NCBI GenBank assembly: GCA_024760545.1
Contig: CP060501.1
Span: 3,054,036-3,118,035 of the forward strand
Direction: 5' to 3'
DNA: 64,000 nt
DNA from: Nitrospira sp.
GTDB taxonomy: Bacteria; Nitrospirota; Nitrospiria; Nitrospirales; Nitrospiraceae
Shown: positions 1-64,000 of the stretch, piece after piece
Layout: every line of letters starts with the position of its first letter
Numbering within the stretch: the first letter of the stretch is position 1
Translations under genes and position numbers: made by a program
Notes under the pieces: generated by a model
Told to the model about the DNA's origin: nothing
The model's database searches: none
What the model saw: only the letters and a program-made list of their open reading frames with translations

Positions 1-1482
1 CTCCTCCTGTAAGCGCTTCGTAAGCCGCTTTTGATCCAGAGAGAGGGTGGTGGCTAGCTCTTGAAGATGCTCAAGTTCCTTGGTGAGTGCGAGCTTCCGT
101 GCCTCCTCGCGATGAAGGGAGTGCACGACGGTCGGAGTTCCCTGGCCGGTTGCGACTAATTCCACCAGGTGGTGAAGGCGAGTCTCGATCAGAGACAGCT
201 CGCGGAGTAGGGCCGTGTGCTGGTCGGGAAAGCGATCTTGTTTGGCTCGAAGCTTCTCTAATGCCCGGGCGACGGAGGCTGTGAGGACCCGATCATCAAT
301 GGCCTCGTTCATGGCGTGTAGGATGGCGGAATCAAGCAGGTCTTGACGGATTGAGACCGCATTCGTACAGATCGCAGGGCCGCGCTTATGATAATACGAA
401 CACCGGTAAACGGTCTTTCCGGACTGACCCTGGGGCCCCTTCTTGATAGCTACGATGGATCCGCCGCACGTCACACACTTGGCGATGCTGCTCAAGAGAT
501 AGGCGCTGTGCTGGTCCTCGCCGGTGGGACGGGCCACGAGCCTTCCTTGCGCTTCACGTTGGTAGGCGGCTGCGTTCTTTCTTCGCCTGGCTTCAACCTG
601 TTCCCACAACACATCCGAGACGATACGCAGTTCAGGCGCTTCAAGGCGAATCCAGTCTGATTCTGGACGTTGGCGCCGCTTCCTCGTGCCACCGCGTTGG
701 ATCGTCTGTGTTCGGTTCCACCACACGATGCCCCGATAGAGGTCCCGCCGAAGAAGTTCCCGGATAGCCGTTGGACACCACCCCAGAGGTCCGCCCATGG
801 GTGGGGCAACACGATCCTCATTGAGACTCTTCGCAATGGCGGCCAAGCCAAACCCGGACGCATAGCGCTCGAAAATCTGAACCACGACCGGCGATTGCTC
901 AGAATTGATCTTGCGGACCACATGCTGGCGTCTGAGAGTTCCATCCGCATTCCGATCCGTGCCATAGACCGGGAAATTGTCGTAGCCATAGATTTTATTG
1001 CCGGTCACATAAAGGCTTTTGGCCTTGCGCAACATGGCATCGTGAGTGCGTTGGCTCGCTTTCTCACGTTCAAACTCGGAGGCGAAGTTCGTGAGCGCCA
1101 GCAGCATCTTGTCTGTGGCGCTATCAAGCTTCCGTTCCTGGTCGGTGAGATAGAAGAAGACCTGCACCCCTGCATCGACAATCTGCTTGAAGGCATAGCC
1201 GACCTGGATGGCTTCACGGCCGAGCCGCGATTCCTCGGACATGACCAAGACCTGAAAGGGTGCGTGGGGCTTGAGGGCGTTCATGAGCCGCAAGAATCCG
1301 GGCCGTTTCACAAATTCGGCGCCGCTGACCCCGTCATCGACGAACACATGATTGTCGGAGACCGTCCAACCCTTCTTCTCGGCGTAGGCCTTGGCGTTTT
1401 CGATCTGGCGAGTGACTGAGCGGGCCTCGGCGGCTACGCCGGTCTGTTCCGTGGATTTTCTCGCGTACACAGCTGCCTGCAT
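1..1482 (-). CDS. Large serine recombinase, 3' end outside window
   Basis: The frame is open for 494 codons from an ATG at 1482 to the left edge, so the C-terminus is missing. The N-terminus MQAAVYARKSTEQ has the catalytic-serine motif (S10) of the resolvase/invertase fold. It continues with DDGVSGAEF and RPGF, then a recombinase domain, a zinc-ribbon-like CVTCGG segment near residue 340, and a coiled-coil end (ALEKLRAKQ, KELEHLQEL). Large serine recombinases integrate and excise phages and conjugative elements. The stop codon of the upstream 82-residue ORF abuts the start with no gap, and an overlapping chain of genes leads back to the replication genes at 3961. This is probably the element's integrase. 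Related, decayed C-termini lie at 25.98-26.57 kb. Confidence 0.93.
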   Translation of the reverse strand, partial: MQAAVYARKSTEQTGVAAEARSVTRQIENAKAYAEKKGWTVSDNHVFVDDGVSGAEFVKRPGFLRLMNALKPHAPFQVLVMSEESRLGREAIQVGYAFKQIVDAGVQVFFYLTDQERKLDSATDKMLLALTNFASEFEREKASQRTHDAMLRKAKSLYVTGNKIYGYDNFPVYGTDRNADGTLRRQHVVRKINSEQSPVVVQIFERYASGFGLAAIAKSLNEDRVAPPMGGPLGWCPTAIRELLRRDLYRGIVWWNRTQTIQRGGTRKRRQRPESDWIRLEAPELRIVSDVLWEQVEARRRKNAAAYQREAQGRLVARPTGEDQHSAYLLSSIAKCVTCGGSIVAIKKGPQGQSGKTVYRCSYYHKRGPAICTNAVSIRQDLLDSAILHAMNEAIDDRVLTASVARALEKLRAKQDRFPDQHTALLRELSLIETRLHHLVELVATGQGTPTVVHSLHREEARKLALTKELEHLQELATTLSLDQKRLTKRLQEE

Positions 1483-1731
1483 TTACGCCTCGACGACCTC
1501 TGGTGAACCCGGACGATGCCGCTGAACCTCAGCGAATGTCAAGCCCGGAGCAGGACCCGTGGTGTGGACCGACTGGTATTCCTGCACGAGGATCTCGGAG
1601 AGCAGCTCTACCACGGCGTTAAAGACATCGGGTGGCCAAGTCTCCGAACCCAGGCCTCGCCGGAGGCCGGACCCTTGCCCCTCAGCAATACCCGAAGCAC
1701 GTGCAGGAGTCGATACAGTGAGCATAATCAC
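1483..1731 (-). CDS. Small protein between dnaB and recombinase
   Basis: This 82-residue ORF starts at a GTG whose last bases overlap the dnaB stop codon (GTGA); an ATG two codons later (1725) is the other possible start. Its stop directly precedes the recombinase ATG. The only recognisable part is a predicted amphipathic helix, NAVVELLSEILVQEYQ. Its tight placement between two real genes is the main reason to accept it. From memory, small acidic proteins in this position are common upstream of phage-type serine recombinases, but I cannot assign a function. Confidence 0.6.
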   Translation of the reverse strand: MIMLTVSTPARASGIAEGQGSGLRRGLGSETWPPDVFNAVVELLSEILVQEYQSVHTTGPAPGLTFAEVQRHRPGSPEVVEA

Positions 1732-3041
1732 TCGATCCCTAAATCCTCGAACCGTGCATATCGATCCACAAACCGCAGGCGCCGATCGCCGACGGGCCCA
1801 TTGCGATGCTTCCGGATAAGAACCTCGGCGACCCCCTTCTCCTCAGTGTCCCGCACATACACTTCGTGTCGGTACAGAAACAGCACGAGGTCGGCATCCT
1901 GCTCGATGGCGCCAGAATCGCGAAGGTCGGAGAGCATGGGGCGCTTGTCGTCTCGTCGTTCGCACTCTCGAGACAGTTGGGAGAGCGCGAGGACAGGGAT
2001 ATCCAGTTCCTTCGCCAGTAGCTTGAGCCGCCGTGAGGCATCGGCAATGCCTTGCTGCCGCGTCTCGGCCTTCGCAAGCGAGAGGAGTTGCAGGTAATCG
2101 ACGATCAGCAGATCCAGACCCTTCGTTGCTTTCAGGTGTCGGTCTTTGGCGGCCACCTGCTCCACGGTGAGCACCGAAGAATCATCGATCCAGAAGGGGA
2201 GGTGTTCGAATTGCTGGGCGGTATTGGCGAAGAGCCACCACCCCTCCGAGGTCAGCGATCCAGTCTTGAGGGCATGGACATCGATCGGGGCTCCCATCCC
2301 ATGAAGCCGAAGCCCAACCTGCAACCGAGACATCTCGAGGGACAACACACCGACATGAAACCCCGATTGAGCCGCGGCAAGGGCTGAACCCAGGACGAAG
2401 CTGGTTTTGCCCATGCTGGTGCGGGCCGCGATGATCACGAGGTCGGAACGCTGCCATCCCCCGAGCAATGAATCGATCGCGGCAAACCCTGACGGAATGC
2501 CGATGAGCTTGTCTTTCTGCTTGTGCACCCTGTCAACGTAGTCCGCCGTTTCGTGGGTCAGCTCGCCAAGGGAGCACCAGGTGCGATCGGAAGCGCCAGC
2601 TTGGAATAGCACCCGTTCCGCCGCTCGCAGGAGAGGCTCGAGTGCGTCCTTGTTGTAAGCGCGCTGGTTGATCTCCGCGGCTAGGGCAATTAACCGTCGA
2701 CGGGTTGCTTGATCTCGCACTATTCGGCAGTGATACGCGATGTTGGCGGCTGAGGCCGTGACGGTGAGGAGTTCGGCGAGAGCTCCGCGTCCGCCGATTT
2801 TTGAGAGCTCCTGTCTTCTGTCGAGTGCGTCCCCGACGGTCAGCAAGTCCACTGGTTCCCCACACTGGGTCAGTTCACTCATGACCTGAAAGATTCGTTG
2901 ATGCCGGCTGTCGTAGAAGTCTCCGGGTGTCAGGATCTCCTGAGCCGGCGCCAGAGCGGCCGCATCAAGCAGTACGGCGCCGAGGATGGCTTGTTCTGTC
3001 TCGAGATCGTGCGGTTGAAGTCTCGGTGTCTCGGTTAGCAT
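1728..3041 (-). CDS. dnaB: DnaB-family replicative helicase
   Basis: This is a hexameric 5'-3' DNA helicase that unwinds the replication fork. The 437 residues show the DnaB N-terminal domain (DLETEQAILGAVLLD) and the RecA-like C-terminal domain, with Walker A AARTSMGKT, Walker B LLIVDYLQLL, and QLSRECERR/DLRDSGAIEQDAD near the end. I chose the ATG at 3041 because it overlaps the stop of the upstream replication gene by 7 nt and begins just before the conserved domain; a longer reading to 3236 only adds sequence from the overlapping gene. Pairing with a replication protein and an integrase indicates an element-borne helicase rather than the chromosomal one. Confidence 0.92.
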   Translation of the reverse strand: MLTETPRLQPHDLETEQAILGAVLLDAAALAPAQEILTPGDFYDSRHQRIFQVMSELTQCGEPVDLLTVGDALDRRQELSKIGGRGALAELLTVTASAANIAYHCRIVRDQATRRRLIALAAEINQRAYNKDALEPLLRAAERVLFQAGASDRTWCSLGELTHETADYVDRVHKQKDKLIGIPSGFAAIDSLLGGWQRSDLVIIAARTSMGKTSFVLGSALAAAQSGFHVGVLSLEMSRLQVGLRLHGMGAPIDVHALKTGSLTSEGWWLFANTAQQFEHLPFWIDDSSVLTVEQVAAKDRHLKATKGLDLLIVDYLQLLSLAKAETRQQGIADASRRLKLLAKELDIPVLALSQLSRECERRDDKRPMLSDLRDSGAIEQDADLVLFLYRHEVYVRDTEEKGVAEVLIRKHRNGPVGDRRLRFVDRYARFEDLGIE

Positions 3042-3961
3042 GTGGCGGCAGCTCCTTCGGCATGTGTCAGGGGCATGAGGTGTTCGGAACAGCGTGGTTC
3101 GTTGGGTCGGCAACGAGGATCCACCGGCGCTCCGCATGGTTTCAGAAATTCGCCTTTCTGGATACGTTTGCTGCAGGTCAGGGGGGCATGGCCGTTGGTC
3201 AGCCTTGCTTGCTCTGGTTCGATCCATTCCCGCCAAGGTTCATCGCCTTTTCCATTCTTCAACCACCGGTGGGGGTCCTGGATGCCGATGCCTTTCGTCA
3301 CCAGCTCACTGCTCGCGTAATGCCGAACGGCAATCAGCACCAACTTGCGATCGTCAGCCCTCAGGCGGTTCCACTTACGCTCGGCCTCGGCCCGTCCTAG
3401 ACGCTTTCCGTTCCTCATGGGGTAGGTCTTCCAAAATTCCTCAAACTCGTGATCAACCGCCGGCGGCACATCCTGCTCTTGCTCCTGTTCCTGCTCTTGC
3501 TCCTGAGATGGCGAACGTTTGGGGGAACGTTGGTGGGAACGTTTCGCTAACGTTTGGGTAAACGTTTCAATGAGGCTTTCAGGAAGGTAGGCCGTATTGG
3601 TTGAAAACCGCTCTAGGAGAGGAGTTTCAGGGAGATCGTCGAGATCTTTCAGGTTGCCGATAACGTTGTTCGCGTTCTCCGGTTGGTTATACCTCCACCA
3701 CGTTGGGAGGTAGATTACACGGGTGTCGAGGTCCCACTCCCAATGCAGGGTCTGACAGACCTTCACGAAACCTTTGCGGAACGTTAGGAGTAACGTTCCA
3801 AGATCCTCGCACGCCTTCCCGGGGGAAAAGGTAAAGAGCCCGATCCGATTGGACTGGGCAGTGAGGATGTAGAGGGCAATGCGCTGTTCTTCGGCCTTGA
3901 GCAGTCTGAACTTTTCATCGGTCCAGATACGGGGGTCTATTTTTCGATAGCGTGACGCCAT
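3035..3961 (-). CDS. Phage-type replication initiation/helicase-loader-like protein
   Basis: A 308-residue protein directly upstream of dnaB and overlapping it by 7 nt. The N-terminal ~120 residues (MASRYRKIDPRIWTDEKFR) resemble the winged-helix start of phage replisome organisers. A pure Glu-Gln linker, (EQ)n, near residues 155-165 follows, then a domain with EFEEFWKTYPMRNGKRLGRAEA and HRWLKNGKGDEPW, a pattern seen in DnaT/DnaD-like replication proteins. The C-terminus is Cys-rich. Likely role: origin recognition or loading of the neighbouring helicase. The family placement is from pattern memory; the functional link rests mainly on the dnaB overlap. Confidence 0.8.
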   Translation of the reverse strand: MASRYRKIDPRIWTDEKFRLLKAEEQRIALYILTAQSNRIGLFTFSPGKACEDLGTLLLTFRKGFVKVCQTLHWEWDLDTRVIYLPTWWRYNQPENANNVIGNLKDLDDLPETPLLERFSTNTAYLPESLIETFTQTLAKRSHQRSPKRSPSQEQEQEQEQEQDVPPAVDHEFEEFWKTYPMRNGKRLGRAEAERKWNRLRADDRKLVLIAVRHYASSELVTKGIGIQDPHRWLKNGKGDEPWREWIEPEQARLTNGHAPLTCSKRIQKGEFLKPCGAPVDPRCRPNEPRCSEHLMPLTHAEGAAATC

Positions 3962-4009
3962 GTCAGATCCTCATACCCATTCGACTGGCGATCATCATAA
4001 AACTGCTCA

Positions 4010-4195
4010 TTACTGAACAGCCGGGCGTTTCAATGCAGCTCGAACTTCAGAGACTGATACGCGAACGCCACGCATTTTCCCGCCTGCCGAATAGGACGGT
4101 ACTCTGCCCGCTTTTGCGAGGTTGTAGAGCGAGTGGGCGCTCATGCCGAGAATTCTCGCGCAGTCTTTTATCTTCACCAAAGCTTCTTCACTCAT
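4010..4195 (-). CDS. AlpA/excisionase-type HTH protein
   Basis: A 61-residue DNA-binding protein of the MerR-like helix-turn-helix 'excisionase' class, with VKIKDCARILGMSAHSLYNLAKAGRVPSY followed by the wing. Such proteins act as recombination directionality factors or as activators of element genes. The start at 4195 has a purine-rich GGGGGAA just upstream; the frame extends eight codons further without better support. It sits 48 nt upstream of the replication gene on the same strand, so it may control the replication/integration run. Confidence 0.8.
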   Translation of the reverse strand: MSEEALVKIKDCARILGMSAHSLYNLAKAGRVPSYSAGGKMRGVRVSVSEVRAALKRPAVQ

Positions 4196-4333
4196 AGTTC
4201 CCCCTGTTTCACAACGCATGGCCTTGCATCGCGTTATGCCATACCGTGCCTCAGCGCAAAATGGGGAGGTAAGGATTTATTCAGTACATCCCTATAAAAC
4301 TATGTGACGGGAGCTTTCAGAGAAGTGAAATGA

Positions 4334-5107
4334 CTATCGGGAAGGTTTGCGAGGTGGCCAATTCTTCATTTCGGCTGCCGCTATGATTCGTTCAATTTCT
4401 CGAATTGCGAGCTCGGCTGTATCGCGCTTTTCAGATGTCCCATAAACCTTGTTTGCGATTTGGCCATAACTCCATATGGAATGGTGGACAAGCAGATCAT
4501 AACACTGGAAATATCTGACCCAGACTCTAACGTCTCCAAAGACCGGATCAAGTGTTTCTCTATACCATTCATCAATCGCGTCTAGAGGTTTAGACGCCAA
4601 CCACTCTTCACGCTTTTGTGTGAGGTAGGGACGAAGAGCTTTCACAAGTGCAGATGGACTCTGGTCTAGATCAAGCTTGAGATATACGAACTGAGATCGT
4701 GGGTTTCGAAGTGACCTAAGTATCTCCTTTTCACCACTTTCCCCCCACAACTCAGATGGTCTCAAATGCACGACTTTTGTGAGATCAGTTATCCCGCCGG
4801 GAAGGATTCCATGATCTAGAAAAGTCTGCTCTAGAGCATCATTGCCTCTTCCCGGATAAGGAGTAAATAACACGTGATGCTCTCCCTTCAGCGTGTCGCA
4901 TTTAATCCCGTGCTCCTTCAGAAACTCCTGGAAATGTGAGTCCCCTTCACGATGGGCCTTGTGGGCCTGTTCGCTCCGAAGAATGGCTTCGATGTGAAAG
5001 ACTGTATGGACACACCATGGATGGGGATTCGGGCTCGAGTCGTTAAAAGGCAACGGCAAAATTGGATATGGGTAGGGACATTTCCTTTTTCTAGGTCTGC
5101 TACCCAT
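4334..5107 (-). CDS. Hypothetical protein
   Basis: A 257-residue protein I do not recognise. The start at 5107 is chosen because AGGAGGG lies at good spacing; the longer reading has no site. The N-terminus is basic and Pro/Tyr-rich. A central stretch (HHVLFTPYPGRGNDALEQTF, with VHLRPSELW) looks globular. The C-terminus (YGQIANKVYGTSEKRDTAELAIREIERII) is helical and could be a helix-turn-helix. It has no signal peptide or membrane segment. It lies between the AlpA-like gene and the small recombinase, in slightly AT-richer sequence than its neighbours. Confidence 0.75.
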   Translation of the reverse strand: MGSRPRKRKCPYPYPILPLPFNDSSPNPHPWCVHTVFHIEAILRSEQAHKAHREGDSHFQEFLKEHGIKCDTLKGEHHVLFTPYPGRGNDALEQTFLDHGILPGGITDLTKVVHLRPSELWGESGEKEILRSLRNPRSQFVYLKLDLDQSPSALVKALRPYLTQKREEWLASKPLDAIDEWYRETLDPVFGDVRVWVRYFQCYDLLVHHSIWSYGQIANKVYGTSEKRDTAELAIREIERIIAAAEMKNWPPRKPSR

Positions 5108-5211
5108 CTGTCCCTCCTGTCGGGTCCTGGTGAGGAAGAGAGGCACGGGCGCCAGGAAACGCCCGCCGGCTGGTTCAAGAGGCCAGCCGTTGCCTCTCAA
5201 GAATCACACGA

Positions 5212-5895
5212 TCATGAAGATCGAGTCATAATCCGTGAGAGTTGAGTGGCGGTCCAGGTGCCTGAACCTCGATAAGTCGGCACGCCGCTTTGGTTCATCG
5301 CATCAGCCGCAGCACGAAGGGTCAACCCTTGTGCCCTGTAACCCAGGATCATCGGCCTGATCGAACGAGCAAAGGAGTCAGCCGCCAGTTGTCTCGCATG
5401 AGCTCCGCGACGTGAGGCATCACACAGGCTTCGATGTGAGGGGTTGCCGAGTTTGACCCCTCGACGTTTCAATGCGGCTAACGCCTCGCGAGTTCTGACC
5501 GAGATCATACTGCGTTCCTTTTCGCTGAGCGCTGCATACAGATGCAGCACGAACGGATCCACGTCAGGCCCTAGATCTGCGACTATAAAAGGGACACGCT
5601 CAGCCATCAAGCCGGCAATAAAGGCCACGTCCCTCGAGAGCCGGTCGAGCTTGGAGACGATGACTGGGGATTTGAGCCGGCGAGCTTGGCGCAGAACCTC
5701 TGCGAGTTTGGGCCTTCTGGTCAGGGCGTCGGCCCCCTTACCCGTTTCGATCTCTTCCACCCAGTCGAGGATCGTGAAACCCTCGGCGTCGGCGAAGCGG
5801 CCGATAGTCTCTCGTTGGGCGGCCAGGCCATTACCCTTGTTTCCCTGTTCCGAGGTGGAGACTCTCATGTAAGCCAGTGCAGCTCGGTTTGCCAT
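5212..5895 (-). CDS. Small serine recombinase (resolvase family)
   Basis: A 227-residue resolvase/invertase-family protein. The N-terminus has [12 protein letters not shown] (catalytic Ser), then [17 protein letters not shown] and [19 protein letters not shown], which match the catalytic core and the start of helix E. The C-terminal part ([34 protein letters not shown]) is a recombinase-type DNA-binding segment. The start at 5895 follows GGGAG; the frame extends nine codons upstream without support. Likely role: resolution or local DNA inversion in the element, as a second serine recombinase beside the large one at the left edge. No inverted target site is obvious nearby. Confidence 0.9.
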
Positions 5896-5956
5896 AATCT
5901 CCCGTCCTATACACAAAACCATACGAGCGTTTGAAGTTGTGTATTTGTTTCCTCCT

Positions 5957-6370
5957 TCATGAGGCAGACTTCACAAGGGTCAGAGTGCGACCTCCTTTCC
6001 TCTTATCTGGGCCACTCACCGGAGGCAAGCCCTCTGCCTCCTCGAACAGTTCCTGTGTGGAGCGTACATAGGACGCTAGCTCACCACTCTCATCCAAGAT
6101 GACGCCGACTTCTTCGAGGATACGGAGAACCAGGTGGGCATCTATTTTGGGCCGGTTCTCCGCGGCGAGGGCGAGGACCCCTAAGAGCTCCTCAACGCGG
6201 ATGAGATCCTCGACTGCAGTCGAGCCCATCTGTTCCAGACTCCTGAGCCCGTACCCGCATTCAGCGTTCGTCACGTCGAAAATCTTGCCTTGCTGATCCC
6301 GGAGCAAGACCCGGGCGTGGAGCATGACCTTAGCATTCGGCAATTTCTTCGATTGTTTATTCTTCTTCAT
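5957..6370 (-). CDS. Hypothetical protein
   Basis: A 137-residue protein with a lysine-rich start ([11 protein letters not shown]), a beta-rich first half ([20 protein letters not shown]) and a helical second half containing [20 protein letters not shown] recognise no family. Its ATG overlaps the stop of the preceding small gene as ATGA, so it is probably the last gene of a small overlapping operon that begins at the RHH regulator (7058). Confidence 0.65.
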
Positions 6371-6588
6371 GTCGTTTCCTTCCTTTCAATAAGAGTGGAT
6401 TGTGATTCGCACGACCTGCTCATGTTCGGCTTTCGTGCCTCTGCCAGCAGAGACTCCAGCCGCTGCAAGTCGATGGCTTTGCCCAATTTCGATTGCAACC
6501 GCAAGCCGCGCCCGCCGACTTTTCGCCCACCCGCAAACGCTGTACGGGCGTGGCCATTGGCTGGTCTGCGAAACTGTTTGAAGTTCAT
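6367..6588 (-). CDS. Small basic hypothetical protein
   Basis: A 73-residue, Arg/Lys-rich ORF of unknown function. Two overlaps support it: its ATG overlaps the TGA of the frame upstream (6585-6587), and its TGA overlaps the ATG of the gene downstream (6370). A longer minus-strand ORF in another frame (6386-6757) has neither overlap and was discarded. Confidence 0.55.
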   Translation of the reverse strand: MNFKQFRRPANGHARTAFAGGRKVGGRGLRLQSKLGKAIDLQRLESLLAEARKPNMSRSCESQSTLIERKETT

Positions 6589-6892
6589 AGGACATCCTCG
6601 TCTTCGTCCCTGGACCCATCCGCTCCCCTCCGGGGATCTGGACCGAAGGGCATCGCCATCTTCTCGTCCATCTCTTGACTAATTCGCTGCCATTCTTCGC
6701 GCTGGACTGGGTCCGCCATGGCCGCGTCGTAATCATCAGCGATATCTCGCAGCACATCCATGTAGGTTACGCCTTCCTCTTCTGCCCACTTGAGGACCTT
6801 GGCCCGACCGTCCGGGCCGAGCGTTCGTCAAATGTCTTCTGAAGGACTTCATCTCGCGAGAGTCCCTCGAATGAATCAACATACAGATACAT
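6585..6892 (-). pseudogene. Small gene split by an apparent frameshift
   Basis: An ATG at 6892 with AGGAG eight bases upstream opens a frame beginning MYLYVDSFEGLSRDEVLQ, which soon runs into a Ser/Gly/Lys-rich tail and stops at 6767. In another frame, 6585-6830, an acidic protein-like stretch (VLKWAEEEGVTYMDVLRD, then EEWQRISQEMDEKM) has no start of its own at its beginning but ends in an ATGA overlap with the next gene. Joining the two near 6800-6815, in a GC-rich run, gives a single protein of about 100 residues. The cause is a real frameshift, programmed slippage, or a sequencing error. A start at the internal ATG near 6724 (AGGAAGG upstream) is an alternative. Confidence 0.5.
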
Positions 6893-6917
6893 GGAACCGC
6901 TCCTGGTTGGTTGTGAG

Positions 6918-7058
6918 TTACGCGGCCTTCCTGCCCTTGAAGTACTGCTCCAGCAAATGCCGAATGAGCCCCGCTGCACTGGTGCCGCGCTTCCGTTCGG
7001 CGTCAAGCTTGGTTTTGAGATTTATTGGGATTGAGATATTCATACGTGCCAGCTTCAT
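6918..7058 (-). CDS. Ribbon-helix-helix (Arc/CopG-type) regulator
   Basis: A 46-residue protein with a beta-strand plus two-helix layout (KLARMNISIPINLKTKLD, then AAGLIRHLLEQYFKGRK) typical of RHH DNA-binding proteins such as antitoxins and plasmid copy-control repressors. AGGAGGTG precedes the ATG at 7058. It is the first gene of the minus-strand run. A perfect palindrome lies 15-37 nt upstream of its start, so autoregulation is likely. The frameshifted gene next to it could be its partner; I recognise no toxin fold. Confidence 0.75.
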   Translation of the reverse strand: MKLARMNISIPINLKTKLDAERKRGTSAAGLIRHLLEQYFKGRKAA

Positions 7059-7073
7059 GACCTCACCTCCTGT

Positions 7074-7104
7074 GATGATACATATATGTATCATCTGATA
7101 CATA
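7074..7104. promoter_or_regulatory. Palindromic operator between divergent RHH genes
   Basis: Positions 7074-7095 form a perfect 22-bp palindrome with half-site GATGATACATA. A third half-site, TGATACATA, follows at 7096-7104. It lies between the start codons of two divergent RHH genes (7058 minus, 7160 plus) and overlaps the likely promoter of the minus gene. Arrays of short palindromic half-sites are what RHH dimers usually bind. Confidence 0.65.
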
Positions 7105-7159
7105 AGTGTGTCAACTGGTGCTTGAGGAGGCCCGGTGGAGGCTGCTAGTATCCGGCCCC

Positions 7160-7348
7160 ATGCTCAAGAAAGAGCCTGCAAGTCACCAAGGCACGATCAA
7201 CATTCGAGGCGTTCCTAAAGACTTTGTATTTCGATTGAAGCAAGCCGCTTTGGCAGAACGGCGGACTGTGAAGGCGTTTCTTCTATCTCTAGCTGAAGAG
7301 CGGATTCAGGAACTCGAAAAGAAGGGGCTGTTGCCGAAAGGGAAATAA
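7160..7348 (+). CDS. RHH-type small regulator
   Basis: A 62-residue Arc-like protein: TINIRGVPKDFVFRLKQAA, AERRTVKAFLLSLAEERIQ, and a short charged tail ending KKGLLPKGK. The start at ATG 7160 begins just before the conserved part; an ORF extension to 7106 lacks a site. It is divergent from the RHH gene at 7058 and shares its palindromic control region. The last ~30 nt of the gene are repeated at 8325 and 10139, downstream of unrelated sequence, so this gene is the likely source of the repeat. Confidence 0.65.
   Translation: MLKKEPASHQGTINIRGVPKDFVFRLKQAALAERRTVKAFLLSLAEERIQELEKKGLLPKGK
7317..7348 (+). repeat. RHH 3'-end repeat, copy A
   Basis: The last 32 nt of the RHH gene, beginning AAAAGAAGGGGCTGTTGCCG. 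It matches copies B (8325-8355) and C (10139-10168) at roughly 26 of 31 positions; the match to C extends about 18 nt further upstream. Copies A and B bracket the Imm/IHF unit, and B and C bracket the TIR gene. Confidence 0.6.
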
Positions 7349-7387
7349 CACAAAACGCCAGGCAACCCCGCAGGAAGGGTGTGACCC

Positions 7388-7591
7388 ATGGAGGATGATC
7401 TCGTCGGCAACCTCTTTACCTTGGGGAAGGCGTGCTTGTATTTCCTTCCCTCGTTTATCGCCCTCGGGCGGGGGCTTCGCAACTGCATCACGATTGTGGT
7501 CGTGAATCTCGCGTTAGGATGGACGGTGATCGGCTGGGGGGTCGCGTTGTTCTGGTCGTTAAAGCGGGGACAGAGCGAACGCGTAGCCTGA
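7388..7591 (+). CDS. Superinfection immunity (Imm) family membrane protein
   Basis: A 67-residue protein with two hydrophobic segments. The signature YFLPSFIALGRGLRNC, then VVNLALGWTVIGWGVAL, matches the superinfection-immunity family (T4 Imm type), which in phage T4 blocks injection of related phage DNA at the inner membrane. Many bacteria carry uncharacterised homologues. AGGAAGGG precedes the ATG. It starts 40 nt after the copy-A repeat, and repeats A and B bracket it. Confidence 0.85.
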   Translation: MEDDLVGNLFTLGKACLYFLPSFIALGRGLRNCITIVVVNLALGWTVIGWGVALFWSLKRGQSERVA

Positions 7592-7626
7592 CTGAGCAGA
7601 GGATAGCGGCCGAAGGAGCAGTGCAG

Positions 7627-7887
7627 GTGATCCGAAATGCCTATCGGCGGTTCGTGATTTTGTTTGGGGCACACCGGTCGCGATTCATTGCGTTGAATCG
7701 GGCCACGACGAGCGATCGCTCGAAGGCAACGAAGTTCTACATAGCCGATGAGGCCAAAGCGTTTGCGGACCAGAAAGCCATTACGCTGAGCCCCCGCACC
7801 TCTATCGAGCAGGAAGACTTTGTAGCAAGTGAACTGCGGCAAGGGCGGTTTCATTATGTGGAGAGGAGGACACCATCGGAGGACTAG
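7627..7887 (+). CDS. Hypothetical protein
   Basis: An 86-residue ORF of unknown function (RFVILFGAHRSRFIALNRATT, KATKFYIADEAKAFADQKA). The frame is open back to 7432 but is unconvincing upstream, where it runs antisense-like through the Imm gene. GTG at 7627 is preferred because AAGGAG lies eight bases upstream; GTG at 7621 is also in frame. Its end overlaps the next ORF. Confidence 0.55.
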   Translation: MIRNAYRRFVILFGAHRSRFIALNRATTSDRSKATKFYIADEAKAFADQKAITLSPRTSIEQEDFVASELRQGRFHYVERRTPSED

Positions 7888-8063
7888 GGAAAACCACCAA
7901 CAGCAAGCGCGATCGCGAACGAGCCCAGCAACAGAAGCAACGGGAGAAGGAGGCCCGCCGCCTTCAACGCCAGGCCAACAAACGGACCTCCGGCCAGGCC
8001 TCCGAAGGAGAAGACCCTGATCTGGCCGGGTTACGCTGGGGCCCTCAACCGCCGCAAGATTGA
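7875..8063 (+). CDS. Small basic protein with possible ATC start
   Basis: A strongly coding-like 62-residue frame: GGLGKTTNSKRDRERAQQQK, then a Lys/Arg/Gln-rich helix and an acidic end (GEDPDLAGLRWGPQPPQD). No ATG, GTG or TTG opens it. The first plausible codon is ATC at 7875, five bases after a full AGGAGG (7864-7869). Small basic proteins of similar composition occur in several bacteria, function unknown. The options are initiation at AUC, a mutated start, or a sequencing error. Confidence 0.5.
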   Translation: MGGLGKTTNSKRDRERAQQQKQREKEARRLQRQANKRTSGQASEGEDPDLAGLRWGPQPPQD

Positions 8064-8136
8064 CCGCCGATCATGGCATGTATCAGAAGTTCGCCGGGCA
8101 ACACACTATGACATCGGCATCAAGACCACCCCTCAG

Positions 8137-8355
8137 GCCGGTGAACAGATCATGATCTTCGGCTTTGGTAAGTTTACAGTCCGACATAAGCACGCTCGCC
8201 CAGGACGGAATCCCAGAACACGCGAAGCGATAACGATCTCAGCCCGCCGAGTGGTGACATTTAATGCGAGCAACCTTTTCAAGACGGAAATAAATTCTCC
8301 ATCGGCAGAAGGCAGGGAAGGCGGAAAAGAAGGGCTTCTGCCGAAGGGGAAGTGA
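8137..8355 (+). pseudogene. C-terminal fragment of an IHF/HU-type DNA-binding protein
   Basis: From AGEQIMIFGFGKFTVRHK to RPGRNPRTREAITISARRVV and FNASNLFKTEIN, this is the DNA-binding arm and C-terminus of an IHF/HU subunit. The N-terminal dimerisation helices are missing: upstream of 8137 the frame no longer resembles the family. After the IHF part the reading frame runs into the copy-B repeat and ends GLLPKGK, the same tail as the RHH protein at 7348. An ATG at 8152 could still start a 67-residue product, but it would lack the dimer interface. Confidence 0.75.
8325..8355 (+). repeat. RHH 3'-end repeat, copy B
   Basis: A second copy of the RHH gene end, fused in frame to the IHF fragment. 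It also forms the right arm of an inverted repeat: TCGGCAGAAG at about 8302-8311 pairs with CTTCTGCCGA at about 8335-8344, giving a possible hairpin ahead of the TIR gene. Confidence 0.6.
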
Positions 8356-8382
8356 GTTAGGCCTGTATCTTGACTTTCAGCA

Positions 8383-10098
8383 ATGAGCACAATCCTGATC
8401 TCATATCGCCGCGAGGATAGTGCCGATGTCACTGGTCGAATCTACGATCGACTCATTCATGAATTTGGCCGAGCGTTGGTGTTTAAGGATGTTGATTCCA
8501 TCCCTTATGGTATCGATTTTCGAAAATATCTCGACGAGCAGGTGGCCAAGTGCGAGGTGTTCCTCGCCGTGATCGGACCGAATTGGATTAGGAAACGTGG
8601 AACCAAAGGCAAGTCTAAACTGGAGGACCCAACAGATTTCGTCCGTATAGAGGTGGAGTCAGCCCTAAAACGACAGATTCCAGTGATTCCGGTCTTGGTG
8701 AATGGGGCAGTCATACCGCCTGCTGATCGGCTCCCGACTAGCATTAGGGATCTGTCTTACCGTAACGGAATCGTAGTGCGCCACGATCCGGATTTTCATA
8801 GGGATATGGATCGCCTCGTCGCCTACCTGAAACTACCTGGTGTCATCGGTGCTTCGGGCACGACAGCTGCTCAAGCATCAATGTCCAGCCAATTACCCGC
8901 TCTAAGGGGGAATAACAGCCTGGCTGGTCTGGCGGTTTCGCCAGGCACTCTGGCTCCCGCATTCGATGCGAACGTGCAAAGCTATACCGTCAGTGTTGCC
9001 AACAATGTCGGAAGCATCAATGTCACTCCCACGCTGTCGGATCCTGCTGCAACGGTCACCGTGAATGGACAAGCCGCGATCTCCGGTCAAGCCCGTGCAA
9101 TCACCCTTAATGGCCCAGGCCATGGCACGAAGATCACGATTATCGTGACCGCCCAGAACGGCAATGACAAAACTTATCTCGTGACTGTAAGCCGCGGAGT
9201 GTCCGCCAATAACAACTTGCAAGGTCTAGCCATTTCACCGGGACCGTTGGCCCCGGCCTTCAACGCAGGCACAGTCGGATACACAGTCAACGTAGGAAGC
9301 GGCGTGACCCAATTTACGGTGACGCCGACACTGCAAGATACCGCGGCAACCATGACAGTGAATAATCAAGCCACCAACTCCGGGCAGGCTCGAACCATTC
9401 CGTTGAATGCGGCCGGATCGAGCACCTTTATCAATATTGTGGTAACCGCCCAGAATGGGGCCCAGAAAGCGTATTCCGTGAACGTCATGCGCGCCTCCTT
9501 GGACGTGAATAACAATCTGTTGGCCTTAATGATCACACCAGGCTCCATGAATCCTCCATTTGCTTCGGGAACCTTGAACTACACGGTGGATTTGGCCACT
9601 GACGTTACCGAAGTGACCGTGACGGCAACGAAGTCCGATTCGAATGCTGTGCTATCGGGCGATGTGCCCAATCAAGGACAAGCAACTATCCCGCTCGATG
9701 GGCCAGGGACAAGCAAACAAGTGTCGATCATCGTGACCGCCTCAAATGGTGTCTCAAAGACGTACGCCCTCACCGTGAATCGCGCAGCGCCTGCAAGTAA
9801 CAACAACCTGTCGGCACTGACGGTGACACCTGGGACATTAGTTCCTGCCTTTGCTGCGAGCACGACGACCTACACTGTAGAGGTTCCGCTCAGTGTTGAT
9901 AGCCTGACCGTCTCTTCGACCAAATCTGATCCGAATGCAGTGATGTCCGGGGATGTGCCGGCAGGGGCAGGAGTTGCTACAGGGCAACAGACCTTTGTGC
10001 TCACGCCACTGGTGCCGCGATCGGTATCGATCACTGTCACGGCTCTGAACGGTGACACAAAGACATATTCTGTTACCATTGTCCGCACATTGTTCTAA
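8383..10098 (+). CDS. TIR domain fused to four cadherin-like domains
   Basis: A 571-residue protein. Residues 1-150 are a TIR domain: MSTILISYRREDSADVTGRI, DVDSIPYGIDFR, FLAVIGPNWI, and DFVRIEVESAL, whose glutamates (E90, E92) lie where the NADase glutamate of enzymatic TIRs sits. Residues ~177-275, 276-373, 374-470 and 473-571 are four cadherin-like beta-sandwich repeats, each opening NN(N/S)L..L....G and ending TYxVTVxR. There is no signal peptide or membrane segment, although this repeat type is commonly found on exported proteins. Bacterial TIRs often cleave NAD+ in anti-phage defence; here the repeats may sense or bind something. It lies between repeat copies B and C, near an Imm gene, which supports a defence reading. 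Confidence 0.9.
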   Translation: MSTILISYRREDSADVTGRIYDRLIHEFGRALVFKDVDSIPYGIDFRKYLDEQVAKCEVFLAVIGPNWIRKRGTKGKSKLEDPTDFVRIEVESALKRQIPVIPVLVNGAVIPPADRLPTSIRDLSYRNGIVVRHDPDFHRDMDRLVAYLKLPGVIGASGTTAAQASMSSQLPALRGNNSLAGLAVSPGTLAPAFDANVQSYTVSVANNVGSINVTPTLSDPAATVTVNGQAAISGQARAITLNGPGHGTKITIIVTAQNGNDKTYLVTVSRGVSANNNLQGLAISPGPLAPAFNAGTVGYTVNVGSGVTQFTVTPTLQDTAATMTVNNQATNSGQARTIPLNAAGSSTFINIVVTAQNGAQKAYSVNVMRASLDVNNNLLALMITPGSMNPPFASGTLNYTVDLATDVTEVTVTATKSDSNAVLSGDVPNQGQATIPLDGPGTSKQVSIIVTASNGVSKTYALTVNRAAPASNNNLSALTVTPGTLVPAFAASTTTYTVEVPLSVDSLTVSSTKSDPNAVMSGDVPAGAGVATGQQTFVLTPLVPRSVSITVTALNGDTKTYSVTIVRTLF

Positions 10099-10120
10099 AA
10101 ACACAGACTTTCACTTAACA

Positions 10121-10168
10121 GGCCGATTTCAGAAGAGGAAAAGAAGGGGATTCTGCCGAAGGGAAATA
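10121..10168 (+). repeat. RHH 3'-end repeat, copy C
   Basis: A third copy. It matches copy A from GATT.CAG (about 10123) through AAAAGAAGGGG to the GAAATAG end. The reading EEEKKGILPK is still recognisable, but one G is missing near the end. It sits between the TIR stop (10098) and the next gene (10178). Confidence 0.55.
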
Positions 10169-10177
10169 GGTGGCTAC

Positions 10178-10981
10178 TTGATAGAGGAAGTACGAGACCT
10201 TCTCTTTTTTCTCGAACAGGAACAGCAGACTCTTCAAAATTCTCGCCTTCAGTGGGAACAGGAGCTAAAGCTCTTCGCAGATCTTGCACACCTATATATT
10301 AAACTTAAAACCATTACGAAGCTTTCGACCAAACATCGGCATCTCCTGGCCTCGGTAGATCTTTTTCTTTGTGCGGAAAGTAGTATGTATTCTGCGGTAT
10401 CCCATCTTCTAAGGCGAAGACTTGGGGACGCTGAGTCGGTAACGCGTCGAGCTATCGAGGAAACAGCTACTGCTTACCGGCTCTTCAAGCACCCGAATCT
10501 TTTAGAAGTCTACAGAGACGCCTATCCAATTTCCAAAGACTCCTCAAGTTCTGATTGGCGACCATCTGAACAATATCGACAAGCATTTGCGAGCGGGAAG
10601 CTATTCAGCGAGCCACCTGAATTTTGGAGCGAGCTGAAAATAGACTATGCCATGTTCAGTGTAATGGCTGTGCACGCTGGCTTGGGAACTATCACAAAGT
10701 TGGTGACAACAGATACTATGCGTACGATGCCACTCTTCGAGCCAGATGATAAAAATATCTACCGTACCTGGTATCACTTCTGTTCAATTTACTCCTCACT
10801 TCTCAAGGTCTTCGTACATATACTTCGCGGCGCGGGAAATAACGACATGATTAGGCTATTAGAGGACGAAATCGTTAGTTGGCATAACCGAGCGTCCGCT
10901 TTGCTAGAGAAGCGTGCGCCTTGGATTGCTGAGTCGACTAAGGCTCGGTGGGCTGAACAGGGTAAGAATCGTTTTGAGTAG
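10178..10981 (+). CDS. Hypothetical, all-helical protein
   Basis: A 267-residue, helix-rich protein. The segment LLASVDLFLCAESSMYSAVSHLLRRR with ESVTRRAIEETATAYRLF resembles the DUF5677-type core, but I hold this loosely. The start is taken as TTG at 10178 (AGGTGG upstream); the frame extends through the copy-C repeat to 10052, which is repeat sequence rather than protein. Codon use is visibly AT-richer than in the flanking chromosome. It follows the TIR unit on the same strand. Confidence 0.65.
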   Translation: MIEEVRDLLFFLEQEQQTLQNSRLQWEQELKLFADLAHLYIKLKTITKLSTKHRHLLASVDLFLCAESSMYSAVSHLLRRRLGDAESVTRRAIEETATAYRLFKHPNLLEVYRDAYPISKDSSSSDWRPSEQYRQAFASGKLFSEPPEFWSELKIDYAMFSVMAVHAGLGTITKLVTTDTMRTMPLFEPDDKNIYRTWYHFCSIYSSLLKVFVHILRGAGNNDMIRLLEDEIVSWHNRASALLEKRAPWIAESTKARWAEQGKNRFE

Positions 10982-11080
10982 ATAGCGATATTTGCCTTCC
11001 AATCGTGCTCAGCTTGTCAAAGCCATTCACCAGTAAAGCGGGGAAGCGGGTCAAGGATCGGACGGAGAGGAGGGGCTGTT

Positions 11081-11530
11081 ATGGAGTTCAATAGGCCGGT
11101 TCTCATTGAACCTTATCCACCAAGTAAGCCCTCTGGCATGCTGGCTTTTCTTCTGGAACACAAACTATGGATTGCCTGGACTGTGCTCATGGTCATTTTT
11201 TATCAGTTCAAGGAAGGCATTCAGTCGGTTATTGCCGCGACTCTCACACTCTTTGGGCTTATCATTCTGGCCGATTTCTTTACAAACCTTGAAGGCGGGT
11301 ATGAACGGAAAGAATTTCATATCGATCCTGACATCGGGATGATTGCGATCGGCGCGTTAACTTTCCTGGTCACGTGGATTGGATGTGCGGCCGCTTATGG
11401 CTTTCTATTCGGGTTCGGTCTTGGCTGGATACCTGCCTACATTCTGGCTCAAATTCTCATGTTGATGTGGCGGGTTGTCTCGCTCGCCGTCATTTCATTG
11501 CTTGTTCTGTTTACGGTATGGGTTCACTAG
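11081..11530 (+). CDS. Integral membrane protein, unknown
   Basis: A 149-residue protein with about four membrane segments (LWIAWTVLMVIFY, VIAATLTLFGLIILADFF, IGALTFLVTWIGCAAAYGF, VVSLAVISLLVLFTVWV). AGGAGGGG precedes the ATG. No family is recognised. It stands alone, about 100 nt from the upstream gene and 170 nt from the next. Confidence 0.75.
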   Translation: MEFNRPVLIEPYPPSKPSGMLAFLLEHKLWIAWTVLMVIFYQFKEGIQSVIAATLTLFGLIILADFFTNLEGGYERKEFHIDPDIGMIAIGALTFLVTWIGCAAAYGFLFGFGLGWIPAYILAQILMLMWRVVSLAVISLLVLFTVWVH

Positions 11531-11700
11531 CCCGCTATACTATACAGGTCAACAAATGCAGGCGAAGTGGGGCTAACATTTCTATTGCTAGATATGCTGG
11601 AAATCCTGAAAGCTCATATTAAGAAGTGAAACAGAAGGGGATTACGTTGGCGCTGGATAGCCGGCGGGCGAGCAAATAACAACAATAGCGATCCGCAAAC

Positions 11701-12309
11701 ATGGCACGATCTCAACCTCTTATTACCTCCTCCATAGCCATAGCTCTCAGCTGCTCATTGCTGTTAACGGGCTGTAGTAGCCTCATAATTCATGACGACG
11801 ATAATATAGCCGTTGTGGCTGGCAAGCTTGGGGCCAGGACAGCAAATTGCGCCTTAACCATTTTCATGCTCTGCGCCAGCGAATGGATTTGGATGGAAGA
11901 GGCGAAGCGTCAATCAGTGGTCTGGTACGGGAACGGTGATATACACGGTGACAATTACCGATGTCAGCTAGAAGCATCATCTAATTCTCCTAGAGCGCCT
12001 GCGTATATACATATGCCCATGGGACAAAATGTAATGTCTTTGCCCGTGGACACTGGAGGGGGACCACAGATAAATCAACAGCTCTACCATGCATGCATGA
12101 GAGCACATGGTTATTCGCTGGTGGATTCACATGATCTGGCTCGATGGAAGGCGGAACAGACGAAAGGCTCACACTGTGTGTCTCGGACAACAACAATTGG
12201 AACCCAACTAAGAACGTCCGAAGGTCAGACCGTTAAAGTCACAGAAATATATGGCCCTTCATCTAGATGCTCAGATCCGGCCACTCCTGTGCTTGTAGAT
12301 GCTAAATAG
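11701..12309 (+). CDS. Putative lipoprotein
   Basis: A 202-residue protein with a type II signal peptide: a hydrophobic stretch ending in the lipobox LLTGC (C25). The mature part has paired cysteines and no domain I recognise. Its last 11 nt overlap the start of the next lipoprotein gene, so the two are probably co-translated. Base composition is AT-rich like its neighbours. Confidence 0.7.
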   Translation: MARSQPLITSSIAIALSCSLLLTGCSSLIIHDDDNIAVVAGKLGARTANCALTIFMLCASEWIWMEEAKRQSVVWYGNGDIHGDNYRCQLEASSNSPRAPAYIHMPMGQNVMSLPVDTGGGPQINQQLYHACMRAHGYSLVDSHDLARWKAEQTKGSHCVSRTTTIGTQLRTSEGQTVKVTEIYGPSSRCSDPATPVLVDAK

Positions 12310-12619
12310 AAAAACTAAGACGATTGGATATATGGGTTTGTTAATCATAGTCATCGCTACGCTTCTTTTATATGGCTGCACACCTTGGCGAGCACAGTAT
12401 CTCCAGGAAGCGACCGGACGAGCAACACAGGATGAGATCACTTCGAAGCTAGGCCCGCCAATGAATGAACGCACCTTAAGCACTGGTGAATCAATTTGGC
12501 TGTATCGTTATTCTGGTGCGACGGCTGGTCAGTACGGAGGCTCAACCTGGTGTCGTGAATACGTGCTCAAATTTGACACTCAACATGTGCTCAGAACGTG
12601 GAACCACCAAAAGTGCTAG
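12299..12619 (+). CDS. SmpA/OmlA-like small lipoprotein
   Basis: A 106-residue protein with a short signal ending LLLYGC (lipobox Cys27). The mature segment (LQEATGRATQDEITSKLGPP, SIWLYRYSG) has the G-x-P hinge and following strand typical of SmpA/BamE-like folds. It overlaps the upstream lipoprotein by 11 nt. Probably anchored in the outer membrane; role unknown. Confidence 0.7.
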   Translation: MLNRKTKTIGYMGLLIIVIATLLLYGCTPWRAQYLQEATGRATQDEITSKLGPPMNERTLSTGESIWLYRYSGATAGQYGGSTWCREYVLKFDTQHVLRTWNHQKC

Positions 12620-12692
12620 TGTTGGTCCTGAATAGAGCGCGAAAGCCTGTGCAGGCCAGATGGAAGAAGGGTAAGCAGCAGTAAGGAGAACC

Positions 12693-12947
12693 ATGACACG
12701 GAAAGAATGGAAGGAAGGAGTGAATCAATTACTGAAACCGATCGACTTCGAGGATCTGATTTCCGGAGGACTCCTAAAGAAGGCCGGCGCCTGGTATCGG
12801 TTCACCAACATTCATGACCTGCCGCGCCATGTGACCGATCACATCATCGAACTCAAGGCGACCCCCGGCGTCCCTGGCGGTCTGGCGAAGTTTAAACTTC
12901 CTTCGCCTCGGCAGCGGAAGATGTTGGAGAAAATTGCCTCGCGCTAG
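12693..12947 (+). CDS. Small hypothetical protein
   Basis: An 84-residue cytoplasmic protein (LLKPIDFEDLISGGLLKKAG, WYRFTNIHDLPRHVTDHI). AAGGAG precedes the ATG at good spacing. Unknown family. Its GC content returns to that of the chromosome after the AT-rich lipoprotein genes. Confidence 0.6.
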   Translation: MTRKEWKEGVNQLLKPIDFEDLISGGLLKKAGAWYRFTNIHDLPRHVTDHIIELKATPGVPGGLAKFKLPSPRQRKMLEKIASR

Positions 12948-12987
12948 CCGATTCGGTGAAGATCTTTGCCGATATCAATTAGATGAA

Positions 12988-13284
12988 TTAATTCGTTATT
13001 TGGCTATGCATTGCAGTTAATGTGTGGTTTAGCACAAACTGCAACCGAGGCAGGAGAAGACAATATTTCACCTGGGTCCCCAAAGCGTCTGATCCGTAAT
13101 CCGCATGTAGCCTATATATGAAGGTTCCGAAGAATGAACTGGAAGCAATTTCAACACCGTCGAAATCAAGTAATACCTTCTCTCCCTTGACTAATAGACG
13201 CTTCACTTTCTCGTATAATTGATCACCCTCCTCAACCGTCCCACAGTAAACACTAAGTCCCTCTGCGACCAATACTCTATGCAT
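12988..13284 (-). CDS. STAS-like (DUF4325) protein
   Basis: A 98-residue protein. LLVKGEKVLLDFDGVEIASSSFFGTFIYRL matches the core of the STAS-like DUF4325 family, where a serine near the tip of the helix can act as a phospho-acceptor in classical anti-anti-sigma factors (SSSFFG here). GGAGG precedes the ATG. The start overlaps the end of the upstream ATPase gene by 8 nt, so the two are translationally coupled and probably act together. Confidence 0.75.
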   Translation of the reverse strand: MHRVLVAEGLSVYCGTVEEGDQLYEKVKRLLVKGEKVLLDFDGVEIASSSFFGTFIYRLHADYGSDALGTQVKYCLLLPRLQFVLNHTLTAMHSQITN

Positions 13285-14167
13285 ACCGGTCCTCCTCTTG
13301 ATTGTGGAAGGTTGGCTGAAGGAGATCAGTATGAATGCATAGATTAATGGAACTACCTGGAAAAGAGAAGGGCAAAGTCATTTGCATCGTTTTCCCATCG
13401 GAAAACTGCTTCCACACCCCATCCTTCGATATTATTTCCAGGTCGCCATGGTGGATTCTCAGCCACTCGCTAAGGATGTGTAGACCTGCACCAGCATTGT
13501 TCTGGCGAGCTCTGCTGGTAACACCTGGCTGGATTGCTAATGCGACGGCTGAGGCTTCAGAATTAAGCTGAGGATACAATCGTGTGAGTGTCTCAAGGAA
13601 TCCAATACCGAAATCCGTAACAGAGATCATTAGTTGCTTTGTGCTCTGATATGCCTGTGCACAGACACAACACCCGATTAATGACTTGCTGTGATCGAAA
13701 ACATTGTAGATAATTTCCGGCAATGTAACCGTAACCATCTCCACGATTGCATAACGCGGAATATTGGAGTTGCCCACCAGCCAATTTGCAATCTGCATCG
13801 GATATGATCCCTCAAATTGATCAAGCCGACGCAACATAACGCTTTTGCTGTTTGCCCGTCGACGTAGCAGCTGACGGGGACCCCGGAAATCAAACTCCTC
13901 AAAAAACCCCTGGTCTGTAAGGTACTGGAGAGTCTCAGCCTTAGCAGGAGGAGTGAATAAAATGTCTTTGCCCCGTAAATGCAGGTCATGAATCATGGCT
14001 GCAAGCAATGTGAGTCCCAGAGGTCTAAACTGGACTGTGTTGCCGCATTCGATTCTCACTGGCTCAAAATTGATCAGAGCGGCTGTGTAGCATTGCAAGG
14101 CGAATTTATAATGAGTTATGTCCTCGGAGCAGACGTATGGAAACGGCACAAAGGAAGGAACAGTCAT
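13277..14167 (-). CDS. GHKL (histidine-kinase-like) ATPase
   Basis: A 296-residue protein. The N-terminal ~120 residues look STAS-like. The C-terminal half holds the GHKL ATPase motifs: N-box LPEIIYNVFDHS (~149-160), G1 box TDFGIGF (~184-190) and G2 box NNAGAGLHIL (~223-232). It has no dimerisation/phospho-acceptor histidine domain, so it is not a classical sensor kinase; anti-sigma-type kinases have this organisation. The next gene is a STAS-like protein, its expected partner or substrate. The pair stands against the strand of the surrounding cargo. Confidence 0.8.
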   Translation of the reverse strand: MTVPSFVPFPYVCSEDITHYKFALQCYTAALINFEPVRIECGNTVQFRPLGLTLLAAMIHDLHLRGKDILFTPPAKAETLQYLTDQGFFEEFDFRGPRQLLRRRANSKSVMLRRLDQFEGSYPMQIANWLVGNSNIPRYAIVEMVTVTLPEIIYNVFDHSKSLIGCCVCAQAYQSTKQLMISVTDFGIGFLETLTRLYPQLNSEASAVALAIQPGVTSRARQNNAGAGLHILSEWLRIHHGDLEIISKDGVWKQFSDGKTMQMTLPFSFPGSSINLCIHTDLLQPTFHNQEEDRYA

Positions 14168-14381
14168 ATTAACGGCACGATCCGCATAGACATCTTTCTT
14201 AAAATCAATCCTCGCACGCCTCGAGGGCTTTCATCAACGCCTGAATCTCGATGCCGCTTTCCCCTCAGACCGATTGTTCACGAGGACATAAGCCCGTCTG
14301 CTCTTCTGGATACCTCCCAAAATCCCATTGCGGACCCATTCTTCTATCTTCTAGAATCTACCCCACGCTGTCGAGGTGGCT

Positions 14382-14741
14382 ATGCCAGTCAGCACGGTGT
14401 CAGTTCCCATCGTTGTCCTCCTAACGACAGTCATAACAACATCTGCGATAGCTGCTGATCGAGAAGCGGTCTGCGTCAAGTATGAGATGGAGCATGGCTG
14501 GTCTAAAGGCTATGCAGTTGAAGGGGTTGTTATATCAGGAGTCGATCTTAATGCGAAGGTCGGAAGCATAAGTAGATTCAAATCTTACTCCACATATGTC
14601 GTGATCTTCTGGGATCAAGGTCAAGCAACGATTCTTGAGCTCTCAGCTTTCTCTATGGGCGTTCCAATCTTTGAGAGTCAGGTGCGAGATCAAGATGGAC
14701 GCTTGTGGAAGGTGAAGCAGGGTCACGGATTCTGTTTCTAA
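14382..14741 (+). CDS. Secreted hypothetical protein
   Basis: A 119-residue protein from ATG 14382 (GAGG five bases upstream; an in-frame GTG lies two codons earlier). The N-terminus is a signal peptide ending TSAIAA. The mature domain is beta-rich (VVISGVDLNAKVGSISRFK, YVVIFWDQGQATILEL) with cysteines at both ends, suggesting a periplasmic disulfide. Unknown family. Confidence 0.65.
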   Translation: MPVSTVSVPIVVLLTTVITTSAIAADREAVCVKYEMEHGWSKGYAVEGVVISGVDLNAKVGSISRFKSYSTYVVIFWDQGQATILELSAFSMGVPIFESQVRDQDGRLWKVKQGHGFCF

Positions 14742-14808
14742 TCACCAAGTGTGCTTACGGGTTTGTGTTTTCATTGAGCATTAGACTTACGACCTAGAAG
14801 CGATATCT

Positions 14809-15111
14809 GTGTCAGCTCGGACTGTACGACGAATGCGGAGAAAGAAATGCGAGATGGAAACATTGGCCGTATTAATGAGTCACAAAAGTAAGTGGCCGAT
14901 GAAACTGACTCCAATGGTGGCCAACTGTGTGCTCATACTCAGTGGAAGCGAACTTGCTCCATGCTCAGGCTCCATGCAGGCGACGCTTTTCACAGAAAGC
15001 CCGGAACGGCGTGGCTGCTGCTCCCATCATGGTGGAGTCTGTGGTTGTGAGAAGGGGCGGGCGCTCTGTTGTGACGGGCGGCTGAGTCCGTCGTGTGGTT
15101 GCGATCGATGA
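14809..15111 (+). CDS. Cys-rich C-terminal module coupled to thermonuclease
   Basis: A 100-residue frame starting at GTG. Its first half is unconvincing, but its end carries CCSHHGGVCGC and CCDGRLSPSCGC, a compact double-Cys pattern I associate with small secreted modules found with nucleases and peptidases. The stop overlaps the thermonuclease ATG (ATGA at 15108-15111), which supports real translation of at least the 3' half. The true start may lie further in, or the gene may have lost its signal-peptide end. Confidence 0.5.
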   Translation: MSARTVRRMRRKKCEMETLAVLMSHKSKWPMKLTPMVANCVLILSGSELAPCSGSMQATLFTESPERRGCCSHHGGVCGCEKGRALCCDGRLSPSCGCDR

Positions 15112-15608
15112 CGTGGCAATGGACGCTCGTCCTGATACTCGCCCTTCCCATTCCCTCTCTAGCTTCAGCAGGTATTGAGTTCAAGGGCAAAGTTATCGCC
15201 GTACTAGATGGCGACACCATTGAGGTTCTGCACAACAAGAAAGCTGAACGGGTCCGCCTCAACGGGATCGATTGTCCTGAGAAGAAGCAAGCCTTTGGCA
15301 CGAGAGCGAAGCAGGCCACGTCTACTTTGAGCTTTGGGCAGACAGTGACCGTTCAGAGAACGGGCAAGGATCGGTATGGACGCACGCTTGCAACGGTGAT
15401 TCTACGAGATGCAAAGAATCTGAACCATGAACTTGTGAAGGAAGGCTGGTGCTGGTGGTATCGCAGGTACGCGCCGGACTATGCAACCCTACAGGCCCTA
15501 GAAGCCGAAGCGCGTCAGGCCAAGAAAGGCCTGTGGGTGGATGCCAACCCAGTCCCACCGTGGGAGTGGCGGAAGAAAGGTAAGCAAGTGGCTTTGACCT
15601 ACCGCTGA
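15108..15608 (+). CDS. Thermonuclease (SNase family), exported
   Basis: A 166-residue protein with a signal peptide (WTLVLILALPIPSLASA) and a staphylococcal-nuclease OB-fold. The catalytic pattern DGDTIEV ... RVRLNGIDCPE ... KDRYGRTLATV contains the expected Asp, Arg and Glu ligands. It should degrade DNA/RNA in the periplasm or outside the cell using Ca2+. It starts by an ATGA overlap with the Cys-rich ORF. The C-terminal EWRKKGKQ resembles a stray RWKKGKQQ-coding stretch just before 12,684, possibly a relic of a related gene end. Confidence 0.9.
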   Translation: MTWQWTLVLILALPIPSLASAGIEFKGKVIAVLDGDTIEVLHNKKAERVRLNGIDCPEKKQAFGTRAKQATSTLSFGQTVTVQRTGKDRYGRTLATVILRDAKNLNHELVKEGWCWWYRRYAPDYATLQALEAEARQAKKGLWVDANPVPPWEWRKKGKQVALTYR

Positions 15609-15818
15609 GATAATCATCGTTACGGATCTGGCTTGAAGGGGCACCTGTCGAAGGTCAGGCGCATCATATCGGCGCCTTGCCGGTTACCAGCTGGAGGGAA
15701 CAAGGACACCGATTATTTCTTTGCTGCGATGCGAGTCAGATTATAGGAGGAATCATGCCGGGTAGACATGAGGCCGCATGGACTTTCTCAGAACCGTTCA
15801 GTGTGACTGCATGAGTTC

Positions 15819-16016
15819 CTATACCTTCTTGCTCTTTGCGATTGCGTGCTCTACATCAAGCACAATGCGAGCAGATTCCTTGGTGATGTCCACCCGCTCC
15901 TCGACGATGTTCCGTGCTCGTCCCTTGATAATTTCCAATGATCTCACCAGGTCTTGATTCGTCTTTTGTAATTGATCAATCTCCGCTTGCAGCTTTGTCT
16001 TCTGGTCAGCTTTCAT
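15819..16016 (-). CDS. Small coiled-coil protein
   Basis: A 65-residue Lys/Glu-rich protein (KLQAEIDQLQKTNQDLVRSL, then IVEERVDITKESARIVLDVE) predicted to form a long coiled coil. GGAGG precedes ATGs at 16019 and 16016; spacing favours 16016. Unknown role. Confidence 0.55.
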   Translation of the reverse strand: MKADQKTKLQAEIDQLQKTNQDLVRSLEIIKGRARNIVEERVDITKESARIVLDVEHAIAKSKKV

Positions 16017-16229
16017 CATCGCTCCTCCGGATAGTTGGCAATGTGTCAGCAAGTGTAGCCAATCCCTCACGGAGGTCAAGATCAGGAAGTTCGCTTAGGC
16101 TGCTGCTCCCAGACTGATCCAATGCTTTGCCTTCTATTGACCATGACTTTCCCGCTCCACTAAAGCCCTGACAATCTGAGCATTTCGCCCAGCAATGCGG
16201 TTTTTTTTCTGCTATGCTCACAAATTATC

Positions 16230-16475
16230 GTGAGTACCGATACCGTTCACCTTGAATGGCATCTCACGCCGCGAGGATGGGTACTCGGGGAATGGTCGGC
16301 CAACGAACCGCTTCTTCCAACTTTGGATCCTCCACCGGATCGTATTGAGACATGGGTGAAGACAGAAATCCGTCATGGGATCTCGTTCGCTCTCCTCAGG
16401 ACAACCTGGTCGTTGATAGGCTCCTCGCCTTACTATAGTGAGACGGATCGATGGGCCGATGTGATGAGTGGATGA
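16230..16475 (+). CDS. Small hypothetical protein
   Basis: An 81-residue ORF starting at GTG (VHLEWHLTPRGWVLGEWSAN). It is Trp-rich and acidic, with no known domain or signal peptide. A CTCAC/GTGAG inverted repeat overlaps the start region, and no clear ribosome-binding site is visible. Confidence 0.5.
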   Translation: MSTDTVHLEWHLTPRGWVLGEWSANEPLLPTLDPPPDRIETWVKTEIRHGISFALLRTTWSLIGSSPYYSETDRWADVMSG

Positions 16476-16608
16476 TCATCTATCGGAGCCCATTTAATAG
16501 CCCATCTCTGATCAGCAGTATCGTTTGCTAAGGGCGCTATCTTGCGCCCTAAAGGCTTCCCACCTACAATACGTTCCTTTTCAGTAAATAGTCTCACGGA
16601 CAATAGAG

Positions 16609-16845
16609 ATGAGCCGCGCAGTATCCTATAAAGGCTACATCATTCGGCCCGCTCCTCAGCATCTCGTGGAGAGCGGCATGTGGGGATTGAACCTTCACAT
16701 TTCGTGGTCCACTGGTAACAAAGAGCACTCTCATCATTTTTTCAAAGACGAAGCGTATGGGACGAAGGACGAGGCCGAGATTATGTGTATTGACTACGGC
16801 AAACTGATAATTGATGGCCAAGTTCCTGACGAATCGGTTGGATAA
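16609..16845 (+). CDS. CV_2116/HlyU-like small protein
   Basis: A 78-residue protein: VSYKGYIIRPAPQHLVESG, WGLNLHISW, EAEIMCIDYGKLIIDGQVPD. A close paralogue is at 37640. The YKGY.I.PAP ... A..YGK.IIDG pattern fits a small beta-alpha family annotated around CV_2116/HlyU-like domains; its function is unknown. It lies 20 nt from the next gene, in the same direction. Confidence 0.7.
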   Translation: MSRAVSYKGYIIRPAPQHLVESGMWGLNLHISWSTGNKEHSHHFFKDEAYGTKDEAEIMCIDYGKLIIDGQVPDESVG

Positions 16846-16865
16846 CAAAAGATAGAGAGGCCGCC

Positions 16866-17171
16866 ATGTCATTCATGCTGGTGATTACTTCCTTACCGAA
16901 CCGAGATGACCACCGCGAGATCGAGGCTTGGGCAAACTTTCGTGGTTATGCAGATATGGATAACCTTCAAAAGGTTAAAGGAGTGTTTTGTTTTAATGAA
17001 TCGGCATGGCTCTTTGATACCAGGAAGGCTCTCGCCCCATTAGGCGTATTTATTTACCATGCCAATAGATTGTCCATCCAATTGCATAGTCTCCAACTCG
17101 ATGACGAAACAATTCGATGTCGTCTGGCGTCCCCAGCGTCAGCCAAACTGGAAGAGTTTCTTTCTTCATAG
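16866..17171 (+). CDS. Hypothetical protein
   Basis: A 101-residue cytoplasmic protein (MLVITSLPNRDDHREIEAWA, VKGVFCFNESAWLFDTRKAL) that I cannot place. The start at ATG 16866 follows the paralogue family gene by 20 nt, suggesting a small operon. A relict repeat region begins shortly downstream. Confidence 0.6.
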   Translation: MSFMLVITSLPNRDDHREIEAWANFRGYADMDNLQKVKGVFCFNESAWLFDTRKALAPLGVFIYHANRLSIQLHSLQLDDETIRCRLASPASAKLEEFLSS

Positions 17172-17267
17172 GCTGATGAAGCCAAGCCAGTTCGCTGGAG
17201 CCGTGGAGGGTTGAGAAGGTCTTAGAGAGCCTTATTAACGCGTCCTCGCACCCGCCTCTCCTCACGC

Positions 17268-17362
17268 CGGCCAATTTCATCACATAAAAGCCCAGGCTGA
17301 CGGATTCAATTGAACAGTTGAGTCGCGTGCACTTTTGACCATTTCCCCTGTGAGGGTAATGC
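17268..17362. repeat. Dispersed relict repeat, copy a
   Basis: About 95 nt (core GGCCAATTTCATCACATA ... CGGATTCAATTGAAC ... GTGCACTTTTGACCATTTCC) that recur with a few differences at 26628-26722. The left ~50 nt resemble the decayed recombinase sequence at 26.52 kb. This is a scar of a mobile element, not a gene. Confidence 0.6.
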
Positions 17363-17388
17363 TATTGTCCACCCTCGGCTCAACCATC

Positions 17389-17760
17389 ATGAATACTCCC
17401 CGAACACCGCCCGATGTAATCTGGATCTGTCGAGAATGCTGGAAACAGAGTAATGGCAACGAGATGGCCGTTCGTCCCATACCGACCTTTATTGGTGCGT
17501 GTGCGGAATGCGGCGCGACAGATGCCCCTATCACCTATATTAAAGTGGTTTCCACGTCGAGGCATGACTATAAGGGACGCTCGATCAGATTGACGCTCGG
17601 TCAACAGGATGGACACTGGGGGTGTCACTTTTCAATTATTGAACTCGGGAATACCCAGGCGCCGTCTCTAAAGGGGTTTGTGGCTAGGAGGGATTATTCT
17701 TAAGCAGACGCGGAGGCGGAAGCTCTAAAAACGGCGCAACAGCTCATCGATTCAAATTAG
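17389..17760 (+). pseudogene. Zinc-ribbon plus CV_2116-like protein with in-frame stop
   Basis: From ATG 17389: an N-terminal zinc ribbon (ICRECWK ... GACAECGA, four cysteines), then a YKG(R).IR domain like those at 16609 and 37640. A TAA at 17701-17703 stops the frame after RRDYS, yet the same frame continues as ADAEAEALKTAQQLIDSN to a TAG at 17758, which is the expected family C-terminus. The natural gene was therefore about 18 codons longer. The truncated product may still fold. Confidence 0.6.
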
Positions 17761-17781
17761 CTCCGTGAAGGAGGTCACACT

Positions 17782-17889
17782 ATGCCGGGACCAGCTGACA
17801 TCATCACCTACGTTATTCTGGGCGCCTTCGCCCTGGCTATCATTATCTGGGCAATGATGAATACGGGATATACACCGCCGGGTCAGTGA
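17782..17889 (+). CDS. Single-pass membrane microprotein
   Basis: A 35-residue protein, MPGPADIITYVILGAFALA followed by IIIWAMMNTGYTPPGQ, with one membrane segment. GGAGGT precedes the ATG at good spacing. Unknown function. The stretch after it, to 18103, shows no gene. Confidence 0.6.
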   Translation: MPGPADIITYVILGAFALAIIIWAMMNTGYTPPGQ

Positions 17890-18103
17890 GATTCACGGGG
17901 TTGTAAGGGCATGTGCTCGTAAAGGAACGCCTAATCTCGAGTTTGGAATCGTTACTTTGCTCTGAGCTATCGCGACGGAGCCCCTTTCGAACTGGCACGG
18001 CGGAAATGATCATCGATTCACGGATAAAGACCAGTGAGAATCGGGAAATCGTCGGCAGGGTGATCCGATTATGCTTGAGGGGGGCCGCTCCCATCTTCGT
18101 CCT

Positions 18104-18526
18104 CTAAAAACGTCTCTCAGAACCGGTGTAACTACCAGGCGGTGCAAACCCACCCCCATCCATGCCACTCAAATCCTTGACGCTCGGATCGCCCGACGAT
18201 CGACGGTCCCACCAAGGACCGGACGAAGAAGTATCACCCTTCGCGCCAGGATGAATATCGAATGATGGCCCCAGAGAATCGCTATAGGATCTCATGCCCG
18301 TGCCACTGGACTTGTCCCCAGAAGATCCTTTGAATGCCTCACCGTCGTAACTGGAAACATGGCTTTTAGCTGAGAAATCCTCAATCTTCTGCACTTTGTG
18401 AATGAAGGAATTATGTGCGCCCAAACTTTCTGCAGAGTAAGGCAGTCCCTTGGCTGACACTAAGACCGGCGCGGCTAACCAGACACTTGTCAAAAGCAGA
18501 CATATAGTTAGATTCTTGTTTTTCAT
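18104..18526 (-). CDS. Secreted Ser/Gly-rich protein
   Basis: A 140-residue protein from ATG 18526 (AGGAG seven bases upstream). A signal peptide (LTICLLLTSVWLAAPVLVSA) precedes a low-complexity Ser/Gly/Asp-rich mature part with SYSDSLGPSFDIHPGA and WWDRR. Likely exported and partly disordered; no family recognised. Confidence 0.65.
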   Translation of the reverse strand: MKNKNLTICLLLTSVWLAAPVLVSAKGLPYSAESLGAHNSFIHKVQKIEDFSAKSHVSSYDGEAFKGSSGDKSSGTGMRSYSDSLGPSFDIHPGAKGDTSSSGPWWDRRSSGDPSVKDLSGMDGGGFAPPGSYTGSERRF

Positions 18527-18681
18527 CGCATCACTCCTTAGAATTTGTCGAACCACAGCACCTGGACTTGAAGGCCCCTGTTTTCTTCAGACATCCAGTG
18601 GCAATCACTTGCCCATTGACATTGTGCTCTGAACAGTCAAGCTTGAGTACTCAGAATTCCCCTGGCCGGACTGGGTCATGA

Positions 18682-18702
18682 GGCCCTTCCCCCCGAAGGG
18701 CC
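18682..18702. other. GC-rich hairpin in gene-free stretch 18527-18863
   Basis: GGCCCTTC (18682-18689) pairs with GAAGGGCC (18695-18702) around a five-base loop. No T-run follows, so a terminator is not certain. The rest of the 337-nt gap shows nothing I can call. Confidence 0.4.
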
Positions 18703-18863
18703 CCTGACGGTACATAGCCTTCTTTTTGTCCTGGTGCGCTACCGTATCGCCCCGCATGACCGATAGCTAAGGATTCACAGCCATGGAAGGCGAATGATTA
18801 ACTGACATATTCCATATAGAATGAACGAAGTCGGCTAGATGTTCGAGAAAAGGGAGGTGCATC

Positions 18864-19025
18864 ATGGTGAGTAAACTATCAAAACGGATAGAGGAGCTTG
18901 AGTTCCGTCTTAGACAGGCAGAAGGTAAAGAGCAGGACATGTCCTACAAGGCCGTCCTGGAGCTCACAAGTTATGTCCATGAATTGTCACGGAAGATCGA
19001 TCAGCATCAAGAATCCATCGCCTGA
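18864..19025 (+). CDS. SlyX-like coiled-coil microprotein
   Basis: A 53-residue protein (LSKRIEELEFRLRQAEGKEQ, VLELTSYVHELSRKIDQHQ) with heptad-like spacing. GGAGGTG precedes the ATG. The organisation recalls SlyX-type small coiled coils, but the match is only structural. Confidence 0.55.
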   Translation: MVSKLSKRIEELEFRLRQAEGKEQDMSYKAVLELTSYVHELSRKIDQHQESIA

Positions 19026-19433
19026 CAAGAGTGCATGCGTGATGCTGACAGCCTTTCCACGAGTCCTTAAACCGTCTTGAGAGGGCCCAGGCGAGCTCCC
19101 ATCCGCTCTCTCTGCTACCTCAACTGAACGCTCCTTTGGTTCATCGCGGACTTTCTCCTCGTGGAGCGGCCCTTCTCTCGGCGGGAGAGAGGGGGGTAGT
19201 TTGTATTCGGCTATACCAGGCTGGCCAATTTCATCATTAAGGGTTTAGGTCTTCCATCTCATGCGTATATGGGATGCTCTTCACACCTCGACTGCATTAT
19301 ATGCCTATTTCATGTTCCAGACACGCCCCGTCCTGCGGCCATGCCAATATCGGTAGGGAAAGAGAACCGCGGTGCTCTTTACCCCGCATGCATTTTCTGA
19401 TTCAGTAACTGCCGCCATATTAGAAGGGATTGG
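19026..19433. other. Gene-free stretch with relict repeat, copy c
   Basis: No gene seen. Positions 19190-19237 (GGGGGGTAGTTTGTATTCGG, then CTGGCCAATTTCATCAT) resemble 26592-26646, a third partial copy of the dispersed relict repeat. The remaining sequence up to the nhaD start is featureless apart from its promoter, which I cannot define. Confidence 0.4.
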
Positions 19434-20795
19434 ATGACGAGTTTTGTACATCACTGGACGGGTTATACGGCGCTGGCCGTGTTTGTCGCTGCCTACGTTC
19501 TGGTTATTGTCGAAGAATCCATTCATCTGCGGAAATCCAAACCGGTCATGGTCGCGGCAGGAGCCATCTGGATTTTGACGGCACTGGCGTATGCTGCTCA
19601 GAAACAATCTCATGCCGCTGCAGAAATCCTGCGGGATACCCTACTCGAATATGCCGAGCTAATGCTCTTCCTTCTCTCCGCGATGACCTTCATCAATACC
19701 ATGAGCGAGCGGAATATCTTTGAGGCGCTGCGTGCTCGGCTTACTTCATTGGGATTGTCGCTGCGCAGCGTATTCTGGCTCACAGGTATCCTGGCGTTCT
19801 TCATCTCCCCCGTGGCCGATAATCTCACGACGGCGTTGGTGATGGGCGCGGTGGTCATGGCGATCGGCGCGGGCAACGGACGCTTCATCGCCTTGGGATG
19901 CATTAATGTGGTCGTGGCCGCCAATGCCGGAGGCGTTTTCAGCCCGTTCGGGGATATCACGACGCTCATGGTCTGGCAAAAAGGCGTGGTGAAATTTGGA
20001 GAGTTTTTCGCGCTCTTTGTTCCGTCACTCGTCAACTGGCTGGTGCCGGCCATTGCCATGGCAATGACGATCGCACGTGATAAGCCTTCATCCACAATGG
20101 AACCGGTGGAGGTGAAGCCTGGCGGTTACCTCATTGTTGGGTTGTTTTTACTCACGATAGCCGGCACCGTGGTGATGCATCATTTTCTGGAAATGCCTCC
20201 GTTTCTCGGAATGATGACCGGCCTGGGGATTCTTAAATCCTATGGGCATTTTATACGGCGGAAGGAATTGGACGAATGGACGGACATTCCCGTGGTTGAT
20301 GAAGAAAATGCGGGACAGAACGATGGATTGTTGAAACCTGCCGTAAAGCCATTTGATATTTTCATCAGCATGAAACGCGTGGAATGGGATACGTTGATGT
20401 TTTTTTACGGCATCATGCTCTGTGTGGGGGGCCTTGGGGCGCTGGGTTATCTCGCCGTGCTCTCCGATTTTCTGTATCAAGGACTGGGCGCAACGGCCGC
20501 CAATGTCCTTGTGGGGATTCTGTCAGCACTTATAGACAACATCCCCATTATGTTCGCTGTCTTGAGCATGAACCCCGAGATGAACCTTGGCCAATGGCTT
20601 CTGGTGACGCTGACCGCAGGGGTCGGGGGATCGCTCCTCTCGATCGGTTCGGCAGCTGGCGTGGCGCTCATGGGACAAGCGCGGGGGATCTATACCTTCA
20701 TGGCACACCTGAAATGGACATGGGCAATCGCGTTGGGCTATCTAGCCAGTATCGGCGTGCACTGGGCGATGAACCGCCATCTGTTTCATCCGTAG
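19434..20795 (+). CDS. nhaD: Na+/H+ antiporter, NhaD family
   Basis: A 453-residue inner-membrane protein with about 12 hydrophobic segments. FFISPVADNLTTALVMGAV, NAGGVFSPFGDITTLMVW and LSALIDNIPIMFAVL are hallmark NhaD/ion-transporter-superfamily motifs, including the discontinuous-helix Asn/Asp residues. It exports Na+ (or Li+) in exchange for protons, controlling internal pH and sodium. The start at ATG 19434 gives an expected N-terminus. No partner gene is adjacent. Confidence 0.93.
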   Translation: MTSFVHHWTGYTALAVFVAAYVLVIVEESIHLRKSKPVMVAAGAIWILTALAYAAQKQSHAAAEILRDTLLEYAELMLFLLSAMTFINTMSERNIFEALRARLTSLGLSLRSVFWLTGILAFFISPVADNLTTALVMGAVVMAIGAGNGRFIALGCINVVVAANAGGVFSPFGDITTLMVWQKGVVKFGEFFALFVPSLVNWLVPAIAMAMTIARDKPSSTMEPVEVKPGGYLIVGLFLLTIAGTVVMHHFLEMPPFLGMMTGLGILKSYGHFIRRKELDEWTDIPVVDEENAGQNDGLLKPAVKPFDIFISMKRVEWDTLMFFYGIMLCVGGLGALGYLAVLSDFLYQGLGATAANVLVGILSALIDNIPIMFAVLSMNPEMNLGQWLLVTLTAGVGGSLLSIGSAAGVALMGQARGIYTFMAHLKWTWAIALGYLASIGVHWAMNRHLFHP

Positions 20796-20811
20796 GGTGG
20801 TGGTTATCGCC

Positions 20812-20828
20812 TTAGACCTAAGGTCTAA
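20812..20828. promoter_or_regulatory. Inverted repeat upstream of metallothionein-like gene
   Basis: TTAGACC (20812-20818) and GGTCTAA (20822-20828) form perfect 7-bp arms around TAA, between the nhaD stop and the small Cys-rich gene at 20901. A metal-responsive operator is possible; a weak terminator for nhaD is the alternative. Confidence 0.4.
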
Positions 20829-20900
20829 TCCTAGCTCGAGATTTGGTGACCCTTGGCAAAGCTAGAACGGCGTCTTTCAGTATCCTCTCAGGAGGCAATT

Positions 20901-21035
20901 ATGGAGGAGAAGAAATGCGCCCATCCTCAATGCAAATGTCTCGCTGAAGCGGGAAAGGAATTCTGCTTTGACGAATGCCGCACCGGCCGCACCGCTTGTG
21001 CTTGCCACCATCCGGGCTGTCGGACTACTAGATGA
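20901..21035 (+). CDS. Short bacterial metallothionein-like protein
   Basis: A 44-residue protein beginning MEEKKCAHPQCKCLAEAGKE and ending CACHHPGC plus a short tail. It has eight cysteines (6, 11, 13, 22, 26, 33, 35, 40) and His residues placed as in the SmtA/BmtA metallothionein fold, where Cys and His bind a Zn4 cluster. It is slightly shorter than SmtA, with one Cys fewer. AGGAGG precedes the ATG. Role: sequestering zinc, cadmium or copper. The next gene is on the opposite strand. Confidence 0.75.
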   Translation: MEEKKCAHPQCKCLAEAGKEFCFDECRTGRTACACHHPGCRTTR

Positions 21036-21088
21036 AGCTGGCAGACGGGTGCTTAGTACGAAGAGCGTAGAAGCAGAAGTGTACGTTG

Positions 21089-21268
21089 TCATGTGTGATT
21101 CAGCATCCTTTCTACCTCTTCGCGCCGGATCTTAAACGGCCGACGGGTAAGGATCGTGGCGATCTCGCCGCTCTCAATCCACCGGTAGACCGTTGCTCGC
21201 GACACATGGCAGATTCTCGCCACCTCGCTGGGCCAGAACCAGGTGCGATTCGTATCGAGGAGATTCAT
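21089..21268 (-). CDS. Excisionase-type HTH protein
   Basis: A 59-residue protein: MNLLDTNRTWFWPSEVARIC, RATVYRWIESGEIATILTR, PFKIRREEVERML. This is the MerR-like wing-helix fold of excisionases. A degenerate relative lies at 36188-36349. It is the last gene of a minus-strand phage-like block running from 23151. Confidence 0.75.
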   Translation of the reverse strand: MNLLDTNRTWFWPSEVARICHVSRATVYRWIESGEIATILTRRPFKIRREEVERMLNHT

Positions 21269-21287
21269 CGGCGGCCGATGTCAGGAC

Positions 21288-21791
21288 TCACCGAGCTTTG
21301 TCCGGCAAACGATTGCCGTTTCCATCATACTCATACGATTCCAAGACGATCTCTTCTAGGGTCGGCCCAAGAGTCCCGTCCGTCTTGGTTTTCAGCAAGC
21401 CCCCATAGAGCTCGATCAAGCGATCCGCCGCCGCCATGCGCGTCTGATGATCGGGGAACGGCTCGCCGGTCTCCGGATCTTTGGGGATCTGTGCATCCCC
21501 GAGCTGGGTTGATTTCACGATCAATGGCGCGTCTAATGCCTGGACCAGTGGCCGCACGATCGCATCGAACTTCTTGTTCTCCTGTTTCATCACTAGATCA
21601 ACCGCCTCGGTCACGATGCTCTGGATGTAGGGTCGCTTCACAATCGTGTAGCCGTGAGATCGGGCGTAGCTCTCGCTGTAGCCAGCCTCAACCATGGCTG
21701 AGACTGGTGACATGCCCTTGGCCACATTTTTGGCTGTCTTGAGATGCCGTTGTTTTCGTGACATAGGACGTGGTTTTGCTCTCTTCATCAA
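21288..21791 (-). CDS. Terminase small-subunit-like protein (copy 1)
   Basis: A 167-residue protein. AKNVAKGMSPVSAMVEAGYS with YTIVKRPYIQSIV is a helix-turn-helix start resembling phage terminase small subunits, which bind DNA and recruit the packaging ATPase. Residues 28-65 are nearly identical in pattern to the paralogue at 22298. No large terminase or capsid gene is visible, so the role may have shifted. It lies in a run of minus-strand small genes. Confidence 0.7.
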   Translation of the reverse strand: MMKRAKPRPMSRKQRHLKTAKNVAKGMSPVSAMVEAGYSESYARSHGYTIVKRPYIQSIVTEAVDLVMKQENKKFDAIVRPLVQALDAPLIVKSTQLGDAQIPKDPETGEPFPDHQTRMAAADRLIELYGGLLKTKTDGTLGPTLEEIVLESYEYDGNGNRLPDKAR

Positions 21792-21824
21792 TCACCTATG
21801 TTTTACCGATGTTTTCGCCTTGTC

Positions 21825-22025
21825 TCAGCACAGAAACCGCCGTCTATGCGAGAAGGCGTTGACCAGCTCAAAGCCCGGATTCATGATGGCGAAGCGTTGT
21901 ATGGCCATAGCTAGGAGATAGACGGTCAGTGGAGCGGCCGTCGTATGGGCTGCGACCTGCTCAATATGGTCATGCGTCTCTTTGAACCACGGAAGAGACA
22001 GCATGGCCTGCACCCGTTTCGTCAT
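21825..22025 (-). CDS. Small hypothetical protein of the phage-like block
   Basis: A 66-residue ORF (MTKRVQAMLSLPWFKETHDH, LTVYLLAMAIQRFAIMNPGF). GGAG lies five bases before ATG 22025; an in-frame GTG is two codons earlier. Unknown, but placed in line with the neighbouring genes. Confidence 0.5.
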   Translation of the reverse strand: MTKRVQAMLSLPWFKETHDHIEQVAAHTTAAPLTVYLLAMAIQRFAIMNPGFELVNAFSHRRRFLC

Positions 22026-22090
22026 CGTCACTCCGTCCGCCCGATCGGCGGTATCCAGAGCAGCGAAAAGGACATCGTCCCGTGCCTCAC

Positions 22091-22279
22091 CTATGGCCTC
22101 CGCCTCTTCCAGTGCTTCGGGAAAGAGTAGGCCCTTCCCTGGGCCAGGATGCCTGCCTTTCGAACATCGTGTGCCGTCCAGAGTGGCCAGGGATACCGCG
22201 CATTGTACAGCTTGATTACCTGCTTCCGAGGTAGGCCCGTAGCTTGAGAAAGGAATTGCACCAACACTGCTGAACTCAT
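22091..22279 (-). CDS. Small hypothetical protein of the phage-like block
   Basis: A 62-residue ORF (VLVQFLSQATGLPRKQVIKL, WTAHDVRKAGILAQGRAYSF). AAGGAG precedes the ATG at good spacing and the gene starts 18 nt after the terminase-like gene. It may be a small DNA-binding protein, but I cannot identify it. Confidence 0.5.
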   Translation of the reverse strand: MSSAVLVQFLSQATGLPRKQVIKLYNARYPWPLWTAHDVRKAGILAQGRAYSFPKHWKRRRP

Positions 22280-22297
22280 GACCGCTCCTTCACGTCT

Positions 22298-22741
22298 TCA
22301 GCGACAGGCATCGGTCCTCGAGAGTTTCACGAGTTCTTCGATCAGGTCGGCGAGTCCCTCTTCTTCATGCTTGTCTTTCATCTGTCCACTGTATAGGTCG
22401 ACAAGACGATCCGAAGCCTGCATCCGGATCTGATGGTCCGGCAGGTCTACTTCCTGGGCATCACCCAACTGCTGGCTCCTTACAATCACCTTCGCGCTCA
22501 ACGCCTCGAACACTGGCTCCAGAATGTCATCCAAGACCAGATCCCGCCGCTTCATAATACGGTCGCATGACTCGGTGAGGATGGTTTGAATGTACGGACG
22601 TTTCACCACGGTATAACCGCGGGCTTTCGCGTAGGACTCACTGTAACCGGCTTCAATTAAGGCGGTCTTGGCATCCATGCCCTTGGCCAGGTTCCTCGCG
22701 GCTTTGGTCTGTTTCGCTTTGCGTGAGGGCTTTTTCATCAA
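22298..22741 (-). CDS. Terminase small-subunit-like protein (copy 2)
   Basis: A 147-residue paralogue of 21288-21791: AARNLAKGMDAKTALIEAGY, YTVVKRPYIQTILTE. Both share LGDAQ and DHQ.RM followed by DRL(V/I).LY, so this is a tandem duplication with two small ORFs in between. Its ATG overlaps the TGA of the TSCPD gene (ATGA). Confidence 0.7.
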   Translation of the reverse strand: MMKKPSRKAKQTKAARNLAKGMDAKTALIEAGYSESYAKARGYTVVKRPYIQTILTESCDRIMKRRDLVLDDILEPVFEALSAKVIVRSQQLGDAQEVDLPDHQIRMQASDRLVDLYSGQMKDKHEEEGLADLIEELVKLSRTDACR

Positions 22742-23151
22742 GACCGACTTTGTCCCGACATTTCGACTGTTGCCCCTGTGACATGGGCCTGCTCCTCACG
22801 ACCGCAGTACTCGACCAACAGATGCCGGCCAATCAGATCGGGGAGGCTGGAGCAGTGTTTCAGCCGCTCATGTCCAGACACGGGGCCGCATGGGGCGAAT
22901 TTGGCGCCTGTGAGGAGATCACCAAGCTTTTCGAGGGAAGCACCGTATTGAAGAGCCACGCTCATCAGACGGGCTATTACGTCGTAAAGCGCGATCGTCT
23001 CTGGAGTGCAATCGGAACCTTTCACCCGAAGGAAGATTTCGGCAGGGGAGGGATCGTCGTGGACGGAGATATAGAGCGTTCGCTTGTCAGCAATACGGAC
23101 TTTCTGGGTGATGTGGTAACGACGGGCGGGAAGTTTGAGCCGGTTTGTCAT
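22738..23151 (-). CDS. TSCPD-domain protein
   Basis: A 137-residue protein: RRYHITQKVRIADKRTLYIS, PSPAEIFLRVKGSDCTPETI, HCSSLPDLIGRHLL. This resembles the TSCPD domain at the C-terminus of B12-dependent ribonucleotide reductases, here as a stand-alone phage-type gene. It is the first gene of the block and is coupled to the terminase-like gene by ATGA. A frameshifted copy lies at 36916-37354. A recombinase tail remnant begins about 65 nt upstream. Confidence 0.75.
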   Translation of the reverse strand: MTNRLKLPARRYHITQKVRIADKRTLYISVHDDPSPAEIFLRVKGSDCTPETIALYDVIARLMSVALQYGASLEKLGDLLTGAKFAPCGPVSGHERLKHCSSLPDLIGRHLLVEYCGREEQAHVTGATVEMSGQSRS

Positions 23152-23217
23152 GCGGCAAGCACCTTCCCTTGGATTGTGAAGGTAAGACTGGGGCCGAGAT
23201 GGCTAATCAACGATGGG

Positions 23218-23305
23218 TTGAGCGCCTCGCCTCCACCAAACCTCGCTTGCGCGGGCCGGCGGCTCATCCCTTATTGGTGCCGCCGGAAAGAGTCATCAAC
23301 CCGCA
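23218..23305 (-). repeat. Recombinase 3'-tail remnant T1 (gap 23152-23740)
   Basis: About 88 nt matching T2 (25.98 kb) and T3 (37.41 kb): GAGCGCCTCGCCTCCA and, further on, GCCGCCGGAAAGAGTCATCA. Read on the minus strand it is the end of a serine recombinase gene plus the spacer before the TSCPD gene. The rest of the 589-nt gap holds a minus-strand ORF of 68 codons (23264-23470, Lys-rich) that I consider a relic, and the upstream region of the next lipoprotein. Confidence 0.6.
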
Positions 23306-23740
23306 GGTGTTCTTTTCTTCGGTTGACTTGCTGGCCTCTTTATTGTCTTTTCGTAATTGAGGCCAAGCCTCGAGCCCCAGCCTTTCCGGTTGAGGCCGTT
23401 TCCGTTGCTTCTTGGTGCCGTCGCGTTGAATGGCTTTTTCTGCATTGCAGGCATGAGGAAACGCTGCCATGTGATCCCGGAACTATAATGAGGCTCACGT
23501 ATTAGTATTCTGACTAACGATAACTCTTCCTCCTTCTCTGCAAGTACATTCGCCCTTCAAGTTCGTTTTCTGAAATCCAATTAGAATTCATGGAATGTAT
23601 TAACGAGTGTTGTAACCCAGGATAGCGTTTTGATGATCCCTATGAATGTTCAGTGGCTTTGGAAATCGTCTGGAATAGCAAGAGGATCCAGCCGTTGCTT
23701 TCGTTTTCCATAGGCCTTCTATTCAGTCTTGGAGGATGCA

Positions 23741-24280
23741 ATGCCTGATATCGGTAGAGTCAAGCTAGGGCTCAGAGCGAGTGTGCTGGGTTGTATGGTT
23801 CTGTCGTTGAGCGCATGCTCGACTATCGTAGATCACCGGCTAAATTTGTTGAATAACTTCACTCCTGATTCAACAACCGGGATCGAAGTGGGAAAAGTCG
23901 TCAGCAACAGTGGCAAGACCATCGAGTCGGACATGCGCCTTGAAACGATGTTACAAGAGGCTTTGAGAGGCCAACTAGAAAGAGCAGACCTCTTGTGGAA
24001 TAACACCTTCTCAAGGAAGCTAGTTTGTGATTGCAAGATTCTTGACTACGAGGAAGGAAACGCGTTCAAGCGGATTCTGTTCCCTGGTTGGGGGGCCACT
24101 CGCCTAACGATTCAGTGTAATTTGCACCAGGAGGGCCAATTAGTTGGGACCATTGATTCGAAACGGACCATCTTCGGAGGCGGGATAGACACAATCGGTG
24201 CATGGCGGTACATTTTCGCCAACGTTGCCGAAGATCTCTCACAGAATTTGCGCCAAAAAGGATTTGCGCGTACCGACTAG
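23741..24280 (+). CDS. DUF4410-type lipoprotein
   Basis: A 179-residue protein from ATG 23741 (GGAGG five bases upstream). The signal peptide ends LSLSAC (lipobox). The mature part (MLQEALRGQLERADLLW, CDCKILDYEEGNAFKRILF, GATRLTIQCNL, VAEDLSQNLRQKG) has the strand-helix order of the DUF4410 family of outer-membrane-anchored proteins, function unknown. Confidence 0.75.
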   Translation: MPDIGRVKLGLRASVLGCMVLSLSACSTIVDHRLNLLNNFTPDSTTGIEVGKVVSNSGKTIESDMRLETMLQEALRGQLERADLLWNNTFSRKLVCDCKILDYEEGNAFKRILFPGWGATRLTIQCNLHQEGQLVGTIDSKRTIFGGGIDTIGAWRYIFANVAEDLSQNLRQKGFARTD

Positions 24281-24436
24281 TATACGCGGAAGTCAGAAAG
24301 GCATTAGGAGGCTGTCATGAACTGAATCAAATATCTTGACGACCTCAGGCACATTCGGCAACGAAGATCGGTAGTTACCTAGTCTGCGAATTTTAACAAC
24401 TGACTTCGATGAGCTAACTACTCTGCAGAACCGGAC

Positions 24437-24715
24437 TCAGAGTATCTCTTTAAGATTATCCCATCGAGCCCGTACAGCCCGGGTGGCACCCTGCAATTGA
24501 ACAAGAAGGTCAAACACGTCCTCGCCAGTTTCCGTGATTTCGAGTGTTGCGGTCGGTAGCCAGAGCGAAGCGGTGGGAATGTTTCCAGGCGCAACGACTA
24601 GTCGCCTCCCATCCTCGAGTTCGAGCACATCGTCTTCCTCGGCCACTTCAAGAAGCCTTACCACTTTCCGCTCGTCACTTTCCTCATCGTCCTCTGGGCG
24701 CATGCCGGCCTCCAT
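24437..24715 (-). CDS. Acidic hypothetical protein
   Basis: A 92-residue protein from ATG 24715 (24703 is a second possibility). Glu/Asp-rich start (MRPEDDEESDERKVVRLLEV), then a beta-rich half (LELEDGRRLVVAPGNIP, LWLPTATLEITETGEDVFDL). The frame continues upstream to 24859, but that part looks non-coding. Unknown family. Confidence 0.55.
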   Translation of the reverse strand: MEAGMRPEDDEESDERKVVRLLEVAEEDDVLELEDGRRLVVAPGNIPTASLWLPTATLEITETGEDVFDLLVQLQGATRAVRARWDNLKEIL

Positions 24716-25014
24716 CGAGTGCCAAGTGTGCCAGTTCGATGCAGAGTGACGATTCGCCCTGGCTCGCATATAGTAGCTGCCGCTACAGCACAGCCTGTCA
24801 CCTGTCGCATATTGCCCCATACATTCACAGAAACTCGCCCTTCGCACCGATCCGCGCACTCGTAAAAGGTTTGACTTGAATCGTCTTGGAGTTATGCCGT
24901 GGCCTTAACGACTAGGCCAAGTAGTTGCATTTCCATTCCTCCAACCAAGTCAAGTTCCCGGCCTGTTGATTGGATCGCTACTGATCGGAAGGCCGGAGAA
25001 AGAGTGAGTGCAAG

Positions 25015-25689
25015 ATGAATCGTTCATGGGCTGTTCCTCGATGGAGTCCTGTGATCATGGGGGGACTCGCCCTGCTGCTCTTCAGCCACCCCGTACAGGG
25101 AGAAATGTATGTTGCTGGTCAAATTGGAGCTCACATGCCTAATGACGCGAGCAACGTGAAGTGGAGTGGAGTTGGAGGTGGAGTCGGCGGGAGTGATCTT
25201 GCGCTGCAAAACTCCCTGATCTATGGAGGAAAACTCGGGTATTATTTCGATCAGGTGAAGTTAGGGCGGTTCAATCCGGGCATCGAAACCGAGGTATTCA
25301 ATGCAACGCCTCATCTTAAGCAACAAGGGGCGACCATAGGAGGCACCACCAGTACGTTGTCAGGGTTTACGCATAGTGTCGTGACATGGGCACCGGTGGT
25401 CCTCTTAGTCCGGTATCAAGCAGGGGCGTTCGAACCGTATGCGGGAGTGGGGGTCGGTTTGTTCTTTTCCAACCTTAGAACTGGAGATAATGGCGATGCC
25501 ACCATGCATGTAGGACTGAACACTCAAGTCGGGATTCGATATCGCGTGACTCAGAGCCTCTCACTGTTCACGGAGTGGAAATACAATCACGCGCATATCG
25601 AACATAGCAATATTGGGGGAAGTCCACTTTCCTTGTCCTTTGACTATAACGTGCACATCGTTGCCGGTGGCGTCGGCTATCATTTTTGA
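25015..25689 (+). CDS. Outer-membrane beta-barrel protein
   Basis: A 224-residue protein with a signal peptide ending VQGEMYVAG and amphipathic strands (LIYGGKLGYYFDQVK, PYAGVGVGLFFSN, GIRYRVTQSLSLFTEWKY), closing with the aromatic C-terminus GVGYHF typical of outer-membrane porin-like barrels (eight-stranded OmpA/OprF-type size). Likely a surface or adhesion barrel; cargo unknown. Confidence 0.85.
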   Translation: MNRSWAVPRWSPVIMGGLALLLFSHPVQGEMYVAGQIGAHMPNDASNVKWSGVGGGVGGSDLALQNSLIYGGKLGYYFDQVKLGRFNPGIETEVFNATPHLKQQGATIGGTTSTLSGFTHSVVTWAPVVLLVRYQAGAFEPYAGVGVGLFFSNLRTGDNGDATMHVGLNTQVGIRYRVTQSLSLFTEWKYNHAHIEHSNIGGSPLSLSFDYNVHIVAGGVGYHF

Positions 25690-25978
25690 TCCATTATGAA
25701 TGACTCTCGGTTCCCATACGCTCTGGGAACTCTCTGATGCGGTATCTTTGTTTCCCCGTTGCCACTCGCCCCACTACCTCCCCTCTCCTAGACTGTGCGC
25801 CAACGGGCTGCGATAGGGCAGATTCGGTCAGCGCCATGGCGTTGAACAAGGTGTCGTGGGCGTGAGGCGCTAGCCGTCGGATTTCCCTTTTTAGGCCCCG
25901 GGGCTGTCTGACAAGCCCCCTAGGCGGCCAGAGCAATCCCGTGAATATGAAAGCGAAACCGGGGAGCCAACGACGGTG

Positions 25979-26570
25979 GGTATCCCTCGCCTCCACCAAA
26001 CCGCACTTCGTGCGTACCGGCGGCGCGTCCCTCATTGATGCCGCCGGAAAGAGTCATCAACCCACTCTGATGGGCGTCTGCCTCCCAAGCGTCGGTCAAC
26101 ACGCGGTCAAACGTCCCGGTTGCCGTGAAGGGTAGCCGGCCTTCCCGCCTCCAGTATCGGCTCACACAGAGTATGGCCGTCTAGGAGTTTTCTGAGCATC
26201 TGACGGGAGTGATCGACATGCCGCCCGAACAATGACGGGAGACTGTCCAGCTCATCACGTAAGCGCTTCGTTAGCCATTTTTCATCCAGAGACACGGTAG
26301 CGACAAGGTTTTGAAGATGCTCCAGCTTCTTGATCAGAGCTAGCTTCCGTTCAGCCTTGCGATGAAGCGGCTGCACGACGGTCGACGTCCCTGGCCGGTC
26401 GCGATTAATTCCTCAGGATGATGGCGGCGGGTCTGGATCAGAGACGGTTCGCGGAGGAAGGCTGTGTGCTGATCACGGAATCCATTCTTGTTTGGCTCGG
26501 AGCTTTTCTAACGTCTGGGCGGCCATAGAGAGCCTCATTACGGTGTCCTCACAACCACTCGTGAGAGCCC
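25979..26570 (-). pseudogene. Decayed large serine recombinase, C-terminal part
   Basis: Scattered frames on the minus strand match the window-edge recombinase: TLEKLRAKQEWIP (near 26.48 kb), then KLEHLQNLVATVSLDEKWLTKRL (26.3 kb), and FTATGTFDRVLTDAWE (26.1 kb). The last is followed by the T2 tail (GLMTLSGG) at 25983-26145. The N-terminal catalytic half is missing and the frames are broken. No other gene is seen in 25690-26850. Proposed origin: a second integrated element of the same family, now collapsed. Confidence 0.7.
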
Positions 26571-26627
26571 GTTCAGCGTCCCGCTCTAGGCGTGAGGGGG
26601 TTAGTTTGCATTCGCTAGCTCCAGGCC

Positions 26628-26722
26628 CGGCCAATTTCATCACATACGAGCCCAGTCTGGCGGATTCAATTGAACCGTGAATCGCGTGCACTTTTGACCA
26701 TTTCCCGTATGAGGGCAATGCT
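26628..26722. repeat. Dispersed relict repeat, copy b
   Basis: Shares ~95 nt with 17268-17362, including GGATTCAATTGAAC and GTGCACTTTTGACCATTTCC. It directly adjoins the decayed recombinase, which suggests that both belonged to the same ancestral element. Confidence 0.6.
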
Positions 26723-26850
26723 ACCGTACCGGTCTAAGGTCGCCCACTGCTCTGTCGACAAGACCATTGCTATGGATGCACGCATCACACAAGGCGATCC
26801 TTTGCTTAACCATAAAAAGACTCCTCTATCGCTCGCATGGCGGTATCTCC

Positions 26851-27420
26851 ATGCCTGTAAGTGGGATTCGTGGTGCGCATAACATTCGGTTGGGATCGCA
26901 TCTCTGTTTGTTTTATCGGCGGCCCCAAGAGTATTTGCAGGTGACCGCCTCCTTTCTGAAAGCGGGCATCGTCAAAAATGAGTTCTGTGTTTGGGTGCTT
27001 CCCCCACCATTGACCATTGCGTTCGCTCTCGACGAACTCTTGTATTGCGGCCTGAACGGTCCGAGACTGCAAGCCACGAAGCAGCTGAAGATCATGTCTG
27101 CGGAAGACTGCTGGTTTTCGAATGGCGCGTTGGACATGGGGAGGTCCCGAAGTCGGCTGGCCGCCTTACCTTCGATGGCTCGGCATCTTGGATATGAGCG
27201 TGTGCGTTTGGCGGGGGGGCCAGGGCCGTTTACGTCTGAAGAGGGTCGCCAGGCCTTTATGACCTATGAGCGCCGGGCCACGGCTGTCATCGCCGAATCT
27301 CCAGTGATCGCGTTATGTGGCTATGCCTCGACCGAATGTGTGGAGACTGCCATGTTTGACATCATGAGCGCTCATCCCCAGGCGTTGCTTCGGACGCACG
27401 CTGGGTGGGTTAACATCTGA
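26851..27420 (+). CDS. MEDS-domain (DcmR-type sensory) protein
   Basis: A 189-residue protein from ATG 26851. LGSHLCLFYRRPQEYLQVTA, SFLKAGIVKNEFCVWVLPPP and VIALCGYASTECVET match the MEDS sensory domain of DcmR-like regulators (RecA-like fold, presumably sensing a small molecule or phosphotransfer). It has no attached output domain. The frame before 26851 crosses the repeat and is unlikely to be translated. Confidence 0.75.
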   Translation: MPVSGIRGAHNIRLGSHLCLFYRRPQEYLQVTASFLKAGIVKNEFCVWVLPPPLTIAFALDELLYCGLNGPRLQATKQLKIMSAEDCWFSNGALDMGRSRSRLAALPSMARHLGYERVRLAGGPGPFTSEEGRQAFMTYERRATAVIAESPVIALCGYASTECVETAMFDIMSAHPQALLRTHAGWVNI

Positions 27421-27570
27421 ACTCAAGCGTGAACGACGGATACTCGTCTCACCGAATGGATCGCTGACGACGCTGGACATTCACCGTTAGTACTGCTCCT
27501 GGCTCTTCACGCAAGGAGAGGGGATCTGAAGAGGATGACGAGGATAGAACAACAGAAGACGTGTTAGTAA

Positions 27571-28263
27571 TCAACTGGGCACGATCCAACTCCCATCCGT
27601 CTCTGCAGTCTCTTCGCCGTGGTCATCAGCTAGCGCGGCATAATGGCGAGCCCACGTCAGATATATCTCTCCCCTGCATCGTAGAATATCGACTCCCTCC
27701 AGCAACTTGCCCACCGTCTCGAAATGTTTTCCACTCGCCACGAGGTCTGCGGCACGACGCTTCACTGCCGGGGTCAATGCAGCCATCAAGGTGTCTATCT
27801 GAGCAACTAACTGCCGAATGTCTGGTCCCGCGTTATCCCTGCGTTCTGGTGCACCCAGCACCGTCTCTCTACTGGCCGTGTCACTCGCCATGGATAGCGG
27901 AGCATGCAATTGCTCGAATCGATCGATCAGAGGCTGTGATCCCGATGTACTTACTTGCGTCCGTTCGCTTGCAGAATGACCCCAGGTGAGTGTCCGGATA
28001 CCGGCTTCCGTGAGAATACTGCGGATGGTTTCGACCATCGCGTCCAGCGTTACCGGGGTCCAAGATGTAAAGTCTAGCACCCGTTTCTCAGGCCTGCGGG
28101 GAGGGGGGCTTTCGTCAATCAGCACCCAGCAGCGGTCAAAGATTTTTGTGCGTAACTGGTCAGAGATATTCAGAACGATCCCACGGGAGGTGCACAGTGC
28201 CGTGATCAACACAGTGAATTCAAGATCGGGCAAGTTAGGGCAATCGATATCAAGTGTCGGCAT
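27571..28263 (-). CDS. Hypothetical protein
   Basis: A 230-residue protein from ATG 28263 (28278 is five codons earlier). The first half is globular (LEFTVLITALCTSRGIVLNI, FDRCWVLIDESPPPRR) and the rest helical (RQLVAQIDTLMAALTPAVKR). I do not recognise a family. Stands alone, between the MEDS gene and the oxidoreductase operon. Confidence 0.6.
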   Translation of the reverse strand: MPTLDIDCPNLPDLEFTVLITALCTSRGIVLNISDQLRTKIFDRCWVLIDESPPPRRPEKRVLDFTSWTPVTLDAMVETIRSILTEAGIRTLTWGHSASERTQVSTSGSQPLIDRFEQLHAPLSMASDTASRETVLGAPERRDNAGPDIRQLVAQIDTLMAALTPAVKRRAADLVASGKHFETVGKLLEGVDILRCRGEIYLTWARHYAALADDHGEETAETDGSWIVPS

Positions 28264-28463
28264 GATCTGTCCCCCCATGCTAAACGTTGTATCGGTTCAG
28301 TGGAACTCCGTTCCAGTGTCGAGTGCTTGTTCTCATCTTTCACTGAAGAGGTCGAAAAACGCGTCGACGTCTCGACGAGCCTGGCTTTGCAGTGCTGTTA
28401 AGTAATGACATGTCCGTTATAATTCTTCTCTTCTCAGGTCCATCACCAGGGGGATCGGCTGAA

Positions 28464-28515
28464 GGGTGGAGGATTTGAGGGAGCCGTGTGGGCCTTCTCT
28501 GGAATCCTTCCACCC
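28464..28515 (-). terminator. Hairpin downstream of the oxidoreductase beta gene
   Basis: GGGTGGAGGATT (28464-28475) pairs with AATCCTTCCACCC (28503-28515), one bulge. It lies 13 nt past the beta-subunit stop on the strand that transcribes the operon and ends near a short T-rich run, fitting a terminator. Confidence 0.5.
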
Positions 28516-28527
28516 CTATCCATGTGA

Positions 28528-29418
28528 TTACACCTTCGTGAGAGCCGCCACCGGCTTCTGGATGAACTCCTTGTAACCATATCGATCAGCCAGATAGGCC
28601 TTGGCGTCTTCGCTGACATACTCGGTAAATTTGTATCGATCGTCCTCTACGGTCTTGGCATCTTCCATGACCTTGTCGGTCGGAATCGCGTATTCGATAT
28701 TGCAGGACGTATAGGCCTGAATATACGTCGGACCGACCTCGCGCGCGATCAGCACGGCCTTCTTGATGCAGCTTTCCACCCGCCGCGGATTATTCGGCAC
28801 AACGGTGGCAATATACGCGCAGCCGGCGATCTTGGCCATGCTGACCATGTCCATTTTCTCGAACTTCTTGCCGAGCGGGGCCATCTTGAGCACCGCCCCT
28901 CTGGTGGTCATACCGCTTTCCTGTCCGCCCGTATTCCCGTACACCTCATTGTCCAGCATGATCGTCGTGAACCGTTCCTTCCTAAACCACGAATGGAGGA
29001 CCTGCTGGAATCCGATGTCGGCGGTTCCGCCGTCACCGGCCATCACCACAACATCTTTGGGCTGGTCGCCGAATCGGATTCGTAACCCGCGCGACAACCC
29101 GCTGGCGACGCCGTTCTGGTCGCCATAGTTGCCGTACACGAAGGGAATCGCCGCCTGAGAGATGGCGAGCCGGCCGCATCCTGCCGTCCCGACTGTAATC
29201 GTGTCTTCTGGGTTCGGGAAGGCGACAATCGCCAGCCGGATGAACAGAGTCATGGCACAGCCCGCGCACATCGGATGCTCCTCCAGGATTTCCTTGAAGC
29301 TGCCCATCTGCGACACCGTTGCTTTCTTCCCGAAAGGTCCGTGTTCAACCATATCCCGGTATTCTTTCGGCATGAACGTATCGAATCCTGGCGTGAACTT
29401 TACGTAATCGAGACTCAT
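28528..29418 (-). CDS. 2-oxoacid:ferredoxin oxidoreductase, beta subunit
   Basis: A 296-residue thiamine-diphosphate subunit. TPP/Mg2+ binding: AGDGGTADIGF (~127-137) with LDNEVYGNTGGQ (~155-166). C51/C54 (MCAGC), C81 (AGCGR) and C239 (TSCN) are placed to hold a [4Fe-4S] cluster. It oxidatively decarboxylates (or in reverse carboxylates) pyruvate or a related 2-oxoacid, with ferredoxin as electron carrier; in Nitrospira such enzymes serve the reductive TCA cycle. The alpha subunit lies upstream, 184 nt away. Gamma and delta genes are not in the window. ATG 29418 begins the conserved part. Confidence 0.9.
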   Translation of the reverse strand: MSLDYVKFTPGFDTFMPKEYRDMVEHGPFGKKATVSQMGSFKEILEEHPMCAGCAMTLFIRLAIVAFPNPEDTITVGTAGCGRLAISQAAIPFVYGNYGDQNGVASGLSRGLRIRFGDQPKDVVVMAGDGGTADIGFQQVLHSWFRKERFTTIMLDNEVYGNTGGQESGMTTRGAVLKMAPLGKKFEKMDMVSMAKIAGCAYIATVVPNNPRRVESCIKKAVLIAREVGPTYIQAYTSCNIEYAIPTDKVMEDAKTVEDDRYKFTEYVSEDAKAYLADRYGYKEFIQKPVAALTKV

Positions 29419-29602
29419 CTGACACCTCGCTTTCACTGTTATCCGCAGTTGCGGTCGAATGGATATCTCTTGCACAGTCGATGGCGTTGCCACGGCACTT
29501 TCCCTTTGCCTGTGCGGCGACTTCGACGAGCAACGCTTCGCCGGTTCGTGACAAGTTCTTCAACGCTGTCTAGTTATCCCCTCCTGGTGCGGCCGGGTAT
29601 GC

Positions 29603-30811
29603 TCATCCACCGCGCCCCGCCAGCACTCCGGATCGCATCCCGATCGCCTTCTTGACTTCCTCCACGATCACTTCCGGTGGTAAGGTCATGCCCCCGCAGA
29701 CACGTGGTCCGGCGACGACACGCTCGCTGTTGGGGATCGTGGCTTTGATTTCTTTGGCCATCCATCCGATGACATTGAACTCGGGCACGATGATGTGTGA
29801 GGCATGCTTGGTCGCTTCGCGAAGTTCTTCTTCCGGCCAAGGGCGCAAGGTCTTGATCTTGACGAGTCCAACGCGCACCCCCTCATCGGCCAGCAGGCGC
29901 ATAGCTTCCCGCCCCTGGGAAACGGCGGTTCCCGAGGAGATAATGAGGATGTCGGCATCGCCGTCTTCGACGTCGATCAGCCCATCCAGCCAGGCGATCG
30001 TGTGCTTGCGCGACCGTTCTGCGGCGGCCCAGACTTCCTGCTGCCAACTCGCGTGCGTGGCGTAGCTGATGTAGTTGCTCTTCATCACAAAGGGATCGCG
30101 CATCATCCGGACCGGTGGACACTCCATATCCATGCAGGGCACGGGTGAACGATAGGGATCGTACGGTGGCAGGCACATCTCGGCGGGAGTCAGGCCGACG
30201 ACGTCCTTCGTGTGGGTCACGAAGAAGCCGTCGCAGCAGAGGGCCAACGGTAAATGCACATCCGGCTCTTCCGACACCATATATCCCTTGAGAATCCAAT
30301 CATAGAAATCCTGTGCGGTTTCCGCATGCCAGACGAGCATGCCTGTATTCATGAGGTAGGCGATCTCGATCGTGTCCGGCTGGATCGACAGGGGAGAATT
30401 GATGCCGCGGCAGGTCACGATACATTGGATCGGCAATCTGGATCCGGCCCACATCGGAAAGTTTTCCATGGCCCGCATGGTGCCCGGCCCGGCGGTGGTC
30501 GTGAAAACCCTGGCCCCGCCGAAAGCGGCGCCGGCGCACTGTGACATGACGGCAAATTCGCTCTCCCCGCGGAAATAATCGCCGATATACCCCTCGGCAA
30601 AGAGTTCGCCGCATAGGGCGGCCGCCTCGCTCTGGGGCGTAATGGGATAGGCCACCATAATGTCGACGTTGGCGCGCTTGACGGCTTCCTTAATCACTTC
30701 ACTGCCGGTAAAAAATGATGGTGTGCGAGGCGCGTCGTTCATCATCACGCGTGGATCGGTGATGACTTGACCCTTCTTATTCTTGGTTCCGATGATGGCT
30801 GTGGTGTCCAT
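29603..30811 (-). CDS. 2-oxoacid:ferredoxin oxidoreductase, alpha subunit
   Basis: A 402-residue subunit from ATG 30811. FFTGSEVIKEAVKRANVDIM, AYPITPQSEAAALC, RGESEFAVMSQCAGAAFGGA, FTTTAGPGTMRAMENFPMWA and GINSPLSIQPD are the conserved pyrimidine-binding and active-site segments of the PFOR alpha family. The C-terminal domain (ADILIISSGTAVSQGREAM) is the domain II transketolase-like end. It pairs with the beta gene. The A-type Fe-S protein gene upstream (31182) ends 50 nt before its start. Confidence 0.9.
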   Translation of the reverse strand: MDTTAIIGTKNKKGQVITDPRVMMNDAPRTPSFFTGSEVIKEAVKRANVDIMVAYPITPQSEAAALCGELFAEGYIGDYFRGESEFAVMSQCAGAAFGGARVFTTTAGPGTMRAMENFPMWAGSRLPIQCIVTCRGINSPLSIQPDTIEIAYLMNTGMLVWHAETAQDFYDWILKGYMVSEEPDVHLPLALCCDGFFVTHTKDVVGLTPAEMCLPPYDPYRSPVPCMDMECPPVRMMRDPFVMKSNYISYATHASWQQEVWAAAERSRKHTIAWLDGLIDVEDGDADILIISSGTAVSQGREAMRLLADEGVRVGLVKIKTLRPWPEEELREATKHASHIIVPEFNVIGWMAKEIKATIPNSERVVAGPRVCGGMTLPPEVIVEEVKKAIGMRSGVLAGRGG

Positions 30812-30861
30812 AGCTTGTTCCCTTCCTGTCGACAGTGGTGGCCGGCGATCTGGCGCTGTTG

Positions 30862-31182
30862 TTAGGCGCTGAACGAACTGCCGCACCCACACGTCGTTTT
30901 GGCTTGTGGGTTTTTGATCGCAAAGCCTGAGCCTTGCACGCTGTCCTGGAAATCGACTTCACAGCCGGCGAGCAGTGGGGCACTCTGGGAGTCCATGATG
31001 ATTTTGAGGTTACCCTTTTCGATCACCGTGTCGTCATCGCCGGTTGCAGACTCGAAGGCCATCCCGTACTGGTAGCCATGGCACCCACCGCCTTTGACAT
31101 ATACTCGGAGACCGACGGTCTCCTTGTCCTCTTGCATCAGCTCCCGCATCTTCTCTTCGGCTTTGCTTGTAATCGTAATCAT
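30862..31182 (-). CDS. A-type iron-sulfur carrier (IscA/ErpA/HesB family)
   Basis: A 106-residue protein: MITITSKAEEKMRELM, then GGGCHGYQYGMAF (C34) and TTCGCGSSF (C98, C100), the three conserved cysteines that bind an Fe-S cluster or iron and pass it on. It precedes the alpha and beta genes in the same direction, suggesting that it matures the oxidoreductase's [4Fe-4S] centre or a related client. Confidence 0.9.
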   Translation of the reverse strand: MITITSKAEEKMRELMQEDKETVGLRVYVKGGGCHGYQYGMAFESATGDDDTVIEKGNLKIIMDSQSAPLLAGCEVDFQDSVQGSGFAIKNPQAKTTCGCGSSFSA

Positions 31183-31302
31183 TGTTACGTCCTCCTATGG
31201 GTACACTTTGTTCAGCACACGTCAGCACGATCGATGATCGTCCGCATGAAGACCAACATGTCTCGATAATTGGCCGGAAGAATCCGCTTGTCATACGACC
31301 CA

Positions 31303-31401
31303 TCAAGACTGTCTATTTTTCTCTTCCTCCGGGATCGAGCTCCAGATCGTGATACTCCACAACAGCACGACAATCGCGACTAGGCTATAAATCTGATACA
31401 T
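31303..31401 (-). CDS. Single-pass membrane microprotein
   Basis: A 32-residue protein, MYQIYSLVAIVVLLWSITIW followed by SSIPEEEKNRQS. GGAGGTG lies six bases upstream of ATG 31401 (an ATG at 31407 is too close). One membrane helix with a charged tail. Same direction as the operon that starts at 31182, about 120 nt upstream of it. Unknown. Confidence 0.55.
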   Translation of the reverse strand: MYQIYSLVAIVVLLWSITIWSSIPEEEKNRQS

Positions 31402-31493
31402 GTTCATCACCTCCGGTTTGACTTCCCTCCGAATGTGCCCGTATGCTTCGGTTCCCCCATCACCTTCCCATCATGTGGGGTTAGAGTGCCCCT

Positions 31494-31814
31494 TCAAAAT
31501 TTCGGTGCCGACCGGATCGTTTTTCTCGTCTCCTCTTCCCCTGCACAGGTTTGATCAGCCAACAGGTGTTGCCCGGCGCTGGCCAACTCAGGAATTCTGG
31601 CCTTACAGGCCGTGAGCGTATCCTCCGCTGCCCCGGAGGCCACGACAGCACGTTCTCCGATCGGAACAGCAAGCTCTTCTGTCGGGGGTGAAATCATCGT
31701 TCCTTTCACGTGCGAATCTTCTGCTTGAGCAGGCGGAATTGACGATAGGGATAGGGCTGCGAGCAGCACCACCATCCAGAGGGCTGCTCCTTTTGTTATG
31801 ATCGTGGTCATCAT
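31494..31814 (-). CDS. Small secreted protein
   Basis: A 106-residue protein with a signal peptide (ALWMVVLLAALSLSSIPPAQA) and a mature part bearing two cysteines (TACKARIPEL, LADQTCAGEEE), possibly joined by a disulfide. AGGAGGAG precedes the ATG. No family recognised. Confidence 0.7.
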   Translation of the reverse strand: MMTTIITKGAALWMVVLLAALSLSSIPPAQAEDSHVKGTMISPPTEELAVPIGERAVVASGAAEDTLTACKARIPELASAGQHLLADQTCAGEEETRKTIRSAPKF

Positions 31815-32202
31815 GATTACTCCTCCTCTGTCATGGTCTGTGCCCCGTGGACCTCAGGCGCAGAAGACACCAACACTGTGAAAGGCGCTTTCGCCTCTTG
31901 CATCGCTGGATCCGATGACGGTCGTCCTTCGAAGAAACGGAGGCAGAGACTGAGGAATCAGACGCGCCGGAGTGGGAAAAGGGAATGCGCGAGAGATGGG
32001 ACAGTCGACGCGGTTCAATACGTCATAGCATCACCCTGGGCGCATTCAGCACCGGAGTCAAGCGGTATTATGGGTAAGGGATGGTTTGCACACGCTCATG
32101 AGCCATTCTTCATCCCCTTCTCACTCCTTCTTCATCCTAGGGAGATACACTCCAGAGTATGGAGTGTATTGTGAGTTTAGGCGATACACGGAAGGAGACA
32201 TG
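31815..32202. other. Gene-free stretch before a microprotein
   Basis: I see no convincing gene here. The only structure is the inverted repeat at 32145-32169, listed separately. Confidence 0.4.
32145..32169. promoter_or_regulatory. MerR-like inverted repeat operator
   Basis: ATACACTCC (32145-32153) and GGAGTGTAT (32161-32169) are perfect 9-bp arms around a 7-bp spacer. Another GATACAC follows at about 32182. It lies 34 nt upstream of the microprotein ATG (32203). The arm sequence resembles MerR-family metal or stress operators. Confidence 0.5.
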
Positions 32203-32301
32203 ATGGATCCAAACTGGCTGATATTCGGTGCGGCGATTCTTGGCGTGGAAGTTGCGGCTGTCGTGGTCTATAAGAAAGACCAACAGTGTAGTGGTGCCTG
32301 A
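32203..32301 (+). CDS. Single-pass membrane microprotein
   Basis: A 32-residue protein, MDPNWLIFGAAILGVEVAAV and then VVYKKDQQCSGA. AAGGAG lies six bases before ATG 32203 (32200 is one codon earlier). One membrane helix. The operator-like palindrome just upstream suggests regulated expression. Confidence 0.55.
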   Translation: MDPNWLIFGAAILGVEVAAVVVYKKDQQCSGA

Positions 32302-32356
32302 CCCTCAGGCAGTGAAATGCAGATGGCCTAGGTGTACCTCAATGGAAGCAAATACC

Positions 32357-32758
32357 CTATTTCTTTTTTGGGCAAATCTCGACCGTCGCTTCAATTTCAC
32401 CATCTCTTGGACTGACCATCAACAGCATGCCCTTATGCTCCAAGGCCCTCTTGAACAATGTGGCATAGCCAGCATTGGATTGACGTGGCTCGTCTGTGGT
32501 CTCGCCGCTTTGGCTATTGTATGAACTTTCGAGAACAAATGCGGCCACGGATTGCGTGCCGTTGGCCCGCGATTTGCTCGTGACGCGCCAGAAACGATTC
32601 TTCGGATCGAGCGTCCCTTTCGAGGCGTCTAGGGCAGCATTGGGACACAACTTTACACCTCTCGACACTTCCACATACTCACCTCTATCCTCAAATTGAG
32701 CAAAGGCTGACACGGGCAATCCAATAACGATTCCAAGAATAAGTATATACAGAAACAT
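32357..32758 (-). CDS. Periplasmic hypothetical protein
   Basis: A 133-residue protein from ATG 32758 (AAGGAGGG upstream). Signal peptide YILILGIVIGLPVSAFA; mature domain with two cysteines (KLCPNAAL, VEICPKKK) and beta strands. Unknown family. Confidence 0.7.
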   Translation of the reverse strand: MFLYILILGIVIGLPVSAFAQFEDRGEYVEVSRGVKLCPNAALDASKGTLDPKNRFWRVTSKSRANGTQSVAAFVLESSYNSQSGETTDEPRQSNAGYATLFKRALEHKGMLLMVSPRDGEIEATVEICPKKK

Positions 32759-32843
32759 GGAGCCCTCCTTCATTTACAACGATATGTTCATTGTCCATCA
32801 ATCGACCTGTTCCGTACTCTACACGGTGACCATTACCATCCAT

Positions 32844-33056
32844 TCATCGCATCGAGCCAGGAGCTTGAGAGGCATGCTTCCTGCGCGAGATCCCGCGCGT
32901 TCTCCCCCCACTATGGAGGTGATTCGCACGAACGACGGCATCCTCGATACACCCACAACTGATGCAGCGTGTGGCCATGTTTAAAGAGTTGGTCTCGGCG
33001 TTCCATTCACCGAAGGTGTTTTGTACTAGGAGTCCGCGACAGCGTCGACAGAGCAT
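32844..33056 (-). CDS. Small zinc-ribbon protein
   Basis: A 70-residue protein from ATG 33056 (GGAGGAG upstream). CRRCRG and CISCGC give two CxxC pairs, a likely zinc ribbon. The C-terminus is basic. Seen, to my memory, in several Nitrospirota genomes without known function. Confidence 0.65.
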   Translation of the reverse strand: MLCRRCRGLLVQNTFGEWNAETNSLNMATRCISCGCIEDAVVRANHLHSGGRTRGISRRKHASQAPGSMR

Positions 33057-33208
33057 ATCTCCTCCTCCTGCGCCCAAGGGCGCGCGTATGAAACACCAGG
33101 CGCCACCGTGACATGCACTTTCACCCTCATGACTTGTGCCGCGGGTGATCAGCCCGCTGTGGCATGTATCCCTGGGCGGGCCCGAGCGAGACGGGTTCGG
33201 TTGGAGAC

Positions 33209-33379
33209 TCAGGCCCTCACGGGACTGGCCAGGGCTTCGGCATTCACGTGGCGAGAATTAATCCCGGTGGTCATGAAGTAATGCCGCTTGTAGCGGAGGA
33301 TGGAGATAACTTCCGTGGCCAGCGCTTCATTCGGCAGCCCAGTCACTCTCTCCACGTCGGCTTTGCCTCTCAGGGTCAT
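33209..33379 (-). CDS. Possible small protein in a gene-poor stretch
   Basis: A 56-residue frame (LRGKADVERVTGLPNEALAT, ISILRYKRHYFMTTGIN) that reads like protein, but no ribosome-binding site is evident. The rest of 33380-34084 shows no gene; a plus-strand ORF at 33300-33977 is Ser/Leu/Arg-rich and looks spurious. Confidence 0.25.
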   Translation of the reverse strand: MTLRGKADVERVTGLPNEALATEVISILRYKRHYFMTTGINSRHVNAEALASPVRA

Positions 33380-34084
33380 GCCGCTGCCTTCAACGCCTTC
33401 GCGCCTCTCAAACGGCCATGACGGAACTGTGTTCGCTCGTGGCAGCATTCACACCTTCTCCATTGTGGAGAAGCATACTGGAGGGGACGGCTGCCGTCTG
33501 TGCACAATTGCTCAGGAGGGAACGAATACAAGATGGGCCGGATGCGACCAGGCTCTACTGAGTCACGCCAACTCGGGACTTCAGCCATCCAACTACAAAC
33601 ATCAATGTTGCCGGTGTTCCATAGAACCTCCGTTTAGTATCGAATCATTCACCTATGAGACCACCGAATCGGGAGCTGGGGAACACCGTGGATGGGTTGG
33701 AAGCCTGACGCCTCACTGCTTCCCCTTGTGCATTGGAGCCTCTCTCCTTCGATCGATGTTGGCTGCTCGCGTTCTCGCCCTATGGCCTTTCCTAGTACGA
33801 CGCCCCATCCAGATTCGTTACACTAAATCGCCGCGTGCTGACGAAATTTGTGGGAGGATCATACGGTGGTTGGCAACGCTTTCTTCATTAAGGGTCCGAT
33901 GCGTTCCCACGGCAATCATTGCCCGGAACAGCGGCCTTGATCACCGGATGTGCTGCTGCTCCCTGTCCACCGTTTAATCGGAGCACCAGAGTGAACTTGT
34001 TATGCGAGTAGGGGAAGTGCTAGGGTCGAGGAAGACTGCACACATCTCCGCCGGCTACGAGCCAGTGCGTCTGAGGAGGTCACC

Positions 34085-36223
34085 ATGCGCGTGACGGAAC
34101 AGCAGACGCGACGTAAGAATAGCGATTCCACACCAACCAGGCGCCTCCAGCCAACCGACAGCGGGCCAGGTGCTCGAAAGAGCACCGAGCAGATGAAGGT
34201 GCCGCCGCGTAAGACATGGCTCTGGTTCGTGCTCATCCTGGTCGCAAACTTCTTACTCGGAAGGTTTCTGATCCCGAGCCAGGAAGCGCCAGTCACAGTG
34301 CCCTATACCTTCTTTAAGCAGGAGGTAGGGAAGAACAACGTCGCGGCGATCTACAGTCAGGCGGACACCATCACGGGCCGCTTCACGACAGCTATCACCT
34401 ATCCACCGTTGGGTGAAAAGAGTACGGCGTCCAGTGGCGAGGCCAAAACCACGAACGAGCGTGGTGCGGTCTCCGGCACCGAAACCAAAGTAATCAGTGT
34501 GTTCACAACTACACTCCCTTCCTTCGTAGACCCTAGCTTGGAACAATTCTTAATCACGAATGGGGTCGAGATCAGCGCGAAACCGATTCAAGAAGGCGGC
34601 AACCCATGGGTGACGGTGTTTTTTAGCTTTGGCCCGGGCCTGCTCTTCATCGGCTTTTATATCTGGCTCTTCCGTCGGGCAGCGCAGCAAGGCGGCGGCA
34701 TGATGGGTGGAGGAGTGATGGGCATGGGCAAGAGTCGAGCCCGCCGGTATGACCAGGAGCAGAATGCGAAGATCACCTTCGACGACGTGGCCGGCATCGA
34801 CGAAGCTGAGAACGAACTGATCGAGATCGTGGATTTCCTCAAGGATACCAAAAAGTACACCCGCCTCGGAGGGACTGCTCCGAAAGGCGTGCTGCTGATA
34901 GGTGCGCCGGGGACCGGGAAGACACTGCTCGCGAAGGCTGTGGCAGGAGAGGCGGGGGTGCCCTTCTTCTCGATGAGTGCCGCGGAGTTTGTGGAGATGA
35001 TCGTGGGAGTGGGCGCAGCGAGGGTGCGGGATCTCTTCAAGGAAGCGCGGGAGAATGCGCCCGCGATTGTTTTCATCGACGAACTCGATGCCATTGGACG
35101 CGCCCGCGGACAGATGGCGATTGGCGGATCCAGCGAGCAGGAGCAAACCTTGAACCAAATCCTGACCGAAATGGACGGGTTCTCGAGCCGAGAAGGTATC
35201 ATCGTGTTGGCGGCGACGAACCAACCGGACGTGCTCGACAAAGCGCTCCTGCGCCCTGGACGCTTCGACAGGCGCGTGGTCGTGAATCTCCCCGACAAGA
35301 CCGGGCGGGAGGCAATCCTCAAGGTCCACACTCGCAACGTGCCGCTCGCGAACGATGCAATCCTTGGAAATCTTGCCGCAATGACGCCAGGGCTCTCAGG
35401 GGCCGACCTCAAGAATCTGGTGAATGAGGCCGCGCTGCTGGGAGCTCGCCGCGAGCAACAAGAGGTCCGTCACAAGGACTTCCTCGACGCACTAGAGAAG
35501 ATCGTGCTCGGCCCAGAACGCCCGATTCTCATGAGCCGGGCCGACCGAGAACGCATTGCCTATCACGAGGGTGGACATGCCATCCTCGGTCTCGTGGTGT
35601 CTGGCGCCGACCCCGTGAACCGGGTTACGATCGTGCCACGCGGGCAGGCGCTCGGCGTAACCTATCAGCGCCCCGACAGCGACCGCTATAACTATCCGGA
35701 AGCCTATTTACGCGCGAGGATCGTCGGAATGCTGGGAGGGCGTGCAGCCGAGGAGATTGTCTACGGGACGAAGACCACTGGGGCCGAAAACGACATTGAG
35801 CAAGCCACGGGTCTTGCCCGTCGGATGGTCACACGTTGGGGTATGAGTGAGCGGCTTGGGCTCGTGCAGCTCGCCCCAAGGGAGAACCCCTATCTGAGCG
35901 GCTTAAACGGTTACGGAGACGCGAAGCCGTTCAGCGAGGAGACTGCCAAAGCCATCGATGCCGAGGTACTCAGGATTATCGGTGAGAGTCACGACGAAGC
36001 CAGGCGGCTCCTCAGCGCGCATCGCAAGCAACTCGATTTGCTTGCCGAAGCCTTGCTCGCTCGGGAGACACTCAACGAACAGGAGATTCTCGAGGTTACG
36101 GGGCTCCCCCATGCGCCGGCCCTGGAGACTGGGATGTTGCCCCATCCTGGTATGGGTAGCAGGAGCGCTGACCCAATCATTACCCAGTTAGAACCCGCCC
36201 AATCTCATCGTGTTGAATCGTGA
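34085..36223 (+). CDS. ftsH: FtsH-family ATP-dependent zinc protease
   Basis: A 712-residue membrane protease with TM segments at ~44-64 and ~176-196 flanking a periplasmic domain. Then come AAA+ Walker A GAPGTGKT (273-280), Walker B IVFIDELD (328-335), arginine fingers PGRFDRR (391-397) and the zinc site HEGGH (494-498; HEAGH in most FtsH). It degrades damaged membrane and soluble proteins. The long Ser/Thr-rich insertion near 111-135 and the extended N-terminus are not standard. AGGAGG precedes the ATG. Its position beside element remnants suggests an additional, possibly transferred, FtsH rather than the housekeeping copy. Confidence 0.95.
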
Positions 36224-36349
36224 ACGGGCGCCGTTGAGGATCGTTTGCATTTTGCCTTGTTCGATCCAGCGGTAGACCGTGGCCCTCGACACCCGGCAGA
36301 TCTTCGCCACTTCACTCGGTCAGCACCAGAGACCACCCAGATCTAATAA
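36188..36349 (-). pseudogene. Decayed excisionase-type HTH gene
   Basis: Minus-strand frame PSEVAKICRVSRATVYRWIE, then [14 protein letters not shown], matches the HTH protein at 21089-21268. A TGA at 36320-36322 replaces the expected Trp/Pro region and the start codon is missing, so it is not expressed as such. It closes the broken second phage-like block. Confidence 0.7.
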
Positions 36350-36374
36350 GCCGGTACTGTGTCCACCCCAAACT

Positions 36375-36764
36375 CTACACAGGCATGGACGGTCTCACGC
36401 ATTTCCCTTCCGGTTGCTTCTGTTCGCGTTTCGCCCGCCGCTTCTGTGCGAGTAACACCAACTCTTTGAGGGTCGACGAAGCCGCGCCAACGTCGACCTT
36501 CTCGACAGAGCCGCGTTTCCGCCCTTGGATTTTAAGATAGAAGCAAATCCCCCAAGCTTGCCCGTTGTTGATTGCCTTAAGCAGTGCTAGCTCTGCCCGA
36601 TCGAGACATGGTTCGTGCGCATCGTAGAATGTATCTTTGACTTCGGGATAGGAACGGACGGCGTTATAGATCGTTTGCATGCTGCAATTGAGTAAGCCTG
36701 TCGCGACGGTGATCATCCCATGGGCGCGCTCCAAGGCTGATGCAATGACGGTCGGATCAAACAC
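36375..36764 (-). CDS. Phage-type HTH/terminase small-like protein, N-terminus uncertain
   Basis: A 129-residue frame starting at GTG. VIASALERAHGMITVATGLL, CSMQTIYNAVRSYPEVKD and AINNGQAWGICFYLKIQG resemble phage helix-turn-helix proteins annotated as terminase small subunits. In another frame, ATG 36862 with GGAGG upstream opens MRAGSRQSGQPSPKKRKTST, which could be the original N-terminus lost to a frameshift near 36.78 kb. It is in the same orientation as the broken TSCPD gene upstream. Confidence 0.6.
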   Translation of the reverse strand: MFDPTVIASALERAHGMITVATGLLNCSMQTIYNAVRSYPEVKDTFYDAHEPCLDRAELALLKAINNGQAWGICFYLKIQGRKRGSVEKVDVGAASSTLKELVLLAQKRRAKREQKQPEGKCVRPSMPV

Positions 36765-36915
36765 CTGATTGGGCGAAACTCCAGTTCACCATCTGGATGC
36801 CGCGTGCTCGTCTTTCTTTTTTTAGGGGAGGGTTGTCCAGATTGTCTGGAGCCTGCTCTCATGATCAATCCTCCTTCTACAGTTGCCGAACGTAGCCATT
36901 AGTAATCGCGCCATC

Positions 36916-37354
36916 CTACGAGATCTCAGTGGGAGGGCAGAGCACATGCGCGAGCTGCTCACGGCCGCAGTGTTCCACCAATAGGTGCCGGCCGATTAGA
37001 TCCGGCAAACTGGAGCAGTGTTTCAGCCGGTTCTGTCCAGAGACAGGCCCGCATTGGGTAAATTGGGCGCTCGTGAGGAGATCACCGAGTTTCTCAAGGG
37101 ATGGCGCCGTGCTACAGAGCAATGCTCATCAGACGGGCGATCACGTCGTAGGGGCCGATCAACTCCGGGGTGCTGTCGGTACCTTTCACTCGAAGGAAGA
37201 TCTCGGCCGGGGAAGGATCGTCATGGACGGAGATGTACAACGTCCCCTGGCCTGCAATGCGGACCTTCTGCGGGATGTGATTACGGCGAAATGGAAGAAG
37301 ATACCCGACGGTCGTAGGATGTAACCCATTCGTAAGTTTGATATTATGCGGCAA
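36916..37354 (-). pseudogene. Frameshifted TSCPD gene (second copy)
   Basis: Two overlapping frames split a protein matching 22738-23151: QKVRIAGQGTLYISVHDDPS through YDVIARLMSIAL (37112-37354), and SLEKLGDLLTSAQFTQCGPV through HCSSLPDLIGRHLL (36916-37122). The shift falls near 37.11 kb. The upstream neighbour is the T3 recombinase tail, as at the intact copy. Confidence 0.75.
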
Positions 37355-37411
37355 GCACTTTCCCCTTCGATTGTGAATATGAGAGAGGAGCCGAGTCGGC
37401 CTTCAACGATG

Positions 37412-37575
37412 GGTTGAGCGCCTCGCCTCCAAACCTCGCTTGCGCGTGCCGGCAGTTCATTCACCATGGACGCTGCCGGAAGGAGTCTTCAACCCACTCT
37501 GGTGGGCGTCTGCCCACCCACGCGCCGGTCAACAAGCGGTCAAATGTCCCGGTTGCCGTGAAGCGGTAACCTGGC
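37412..37575 (-). repeat. Recombinase 3'-tail remnant T3
   Basis: Read on the minus strand it encodes GYRFTATGTFDRLLTGAW, a serine-recombinase C-terminus, and ends EWVEDSFRQRPW plus a stop. The same sequence, less complete, is at 23.2 kb (T1), 26.0 kb (T2) and 40.9 kb (T4). Only the last ~40 codons and the spacer before the TSCPD gene remain. Confidence 0.65.
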
Positions 37576-37639
37576 ATGCGGTTCTCCTCAATGAACGGGG
37601 TCACAGTGAGGCATTCCATCCAGCAACCTCCTGAGCACG

Positions 37640-37876
37640 ATGACTAAAACTGTGACCTACAAAGGATATACCATCCAGCCCGCGCCTCGGCTTCTCGTGG
37701 ATACCGGCCAGTGGGAGTTGAATGTCTTCATTTCATGGCCGACCGACGACGAGGAGGACAGTCGTCATTTCGTGTCGACGGGTCGGCATACGACTGAGGA
37801 CGAAGCCACCGCCCAATGCATTGCCTATGGCCAACAGATCGTTGATGGCAAGATTCCCGGCTCTTCGGTTGGATAA
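37640..37876 (+). CDS. CV_2116/HlyU-like small protein (paralogue)
   Basis: A 78-residue protein: VTYKGYTIQPAPRLLVDTG, ELNVFISW, AQCIAYGQQIVDGKIPGSS. It is clearly paralogous to 16609-16845 and related to the zinc-ribbon fusion at 17389. It follows the recombinase tail T3, as the first paralogue lies near relict repeat copy a. Function unknown. Confidence 0.7.
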   Translation: MTKTVTYKGYTIQPAPRLLVDTGQWELNVFISWPTDDEEDSRHFVSTGRHTTEDEATAQCIAYGQQIVDGKIPGSSVG

Positions 37877-37915
37877 TCCCAAAAATGTGCAGAGGCGCTT
37901 ACCATGGGAGGAGTC

Positions 37916-38167
37916 ATGAGTGGTGAATCTCTTGCTAGCCTTGTCTGGTGCTTAACTCGTCTACAACTGCAGTGTGAGGCCGTGATTGAGGCGCTCGAGA
38001 AGAAAGAGCCAGGTTTTCGCAATCTCGTTGCTGAGGAAATGAAAGAGCTTCGTGAGCAGGGGAGAATTCTCCAGATTGCCGCCGAAACCAAGCACGAGAT
38101 CGACCAAGTTTCTGATTGGAGTTGGCTGAAGTCACACGGGATAGACCCCAATTCACCAAAAGTCTAA
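37916..38167 (+). CDS. Small helical hypothetical protein
   Basis: An 83-residue protein from ATG 37916 (GGAGGAG directly upstream). It is helix-rich (LVWCLTRLQLQCEAVIEALE, AEEMKELREQGRILQIAAE). It lies 40 nt after the CV_2116-like gene, in the same direction. Confidence 0.6.
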   Translation: MSGESLASLVWCLTRLQLQCEAVIEALEKKEPGFRNLVAEEMKELREQGRILQIAAETKHEIDQVSDWSWLKSHGIDPNSPKV

Positions 38168-38225
38168 TCCGTGAACCCCAGGAGGTTGTGAAGTGGGCTT
38201 CTGCTGGCGAAGATTTGGTCGTAGG

Positions 38226-38384
38226 TCAGCCTGGGAAGATAGGTGGATACTTCTGAGCAACCTCAAACAGGTAGTACTGGATAAGCTCCAGATCGAGGCT
38301 GGTCAGTTCCTCGGCTCTCATGGTGCCGTCGAGCAAGTTTTCCGAGGCGATCATAAATTGCCTAATCTCTTCGCGCAACATCAT
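38226..38384 (-). CDS. Small helical hypothetical protein
   Basis: A 52-residue ORF beginning MMLREEIRQFMIASENLL and ending QYYLFEVAQKYPPIFPG. It reads like a compact helical protein, but no strong ribosome-binding site is present. The overlapping plus-strand ORF (38193-38501) is less protein-like. The sequence from 38385 to 38664 holds nothing else I can call. Confidence 0.4.
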   Translation of the reverse strand: MMLREEIRQFMIASENLLDGTMRAEELTSLDLELIQYYLFEVAQKYPPIFPG

Positions 38385-38664
38385 AAGAAAGCCGCTCTTT
38401 CTGCAACAATGACGGCGGTCAAGTTGAGAAGTTTGCTGACAAATGCAATGTTTGAGATGAGATGCAGTTCTCCTGTCTGGGTGCTACGTATAATGTTGTA
38501 GAACCCTCCGCTCAACTAGGGATATCCCTAGCTGGGTCCTCCTCGGTGGAACTCAATGGCGACGACTCTTCTGAATACGCGTTGTTGTGCTCTGCCTCGG
38601 CGCCCTGCACAGCGACAATGAACTCGTGCTGCAAGGCCTAGTCGGGACGATCCCCAGAGCGCGA

Positions 38665-39627
38665 TCAGACACGCGCTCTCAACTCGCGCACCCCGAGGCC
38701 GATTTTGCGTCGGATGAGGGTTCGCAACGTTACCCCGCTGGCATAGCCGACCTGGGCAGCTATCTCGTCAATACTGTGGTCGCTGGTCTGTAGCAGGTGG
38801 ACAGCACGCTCGATGCGAATGTCCTGAAAGTATGCGAGGGGCGACTTCCCAACCACGGCGTGGAGTCGACGCGTCAGCGTCCTTGGACTAGTTGCCACCG
38901 CACAGGCGGCTTCATGGAGCGAGAAGCCGTCAGCCAAACGGCGCCGGGCCCACCGTTCGAACCGCTCCACAAACGGATCTGCGTGAGCCAGGTGGTCAGG
39001 AATGGCGAAGGTCGCCTGCATCGGTCTCGGGTCAACCACGAGGTAACGAGCCGTCAGCGCCGCCAACGCGGGACTACGGCGACGCACGAGCCACAAGGCC
39101 AGATCGAGATGCGCCAGCGCGGCGCCGGCAGTGATGAATGGTGACGAGTGGACGATCATACGTGACTCGTCCAGCATCACATGCGGATACCGTTCACGAA
39201 AGAAGGGAGCCAGCCACCACGAAGTCGTCGCATGATGGCCGTTGAGCAGGGAGGTTCCTGCAAGGATGAACGTGCCCGTGCAGGCAGCCCCAAGCATGGT
39301 GCCTCGCTGGAACCATCCCCGCAGGAAGCTCTGTGCGTCCACTATTTCCCGTCGGGCGAGCATGATGCGCAACGTATCAGGCATCTTCGCCCCCATGGCA
39401 GGAACCAGGGCGACATCGGGACGAGCAAGCCCCGTCGCCGGCTCCACCGGGATCGACAGGCCGTGACTCGTGGTCACTCGGGAGCGAACACCCACGATGG
39501 TGACATCGAAGTGTGTCGTCAATGTCCTCGAGGATGCGGCGAGTTCATTCGCCACGCTGAAAGTGTCAAGAAGGGTGGATAAGCCAGTATCGAAAGTGTC
39601 CTGAAGTGCAAGGATGTAAATTCGCAT
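38665..39627 (-). CDS. GlxA-type AraC-family transcription regulator
   Basis: A 320-residue protein from ATG 39627. The N-terminal half is a DJ-1/PfpI-like domain (VALVPAMGAKMP, FLRGWFQRGTMLGAACTGTF), the C-terminal half an AraC DNA-binding domain with two HTHs (LHEAACAVATSPRTLTRRLH, SIDEIAAQVGYASGVTLRTL). It activates or represses in response to a small ligand. It is divergent from the ABM-family gene at 39732, its likely target. Confidence 0.88.
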   Translation of the reverse strand: MRIYILALQDTFDTGLSTLLDTFSVANELAASSRTLTTHFDVTIVGVRSRVTTSHGLSIPVEPATGLARPDVALVPAMGAKMPDTLRIMLARREIVDAQSFLRGWFQRGTMLGAACTGTFILAGTSLLNGHHATTSWWLAPFFRERYPHVMLDESRMIVHSSPFITAGAALAHLDLALWLVRRRSPALAALTARYLVVDPRPMQATFAIPDHLAHADPFVERFERWARRRLADGFSLHEAACAVATSPRTLTRRLHAVVGKSPLAYFQDIRIERAVHLLQTSDHSIDEIAAQVGYASGVTLRTLIRRKIGLGVRELRARV

Positions 39628-39731
39628 GGCCAGAACTGTATCATAATTGGCATTCTTGCCAATAGACCATGTTCGGTCCACGCGCTAGGATGCCCACAGC
39701 AATTCGTTCAACTTCAGAAAGGATGGACAAC

Positions 39732-40034
39732 ATGGTACGAGTGGCATTGTTAGTGAGGTTGCAGGCCAAACCGGGAAAGGAAGCGGAAGTGGGTCGTTTT
39801 CTCGAAGATGGCCTTGCCCTGGCGAATCAAGAAGCCTCCACGCCGATTTGGTTTGCCCTTAAATTGGGACATGCCACATTTGGCATTTTTGATGCGTTTA
39901 CCGATGAGACGGGGCGTAAGGCGCATCTTGCTGGACAAATTGCGGCAGCACTGATGGCAAAGGCACCTGAGCTGCTGGCTCAACCACCGCAGATCGAACA
40001 GGTCGATGTATTGGCCGCGAAGATTTCGCAGTAG
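39732..40034 (+). CDS. Antibiotic-biosynthesis-monooxygenase (ABM) family protein
   Basis: A 100-residue protein from ATG 39732 (39723 is in frame). VALLVRLQAKPGKEAEVGRF, TPIWFALKLGHATFGIFDAF and GQIAAALMAKAPELL fit the dimeric alpha+beta-barrel ABM superfamily, whose members oxidise quinols or related compounds. Divergent from the AraC-type regulator. Confidence 0.8.
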   Translation: MVRVALLVRLQAKPGKEAEVGRFLEDGLALANQEASTPIWFALKLGHATFGIFDAFTDETGRKAHLAGQIAAALMAKAPELLAQPPQIEQVDVLAAKISQ

Positions 40035-40256
40035 GGTTGCCGACTGGGATAGCGTGGTTCCGGTAGGCTAGGACGAGGCGGATGTCGCGGGAGCAATACG
40101 GACACTCTATAAGACCCGCATTGCTTGATCGACTATACTGGCGGCTATTCTGATCGTCGCGGCCGCCACCGTCTTGTCCAATCTCTTCTCGAGTTACCTT
40201 GACGCGCTTCAGGTGCTGGTGCATATTCCGCGACCATTCTTTTCCCTTATCATTCA

Positions 40257-40844
40257 ATGCCAAACAAACGAACCACATTCGACCGTGGCCTGATTGTCGG
40301 GTTGTCTGATACGGTTCAAAAAACCATCGCCGCTCGGGAAAATACCGCAGAATCACGGTCCAAGTCTTGGTGCGAACGGCTCGGCACGAAATGGTCCAAC
40401 CGTCATAACGCTCTTTCCCTGGAGGCTGCGGTGTCCGTGATGAATGCTGATCGCGCCAACCTTCAGTTCGCTCACGGTGAGCGATTAATCCTGAAAAGCC
40501 ATCGCGGTTTCAGCCAAGCCTTCCTGGACTATTTCAAGGTCGTCGTTGACGAGAAGACGTGCTGCCTGGCGGCATGGAAAACGCGGCGTGCCATCCATGT
40601 CCAGGATGTCACGACCAGCCAGCACTTTTCCCAACCCGCCATAGAAGTCTTGCTCAAGGACGGGATTCGAGCCGTGTCTTCTGCGCCGTTGCTGACCGAC
40701 GCTGGTCGTATGATCGGAGTGCTTTCCGTGCACTACTGTCAGCCCTATGCGATGTACGAGAAGGACCTGGCCCGTTTTCGTCGGCTCGCCACATACATTG
40801 CTGAGTTACTCGATCAACGCTCAAGCCGTACTCGTTCCGAATGA
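40257..40844 (+). CDS. GAF-domain protein
   Basis: A 195-residue protein with a GAF sensor: AAVSVMNADRANLQFAHGER, SHRGFSQAFLDYFKVV, VQDVTTSQHFSQPAIEVLLK and VSSAPLLTDAGRMIGVLSVH. It has no output domain, so it probably binds a small ligand and acts through a partner. No helpful neighbours. Confidence 0.8.
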   Translation: MPNKRTTFDRGLIVGLSDTVQKTIAARENTAESRSKSWCERLGTKWSNRHNALSLEAAVSVMNADRANLQFAHGERLILKSHRGFSQAFLDYFKVVVDEKTCCLAAWKTRRAIHVQDVTTSQHFSQPAIEVLLKDGIRAVSSAPLLTDAGRMIGVLSVHYCQPYAMYEKDLARFRRLATYIAELLDQRSSRTRSE

Positions 40845-40899
40845 GCGTTCTCCGTGGTTTTTTGGCTACTGCCTCGTATGTCGTGTTCCAGAGACTCAT

Positions 40900-40970
40900 C
40901 CCTCAATGACACCGCCGGTAGAAGTCTTCAACCTGCTCTGGTTGGGAGCCTCTGCCCTACGCGTCGGGCA
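40900..40970 (-). repeat. Recombinase 3'-tail remnant T4
   Basis: About 70 nt similar to T3 (AGAAGTCTTCAAC, CTCTGG, TGCCC). It supplies the stop codon and last ~16 codons of the PepSY gene. Confidence 0.4.
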
Positions 40971-42148
40971 GTCCAGCCGAGCAATACCCCCACCGTGAAC
41001 CCTGTCAGGTCGACACCTGCCAGCGCCCATTGCCCCCTCGGTAGTGTCATCAACAAATGGCTATTTGTCGTGAGTCCATTGAGCAGAGGCAAGAATCCTA
41101 ACAGGAGTGCCGCCCCATACAGTTGATCTCTCCAGGCCATGATGGAATCTCGTCGCAACAGGCTATGGGCAAGACAGAGCGCCCAGGCGGCAAAGAAACA
41201 ACGGATCTCCCAGAACGATCGCTCACTCAATGCCAGCGGCAAGAGTCGATTCGCCCAAAAGAACGCGGCTATGGCCACAGGTAACCCGGCCACAGTCGCC
41301 ACATTGAGGACTTCAACAACGCTGTAGCCTACTCCGCGTGAATCCGCCTGGGATCTCTGTCGCTTGATGGTCCACAAGACGAGTCCTGTCGCAATCATGA
41401 CCGTGGCCGTCAACCCCATGATGAAATAGAGCCAGCGCATCGGACTGCCCCCGAATTGTGCGAAGTGCAGCACAGAGATCAGCGGCAAGATGCCCTCGCT
41501 GCCTCGTAGAAGCGGGACGTCCACCGGCATATAGATTGACCAGAAAATCATCAGACCGGTGACCGCAATCATCAGATGAAACGGAATCATCAGGGTGCCG
41601 GTCAGGTTGTGCGCATCCAGCCAGGCGCGTGGATGATAAGGCCGGAGGCGAAGCATCACGACGTCCTTGAACACCCATCGATGACTACACAGTCCTGTGG
41701 CGAGGGTGATGAGCATCATGAGCGCAGCGGCAGCCACCACCCATGCACCGGGCCATCCGAATAGCAATCCATAATGGAAATGGTAGAAGAAGTCGCCTCC
41801 CTGGGTGTCGCGGAAGATCACCATGCGGCCCGTGACGGGGTCGACTGTTTGCCCGGAGAAAGTCCGCTTCTCCTGGAGCTTGACCATGCGGAGAAGAGGG
41901 CTGTCGGGGGAAACGTCCGGATTCTCAGGTGCAGGCTGCGAGGTCAGCTGGGCCGGCCAAGGTATAGATCCATCGATCTGACCGGTATCCGAAGAGATCT
42001 CCAGCAACTCCGGTTGCATCCAAGATGTGATCTCCGCGTCGAATACGGTCAGTGTTCCGGTAAGAAATACCGCAAACAAGAGCCATCCAAAGAGAAGCCC
42101 GATCCATGTATGCAGCCAACTCATCAATTGGGTGAGGCGATTTTTCAT
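40928..42148 (-). CDS. PepSY-TM (iron-regulated membrane) protein
   Basis: A 406-residue inner-membrane protein from ATG 42148 (MSWLHTWIGLLFGWLLF). About five to six membrane helices and conserved Arg/His-bearing loops (FHYGLLFGWPGAW, DAHNLTGTLMIPFHLMIAVT) fit the PepSY-TM/PiuB family, often linked to iron-siderophore reduction. The last ~16 residues (GWTARRVGQRLPTRAG) are coded by remnant T4, so the native C-terminus may have been replaced. Confidence 0.85.
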   Translation of the reverse strand: MKNRLTQLMSWLHTWIGLLFGWLLFAVFLTGTLTVFDAEITSWMQPELLEISSDTGQIDGSIPWPAQLTSQPAPENPDVSPDSPLLRMVKLQEKRTFSGQTVDPVTGRMVIFRDTQGGDFFYHFHYGLLFGWPGAWVVAAAALMMLITLATGLCSHRWVFKDVVMLRLRPYHPRAWLDAHNLTGTLMIPFHLMIAVTGLMIFWSIYMPVDVPLLRGSEGILPLISVLHFAQFGGSPMRWLYFIMGLTATVMIATGLVLWTIKRQRSQADSRGVGYSVVEVLNVATVAGLPVAIAAFFWANRLLPLALSERSFWEIRCFFAAWALCLAHSLLRRDSIMAWRDQLYGAALLLGFLPLLNGLTTNSHLLMTLPRGQWALAGVDLTGFTVGVLLGWTARRVGQRLPTRAG

Positions 42149-42231
42149 GGGAAAGCCGCTCCACTCTATCAAGGAGGTGGCAACGTGCGCCACAGGCGTG
42201 CTCCTCCACTCACCGGCTCCACCTGATCAGA

Positions 42232-43248
42232 ATGGCTTCCACCAAGGCCGGCGTGGTATTGTTCGTCAACGCTATGGACGACGACACGATGCACCGGCAG
42301 GACACTCCGGCGACGAATTGGAACTTGGATCAGATCGTCACGGAACTGCGCGCCTCACGTGAACTCACGCACAACATCCGGCATCAAGGTCGGATTCACA
42401 AATTGCCGTCACGAAAGGCGCTCCTCGGCATCGTCGACGGTCTGTGTGCCGCACTGTTTCCGACTCACTACGGCCGCGCGGATCTCAACGAGACCAACAT
42501 CGATTATTTTGTCGGACACACCCTGAATCAGACCTTGCCTCTTTTGCAGGATCAAGTCCGCAGAGGATTGGTGTTTGCGTCCCATACAGACCAGCAGGAC
42601 GACCGCTCGCTTACTGACAAAGCGAGTGCAATTACAAGCGAATTCGCAGGCCGACTCCCGACAATCCGGGCGTTACTGTTCACCGATTTACAGGCCGCGT
42701 TCCGAGGCGACCCTGCGGCCACCAGTACGTCCGAAATTCTTCTCTGCTATCCCGGCATGACGGCCGTCATCTATTATCGCATCGCCCATGCCCTGCATCG
42801 CTTGGGAGCGCCGTTGATCGCTCGGTTGATTTCGGATATCGCGCATTCATCCACCGGCATCGATATTCATCCCGCTGCCGACATCGGCAGCCACTTCTTT
42901 ATCGATCACGGGACCGGTGTCGTCATCGGTGAAACCACTGTCATCGGAAAACATGTCCGTCTCTATCAAGCCGTCACTCTTGGCGCCAAACGGTTCGCAG
43001 AAGGCGAGCAGGGTGTTCTGGTCAAGGGAGAGCCTCGCCATCCGATTGTGGAAGATAACGTGGTGATCTACGCGGGCGCCACGATCTTGGGACGTGTCAC
43101 CATCGGCCGGGCGTCCGTCATCGGCGGAAACGTGTGGCTGACCCAAAGCGTGCCGGCACGAAGTCACGTCGTCCAGGCGCAAATGCGCACCTCAGCGACC
43201 ATTCACTCGAAGCCGATCGAGACTCCGTCCACGGACCGGAAGACGTAG
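42232..43248 (+). CDS. cysE: Serine O-acetyltransferase (CysE/EpsC type)
   Basis: Up to 338 residues (ATG 42232; 42274 or 42289 are equally possible starts). The left-handed beta-helix hexapeptide repeats (IDIHPAADIGSHFFIDHGTG, VVIGETTVIGKHVRLYQAVT) and PIVEDNVVIYAGATILG are those of serine acetyltransferase, with the long N-terminal helical domain of the EpsC type. It makes O-acetylserine from serine and acetyl-CoA. Convergent with cysteine synthase, which uses this product. Confidence 0.9.
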   Translation: MASTKAGVVLFVNAMDDDTMHRQDTPATNWNLDQIVTELRASRELTHNIRHQGRIHKLPSRKALLGIVDGLCAALFPTHYGRADLNETNIDYFVGHTLNQTLPLLQDQVRRGLVFASHTDQQDDRSLTDKASAITSEFAGRLPTIRALLFTDLQAAFRGDPAATSTSEILLCYPGMTAVIYYRIAHALHRLGAPLIARLISDIAHSSTGIDIHPAADIGSHFFIDHGTGVVIGETTVIGKHVRLYQAVTLGAKRFAEGEQGVLVKGEPRHPIVEDNVVIYAGATILGRVTIGRASVIGGNVWLTQSVPARSHVVQAQMRTSATIHSKPIETPSTDRKT

Positions 43249-43396
43249 CGGTCGGCTGGTTTATATCTTTCCAATTCGCCGGCTTTGATCCATCGAGATC
43301 CGGACCCATCGGAAGACAAACGTATTGCGCTTTCATCGCTGCTGCTCAAAAGCATGCGGTATGAGTGGATGTCTTCGGAGACGCGACCGCGCGGCA

Positions 43397-44401
43397 CTAT
43401 GCAAGAAGGGTCTCGATGGACAAATCGGTCCTCAGTCCATTGGCCGCCAGCCATTCCGGGTTGAAGATCCTCGATTGATACTTCGCGCCGGAATCGCACA
43501 AGATCGTCACGATGGTCTGGCCCGGTCCGCGCTCGAGTGCCATCCGAACCGCGCCGGCGACGTTGATGCCGGAAGATAGGCCGAGAAACAGCCCTTCTTC
43601 GCGCAGAAGCTGGTACAGAATGGTAAGCGCCTCCTGGTCGGGAATGCGCCAGGCGGTATCAACCGCAATCCCCTCGAGGTTCTTGGTCACGCGGCCTTGG
43701 CCGATACCTTCGGCAAACGAATCGCCGTCGTTTGTTTCTGTGTTGCCGTTGGTAAACCACGACCACATCGCCGCGCCGTAGGGGTCGGCGCAACCGATCG
43801 TGATCGTTGGATTGCGTTCCTTAAGATATAGGGTTGTTCCCGCCAGTGTCCCGCCGGTACCGACTGCGGATACAAAGGCGTTTACCTGCCCGGCGGTCTG
43901 TTCCCAAATTTCCGGACCGGTCGTGCGGTAGTGGATGAGCCGGTTGGCGGTGTTGTCGAACTGGTTGGCCCAGAACCAACCCTTTTCCTCCGCCATCCGC
44001 CGGGCGACATGGTTGTAGTTGCCCTGATTGGAATAGGGTTTTTCCGGCACGGGGAGCACCTCCGCGCCAAGGGCGCGCAGTAGGTCGATTTTTTCATGAG
44101 ACTGAGTCTCGGGAATGACGATGACGGAATGGTACCCTCTCGCATGGCCGACAATCGTCAGGCCGATTCCGGTGTTCCCCGCCGTCCCTTCGACGATGGT
44201 GCCGCCCGGCTTGAGGAGCCCTTTCACCTCGGCATCCTGGATGATCCCGAGCGCCGCGCGGTCCTTCACCGATCCGCCCGGGTTCATGAATTCGGCTTTC
44301 CCGAGTATTTCGCAGCGCGTCAGCTCTGAAATGCGGCGGAGGCGGATAAGCGGGGTGTTGCCGACGTGACCATCCACCCCCTGATAGCGTGATGTATTCA
44401 T
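43397..44401 (-). CDS. cysK: Cysteine synthase A
   Basis: A 334-residue PLP enzyme: VGNTPLIRL, NPGGSVKDRAA (catalytic Lys), GTAGNTGIGL and VSAVGTGGTLAG (phosphate-binding loop), SSGINVAGA. It forms cysteine from O-acetylserine and sulfide. The ATG at 44401 lies beside a convergent cysE, giving a local cysteine-synthesis pair. Confidence 0.92.
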   Translation of the reverse strand: MNTSRYQGVDGHVGNTPLIRLRRISELTRCEILGKAEFMNPGGSVKDRAALGIIQDAEVKGLLKPGGTIVEGTAGNTGIGLTIVGHARGYHSVIVIPETQSHEKIDLLRALGAEVLPVPEKPYSNQGNYNHVARRMAEEKGWFWANQFDNTANRLIHYRTTGPEIWEQTAGQVNAFVSAVGTGGTLAGTTLYLKERNPTITIGCADPYGAAMWSWFTNGNTETNDGDSFAEGIGQGRVTKNLEGIAVDTAWRIPDQEALTILYQLLREEGLFLGLSSGINVAGAVRMALERGPGQTIVTILCDSGAKYQSRIFNPEWLAANGLRTDLSIETLLA

Positions 44402-44553
44402 CTGATTATGTTTGCAGCTCCATCCCGGCAATAGTCGTGGTTCTTCTGGATACTGCTTTACGGCACAAAACGCAAGGGGGTTCGCAAGGACGAGGCCGAA
44501 TGGGCGAGTAGTGGTCGCTTGAACGAGTGGAGGTTGCAGCCGATCGATGGGTG

Positions 44554-46338
44554 CTAGAGCACGTCACTCCACGGCGGACTGACGGCAAACGCGGCATTGA
44601 TCAAACCTACGTGCGAATAGGCTTGTGGGAAATTACCGAGCTGGAGGCGGGTTTCCGGCACGAAGTGTTCGGCGAAGAGCCCCACGGCGTTGGCTCCGGT
44701 GAGAATCTGCCTCATGATCTGCTTCGCTTCGGCCAGGCGACCGAGTTTGGCCAGCGCCTGCACGACCCAGAATGAGCAAATGACAAAGCTCGATTGCGGT
44801 TTTCCGAAGTCATCCTGTCGCAGGTAACGAAAGAAGAAGCCCGTCTCCTTTCCGTCGCGGCGTAAGGCCAGGGCCTGTTTGATCTGCGTGATCGTCGTAT
44901 CGCACACTTCGCGATCCGGAAATCCAAGAATGGCCAGCTGCGCCAGGGAGGCGTCGTAGCTGTCGTCGGTCGGTCCGTTCCGCAACGCCTTGTCTTTCGT
45001 CGCTTGCAGCAGGGCGTTCGCCGCCCTGGTCCGCGCCGCGTCAAGGTCGGTTGTCAAATCACGGAGAAAGCCTGCACGCTGCATGCGGTAGGCCCGATCG
45101 AGCCCGGCCCAGTTCATCAGGTTGGTGAACGAGTGCTCCTTCCAGCCGTTACGAATCTCCCATGGCCCGGCATCCGGTTGAGAGATGCTTCGCTCGCAGA
45201 GACGGACCAAATTCGCGACCAGCGCCTCGTGGTCCTTGGTCCGCAGGTCAAAAAATCGGTTGTCGAAGAAGATCGGAGCGAGCGTGAGAATCATCTCGCC
45301 GTAGACGTCGTTTTGTACATGTTCGGCGGCTTGATTCTGACTCCGTACGGGCCGGCTGCCGAGAAAACCCTGCCAATTGGCGTGTTCGGTTTCCGGGATG
45401 GGCAGATCCTGGCTGAGCGTGTAGACCGGCGCCAAGCGATCCTGAGAATGCTCGTACGCATATCCCACGTTGAGCAGAAACTTCAGGAACCCTTCCATTT
45501 CTTCGAAGTGGCCCAGGTTGTAAAAAGCGGACAGCGAGAAGTGCGCATCGCGCAGCCAGCAGTAACGATAGTCCCAGTTTCGAGGGCCGCCGGGCTCTTC
45601 CGGCAGGCTTGTCGTCAGGGCCGCGAGAATCGCCCCGGTATCTTCATAGCAGTGGAGTTTGAGTGCAAGGGCCGAGCGGATGACTTCCTCCTGATACACG
45701 ACCGGGATCGAACAATGTTTCACCCAGCTTCGCCAGTACTTGGTCGTTTGGTCCAGAAATTCATGGCTGACTTTGACCAGGTCGTCTTCAATGCCGATCC
45801 CCCAGGTCAACGCAAAGTAGAGCTTCGATGTCAGCTTGACCGGTGATTGTTCGCAGAGATACGTGAGCGGCATGTTGGTGAGCAGACGCAAGTACTCACC
45901 TCGGATATCGTACCGGAGATGGCTGCTGCCGCGGACAGAACGGACCGCGCTTTTCTCCCAGCCGGAAACCGGCTTGCAACAGACACGAATAGAAGGCGAC
46001 CCGTTCAGCGGCTCCACGATGCGAAACAGCGCGGCCGGCCGGTAGACACGACCGTACTGTAGAAAACGAGGGCAAAAGTCGGTGATCTGGTATGAATCCC
46101 CGTTGGAAAGCGAGACGGTCGTCACCAGGATATTCGTGTTCGGGAGATATCGTTGAGTGGTGGTCGTTTCGGTCTCGGGTGCGGACGAGGAGATGGAAAA
46201 GTGGCCGCCCTCCTCATCCAGGATTTTGCCGAAGACCGGAGGACTGTCCGGCCTCGGGAGACACAACCAGTCGAGAGATCCCTCCGCACTGATCAGCGCC
46301 GAAACCTGGCAGTTACCGATGAGTCCGTACGAGTACAC
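44554..46338 (-). CDS. GH15 family glycosidase (glucoamylase/trehalase-like)
   Basis: A 594-residue protein starting at GTG. The N-terminal beta domain (YGLIGNCQVSALISAEGSLD, WLCLPRPDSPPVF) and the (alpha/alpha)6 barrel with NWDYRYCWLRDAHFSL, GPWEIRNGW (general acid E) and LMNWAGLDRAYRM are GH15 hallmarks. It hydrolyses alpha-glucosides; in this family trehalase activity is common. It is divergent, 48 nt away, from the trehalose synthesis genes, suggesting trehalose turnover. Confidence 0.88.
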   Translation of the reverse strand: MYSYGLIGNCQVSALISAEGSLDWLCLPRPDSPPVFGKILDEEGGHFSISSSAPETETTTTQRYLPNTNILVTTVSLSNGDSYQITDFCPRFLQYGRVYRPAALFRIVEPLNGSPSIRVCCKPVSGWEKSAVRSVRGSSHLRYDIRGEYLRLLTNMPLTYLCEQSPVKLTSKLYFALTWGIGIEDDLVKVSHEFLDQTTKYWRSWVKHCSIPVVYQEEVIRSALALKLHCYEDTGAILAALTTSLPEEPGGPRNWDYRYCWLRDAHFSLSAFYNLGHFEEMEGFLKFLLNVGYAYEHSQDRLAPVYTLSQDLPIPETEHANWQGFLGSRPVRSQNQAAEHVQNDVYGEMILTLAPIFFDNRFFDLRTKDHEALVANLVRLCERSISQPDAGPWEIRNGWKEHSFTNLMNWAGLDRAYRMQRAGFLRDLTTDLDAARTRAANALLQATKDKALRNGPTDDSYDASLAQLAILGFPDREVCDTTITQIKQALALRRDGKETGFFFRYLRQDDFGKPQSSFVICSFWVVQALAKLGRLAEAKQIMRQILTGANAVGLFAEHFVPETRLQLGNFPQAYSHVGLINAAFAVSPPWSDVL

Positions 46339-46386
46339 ACTCTGACCATATTTGATTTATCCTCGAAAGTAAACTAACTTGTTCCT

Positions 46387-48627
46387 ATGAGACTCTTGAG
46401 GCTCTCGCTCCGGTTTGTTCTGCCGTTGGGGATCGTATTGGGGGTGATTGCCTTTGGAGTGATCCCGCTTGTCGACTCGCTGGAATTGAAATGGTTTGTC
46501 CGGGACCTCGACATGCGGTCCAAACTCATGGTCAATACCATGGAGGGACCACTCGCGGATCTCCTGGTCTCCAACTCAAAAGGCAAGATCCTCGCATATT
46601 TTACTCGAATTATTCAGGATGAACGATTGTACGCGTTGGGATTTTGTGATCTCGACAACCGCCTTCTCTATGAGACTCAGGCGTACCCGCACGATATAAC
46701 CTGTCAGGACACGCTGAGCCTTGCTCCCAACTCTTCTACGGTACGGTCGTTCGGCAGCGGACCTCTCTATATTACCTCAGCCTCCATCGAATCAAACGGG
46801 CGCCCGCTCGGACGGCTCCTGCTCCTTCACGATATGAGTTTCATTCAGCAGCGCAGCAGCGATACGAAGTGGTATGTGTTCTATCTGTTTGCGGGCCTCG
46901 CGGCGGTCGTCTCGCTGGTCACCGTCTTGGTCGCACACTTCAGTTTGAAAGGGTGGGTTGCCGGGGTGAGAGCCATGCTGAAGGGAGAACGACTCCTGAC
47001 TCCTCTGAAGCATGAAGAGCACGCGCCGGAACTCCAGCCCTTGGCGAAGGACTTGCGCTCGTTGGTGCTGGCGCTCGAGACTGACCGCCGCATGCGCGAT
47101 GAGAGTCAGATTTCATGGACCCCGACAAGCCTCAAGAAGATTCTTCATGAGCAGCTGGCCGGCGACCAAGTGCTGATCGTTTCCAATCGGCAGCCGTATG
47201 CCCACTATTGGCAAGATCAAAACATCGTGGTGCAAGTGCCGGCGAGTGGGCTCGTGTCGGCCCTGGAGCCGGTCATGCGGGCCTGTTCGGGAACCTGGGT
47301 CGCGCATGGAAACGGATCGGCGGACCGGGAAGTCGTGGACGAACGGAGTCATGTCGGCGTGCCTCCGTCGCATCCCACTTATGAGATCCGTCGCGTCTGG
47401 CTGACCGCAGAGGAAGAGGCCGGGTACTACTATGGGTTTGCCAATGAGGGATTGTGGCCGCTCTGCCACATCGCCCATGTCCGTCCCACGTTCCGCTCGT
47501 CGGATTGGAAACATTACGTGGCCGTCAACGAACGGTTTGCCCAAGCCGTGTATGAGGAGGCCACGACCGACAATCCGGTCGTGCTCGTGCAGGATTATCA
47601 TTTTGCGCTGCTTCCGAAGTTGATTCGCGATAAATTACCGACTGCGACAATCATCATGTTCTGGCACATTCCATGGCCGAACGCGGAAAGCTTCGGGATC
47701 TGTCCCTGGCGCGAAGAAATTCTGGAAGGGCTGCTCGGAAGCAGCATTCTGGGATTCCACACCAGAGTGCATTGCAACAATTTCATCGATTGCATCGATC
47801 GGCAGCTTGAAGCGCGTATTGATCGAAACAGCTCGACGGTGTCCTATGGGGGCAAGATGACGGCGGTCAACCCCTATCCGATTTCCATTGAGTGGCCCCT
47901 GCAATGGCTCGGCCAGCAACGGCCGGTGCCGGAATGCCGAATCAAGCTCCGGGAGACCTATGGGATGCCGTTGGAACGTCTCATCGGCCTTGGTGTTGAG
48001 CGCCTTGACTACACCAAGGGAATCCTGGAGCGATTCATGGCCGTGGAACGGTTGCTGGAACTTCAACCGGAATGGATCGGGAAATTTACGTTTGTTCAGA
48101 TCGCCGCCCCCAGCCGTTCGATGATCGAGCAGTACCACCATTTTACCGGCCAGGTTTCCGCATTGGCGGAGCAGATCAACAAGCGGTTTGGGCGGGACGG
48201 CTATGAGCCGATCTGCCTCCGGATTCAACATCATGAGCCGGCACAGGTCCATGAGTCTTACCGTGGCGCGGACGTGTGCGTAGTGAGCAGTCTCCATGAC
48301 GGCATGAATTTAGTCGCCAAAGAGTTTGTCGGCGCTCGTGACGACGAGCAAGGTGTTCTGATCCTGAGCCAGTTTGCGGGAGCCGCCCGAGAGTTGACGG
48401 AGGCGCTCGTGATCAACCCGTACGACATCGATCAGTTTGCCGCCGCGCTCCACCTTGCCTTGACCATGCCGAAGGTGGAGCAGCGCGCAAGGATGCAGAG
48501 CATGCGCGGGCTGATCCAGGAGTTCAATGTCTATCGCTGGGCCGGTCGTATGCTCATCGATGCCGCCCGCATGCGACAAAAGGAGCGAGTGATGAAACAA
48601 GTTGGACGGTCGAGTTTGTTGAATTGA
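46387..48627 (+). CDS. otsA: Membrane-anchored trehalose-6-phosphate synthase
   Basis: A 746-residue protein with an N-terminal TM (~7-29), a ~130-residue extracytoplasmic domain, a second TM (~163-185) and a HAMP-like helical linker, then a GT20 OtsA domain from ~265: IVSNRQPYAHYW, VQDYHFALLPKLIR, FWHIPWPNAESF, GVERLDYTKGI and SLHDGMNLVAKEF. It forms trehalose-6-phosphate from UDP-glucose and glucose-6-phosphate. Most OtsA enzymes are soluble and ~450-500 residues long. The sensor-like front end suggests control by an external or membrane signal. otsB follows by 7 nt. Confidence 0.92.
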   Translation: MRLLRLSLRFVLPLGIVLGVIAFGVIPLVDSLELKWFVRDLDMRSKLMVNTMEGPLADLLVSNSKGKILAYFTRIIQDERLYALGFCDLDNRLLYETQAYPHDITCQDTLSLAPNSSTVRSFGSGPLYITSASIESNGRPLGRLLLLHDMSFIQQRSSDTKWYVFYLFAGLAAVVSLVTVLVAHFSLKGWVAGVRAMLKGERLLTPLKHEEHAPELQPLAKDLRSLVLALETDRRMRDESQISWTPTSLKKILHEQLAGDQVLIVSNRQPYAHYWQDQNIVVQVPASGLVSALEPVMRACSGTWVAHGNGSADREVVDERSHVGVPPSHPTYEIRRVWLTAEEEAGYYYGFANEGLWPLCHIAHVRPTFRSSDWKHYVAVNERFAQAVYEEATTDNPVVLVQDYHFALLPKLIRDKLPTATIIMFWHIPWPNAESFGICPWREEILEGLLGSSILGFHTRVHCNNFIDCIDRQLEARIDRNSSTVSYGGKMTAVNPYPISIEWPLQWLGQQRPVPECRIKLRETYGMPLERLIGLGVERLDYTKGILERFMAVERLLELQPEWIGKFTFVQIAAPSRSMIEQYHHFTGQVSALAEQINKRFGRDGYEPICLRIQHHEPAQVHESYRGADVCVVSSLHDGMNLVAKEFVGARDDEQGVLILSQFAGAARELTEALVINPYDIDQFAAALHLALTMPKVEQRARMQSMRGLIQEFNVYRWAGRMLIDAARMRQKERVMKQVGRSSLLN

Positions 48628-48634
48628 TGGACCG

Positions 48635-49411
48635 ATGATGGACTATCTATTGACGGAGAAAGGCAGAAGCGACCTTGAGGCCCTCATGAGGGTCCGTTCC
48701 CTGTATGCGTTTGATTTTGACGGGACTTTGGCGAAGATCGTCCGAGACCGCCATTCCGCCCAATTGGGACGTCCGATCCGCTTCTGGCTGGGAGAACTTG
48801 CCAAGCGTGCTCCCACCGCCATTATCTCGGGGAGATCGGTGGAAGATCTGCGATCACGGGTCGGCACAGCCGTGCCCTACTTGATCGGTAATCATGGCTC
48901 CGAAGGACCGCATACGGCCCAGGAGGTCATCCAGCAAGTTCGAGAGATCTGTCATGGATGGCTCCAATTCATCGACGAACGATACCATGCCGAGCTGACT
49001 CGATGCGGGGCATCCGTCGAGAACAAGTCCTACTCGCTCTCATTTCATTATCGAAATGCCGATCGGAGAGATGAAGCCAAGACACTCATCTTCCGCATCC
49101 TGGACGAATTGTCTCCCCGTCCCCGGATCGTCCTGGGAAAATCCGTCGTCAACGTCATACCGTTGGGGGCGTCGCACAAAGGCGAGGCAGTATTGGAATG
49201 CATACGGCAATTCAACTGTACTGCCGCTCTCTATGTAGGTGACGACGAAACCGATGAGGATGTCTTTGCCTTGGGAGATCACCGCATTCTCACCGTGAGA
49301 ATCGGCAAGAAGAACGCCTCGTCTGCTCGGTTCTTTCTGAAAAGGCAGACGGAAATCACGGAGGTGCTGCGATTACTGGTAGAAGTGGCTGATCGAAGTA
49401 TTCATACCTAA
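48635..49411 (+). CDS. otsB: Trehalose-6-phosphate phosphatase
   Basis: A 258-residue HAD-superfamily protein: YAFDFDGTLAKI (nucleophile Asp), ISGRSVEDLR, GNHGSEG, and VGDDETDEDVF (Mg2+ site). It removes phosphate from trehalose-6-phosphate to give trehalose. It lies seven nucleotides after otsA, so they are co-transcribed. Confidence 0.92.
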   Translation: MMDYLLTEKGRSDLEALMRVRSLYAFDFDGTLAKIVRDRHSAQLGRPIRFWLGELAKRAPTAIISGRSVEDLRSRVGTAVPYLIGNHGSEGPHTAQEVIQQVREICHGWLQFIDERYHAELTRCGASVENKSYSLSFHYRNADRRDEAKTLIFRILDELSPRPRIVLGKSVVNVIPLGASHKGEAVLECIRQFNCTAALYVGDDETDEDVFALGDHRILTVRIGKKNASSARFFLKRQTEITEVLRLLVEVADRSIHT

Positions 49412-49489
49412 AGCAGCTGCCTGGAACATCCGCATGAGTTTATCCGGCGGTTCTCGATGTCGTAACAGCCGCACTCCCTCTTGCCTGCG

Positions 49490-51037
49490 TCATTCCCTCA
49501 ATTGAGATCGATCTCGTCCAAGCAGAAGGTCATACGGGGCATAGTCGTCGCTTAAGACGACGCCGGAGGGCCAGGGTTCGGTCCGGCGGGTGCTCAGCAG
49601 CGTGATGGCTTCGAGCGGGACTCGCTGCTTCGTCGCCATCTCGGTGATTTGGGTCATGAGATGGTCAGCTGATTCGCGTTCGATGTACCGGCCTCCAAAG
49701 AAAATGAGGTTCTTCGCCGGCGTCATTCCGGTTTTCCACGGGCCTTCGACCGCAAAGGTCTCGAGGACTGGGAAGGCTTGTTTCATGGTCTGAACCACCG
49801 CCGCTGCGCGGGCAAGATCTCCTTCTTTGCCGGACGACGCCAAATTGACCGCGACGATCCCCTCCGGGTTCAGACGCGCCCGCACCAGAGCATAAAACTC
49901 CGCCGTGGTGAGATGAAACGGAATCATGTCCCGCGCAAACGCGTCGATCCACATGACATCGTAGGTATGTTCCGTGGCGTTGAGAAAGGTTCGACCATCC
50001 TTCACAAAGACATGGTGATTGGCCGGTGGGTGATACTCAAAATACTCTTCCGCCATGCGGACGACGACCGGGTCGAACTCCACAATGTCCAGCTCCAACG
50101 CAGGCCAATACCGCGCCAACCACTTTGCCAATGAACCGCCGCCATGACCGATGATGAGGCCTCGTTTCGGTTCGGAGACCAGCGCCAGGGAAGACACCAT
50201 CATTTGGCTGTAGGGGAGAAAGAGAGAAACAGGCTCGACTTTCCACATGGTGGCATGGAACGTTCGATCCAACACCAGATAGCGGAAGAGATCGTCTTCT
50301 CGAATTCGAACCTGCTGATAAGGACTTTCCTCTTGATGGATGGGGACCTTCAGTCGTTGGAGCGGCTGGAGGGCTATGGTCCCCAGGAGGGTACAGCAAC
50401 CGAGTACGACCAGTAGGACGAACCGACCGGTCGAGGTTGCTTTCACGAGCCACCAGACCCCAAGCCCTACCTGAATGCCGCCCAACCATGCGACGAGGGA
50501 TTGACTCCCGAGCCAGGATAAGAGGAAGAACGCGGTCCCCCAGGTTCCTGCCAAGCTGCCCACCGTCGACAGGGCGATCATGCGGCCGGTCTGCCGTCCG
50601 AGATGATCCATATCTGCCACGGCCAAACGTAACATGGCCGGTAGGACACCACTGAGTCCGAACGCGGGGGGTGCGAGAAGGACGGTGGCTGCGAGACAGG
50701 GTCCCCAGCGAGGGTCCTGCACCATCTTCTCGATTTCAAACAGAATTGGTTGGTTCGCCCAAGCGACCAGAAACGTCCAGCCTCCGGAAAAAATCAGCAG
50801 GCCGGCCAATACGTGCCCGCCGGTATAGCGGTCGGAGACCCAACCGCCGAACGCGTACCCGCTGCTCATAGCCGCCAGAATCACACCTATCAAGGCGCCC
50901 CAAACATAGAGCGAGCTGCCGAAGACAGGCGCCAACAGCCGACTGCCCAAAATTTCCAAGGCCATTACCACTCCCCCTGTGACCAGGGCGGTAAAGAGCA
51001 AAAACCAGCGAGGAATTTGTGGTGCGGGAAGAGTCAT
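49490..51037 (-). CDS. Fused membrane/spermidine-synthase-like protein
   Basis: A 515-residue protein. The first ~230 residues form about seven membrane helices (LFTALVTGGVVMALEILGSR opening). The C-terminal half is a Rossmann spermidine-synthase-like domain: GLIIGHGGGSLAKWLAR, LDIVEFDPVVVRMA, HHVFVKDGRTFL, YDVMWIDAFA. Such fused proteins transfer aminopropyl or methyl-type groups; the exact substrate is unknown. Convergent with otsB. Confidence 0.85.
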   Translation of the reverse strand: MTLPAPQIPRWFLLFTALVTGGVVMALEILGSRLLAPVFGSSLYVWGALIGVILAAMSSGYAFGGWVSDRYTGGHVLAGLLIFSGGWTFLVAWANQPILFEIEKMVQDPRWGPCLAATVLLAPPAFGLSGVLPAMLRLAVADMDHLGRQTGRMIALSTVGSLAGTWGTAFFLLSWLGSQSLVAWLGGIQVGLGVWWLVKATSTGRFVLLVVLGCCTLLGTIALQPLQRLKVPIHQEESPYQQVRIREDDLFRYLVLDRTFHATMWKVEPVSLFLPYSQMMVSSLALVSEPKRGLIIGHGGGSLAKWLARYWPALELDIVEFDPVVVRMAEEYFEYHPPANHHVFVKDGRTFLNATEHTYDVMWIDAFARDMIPFHLTTAEFYALVRARLNPEGIVAVNLASSGKEGDLARAAAVVQTMKQAFPVLETFAVEGPWKTGMTPAKNLIFFGGRYIERESADHLMTQITEMATKQRVPLEAITLLSTRRTEPWPSGVVLSDDYAPYDLLLGRDRSQLRE

Positions 51038-51240
51038 TGTTTGGACGGAGGGATGAAGATGCTTCTCCTTGTCGGGTCAGAAGCGGCGTCGGATTGTACT
51101 CAACGCATTTTCTGAGAGTCAACGAAGCTTCGGCCTCACATTGGTACTGATAATGCCGAAGGATCATGGAATTCATTGCTCGCTGCGAGAGTGGTTGCTA
51201 TACTTTCGGTCAAATTGCTTGTGGCAAGAAGGAGGGGCGC

Positions 51241-52554
51241 ATGCACATCAGTGTGATTGGGAGCGGCTACGTCGGACTCGTGACGGGAGCATGTTTCGCC
51301 GAGTTCGGCGTTCATGTCACCTGTATGGACAGCGATAGCCGAAGAATTGAGAAGCTCGAAAAAGGCGAAATTCCGTTTTTTGAACCGGGGCTCGCAGAAC
51401 TGGTCGCCAAAGGGGTTAAAGAGGGCAGATTGAGCTTTACCACTGACGTCGCTCAGGCCGTCGACAAGGCGCTCGTGATCTTTATTGCTGTGGGAACCCC
51501 CCCGAGCGCGGATGGCAGCGCTGACTTGTCGTTTGTCAAGGAGGTGGGAAGAGGCATCGCCCGCCATATGAACAGCTATAAGGTCATTGTGACGAAATCG
51601 ACTGTGCCGGTAGGGACTGGGGAAACCATTCGAGAGGTGGTCAAAAAGACGCAGAAAGATGCTATCCGGTTCGATATGGTTTCGAACCCGGAATTTCTCC
51701 GGGAAGGGTCGGCGATTGAGGACTTCATGCGTCCAAATCGCGTGGTGATCGGCGCGGACAGCGATCAAGCGATCGCCATCATGAGGGATCTCTATCGCCC
51801 CCTCTATCTGATCGAAACACCGATCGTCGTGACCGATGTTCCGACCGCCGAGCTCATCAAGTACGCGTCCAATGCCTTCCTGGCGACCAAGATTTCGTTT
51901 ATCAATGAGGTCGCCAATCTGTGTGAGAAGGTCGGAGCCAATGTTCAGATGGTGGCGAAAGGCATGGGGCTGGACCATCGAATCGGGTCAAAGTTCCTAC
52001 ATGCAGGTCCGGGCTTCGGGGGGTCTTGCTTCCCCAAAGACCTAGCCGCGCTCATTCAGACCGGAGAGCGCAACGGCTACCCAATGCAGATTGCTTCCGC
52101 AGCGTCGCGCGTGAACGACATTCAGCGTGAGCGGATGATCGAAAAGATACGGGACGCGGTCGGAGGATTGAAGGGGAAGACCTTGGCAATGCTCGGCCTC
52201 TCCTTTAAACCGAACACCAACGACCTTCGAGAAGCCCCGGCCTTGGCGATCGGTCGGGAGCTTCTGGCAGAGGGCGCAACTATTCGCGCATATGACCCGG
52301 AGGCTTTGACCGAAGCCTGTCAGATGATGCCCGAACTTCAGCCCTGCCGAGACACCTACCATGCGGCTGAAGGCGCTGATGCATTGGTGATCATGACCGA
52401 ATGGAATGTGTTTCGAAACCTCGACTTTGAAAAGTTAAAGTCAGTCATGCGCGTTCCCATCGTGCTCGACCTTCGGAACGTCTATGATCCCGAGCGTGTC
52501 ACAGCCGCCGGGTTCAAGCATGTATCGGTGGGGCGTGCGGCACAAAGCCCCTGA
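51241..52554 (+). CDS. ugd: UDP-glucose 6-dehydrogenase
   Basis: A 437-residue enzyme from ATG 51241 (GGAGGGG upstream). GSGYVGLVTGACFAEFG (NAD+ site), VTKSTVPVGTGE, NPEFLREGSAI, AELIKYASNAFLATKISF and GPGFGGSCFPKD (catalytic Cys) are canonical. It oxidises UDP-glucose to UDP-glucuronate for cell-surface polysaccharides. The frame extends 25 codons upstream without a site. Confidence 0.95.
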   Translation: MHISVIGSGYVGLVTGACFAEFGVHVTCMDSDSRRIEKLEKGEIPFFEPGLAELVAKGVKEGRLSFTTDVAQAVDKALVIFIAVGTPPSADGSADLSFVKEVGRGIARHMNSYKVIVTKSTVPVGTGETIREVVKKTQKDAIRFDMVSNPEFLREGSAIEDFMRPNRVVIGADSDQAIAIMRDLYRPLYLIETPIVVTDVPTAELIKYASNAFLATKISFINEVANLCEKVGANVQMVAKGMGLDHRIGSKFLHAGPGFGGSCFPKDLAALIQTGERNGYPMQIASAASRVNDIQRERMIEKIRDAVGGLKGKTLAMLGLSFKPNTNDLREAPALAIGRELLAEGATIRAYDPEALTEACQMMPELQPCRDTYHAAEGADALVIMTEWNVFRNLDFEKLKSVMRVPIVLDLRNVYDPERVTAAGFKHVSVGRAAQSP

Positions 52555-52560
52555 CAGGCT

Positions 52561-52660
52561 CTTGAAAAAGCCCGCCAGCGGCACTCTCCCGGCGCGTAGG
52601 GGCTTAACGTACGCTTCGTCTCTTCGCTTGCTGCGGCCTCGCTGGATGGACTTTTTGACC
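52561..52660. terminator. Long inverted repeat between ugd and HEAT operon
   Basis: The ends AAAAAGCCCGCCAGCG (near 52566) and CGCTGGATGGACTTTTT (near 52647) are complementary around a ~60-nt GC-rich loop. Both operons converge here. It may act as a bidirectional terminator or be a REP-like dispersed element. Confidence 0.55.
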
Positions 52661-52710
52661 AGCCCGTGGGTTCGCGTGAAATGGCCTGGTGGACATCTCG
52701 CTAGGTTTGG

Positions 52711-53415
52711 TTAGGTCAGCCGCGGCAACTCGGTCTTAGCCTGGTCCTTGGTTTTTGGCTTATACCCCATCCGATCGAGAACCTTCATGATTCGTGTCTT
52801 CAATCGGTCATCGGCTTCTGTTAACGCAGTCGCCAGCGGTTCTACGGCCGGCTTGCCGATCTTCCGAAGAATCTCGGTGGCTGATTGGCGCATCTCGTCT
52901 TCTTCGGACGCCAGTAATGGAATGAGCGATGGTACAGACGGGCCACCGAGCTTAATCAGCGAATCATAGGCTCGTTGCCGTACGTCCCCGACCTCGTCGC
53001 TCAATGCCGCAACCAACGGATCGACGGCGCGAGGATCCTTCAAGTCGCCCAATACCTCCGCCGCATACTTCCGGTTCAACCAGTGTGAATCCCTCAGGTC
53101 GAGCAACATGGCATCGGCCTTGGCGGCATTGGGATCTTTGGGACGGATCCTGAAGCTTTTCGCGACGCGCTTCCCGCCTTCCTCTACGACACGGATGGTC
53201 GCGCCATCACCGGCTTTGAGTATCTTGAGGTCTTCAAGGGCTTCCTCGTCCACATCCAGAAGGACGGTCTTGCCGTCGTAGGCCAAGAGCTCGACCTCGA
53301 GCTGTCGACTTTCCGGATTGACCGCCACGACCCGTTCCGTCACCAAGTTGAACCCGTCCTTCTTGTCTCCACCTTTGGGAACGATCTGAATCAGCTTTGG
53401 AGCTTCATCCGCCAT
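52711..53415 (-). CDS. HEAT-repeat protein with N-terminal beta domain
   Basis: A 234-residue protein from ATG 53415. Residues ~1-95 are a beta-rich domain (IQIVPKGGDKKDGFNLVTER, LEVELLAYDGKTVLLDVDEE), then three to four HEAT units (LNRKYAAEVLGDLKDPRAV, VRQRAYDSLIKLGGPSV, MRQSATEILRKIGKPAV). A Lys/Asp-rich end follows. Last of the seven-gene run. The N-terminal domain may be the ligand- or target-binding part; it is not in the other members. Confidence 0.85.
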   Translation of the reverse strand: MADEAPKLIQIVPKGGDKKDGFNLVTERVVAVNPESRQLEVELLAYDGKTVLLDVDEEALEDLKILKAGDGATIRVVEEGGKRVAKSFRIRPKDPNAAKADAMLLDLRDSHWLNRKYAAEVLGDLKDPRAVDPLVAALSDEVGDVRQRAYDSLIKLGGPSVPSLIPLLASEEDEMRQSATEILRKIGKPAVEPLATALTEADDRLKTRIMKVLDRMGYKPKTKDQAKTELPRLT

Positions 53416-53441
53416 GGGTAATAATCCTTTGTTGAAATAAA

Positions 53442-54209
53442 TTATTGCGGGGCCGGTTTCCAGCCGAGACTGGCCAGCACGGCCTCGGCCGTTTCCTGCA
53501 CCATCGTATTTTCGTCCTCGAGCAGCGCCACCAAGGGCTGAACGGCTTCCTTCGCGCCCAGTCGAGCGAGCGATTCCGCGGCATTTCTCCGGACCAGCCA
53601 ATCTTCGTCCTGCAACGACGTGATCAACGGGGGAATTCCTCGTTGATCCCCGATTTTCCCCAACGCCTCGGCGGCATGACGCCGCACCATCCAATTGGAG
53701 CCCATGAGCCCATTGATCAGCGCCTCGACCGCCCGCACATCGCCGATCTTTTTCAGCACCCGCGCCGCATCTTCCCGCAGGGTGCTGTCCATGAGCGCCT
53801 CGATCAGTCCGGGCACCGCCTGTGAATCGCCGATGCGTTCCAATGCCCACACAGCCGCCGTGCGCACCGCGCCGTCCCGGTCCTTGATCGCTCTGACCAG
53901 CGGATCCACGGCGCGCCTGTCCCGCAACTTTCCGAGAGCCGATGCCGCCTGTTCCCTGATTGCCCATGAGTCGTCCTGTAACGCGTCGATCATCGGCTCC
54001 ACGACCGATGGGCCCATCCGAACGACCGCACTGGCTGCGGCTTCCCGGATCACCGCATCTTCATCGGCCATCAGATCGATCAACCGGGGAAGCGCTTCCG
54101 GGCCGCTCTGACCGAGGCTCGCGACGGCGTGGTCGCGCAAGGCTTCGTTGTCGTCATGGAGCGCCCGTATCAGCTGCTCGATTCGATCAGATGCATCTTG
54201 TTCAGTCAT
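53442..54209 (-). CDS. HEAT-repeat protein
   Basis: A 255-residue protein made almost entirely of HEAT units, about eight (IREAAASAVVRMGPSVVEPM, IREQAASALGKLRDRRAVDP, VRRHAAEALGKIGDQRGIPP, VRRNAAESLARLGAKEAVQP). HEAT arrays form elongated solenoids that bind other proteins. Overlaps the upstream gene by 8 nt and is 26 nt from the downstream one. Confidence 0.85.
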   Translation of the reverse strand: MTEQDASDRIEQLIRALHDDNEALRDHAVASLGQSGPEALPRLIDLMADEDAVIREAAASAVVRMGPSVVEPMIDALQDDSWAIREQAASALGKLRDRRAVDPLVRAIKDRDGAVRTAAVWALERIGDSQAVPGLIEALMDSTLREDAARVLKKIGDVRAVEALINGLMGSNWMVRRHAAEALGKIGDQRGIPPLITSLQDEDWLVRRNAAESLARLGAKEAVQPLVALLEDENTMVQETAEAVLASLGWKPAPQ

Positions 54210-55302
54210 GTTTGGTGTCCTCTTCGTGGGCCTGGGTTTCCATGGCCGTGAGGGCTTCCAGCTTGTCGGCGATCAGGCCGGCATTATAGGCCACCAGACC
54301 GTCACGATCTGTCCTGAGCCGATCGAAAAGTTCCTTGTACGGGCGCAAGACTTCCACTTCCTTGATCTTGGCCAAGGCCTCCATGGCATACACACGCAGC
54401 GGGCGGATCGGAATGGCGTCAAGATAGAGCTGAGTCGGGCGCGCATCACCGATCAGTCCCAGAGCCTTGATGGCCAGCTCTTTGACGCCGGTATCCTTGT
54501 CATGTCCCAGCCGCCTCATCAATGGTTCGACGGCCCGCACGTCCCCGATTTTTCCCAGTAAGTCAGCCGCCGCCTCGCGCACCAGCCAGTCTTCGTCTTC
54601 GAGATACTCGATCAAGATTTCCACGCTCGGCCGCCCGATCCTGAGTAAGTCAATGACCGTCGCCATTCGGGCCTCTTCGCGCTCGCTCGCTCCCTCGACC
54701 TCCCGCAACGCATTGAATGTCTCGTCGATCCGTTCTCGGATCGCGCCCAATTTCTTCAAGGTGCCGACGGCGATGTCCCGGACGACCGGCCGCCCCATCG
54801 CATCGATGAATGCATCGACGGAACGGGGATCCAATAATTGATCCAGCATCAATGCGGCCGCGAGTTGCGCGTCCTGGTCCGGATGATTGAGCATCTCGCA
54901 TAATGGAAGGACAGAGGTCGGAATCGCTCCAATCAAGTGAGTCAGCACCTGGCGTGCCTCGCCTTCCGGAGTTGTCGGCAACAAAGAAACCAACGCGCGG
55001 GCGGTGTCCGTATCGAGTACGCCCGCCATCTGTTCAAGGGCGGCCGCGCCGGCTTTCCGGACGACCTCCTCGTCATGTTCGAGAAGTTCGACCAATGCCA
55101 CTCCGGCATGTGGGTCCTTGATTCGGGCCAGCATCGCCGCCGCTTCCTTTTTTAACTCAGTGGGTCCGGACCGTAATGCCTCGATCAGCGCCTGAACCGA
55201 CCGAGGACCACCGGCCACACAAGCCGCCGTTGCTCGCATACGGCGCCAATCTTCTTCATGGATCAGTTCGGAGACCAGCGTCTCAATCGTTTCCTTCGAC
55301 AT
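54202..55302 (-). CDS. HEAT-repeat protein
   Basis: A 366-residue protein with HEAT units at the N- and C-terminal parts (LKKEAAAMLARIKDPHAGVA, VRKAGAAALEQMAGV, VREAAADLLGKIGDVRAVEP, VKELAIKALGLIGDARPTQ) and less regular helices in the middle. Its stop overlaps the next gene start by 8 nt. Confidence 0.85.
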   Translation of the reverse strand: MSKETIETLVSELIHEEDWRRMRATAACVAGGPRSVQALIEALRSGPTELKKEAAAMLARIKDPHAGVALVELLEHDEEVVRKAGAAALEQMAGVLDTDTARALVSLLPTTPEGEARQVLTHLIGAIPTSVLPLCEMLNHPDQDAQLAAALMLDQLLDPRSVDAFIDAMGRPVVRDIAVGTLKKLGAIRERIDETFNALREVEGASEREEARMATVIDLLRIGRPSVEILIEYLEDEDWLVREAAADLLGKIGDVRAVEPLMRRLGHDKDTGVKELAIKALGLIGDARPTQLYLDAIPIRPLRVYAMEALAKIKEVEVLRPYKELFDRLRTDRDGLVAYNAGLIADKLEALTAMETQAHEEDTKHD

Positions 55303-55346
55303 GGCATTCAGGAGAAGAATGACCTACATTCCGTGGGCTATTGCTT

Positions 55347-56441
55347 TCATCCGATACGTGATCTCCTGCTAGATCTCCACCCTGCTGATGTCAGGGCCTC
55401 ACGGACATGGAACCGAAGATTTTCATCGTGCGAACTGTTCAACAGCGGAATCAGGAGTGGAACGACCTTCGATCCGAACTTGGCCAGGGCCGCCGCCGCC
55501 TCCGCCCGGGTAAACGTCGGTTCCAGCGCCGCGATGAGCGAAGGGATGGCCCGGTCGTCGCCGATCTGGCCCAACGCCCGCACGGCTGCGGCTTGAGTGA
55601 TAAGTTCTTCGTTCCACTGATCCCCGCAACCGGCCACTGTCCTCGTCACTTCCGGGGTGTTGGTTCCTGTGAGGATCCCGATCAGTACCGGAACCGCGCG
55701 CGGGTCACCGATCCGACCGAGCGCTTCAACCGCCAATGTCCGTAATCCGGGCTCACGCATGGCCGTGAACAGATACTCGACTGCCTGCGGATCGCCGATC
55801 TCGCCTAATGCCCGCACGGCATCTTCGCGAACCGCCGAATCTTGATCGTTGAACAACACTGACAGCAGAGGCTCCACAGCCTCCCGTGATCTGGTCTTGC
55901 CCAGCGATTCCACCGCATGAAGCCGCACCAGCCATGCCTCATGTTGCAAGGCATTTATGAGCGACGGGATTGCCGCGTCACCAATCGCGGCCAGCGCAGC
56001 GGCCGTTTCCTCGCGCACCGCTTTGACCTTATCCTGCAACAGTGGGATGAGCGGCTCGACGGTGCCGGTGTGTCGTACCCGACCCAGCGCCTTGGCCGCG
56101 TGCATCCGAACGATCCAATCGCTGCTGCCTAACGCACGCACGAGGGGAACGGCTACACGCTCATCCGCGATCGTTGCTAAGATCGCCGCCGCTGCTTCTT
56201 GAACAGAGAGGTCGGTCTCGTCCAGACAAGCACCCAGCACCTCGACCGCCGGTGTTCCAATCACACGCAGCGCTTCGATCGCCGCCTCGCGAACGGAGCG
56301 GTCGCGATCCCGGAGGAGAGAGATCAAGGGAATGACGGCCCGCGGGTCCTTGAGGGTACCAAGAAGGCCGGCCGCTTCTTCGCGGATCGCCCAATCCTGG
56401 TCCTTGAGGGCCGCGATCTGTTCTGTCACCGCATCGGTCAT
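55347..56441 (-). CDS. HEAT-repeat protein with Cys-bearing insertion
   Basis: A 364-residue protein with about ten HEAT units. Between two of them an insertion (residues ~258-278) contains AGCGDQWNEE (C272), directly followed by a LGQ motif. The 451-residue paralogue has an equivalent insertion, so it may be functional. It lies 44 nt upstream of the 54202-55302 gene. Confidence 0.85.
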   Translation of the reverse strand: MTDAVTEQIAALKDQDWAIREEAAGLLGTLKDPRAVIPLISLLRDRDRSVREAAIEALRVIGTPAVEVLGACLDETDLSVQEAAAAILATIADERVAVPLVRALGSSDWIVRMHAAKALGRVRHTGTVEPLIPLLQDKVKAVREETAAALAAIGDAAIPSLINALQHEAWLVRLHAVESLGKTRSREAVEPLLSVLFNDQDSAVREDAVRALGEIGDPQAVEYLFTAMREPGLRTLAVEALGRIGDPRAVPVLIGILTGTNTPEVTRTVAGCGDQWNEELITQAAAVRALGQIGDDRAIPSLIAALEPTFTRAEAAAALAKFGSKVVPLLIPLLNSSHDENLRFHVREALTSAGWRSSRRSRIG

Positions 56442-56541
56442 ATTGTTATCGGGCGCTACGAAGGATCGTCATTCGTTAGGGCGCAGAACCCGTCGTCGCT
56501 ACTGTGCCATGAGGCATGAGCACATGCTCGTTATGGCGCGA

Positions 56542-57897
56542 TCACGCGATGTCGCCGGATGGGCCAAAGCGCCCGGTCTGTCCCAGGGGGCGGTCGACGC
56601 GCAGATTGTCGGCCTGGCTTGAACTGATTTCCACCGCTTCATCATGAGGCGTCCATCCAAGCTTTTCCAGCGTCTCGAGAGTAATCTGCTTCAAGGCGTC
56701 CTTTGCCGTCAACCGAACAGACGCGTAAGAAAGCACACGTTCTTTTTCAGCCTCAACTTCGGAGGCCTTGGGATCATAGAGAAAGGCGATCAAAGGTTCG
56801 ATGGCCGCGTCACCGATCACCGCCAGAGCCGCTGCTGCTTTTTCTCGTAACACCCCATCTTTGAGCAACATGATCAGGTCCGGGATGACTCGAGGGTTAC
56901 GAAACTGACCAAGGGCGGTCGCCGCCGCTTCCTTGATGAACGCATCCTCGCTCACAATGCACCCCGGCGTGGGCGAGCCTTCTTGCTTGATCCCCTTCCC
57001 TTTTAAGGCATTGAGGACAGCCGGGAGGGCGCGCGAGTCGCCGATCATGCCGAGTGAAGCAATGGCATGCCGCTTCACGGCTCCGTCCTTCATGGCTTCC
57101 ATCAGCGCATCGATAGCCCGGGAGTCGCCGATCATGCCGAGTGCAATCGTCGCATCTTCACGAACGGCTCGATCAGGGTCTTTCAAGGCGGCAATCAAGG
57201 CATCCACCACTTTGGCGTCTCGCACCCAGGTCCTGCCGATTTGATAATCGGTGGTCATTCCACCCAATGCGCGGGCCGCATGGCAGCGAACGACAAAGTC
57301 TTTGTCCTTCAAGCTTTCAATCAGTGGATCGACCGATGGGTGTCCGATGTAGACGAGCGCCGTTCCCGCTGTTTCCCGCACAATCTTGGAAGAATCCCGG
57401 AACAGCTTGACCAGGACCGGAATGGCCTTTGGATCGGCGATTCTGCCCAGGGCTTCCGCCGCTGCGCTCTTGACGGCTCCGTCGCGATCGCGACACGCGA
57501 CGATCAAGGCGTCGACCGATCGGGAATCTTTGAGTTTGCCGGCGGCCTTTGCGGCGTGCTCGCGGACCCGCCAGCGCTCGTCTTTCAAGGCGGCAATCAG
57601 ACGATCAAGCACGCCTGGCCCCATCTTTGCCGCCGCGTCGACCGCTTGGTCCCGAACTTCCATGATGGAATCATTGAAAAGGCCGATCAGCGCCTCGATA
57701 GCCTTCGGACCACCGATCTTCGCGACACCGCAGCCGGCATGTGCCCGCACGGACCAGAAGTCATCGCTGCACGCGCCTATCAGCGCATCCAAGGTAGAGG
57801 GGTCTCCCAGGTCGGCCAGAGTCTTCGCCGCCTCTTCACGGGTGGCGTCGTCCACATCCTCGAGCGCTTCTAAGAGATTTTCGAGTAGGTCAGCCAT
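56542..57897 (-). CDS. HEAT-repeat protein with Cys-bearing insertion
   Basis: A 451-residue protein from ATG 57897, the largest of the group, with about eleven HEAT units. An insertion at ~299-318 contains SPTPGCIVSEDAF (C313), matching C272 in the neighbouring paralogue; another near 213-228 interrupts a unit (TTDYQIGRTWVRD). Its start overlaps the upstream gene by 8 nt. The C-terminus is acidic and Ser/Gln-rich. Confidence 0.87.
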   Translation of the reverse strand: MADLLENLLEALEDVDDATREEAAKTLADLGDPSTLDALIGACSDDFWSVRAHAGCGVAKIGGPKAIEALIGLFNDSIMEVRDQAVDAAAKMGPGVLDRLIAALKDERWRVREHAAKAAGKLKDSRSVDALIVACRDRDGAVKSAAAEALGRIADPKAIPVLVKLFRDSSKIVRETAGTALVYIGHPSVDPLIESLKDKDFVVRCHAARALGGMTTDYQIGRTWVRDAKVVDALIAALKDPDRAVREDATIALGMIGDSRAIDALMEAMKDGAVKRHAIASLGMIGDSRALPAVLNALKGKGIKQEGSPTPGCIVSEDAFIKEAAATALGQFRNPRVIPDLIMLLKDGVLREKAAAALAVIGDAAIEPLIAFLYDPKASEVEAEKERVLSYASVRLTAKDALKQITLETLEKLGWTPHDEAVEISSSQADNLRVDRPLGQTGRFGPSGDIA

Positions 57898-58357
57898 TGT
57901 TGGGCTTTTGGTCATAGTAGGGATCGCGTTGCCCGCCATAGGGATACATACGTTTGCACAGCACGACCAAGGTGTGCGTTCCGCGACCTTCGACACACTG
58001 ATCCAATGATGTTGAAAAGTCGAGCGTGCCGTTCAGATTGACCGTAAAGGGAAAATCGAAGGTGAAGCTGATGAATTTGTACTTGCCCGGCCGTAGCTGC
58101 AACTCGCGAGGTTCCGATGTCTTGGGGGCATCGAGCGAGTCGGGGTCTGAATTCCAGATCGAGGGTGTGATCCCTGGCACCTGCCACCATGAAGCAGGGA
58201 CCAGCTTGGTTGCATCGATGGTAATTGGGTGTTCTTTGAGATGAGCAGCCGGCGGCTCTCCGGCGAGTCCTCTTTCGCTCGAAGCTATTACCAGCAGCCC
58301 CATGAGGGCCCAGCTGCATGCGAGTGACCAGCGTCGTATCACAGTATCATTCCTCAT
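57890..58357 (-). CDS. Small secreted/periplasmic protein
   Basis: A 155-residue protein with a signal peptide (SLACSWALMGLLVIASS) and a beta-rich mature part (LRPGKYKFISFTFDFPFTVN, TLVVLCKRMYPYGG) with two cysteines. It overlaps the HEAT gene by 8 nt and follows the phosphatase-like gene by 6 nt. Unknown family. Confidence 0.75.
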   Translation of the reverse strand: MRNDTVIRRWSLACSWALMGLLVIASSERGLAGEPPAAHLKEHPITIDATKLVPASWWQVPGITPSIWNSDPDSLDAPKTSEPRELQLRPGKYKFISFTFDFPFTVNLNGTLDFSTSLDQCVEGRGTHTLVVLCKRMYPYGGQRDPYYDQKPNNG

Positions 58358-58363
58358 AGTTCG

Positions 58364-59383
58364 TTAGCGTTTCTTGGCGCGCGGCACGGAGGGAGTAGCC
58401 GCAGCGGTTTGGAAGATTTCCTCTACGGCCTTGCTGTCCCATTCCGTGTGAGTCTGGAGGCCTAGGATTCGCATTACCGTGGCTCCGGTATCGATGATTG
58501 AGACCGGTTGGCGAATGATTTTGCCTTGCTTGATTCCGGCGCCGGAGACAATCCACGGAACAACCGGTGAATTGGCCCCCGAGACCTCGGCGCCTGGGTC
58601 GGTTCCTTTTTCGCTCAGAGCAGTGACGAGAACGGCCGTGCGATCCAAGATCGAGTATTCTTTGAATAGATCCAGGACGGATTTCATCGCGCTGTCGACT
58701 GTCCGCAAGGCCTCACGATACTCTTTGGAGCTCCAGCCGTGCGTCACTCCGGCTCTGCCTGCTTCGGGAAGGTGAACCACCAACAAATGAGGTAATGAGA
58801 GAATCGCATGGCCGTATCCATGCCCGCTGGTCGCCTTCTGAAGGTACTGCTGGATATAGGAGACAAGTTTCTGGGAACCGCACTCGGGCCGCAATGCCCC
58901 GCAGAGTTGATAGTCGGTGTAGGGTTCGGGCTTGGCCAACTGATATAACGACTCATCCATATAAAAGATGGCACTATCGCGGCCTCCACTCAAATCCAGA
59001 TAGTCGAATAAGCTGGGTGAGCGAGGGTAGCCTCGGCTGAATTCGAAAAAGTTCCAGGTAATCCCATGTTTCTCTACCGGCATGCCGGTAACCAGCGACG
59101 CCATCATGGGCAACCGTAGTGCCGGTTTTACCCCCTTTGCGGACCAGGTCACTGAGCCATCCTTGATGAGCTTGCTCAAGATCGGCATGGTTCCGCCCTG
59201 GAGCGACTCTTGACTGAGCCCTTCCAGGACAAAAAGGACGACATGTTCCGTCAACGGGGTTGAAGAAGCGGTTCCTCGGCCATGCGGGGGAGCCGCATCG
59301 ACAGGCGCGTGGATTCCGGTTTCAAGCAGAACGCTCAGGAGACCGACAAGGATCAGGAGAAGGCGGCGTGAGGGATGGTTCAT
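58364..59383 (-). CDS. Alkaline-phosphatase-superfamily protein, probably inactive
   Basis: A 339-residue exported protein (signal peptide to ~30). The fold order is that of type I phosphodiesterases/nucleotide pyrophosphatases: VLFVLEGLS, MPILSKLIKDG, LPMMASLVTGM, EKHGITWN, then HGWSSKEYREALRTVDSAM. Expected catalytic residues are changed: the first metal Asp is E54, the nucleophile Ser/Thr before LPMMASLVTG is absent, and the SDHG metal site reads LSEKG (E258/K259). It heads the HEAT operon. A binding rather than catalytic role is likely. Confidence 0.8.
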   Translation of the reverse strand: MNHPSRRLLLILVGLLSVLLETGIHAPVDAAPPHGRGTASSTPLTEHVVLFVLEGLSQESLQGGTMPILSKLIKDGSVTWSAKGVKPALRLPMMASLVTGMPVEKHGITWNFFEFSRGYPRSPSLFDYLDLSGGRDSAIFYMDESLYQLAKPEPYTDYQLCGALRPECGSQKLVSYIQQYLQKATSGHGYGHAILSLPHLLVVHLPEAGRAGVTHGWSSKEYREALRTVDSAMKSVLDLFKEYSILDRTAVLVTALSEKGTDPGAEVSGANSPVVPWIVSGAGIKQGKIIRQPVSIIDTGATVMRILGLQTHTEWDSKAVEEIFQTAAATPSVPRAKKR

Positions 59384-59558
59384 GACAACATATCACCCGT
59401 GTGTGTCCTAAAAGTAAAGGTGCTACCCTAACATGCAAATTTTCAGGAAGGCAAGGAGGGCAGAACCCCGGCTGAATGCTGGCGAAACCCCTTTTCGGGT
59501 GCTAAGCTGAAAGGAGTGACCGTTTTGTCCGTGTTTTCGAGCTAGAAGAGGGGAGGCG

Positions 59559-60578
59559 ATGTTCAATCCATCTCACCAACCGCCTCCTCCCATGCATCAG
59601 CGTTCGACCACCCCCGCCCGTTCTCTGGCCTTTTGTCTCGCGCTCGCCGCGGTCGTCGCCGCGGTTCCGGCGCTCGCTGACATCCGTGTCGTCAACGCGC
59701 AAGGCGAGCATCGGATGGGAGACCGCGACACCCGCGAGGATGCGATCCGACTTGCCGTCGAGGCGGCCAAACGAAACGCGCTCGAACAAGTCGCGACCTA
59801 TCTTGAGAGTGTCACCGTCGTCAGCGACATGGATGTGACGAAGGACGAAATCCGCTCGTATACCGCCGGGTTGGTGATTGTCCTGAATCAACAGGTCTCC
59901 ACGTCTCTGGATGGTGACGTCGTGGTCGTGAAAGTGGATCTGCTCGCGCAGATGGATACGGAAGCCGTGGCACAGGCGATCACAGCGCTTCGAGAAAACG
60001 AAGATGCCCGTGTGCAGCTGGCGGAACTGAGACAAGAGAATGAACAGCTTCAGCAGGAGCTGAACACGGTGAATCAAGCCCTGGGCAACGCGACTACGCC
60101 GGATCAGGTTCAGCAGGCGGCGGAAAAGCGGAAGGAGATTCTCAATCGAGTGCAATCCAATGCCATGGTGTCGCAAGCCTGGACCAATTGGGTGCTCGTC
60201 TCGCCGGTCGGCCTTCCCCAGGCCCTGCTGAACAGCGCTGGCGGTCTGTATCCAAGCAGTCCGCACATCGCAGTCGCGCAGCAGATCATCATGAACCGGC
60301 AGCCATCTATGCCCGGCAGGACGAGACCCCGGATGCCAAGCCATGAGCTTGTTCCACCTCCCGGTGCGCCGGGTGGGTCACGGACATTGAACGAGATCAT
60401 TTATCGAACCCCGACAGCACAGCCACAGACCAATACTCAACCGATGATCCAAGGATTCTCTCAGTCTCCGCCGTCGGTCAGGCCGCCTCGGCCCCAAAAC
60501 CCAGGTCCGCATTCTCGATCGGCGCCGTTCTTGAGAACACCCGGGGCCGGCTCTGGAGCAGGAGGAGGGAAGCCTTGA
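59559..60578 (+). CDS. LPP20-like exported protein with coiled coil
   Basis: A 339-residue protein from ATG 59559 (GGGAGG upstream). Signal peptide (SLAFCLALAAVVAAVPALA), then an LPP20/FlgT-type domain (RLAVEAAKRNALEQVATYLE, SYTAGLVIVLNQQVSTS), a coiled coil (VQLAELRQENEQLQQELNTV) and a Pro/Gly-rich tail. Probably periplasmic or surface. The stop overlaps the next start by 4 nt. Confidence 0.75.
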   Translation: MFNPSHQPPPPMHQRSTTPARSLAFCLALAAVVAAVPALADIRVVNAQGEHRMGDRDTREDAIRLAVEAAKRNALEQVATYLESVTVVSDMDVTKDEIRSYTAGLVIVLNQQVSTSLDGDVVVVKVDLLAQMDTEAVAQAITALRENEDARVQLAELRQENEQLQQELNTVNQALGNATTPDQVQQAAEKRKEILNRVQSNAMVSQAWTNWVLVSPVGLPQALLNSAGGLYPSSPHIAVAQQIIMNRQPSMPGRTRPRMPSHELVPPPGAPGGSRTLNEIIYRTPTAQPQTNTQPMIQGFSQSPPSVRPPRPQNPGPHSRSAPFLRTPGAGSGAGGGKP

Positions 60579-61135
60579 CGCGCGGAATTAGACTTGTCAT
60601 CGCGGTGGGCCTTTGTCTTGTCGAGGGACTCGTTCTCATTGCGGCGCAAGCGGCGGAACCTGACGATGTGAGGAAACACGCCGAGCGATCCTTCGACCGA
60701 CTTCAAGGTCAGCTGGATAGTAAGGCTATGGACACGTCCGCCATGGTCAGACGAACAGCTGAAGCCGGAGATGGCGGCTTTTCTTCAGATCAGTACTGGA
60801 TCGGCAAGGGTCAGGGTGACTTGACCAAAGGCAAGGCCGTCTGCCAGCGCGTGTCGGAGCTTTCCGCCCGCACTGATTTAGCCAAGCAAATTCGCGTGTT
60901 GGTCAAGGAACATATGATCGATCGTGTCCGCGAACGGTCGGGACGCGAGAACGAGCAGGATATTGAACTGACTCGCGAAGAAATCGTGCAAGAATATCTT
61001 CAAGACGTGAAGATCGTCGACCGCCGGATCGATGAAGAGAATAAGATTTGTACGGCTACCGCTGTCATGCCGAGGTCCCGCGTTCACTTGAAGCCTGCCA
61101 CAGACCAGGAACTCAGCCCGACTCCAGTCCATTGA
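60575..61135 (+). CDS. LPP20-like exported protein
   Basis: A 186-residue protein with a signal peptide (VIAVGLCLVEGLVLIAAQA), then KQIRVLVKEHMIDRVRERSG and REEIVQEYLQDVKIVDRRID, which match the LPP20 helical core. It is translationally coupled to 59559 (ATGA-type 4-nt overlap). Probably a partner of the preceding protein. Confidence 0.75.
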   Translation: MTRGIRLVIAVGLCLVEGLVLIAAQAAEPDDVRKHAERSFDRLQGQLDSKAMDTSAMVRRTAEAGDGGFSSDQYWIGKGQGDLTKGKAVCQRVSELSARTDLAKQIRVLVKEHMIDRVRERSGRENEQDIELTREEIVQEYLQDVKIVDRRIDEENKICTATAVMPRSRVHLKPATDQELSPTPVH

Positions 61136-61189
61136 CCGTCCCAATGCCGTTGTTGCAGCCTTGAACCTAGATCGGCTATGTAGTGTTTC

Positions 61190-62458
61190 ATGCCGATCGA
61201 GAATAATTTTCAGCACGATGAGCTGTCACGGAAGAATCCGGGTGAACGGTTACGTGTTGCCGACTTGGTAGATGTCGCGCCGCCGGAATCTCCGGCGTGG
61301 GCTGAGGGCATGGCCAAGTGTGGGAAGAGTCTCTCTCAGGCCGGTGTTGCGGGCGTCGTCTTTCTCCATGGTTCGATCCATGGCTCGGATGTCTTCGGAA
61401 TGCAGCGATTAGATGAAGCGGGCGGGCTCAAACGAGGCTACTCACGGGGTGTGTCGGGTGTTGATGCCTTGCTCGCGGCCATGCGGGAGGAACACAACGG
61501 GATTCCGTTGCTGCCGGGGGGGCTTAAGCCTCCGCTCACCGACGATACTGTGACGAAAGCCCTTTTAGATGAGCAGGTCGGCGACGCAGGTAACTTTACC
61601 GAACCCTATATTCAATCGTTCAGACAAGCTATCAACAAGCACCTGACTCAGCCGATTGTTTGCACCAGACTCCTCTGGTCATCCGAACATCATCATCTTG
61701 GACGAGCATTGGCCGCAGTTTCTCTGCTCGGCCAGCTACACAGAGTCTGTAAAAATCAGAACTTTGGAAAGGGAAACCGGATCCTGGTGCTGGCGCACGG
61801 CCAAGCCGGACTGGTCCTGGCTCTTGCATCGAATCTTCTCTGCCCGAGCCCTGTGACGGGGCGATCGAAATTGCTCGAGATTCTTACCGGGTATGCTGAA
61901 CAGACCAATCAGGCAAACCTCATTGGTACGATCAGACACGTCGACTCTTTGATCACGGCGGGATCACTCCTTGCCGGAGGTTCACTCGACCTGGTGACCT
62001 TTGGAACACCGGTTCGCTATGGGTGGGATCCGTCTGGAATCGGAAAGCTGTTGCACGTCGTGAATCACCGGAACTTGCGGACGGATGGAAAGAGCTGGTT
62101 GGCGAAGATGGAGCTGCCTCAAATCACGATGGAAATGCCCATTGCCTGGGGCGGAGACTATGTGCAGGAACTAGCGGTCGCGGGCAGCGATGCCGTCCCT
62201 CCCACGGAATCGGCCAAGGTGGCCAACAAGGCTGTATGGGAAATGGTCGAACCCTACGATGGATTCGAACGGTGGTTGGAGTGTGCCAGACGTGCCGTTC
62301 GTTGTCCCAGTGAAGGGAACTGTCTGCTCGTCGATTACAAGGACAGTACCGGCTCGACGAACCCCCGCGACCACTACTATGGCCACGCAGTCTATACGCG
62401 CCGGCACGTCTTACTGTTCAACACCATCCAGATTGTTCGCGCTTTCTACGAATCCTAG
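61190..62458 (+). CDS. Alpha/beta-hydrolase-like protein lacking nucleophile
   Basis: A 422-residue cytoplasmic protein. VVFLHGSIHGSDVFG (oxyanion-type loop) and ILVLAHGQAGLVLALASNLL (the nucleophile elbow) are laid out as in alpha/beta hydrolases, but the expected G-H-S-x-x-G reads A-H-G-Q-A-G, so the catalytic serine is missing. It ends on a CTAG overlapping the Lon stop on the other strand. It is a likely pseudoenzyme; its relation to the upstream LPP20 pair is positional only. Confidence 0.7.
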   Translation: MPIENNFQHDELSRKNPGERLRVADLVDVAPPESPAWAEGMAKCGKSLSQAGVAGVVFLHGSIHGSDVFGMQRLDEAGGLKRGYSRGVSGVDALLAAMREEHNGIPLLPGGLKPPLTDDTVTKALLDEQVGDAGNFTEPYIQSFRQAINKHLTQPIVCTRLLWSSEHHHLGRALAAVSLLGQLHRVCKNQNFGKGNRILVLAHGQAGLVLALASNLLCPSPVTGRSKLLEILTGYAEQTNQANLIGTIRHVDSLITAGSLLAGGSLDLVTFGTPVRYGWDPSGIGKLLHVVNHRNLRTDGKSWLAKMELPQITMEMPIAWGGDYVQELAVAGSDAVPPTESAKVANKAVWEMVEPYDGFERWLECARRAVRCPSEGNCLLVDYKDSTGSTNPRDHYYGHAVYTRRHVLLFNTIQIVRAFYES

Positions 62459-64000
62459 GCATCCCCTGTGGCGCTGGAAGTCGTCACCGGTTCGTGGCCG
62501 GCGGCCCCATCCTGCGGGTCCGGATTGAAGGCCGCCGGTAAGACATCTTCTATCCGTTCCGCCAAGATAAAGGTCAACTCGTCGCGCACTTCCTGCGGGA
62601 CATCCTTGAGATCCTTCTCATTGGCCTTCGGCAGAATGATGCGTCTGATTCCTGCGCGATGCGCCGCCAGCATCTTTTCCTTGATGCCGCCCACCGGCAA
62701 GACAAGTCCGCTCAGACTGATTTCACCCGTCATGGCCGTGTCGCTCCGTACGGCTTTGCCCTCGTATACGGAAGCCAGCGCCGTCGCCATGGTGATGCCG
62801 GCCGATGGGCCGTCCTTTGGAATGGCTCCGGAGGGCACGTGAATATGGATCCCGTTGCGTTTAAAACGGGAGATGTCCAAACCCATGCTCTCGGCATGCG
62901 ACCAGAGATAGCTCCGAGCCGCACGCGCGGATTCTTGCATCACCTCGCCTAACTGCCCCGTAAGGGTCAACTCATGACTGCCGGGGAGCAAGGTGGTTTC
63001 AATATAGAGCACATCCCCTCCGGTCGGGGTCCAGGCGAGGCCGGTTGCCACGCCGGGAGGAAGATTCTTCCGAGCCTCTTCCGGCATAAATCGTTCAGAG
63101 CCCAACCACTCGCCGAGCATGTCGGTTTGAATAGCGACGGGTTGTCGCTCACCGCCCTCCGGGAGGTCGGCAAAGGTCAGTGCCACCTTTCTCGTCAACC
63201 GTCCCAGCATTTGCTCGAGCTGGCGGACACCGGCTTCGCGAGTGTACCGCGAGATGACGAGATTCAACACCTCGTCCGTAAGCACGACTTGCGTCCCCTC
63301 GATGCCGGCCTCCTTGAGCCGCCGCGGCCAGAGATAGCGCCGGGCTATTTCAGCTTTCTCGCGCTCGCTATAACCCTGAAGCCGGATGACTTCCATTCGG
63401 TCCAACAGGGGCTGGCTGATCGTATCCAGGGTGTTGGCCGTGGTGATAAAGAACACTTTCGACAGATCGAACGGTAAGTCCAAGTAATGATCACGGAACG
63501 TGTGGTTCTGCGCCGGATCGAGGATTTCCAGCAATGCCGCTGCCGGGTCGCCGCGGAAATCCCGCCCCATCTTGTCGACCTCGTCGAGCATCAACACCGG
63601 GTTGTTGACTCCCGCTCGGCGGATGGCTTGAATGATGCGGCCCGGGAGCGATCCCACATATGTGCGGCGATGGCCCCGAAGCTCGGCTTCATCATGGACG
63701 CCGCCGAGACTGAATCGTTCAAATGTCCGGTCCATCGCCCTCGCGATCGACTGCCCCAAGCTTGTCTTTCCGACTCCGGGAGGCCCGACCAGACAGAGAA
63801 TCGGAGCCTTCGCAGTCGGGTTGAGCTTCAGCACCGCCAGATGCTCGACGATCCGCTCTTTGACCTCCTTGATCCCGTAGTGATCTTCTTCCAGGACTTG
63901 ACGCACCGTCGAGAGGTCAAGGTGTTCCTTGGATGCCTTCTTCCAGGGAAGTTCGAGGACCAGTTCAAGGTAGGTGCGAAGGACCTGATGGTCCGGTGAC
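62455..64000 (-). CDS. lon: Lon protease, 5' end outside window
   Basis: The frame is open to the right edge. Walker A GPPGVGKTSLG, Walker B PVLMLDEVDKMG, and the peptidase DGPSAG (Ser) with VGGIKEKMLAA (Lys) identify Lon. It begins inside the N-terminal linker (YLELVLELPWKKAS before VLEEDHYGI). An ATP-dependent protease of damaged and regulatory proteins. Its stop overlaps that of the hydrolase-like gene, so transcription converges. Confidence 0.95.
   Translation of the reverse strand, partial: SPDHQVLRTYLELVLELPWKKASKEHLDLSTVRQVLEEDHYGIKEVKERIVEHLAVLKLNPTAKAPILCLVGPPGVGKTSLGQSIARAMDRTFERFSLGGVHDEAELRGHRRTYVGSLPGRIIQAIRRAGVNNPVLMLDEVDKMGRDFRGDPAAALLEILDPAQNHTFRDHYLDLPFDLSKVFFITTANTLDTISQPLLDRMEVIRLQGYSEREKAEIARRYLWPRRLKEAGIEGTQVVLTDEVLNLVISRYTREAGVRQLEQMLGRLTRKVALTFADLPEGGERQPVAIQTDMLGEWLGSERFMPEEARKNLPPGVATGLAWTPTGGDVLYIETTLLPGSHELTLTGQLGEVMQESARAARSYLWSHAESMGLDISRFKRNGIHIHVPSGAIPKDGPSAGITMATALASVYEGKAVRSDTAMTGEISLSGLVLPVGGIKEKMLAAHRAGIRRIILPKANEKDLKDVPQEVRDELTFILAERIEDVLPAAFNPDPQDGAAGHEPVTTSSATGDA

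Follow-up and report, generated by a model that had tools for sequence, protein, structure and literature searches.

Analysis of a 64,000-nucleotide stretch of a Nitrospira genome, hereafter the window, identified a gene on a mobile genomic island encoding TIR-Cad, a protein in which a TIR domain with a catalytic glutamate is joined to four cadherin-like domains derived from surface lipoproteins of the same genome, in a constrained reading frame and without an export signal. We infer that the protein would have NADase activity, bind a ligand, cluster and act in defence, and consider the chances even that it works on its own as a cytosolic, anti-invader TIR NADase whose sensor was exchanged.

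The open reading frame at positions 8383-10098 on the forward strand, running from ATG to TAA with zero internal stops, encoded 571 amino acids. Pfam analysis detected TIR_2 at residues 4-126 (E 7.2e-11, above the cut-off) and four stretches of PF12733 (E 6.8e-57, 190 bits versus a cut-off of 24.2), in agreement with the preliminary description of the gene as a TIR domain followed by four cadherin-like domains. The TIR domain, a probable NADase judging from the Pfam match, an AF2 model and the match to SARM1, corresponded to residues 1-151 (8383-8835, forward strand). The linker of residues ~152-172 (8836-8898, forward strand), lying between the edges of the TIR and cadherin-like homologies and modelled with pLDDT <50, had no homology that could be found to the linkers of the related TIR-FGE proteins or to the lipoproteins.

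In an alignment of 42 related TIR domains, E90 (codon at 8650-8652, forward strand) was invariant, as were Y8, R9, D36, W68, D85, P103 and others, and E92 was kept in at least 90% of the aligned sequences. Comparison of the family profile with solved structures matched the NAD hydrolases SARM1 and TIR-1, and E90 fell on the catalytic E642 of SARM1 when counted manually along the alignment. Both E90 and E92 had been put forward as candidate catalytic residues; the former was retained, and the latter was rejected as it does not align with E642. The TIR part of the AF2 model reached a pLDDT of ~90, and its top structural matches were SARM1 TIR domains (Z up to 18.1, rmsd 2.2, 137 aligned residues, 24% identity). 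The domain thus possesses both the TIR fold and the E642-type glutamate of TIR NADases, and NADase activity is likely on the basis of the sequence and the model. The preliminary description had made its reading depend on a catalytic glutamate in the structural model, where E90 was indeed present. The structure prediction it had proposed for both halves was less successful for the array, most of which showed pLDDT <70 in the full-length model with few relatives in the input, although one cadherin-like domain was modelled well, as an all-beta sandwich with a pLDDT of 96.5 (domain 2).

The TIR domain occurred as a single copy in its own genome, yet was widespread in Nitrospira at 70-81% identity. 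In the TIR tree it was placed inside a clade of 32 rows (SH-aLRT 99), 24 of which were TIR-FGE proteins. Intact relatives nearly all ran on into an FGE-sulfatase/C-type-lectin domain (PF03781), while in a few the partner was a second TIR, a TPR-like domain or something else. The 3' ends of TIR-FGE genes resembled a template in another genome, G013 (L173:2361-2480), where it overlaps the end of a gene for a reverse transcriptase of the diversity-generating retroelement (DGR) type. In the best pairs, 19 of 23, 21 of 26 and 20 of 24 mismatches were located at A, which accounts for ~27% of the template (binomial probability of order 1e-8). The TIR-FGE gene of G013 itself fitted the template poorly (14 of 38 mismatches at A). 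As A-biased mismatches between template and variable regions are a hallmark of DGRs, the Nitrospira TIR-FGE proteins look, from their sequences, like DGR targets diversified by a retroelement. The genes with A-biased 3' ends included those at L071, L074, L111, L049 and others, the template and most of the targets lying in different genomes.

FGS/CLec proteins associated with DGRs have been proposed to be invader sensors (PMC8195603, PMC7159879, PMC10907252), and cyanobacteria have TIR-CLec proteins known to be DGR targets (PMC7517822). The joining of TIR effectors to varied sensors has precedents, as has the use of DGR-lectin sensors, and the immune reading given to the TIR domain at the outset is borne out to the extent that its mostly lectin-bearing relatives look like immune sensors. 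TIR-Cad shares with the TIR-FGE variable proteins and FGS/CLec conflict proteins a TIR family 70-81% identical, its N-terminal position and the effector-sensor layout in a single ORF, but its sensor is composed of four cadherin-like domains instead of a lectin. It was not itself a DGR variable protein, since no FGE domain was detected in it by Pfam and RVT_1 gave 0 matches both in its genome and in the same-species genome G065. Its array is accordingly without a variable region, template, reverse transcriptase or other diversification system in its own genome.

The closest relatives found for the array lie in the same genome, in a group of clustered cadherin-like proteins at L058. Each of these has an N-terminal export signal and lipobox-like cysteine (LGTSGCQD, LGFSGCQD, LSAYGCGD and LSAFGCSD in the four cluster paralogues). 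The array domains were 80-91% identical to those of the PF12733 lipoproteins lp868 and lp537, which form a set with lp558 and lp452. Domain 1 (8905-9201) and domain 2 (9202-9501) were 87% and 91% identical to lp868, amounting to 88% over the pair (86% in nucleotides). Domain 3 (9502-9792) and domain 4 (9793-10098), all four being on the forward strand, were 83% and 80% identical to lp537, and together matched its C-terminus at 82% (80% in nucleotides), domain 4 corresponding to the final lp537 domain with the same ending, IVRTLF-stop. The two pairs match different lipoproteins, and the array is thus either pieced together from lipoprotein domains or copied from a mosaic lipoprotein not itself seen, in both cases lacking the export part. 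In comparison with the four lipoproteins, TIR-Cad has the TIR domain in place of the signal peptide, the lipobox and the first domain, and is predicted to be cytosolic. The lipoprotein cluster itself (L058:4473-12645 and L062) differed between two strains of one species, with proteins of 868 and 761 amino acids; this difference suggests that the cadherin-like lipoprotein arrays change fast.

The gene is located on a 23.4-kb genomic island inserted at the 3' end of ssrA (genome coordinates C1:3053854-3077273; positions 1-23238 in the window), as identified from the empty site and the tmRNA predicted by ARAGORN. The right copy of a 14-bp direct repeat, CCTCGCCTCCACCA, was found at 23225-23238 (forward strand), and the left copy is the ssrA 3' end. 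The left end of the island and an adjoining large serine integrase/recombinase, identified by eye only, sit just outside the window. In G065 the island was absent and the site uninterrupted. A further exact copy of the 14-bp repeat was present at 25985, 2.7 kb past the island border. The island genes in the window encode a DnaB helicase, a resolvase, a ribbon-helix-helix (RHH)-type protein, a PF14373 protein, an IHF fragment, TIR-Cad, a nuclease homologue, a CitMHS transporter and a terminase small-subunit-like protein. The gene following TIR-Cad (10181-10981) matched nothing in PADLOC or NCBIfam and nothing significantly in Pfam, and is a possible partner. On the reverse strand, 12988-14167 encodes a HATPase-like protein (weak PF02518) beside a small ORF, perhaps a STAS/anti-sigma pair; its weak match to DrmA probably reflects shared ATPase similarity only.

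The preliminary description had taken a superinfection-immunity neighbour and a bracketing by repeats as signs of a defence module, and neither was supported as such. The small RHH-type gene (7157-7348, forward strand; assigned by eye, with no Pfam match) is followed by a gene for a 67-residue membrane protein of the PF14373 'superinfection immunity' family (7388-7591, forward strand; Pfam E 1.9e-16). Other Nitrospira have this pair but lack the TIR gene, and the PF14373 neighbour therefore says little about TIR-Cad. The bracketing repeats were three copies, at 7315-7347, 8322-8355 and 10137-10168, of the 3' end of the RHH-type gene encoding its EKKGLLPKGK tail. The first is the source within the gene itself (7315-7347), the second ends a fragment comprising the 3' half of an IHF/HU gene (8152-8355, forward strand; profile positions 44-90 of 90), and the third directly follows TIR-Cad on the same strand; elsewhere in the genome only two further, weaker copies were found. 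Transposon ends, att ends and integron sites were rejected as explanations of the repeats, which are copies of a gene tail. Because G065 has a different gene after the RHH-PF14373 pair, the site looks, from this comparison of sequences, like a place of cargo change. The tail copies follow unrelated genes, a pattern suggestive of cargo inserted more than once at the end of the RHH-type gene.

The exact order of domains in TIR-Cad was not found again among ~50 contig loci, 79 genomes of the genus, 295 genomes of the phylum and plasmid and phage records, in a non-exhaustive check covering TIR domains like those of the window or of G006 and the cadherin-like loci fetched. Viral contigs gave a single spurious short match, and a match to residues 1-239 in G251 was rejected as the same fusion, being a TIR protein without cadherin-like domains. 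A literature text search of partial coverage, and hence weak as evidence, retrieved no report of a bacterial TIR joined to cadherin-like domains. Two related fusions were nevertheless detected in the genus. In Nitrospira sp. Ga0074138 (G006, C29; L066:4895-6871), a 658-residue frame comprised a TIR domain, four cadherin-like domains and a partial TIR, this trailing TIR being the first part only of a member of the window's family, interrupted by a stop and followed by broken TIR and FGE pieces. In G076 (C69; L067:4331-5266), two cadherin-like domains preceded a partial TIR ended by a stop, and the frame overlapped by 4 bases the end of a PDC-S32/AbiJ_NTD4 gene (both within L067:4331-6126; PADLOC PDC-S32 E 6e-100). 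Both, like TIR-Cad, combine TIR and cadherin-like domains within a single frame of cytosolic type, but differ in domain order and in their second TIR being cut by a stop. The cadherin-like domains of the window were at most ~63% identical to those of G006 and G076, versus 80-91% to the lipoproteins of their own genome, so that the window array was taken up separately. The search for the fusion in other genomes, suggested at the outset, thus returned the exact order only once along with two relatives, and a fusion of this type was not absent from all relatives, nor was the gene broken in a close strain, G065 lacking the entire island.

The main rival is an accidental fusion of an island TIR piece with a lipoprotein gene piece, carried as a functionless passenger, which we regard as rather unlikely. 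TIR-Cad is a singleton whose TIR homology begins exactly at the ATG in a new 5' context, preceded by the truncated IHF gene and the duplicated gene tails; the sister fusions contain stops, and TIR pseudogene fragments are common in Nitrospira. Against a passenger, the 571-residue frame is open across both halves and the joint falls at a domain boundary, which argues for a workable protein, and E90 and the fold-defining residues are intact. Relative nonsynonymous rates were also low in both halves. For changes unique to the fusion in comparison with relative pairs, some of which may predate the fusion, the ratios of nonsynonymous to synonymous changes per site were 0.25 in domains 1-2, 0.26 in domains 3-4 and 0.17 in the TIR domain, inside the range of 0.09-0.30 for intact relatives. 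Read from sequence comparison, these values show purifying-type substitution in every part of the protein. Accident alone is also made less likely by the recurrence of TIR/cadherin-like fusions in the genus, although the G006 and G076 genes are partly broken.

A role outside defence, in which the array would serve as a scaffold or as a sensor of the envelope while the TIR domain would signal or make an NAD-derived messenger in ordinary physiology, appears improbable. It would fit the origin of the array in surface lipoproteins, and the cadherin-like model loosely resembled the beta-sandwich domains of periplasmic sugar sensors and surface glycan-binding proteins, the fold search giving weak matches with one only at E <0.001. 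However, the gene is an accessory island gene absent from the same-species strain, and its TIR kin in Nitrospira resemble conflict proteins in being multi-copy, in swapping partners and in mostly bearing lectins. It is very improbable that the array is still exported or membrane-associated, with the TIR domain facing the cytosol or on a receptor. The homologous arrays of its own cluster, and most others seen in Nitrospira, start with lipoprotein signals, but no signal peptide, lipobox, hydrophobic N-terminus or transmembrane stretch was found in TIR-Cad, and its peak hydropathy segment is a core strand of the TIR domain. As the signal peptide of the lipoproteins is missing, the array should be cytosolic, as had been proposed from the lack of a signal peptide. 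An assembly or annotation artefact is scarcely credible even though the exact fusion is known from one genome only, because the array domains differ by 9-20% from their donors in protein and hence are no misjoined copy, and the locus is interior to a 4.54-Mb contig, one of two in the assembly, on an island with clean borders at ssrA whose empty site is intact in the sister strain.

TIR-Cad did not belong to Thoeris. Against the curated Thoeris and type III models it scored 26.5 bits with ThcB4 (cut-off 220), the PADLOC ThsB match was partial (23.8 bits), and no ThsA-type partner was detected among the neighbouring ORFs by Pfam or PADLOC; nor did the window show any known defence gene next to it. 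The TIR fold and catalytic glutamate are common to TIR-Cad, Thoeris ThsB, SARM1/TIR-1 and SpbK of Bacillus subtilis ICEBs1, whereas the partner domains are unrelated. SpbK, whose TIR NADase becomes active when it clusters on a phage portal protein (PMC12847820), is like TIR-Cad a single TIR protein on a mobile element.

For the reading of TIR-Cad as an anti-invader NADase with an exchanged sensor, the following course may be proposed. The ancestor would have been a Nitrospira TIR-FGE protein, whose retroelement-diversified C-type lectin probably recognised invader molecules, and in this lineage four cadherin-like domains copied from surface lipoproteins of the same cell would have taken the place of the lectin. 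The array may bind a multivalent intracellular partner, such as a phage structural protein with similar beta-domains or misplaced envelope material, or alternatively may self-associate. The TIR domains would then cluster, driven by the ligand or by self-association, as in SpbK, and E90 would cleave NAD+, stopping the growth of the infected cell. Several observations count against this reading: the exact architecture was encountered once, the genes next to it in the window included none known for defence, the G006 and G076 relatives have stops in their second TIR, no promoter was recognised, a ribosome-binding site was not evident by eye, the substitution rates mix changes from before and after the fusion, and the array lacks a diversification system in its genome. 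The proposal of an unrecognised TIR defence protein is partly supported, by E90, the cytosolic sensor half and the immune-like relatives, and loses the support once drawn from the PF14373 neighbour and the repeats.

It is conceivable, though quite unlikely, that Nitrospira repeatedly recruits its own exported cadherin-like domains as cytosolic sensors or decoys for TIR NADases. If so, whole-array swaps from a fast-changing surface cluster would make new immune specificities, as an alternative to retroelement hypermutation. If TIR-Cad is functional, a bacterial TIR immune receptor would have gained a new sensor from the surface proteins of its own host. Since this TIR usually comes with a hypermutated lectin in the genus, the protein would offer a direct test of how the specificity of a TIR receptor changes, and would also test cadherin-like arrays as intracellular recognition or clustering modules, like immunoglobulin-like folds in animals.
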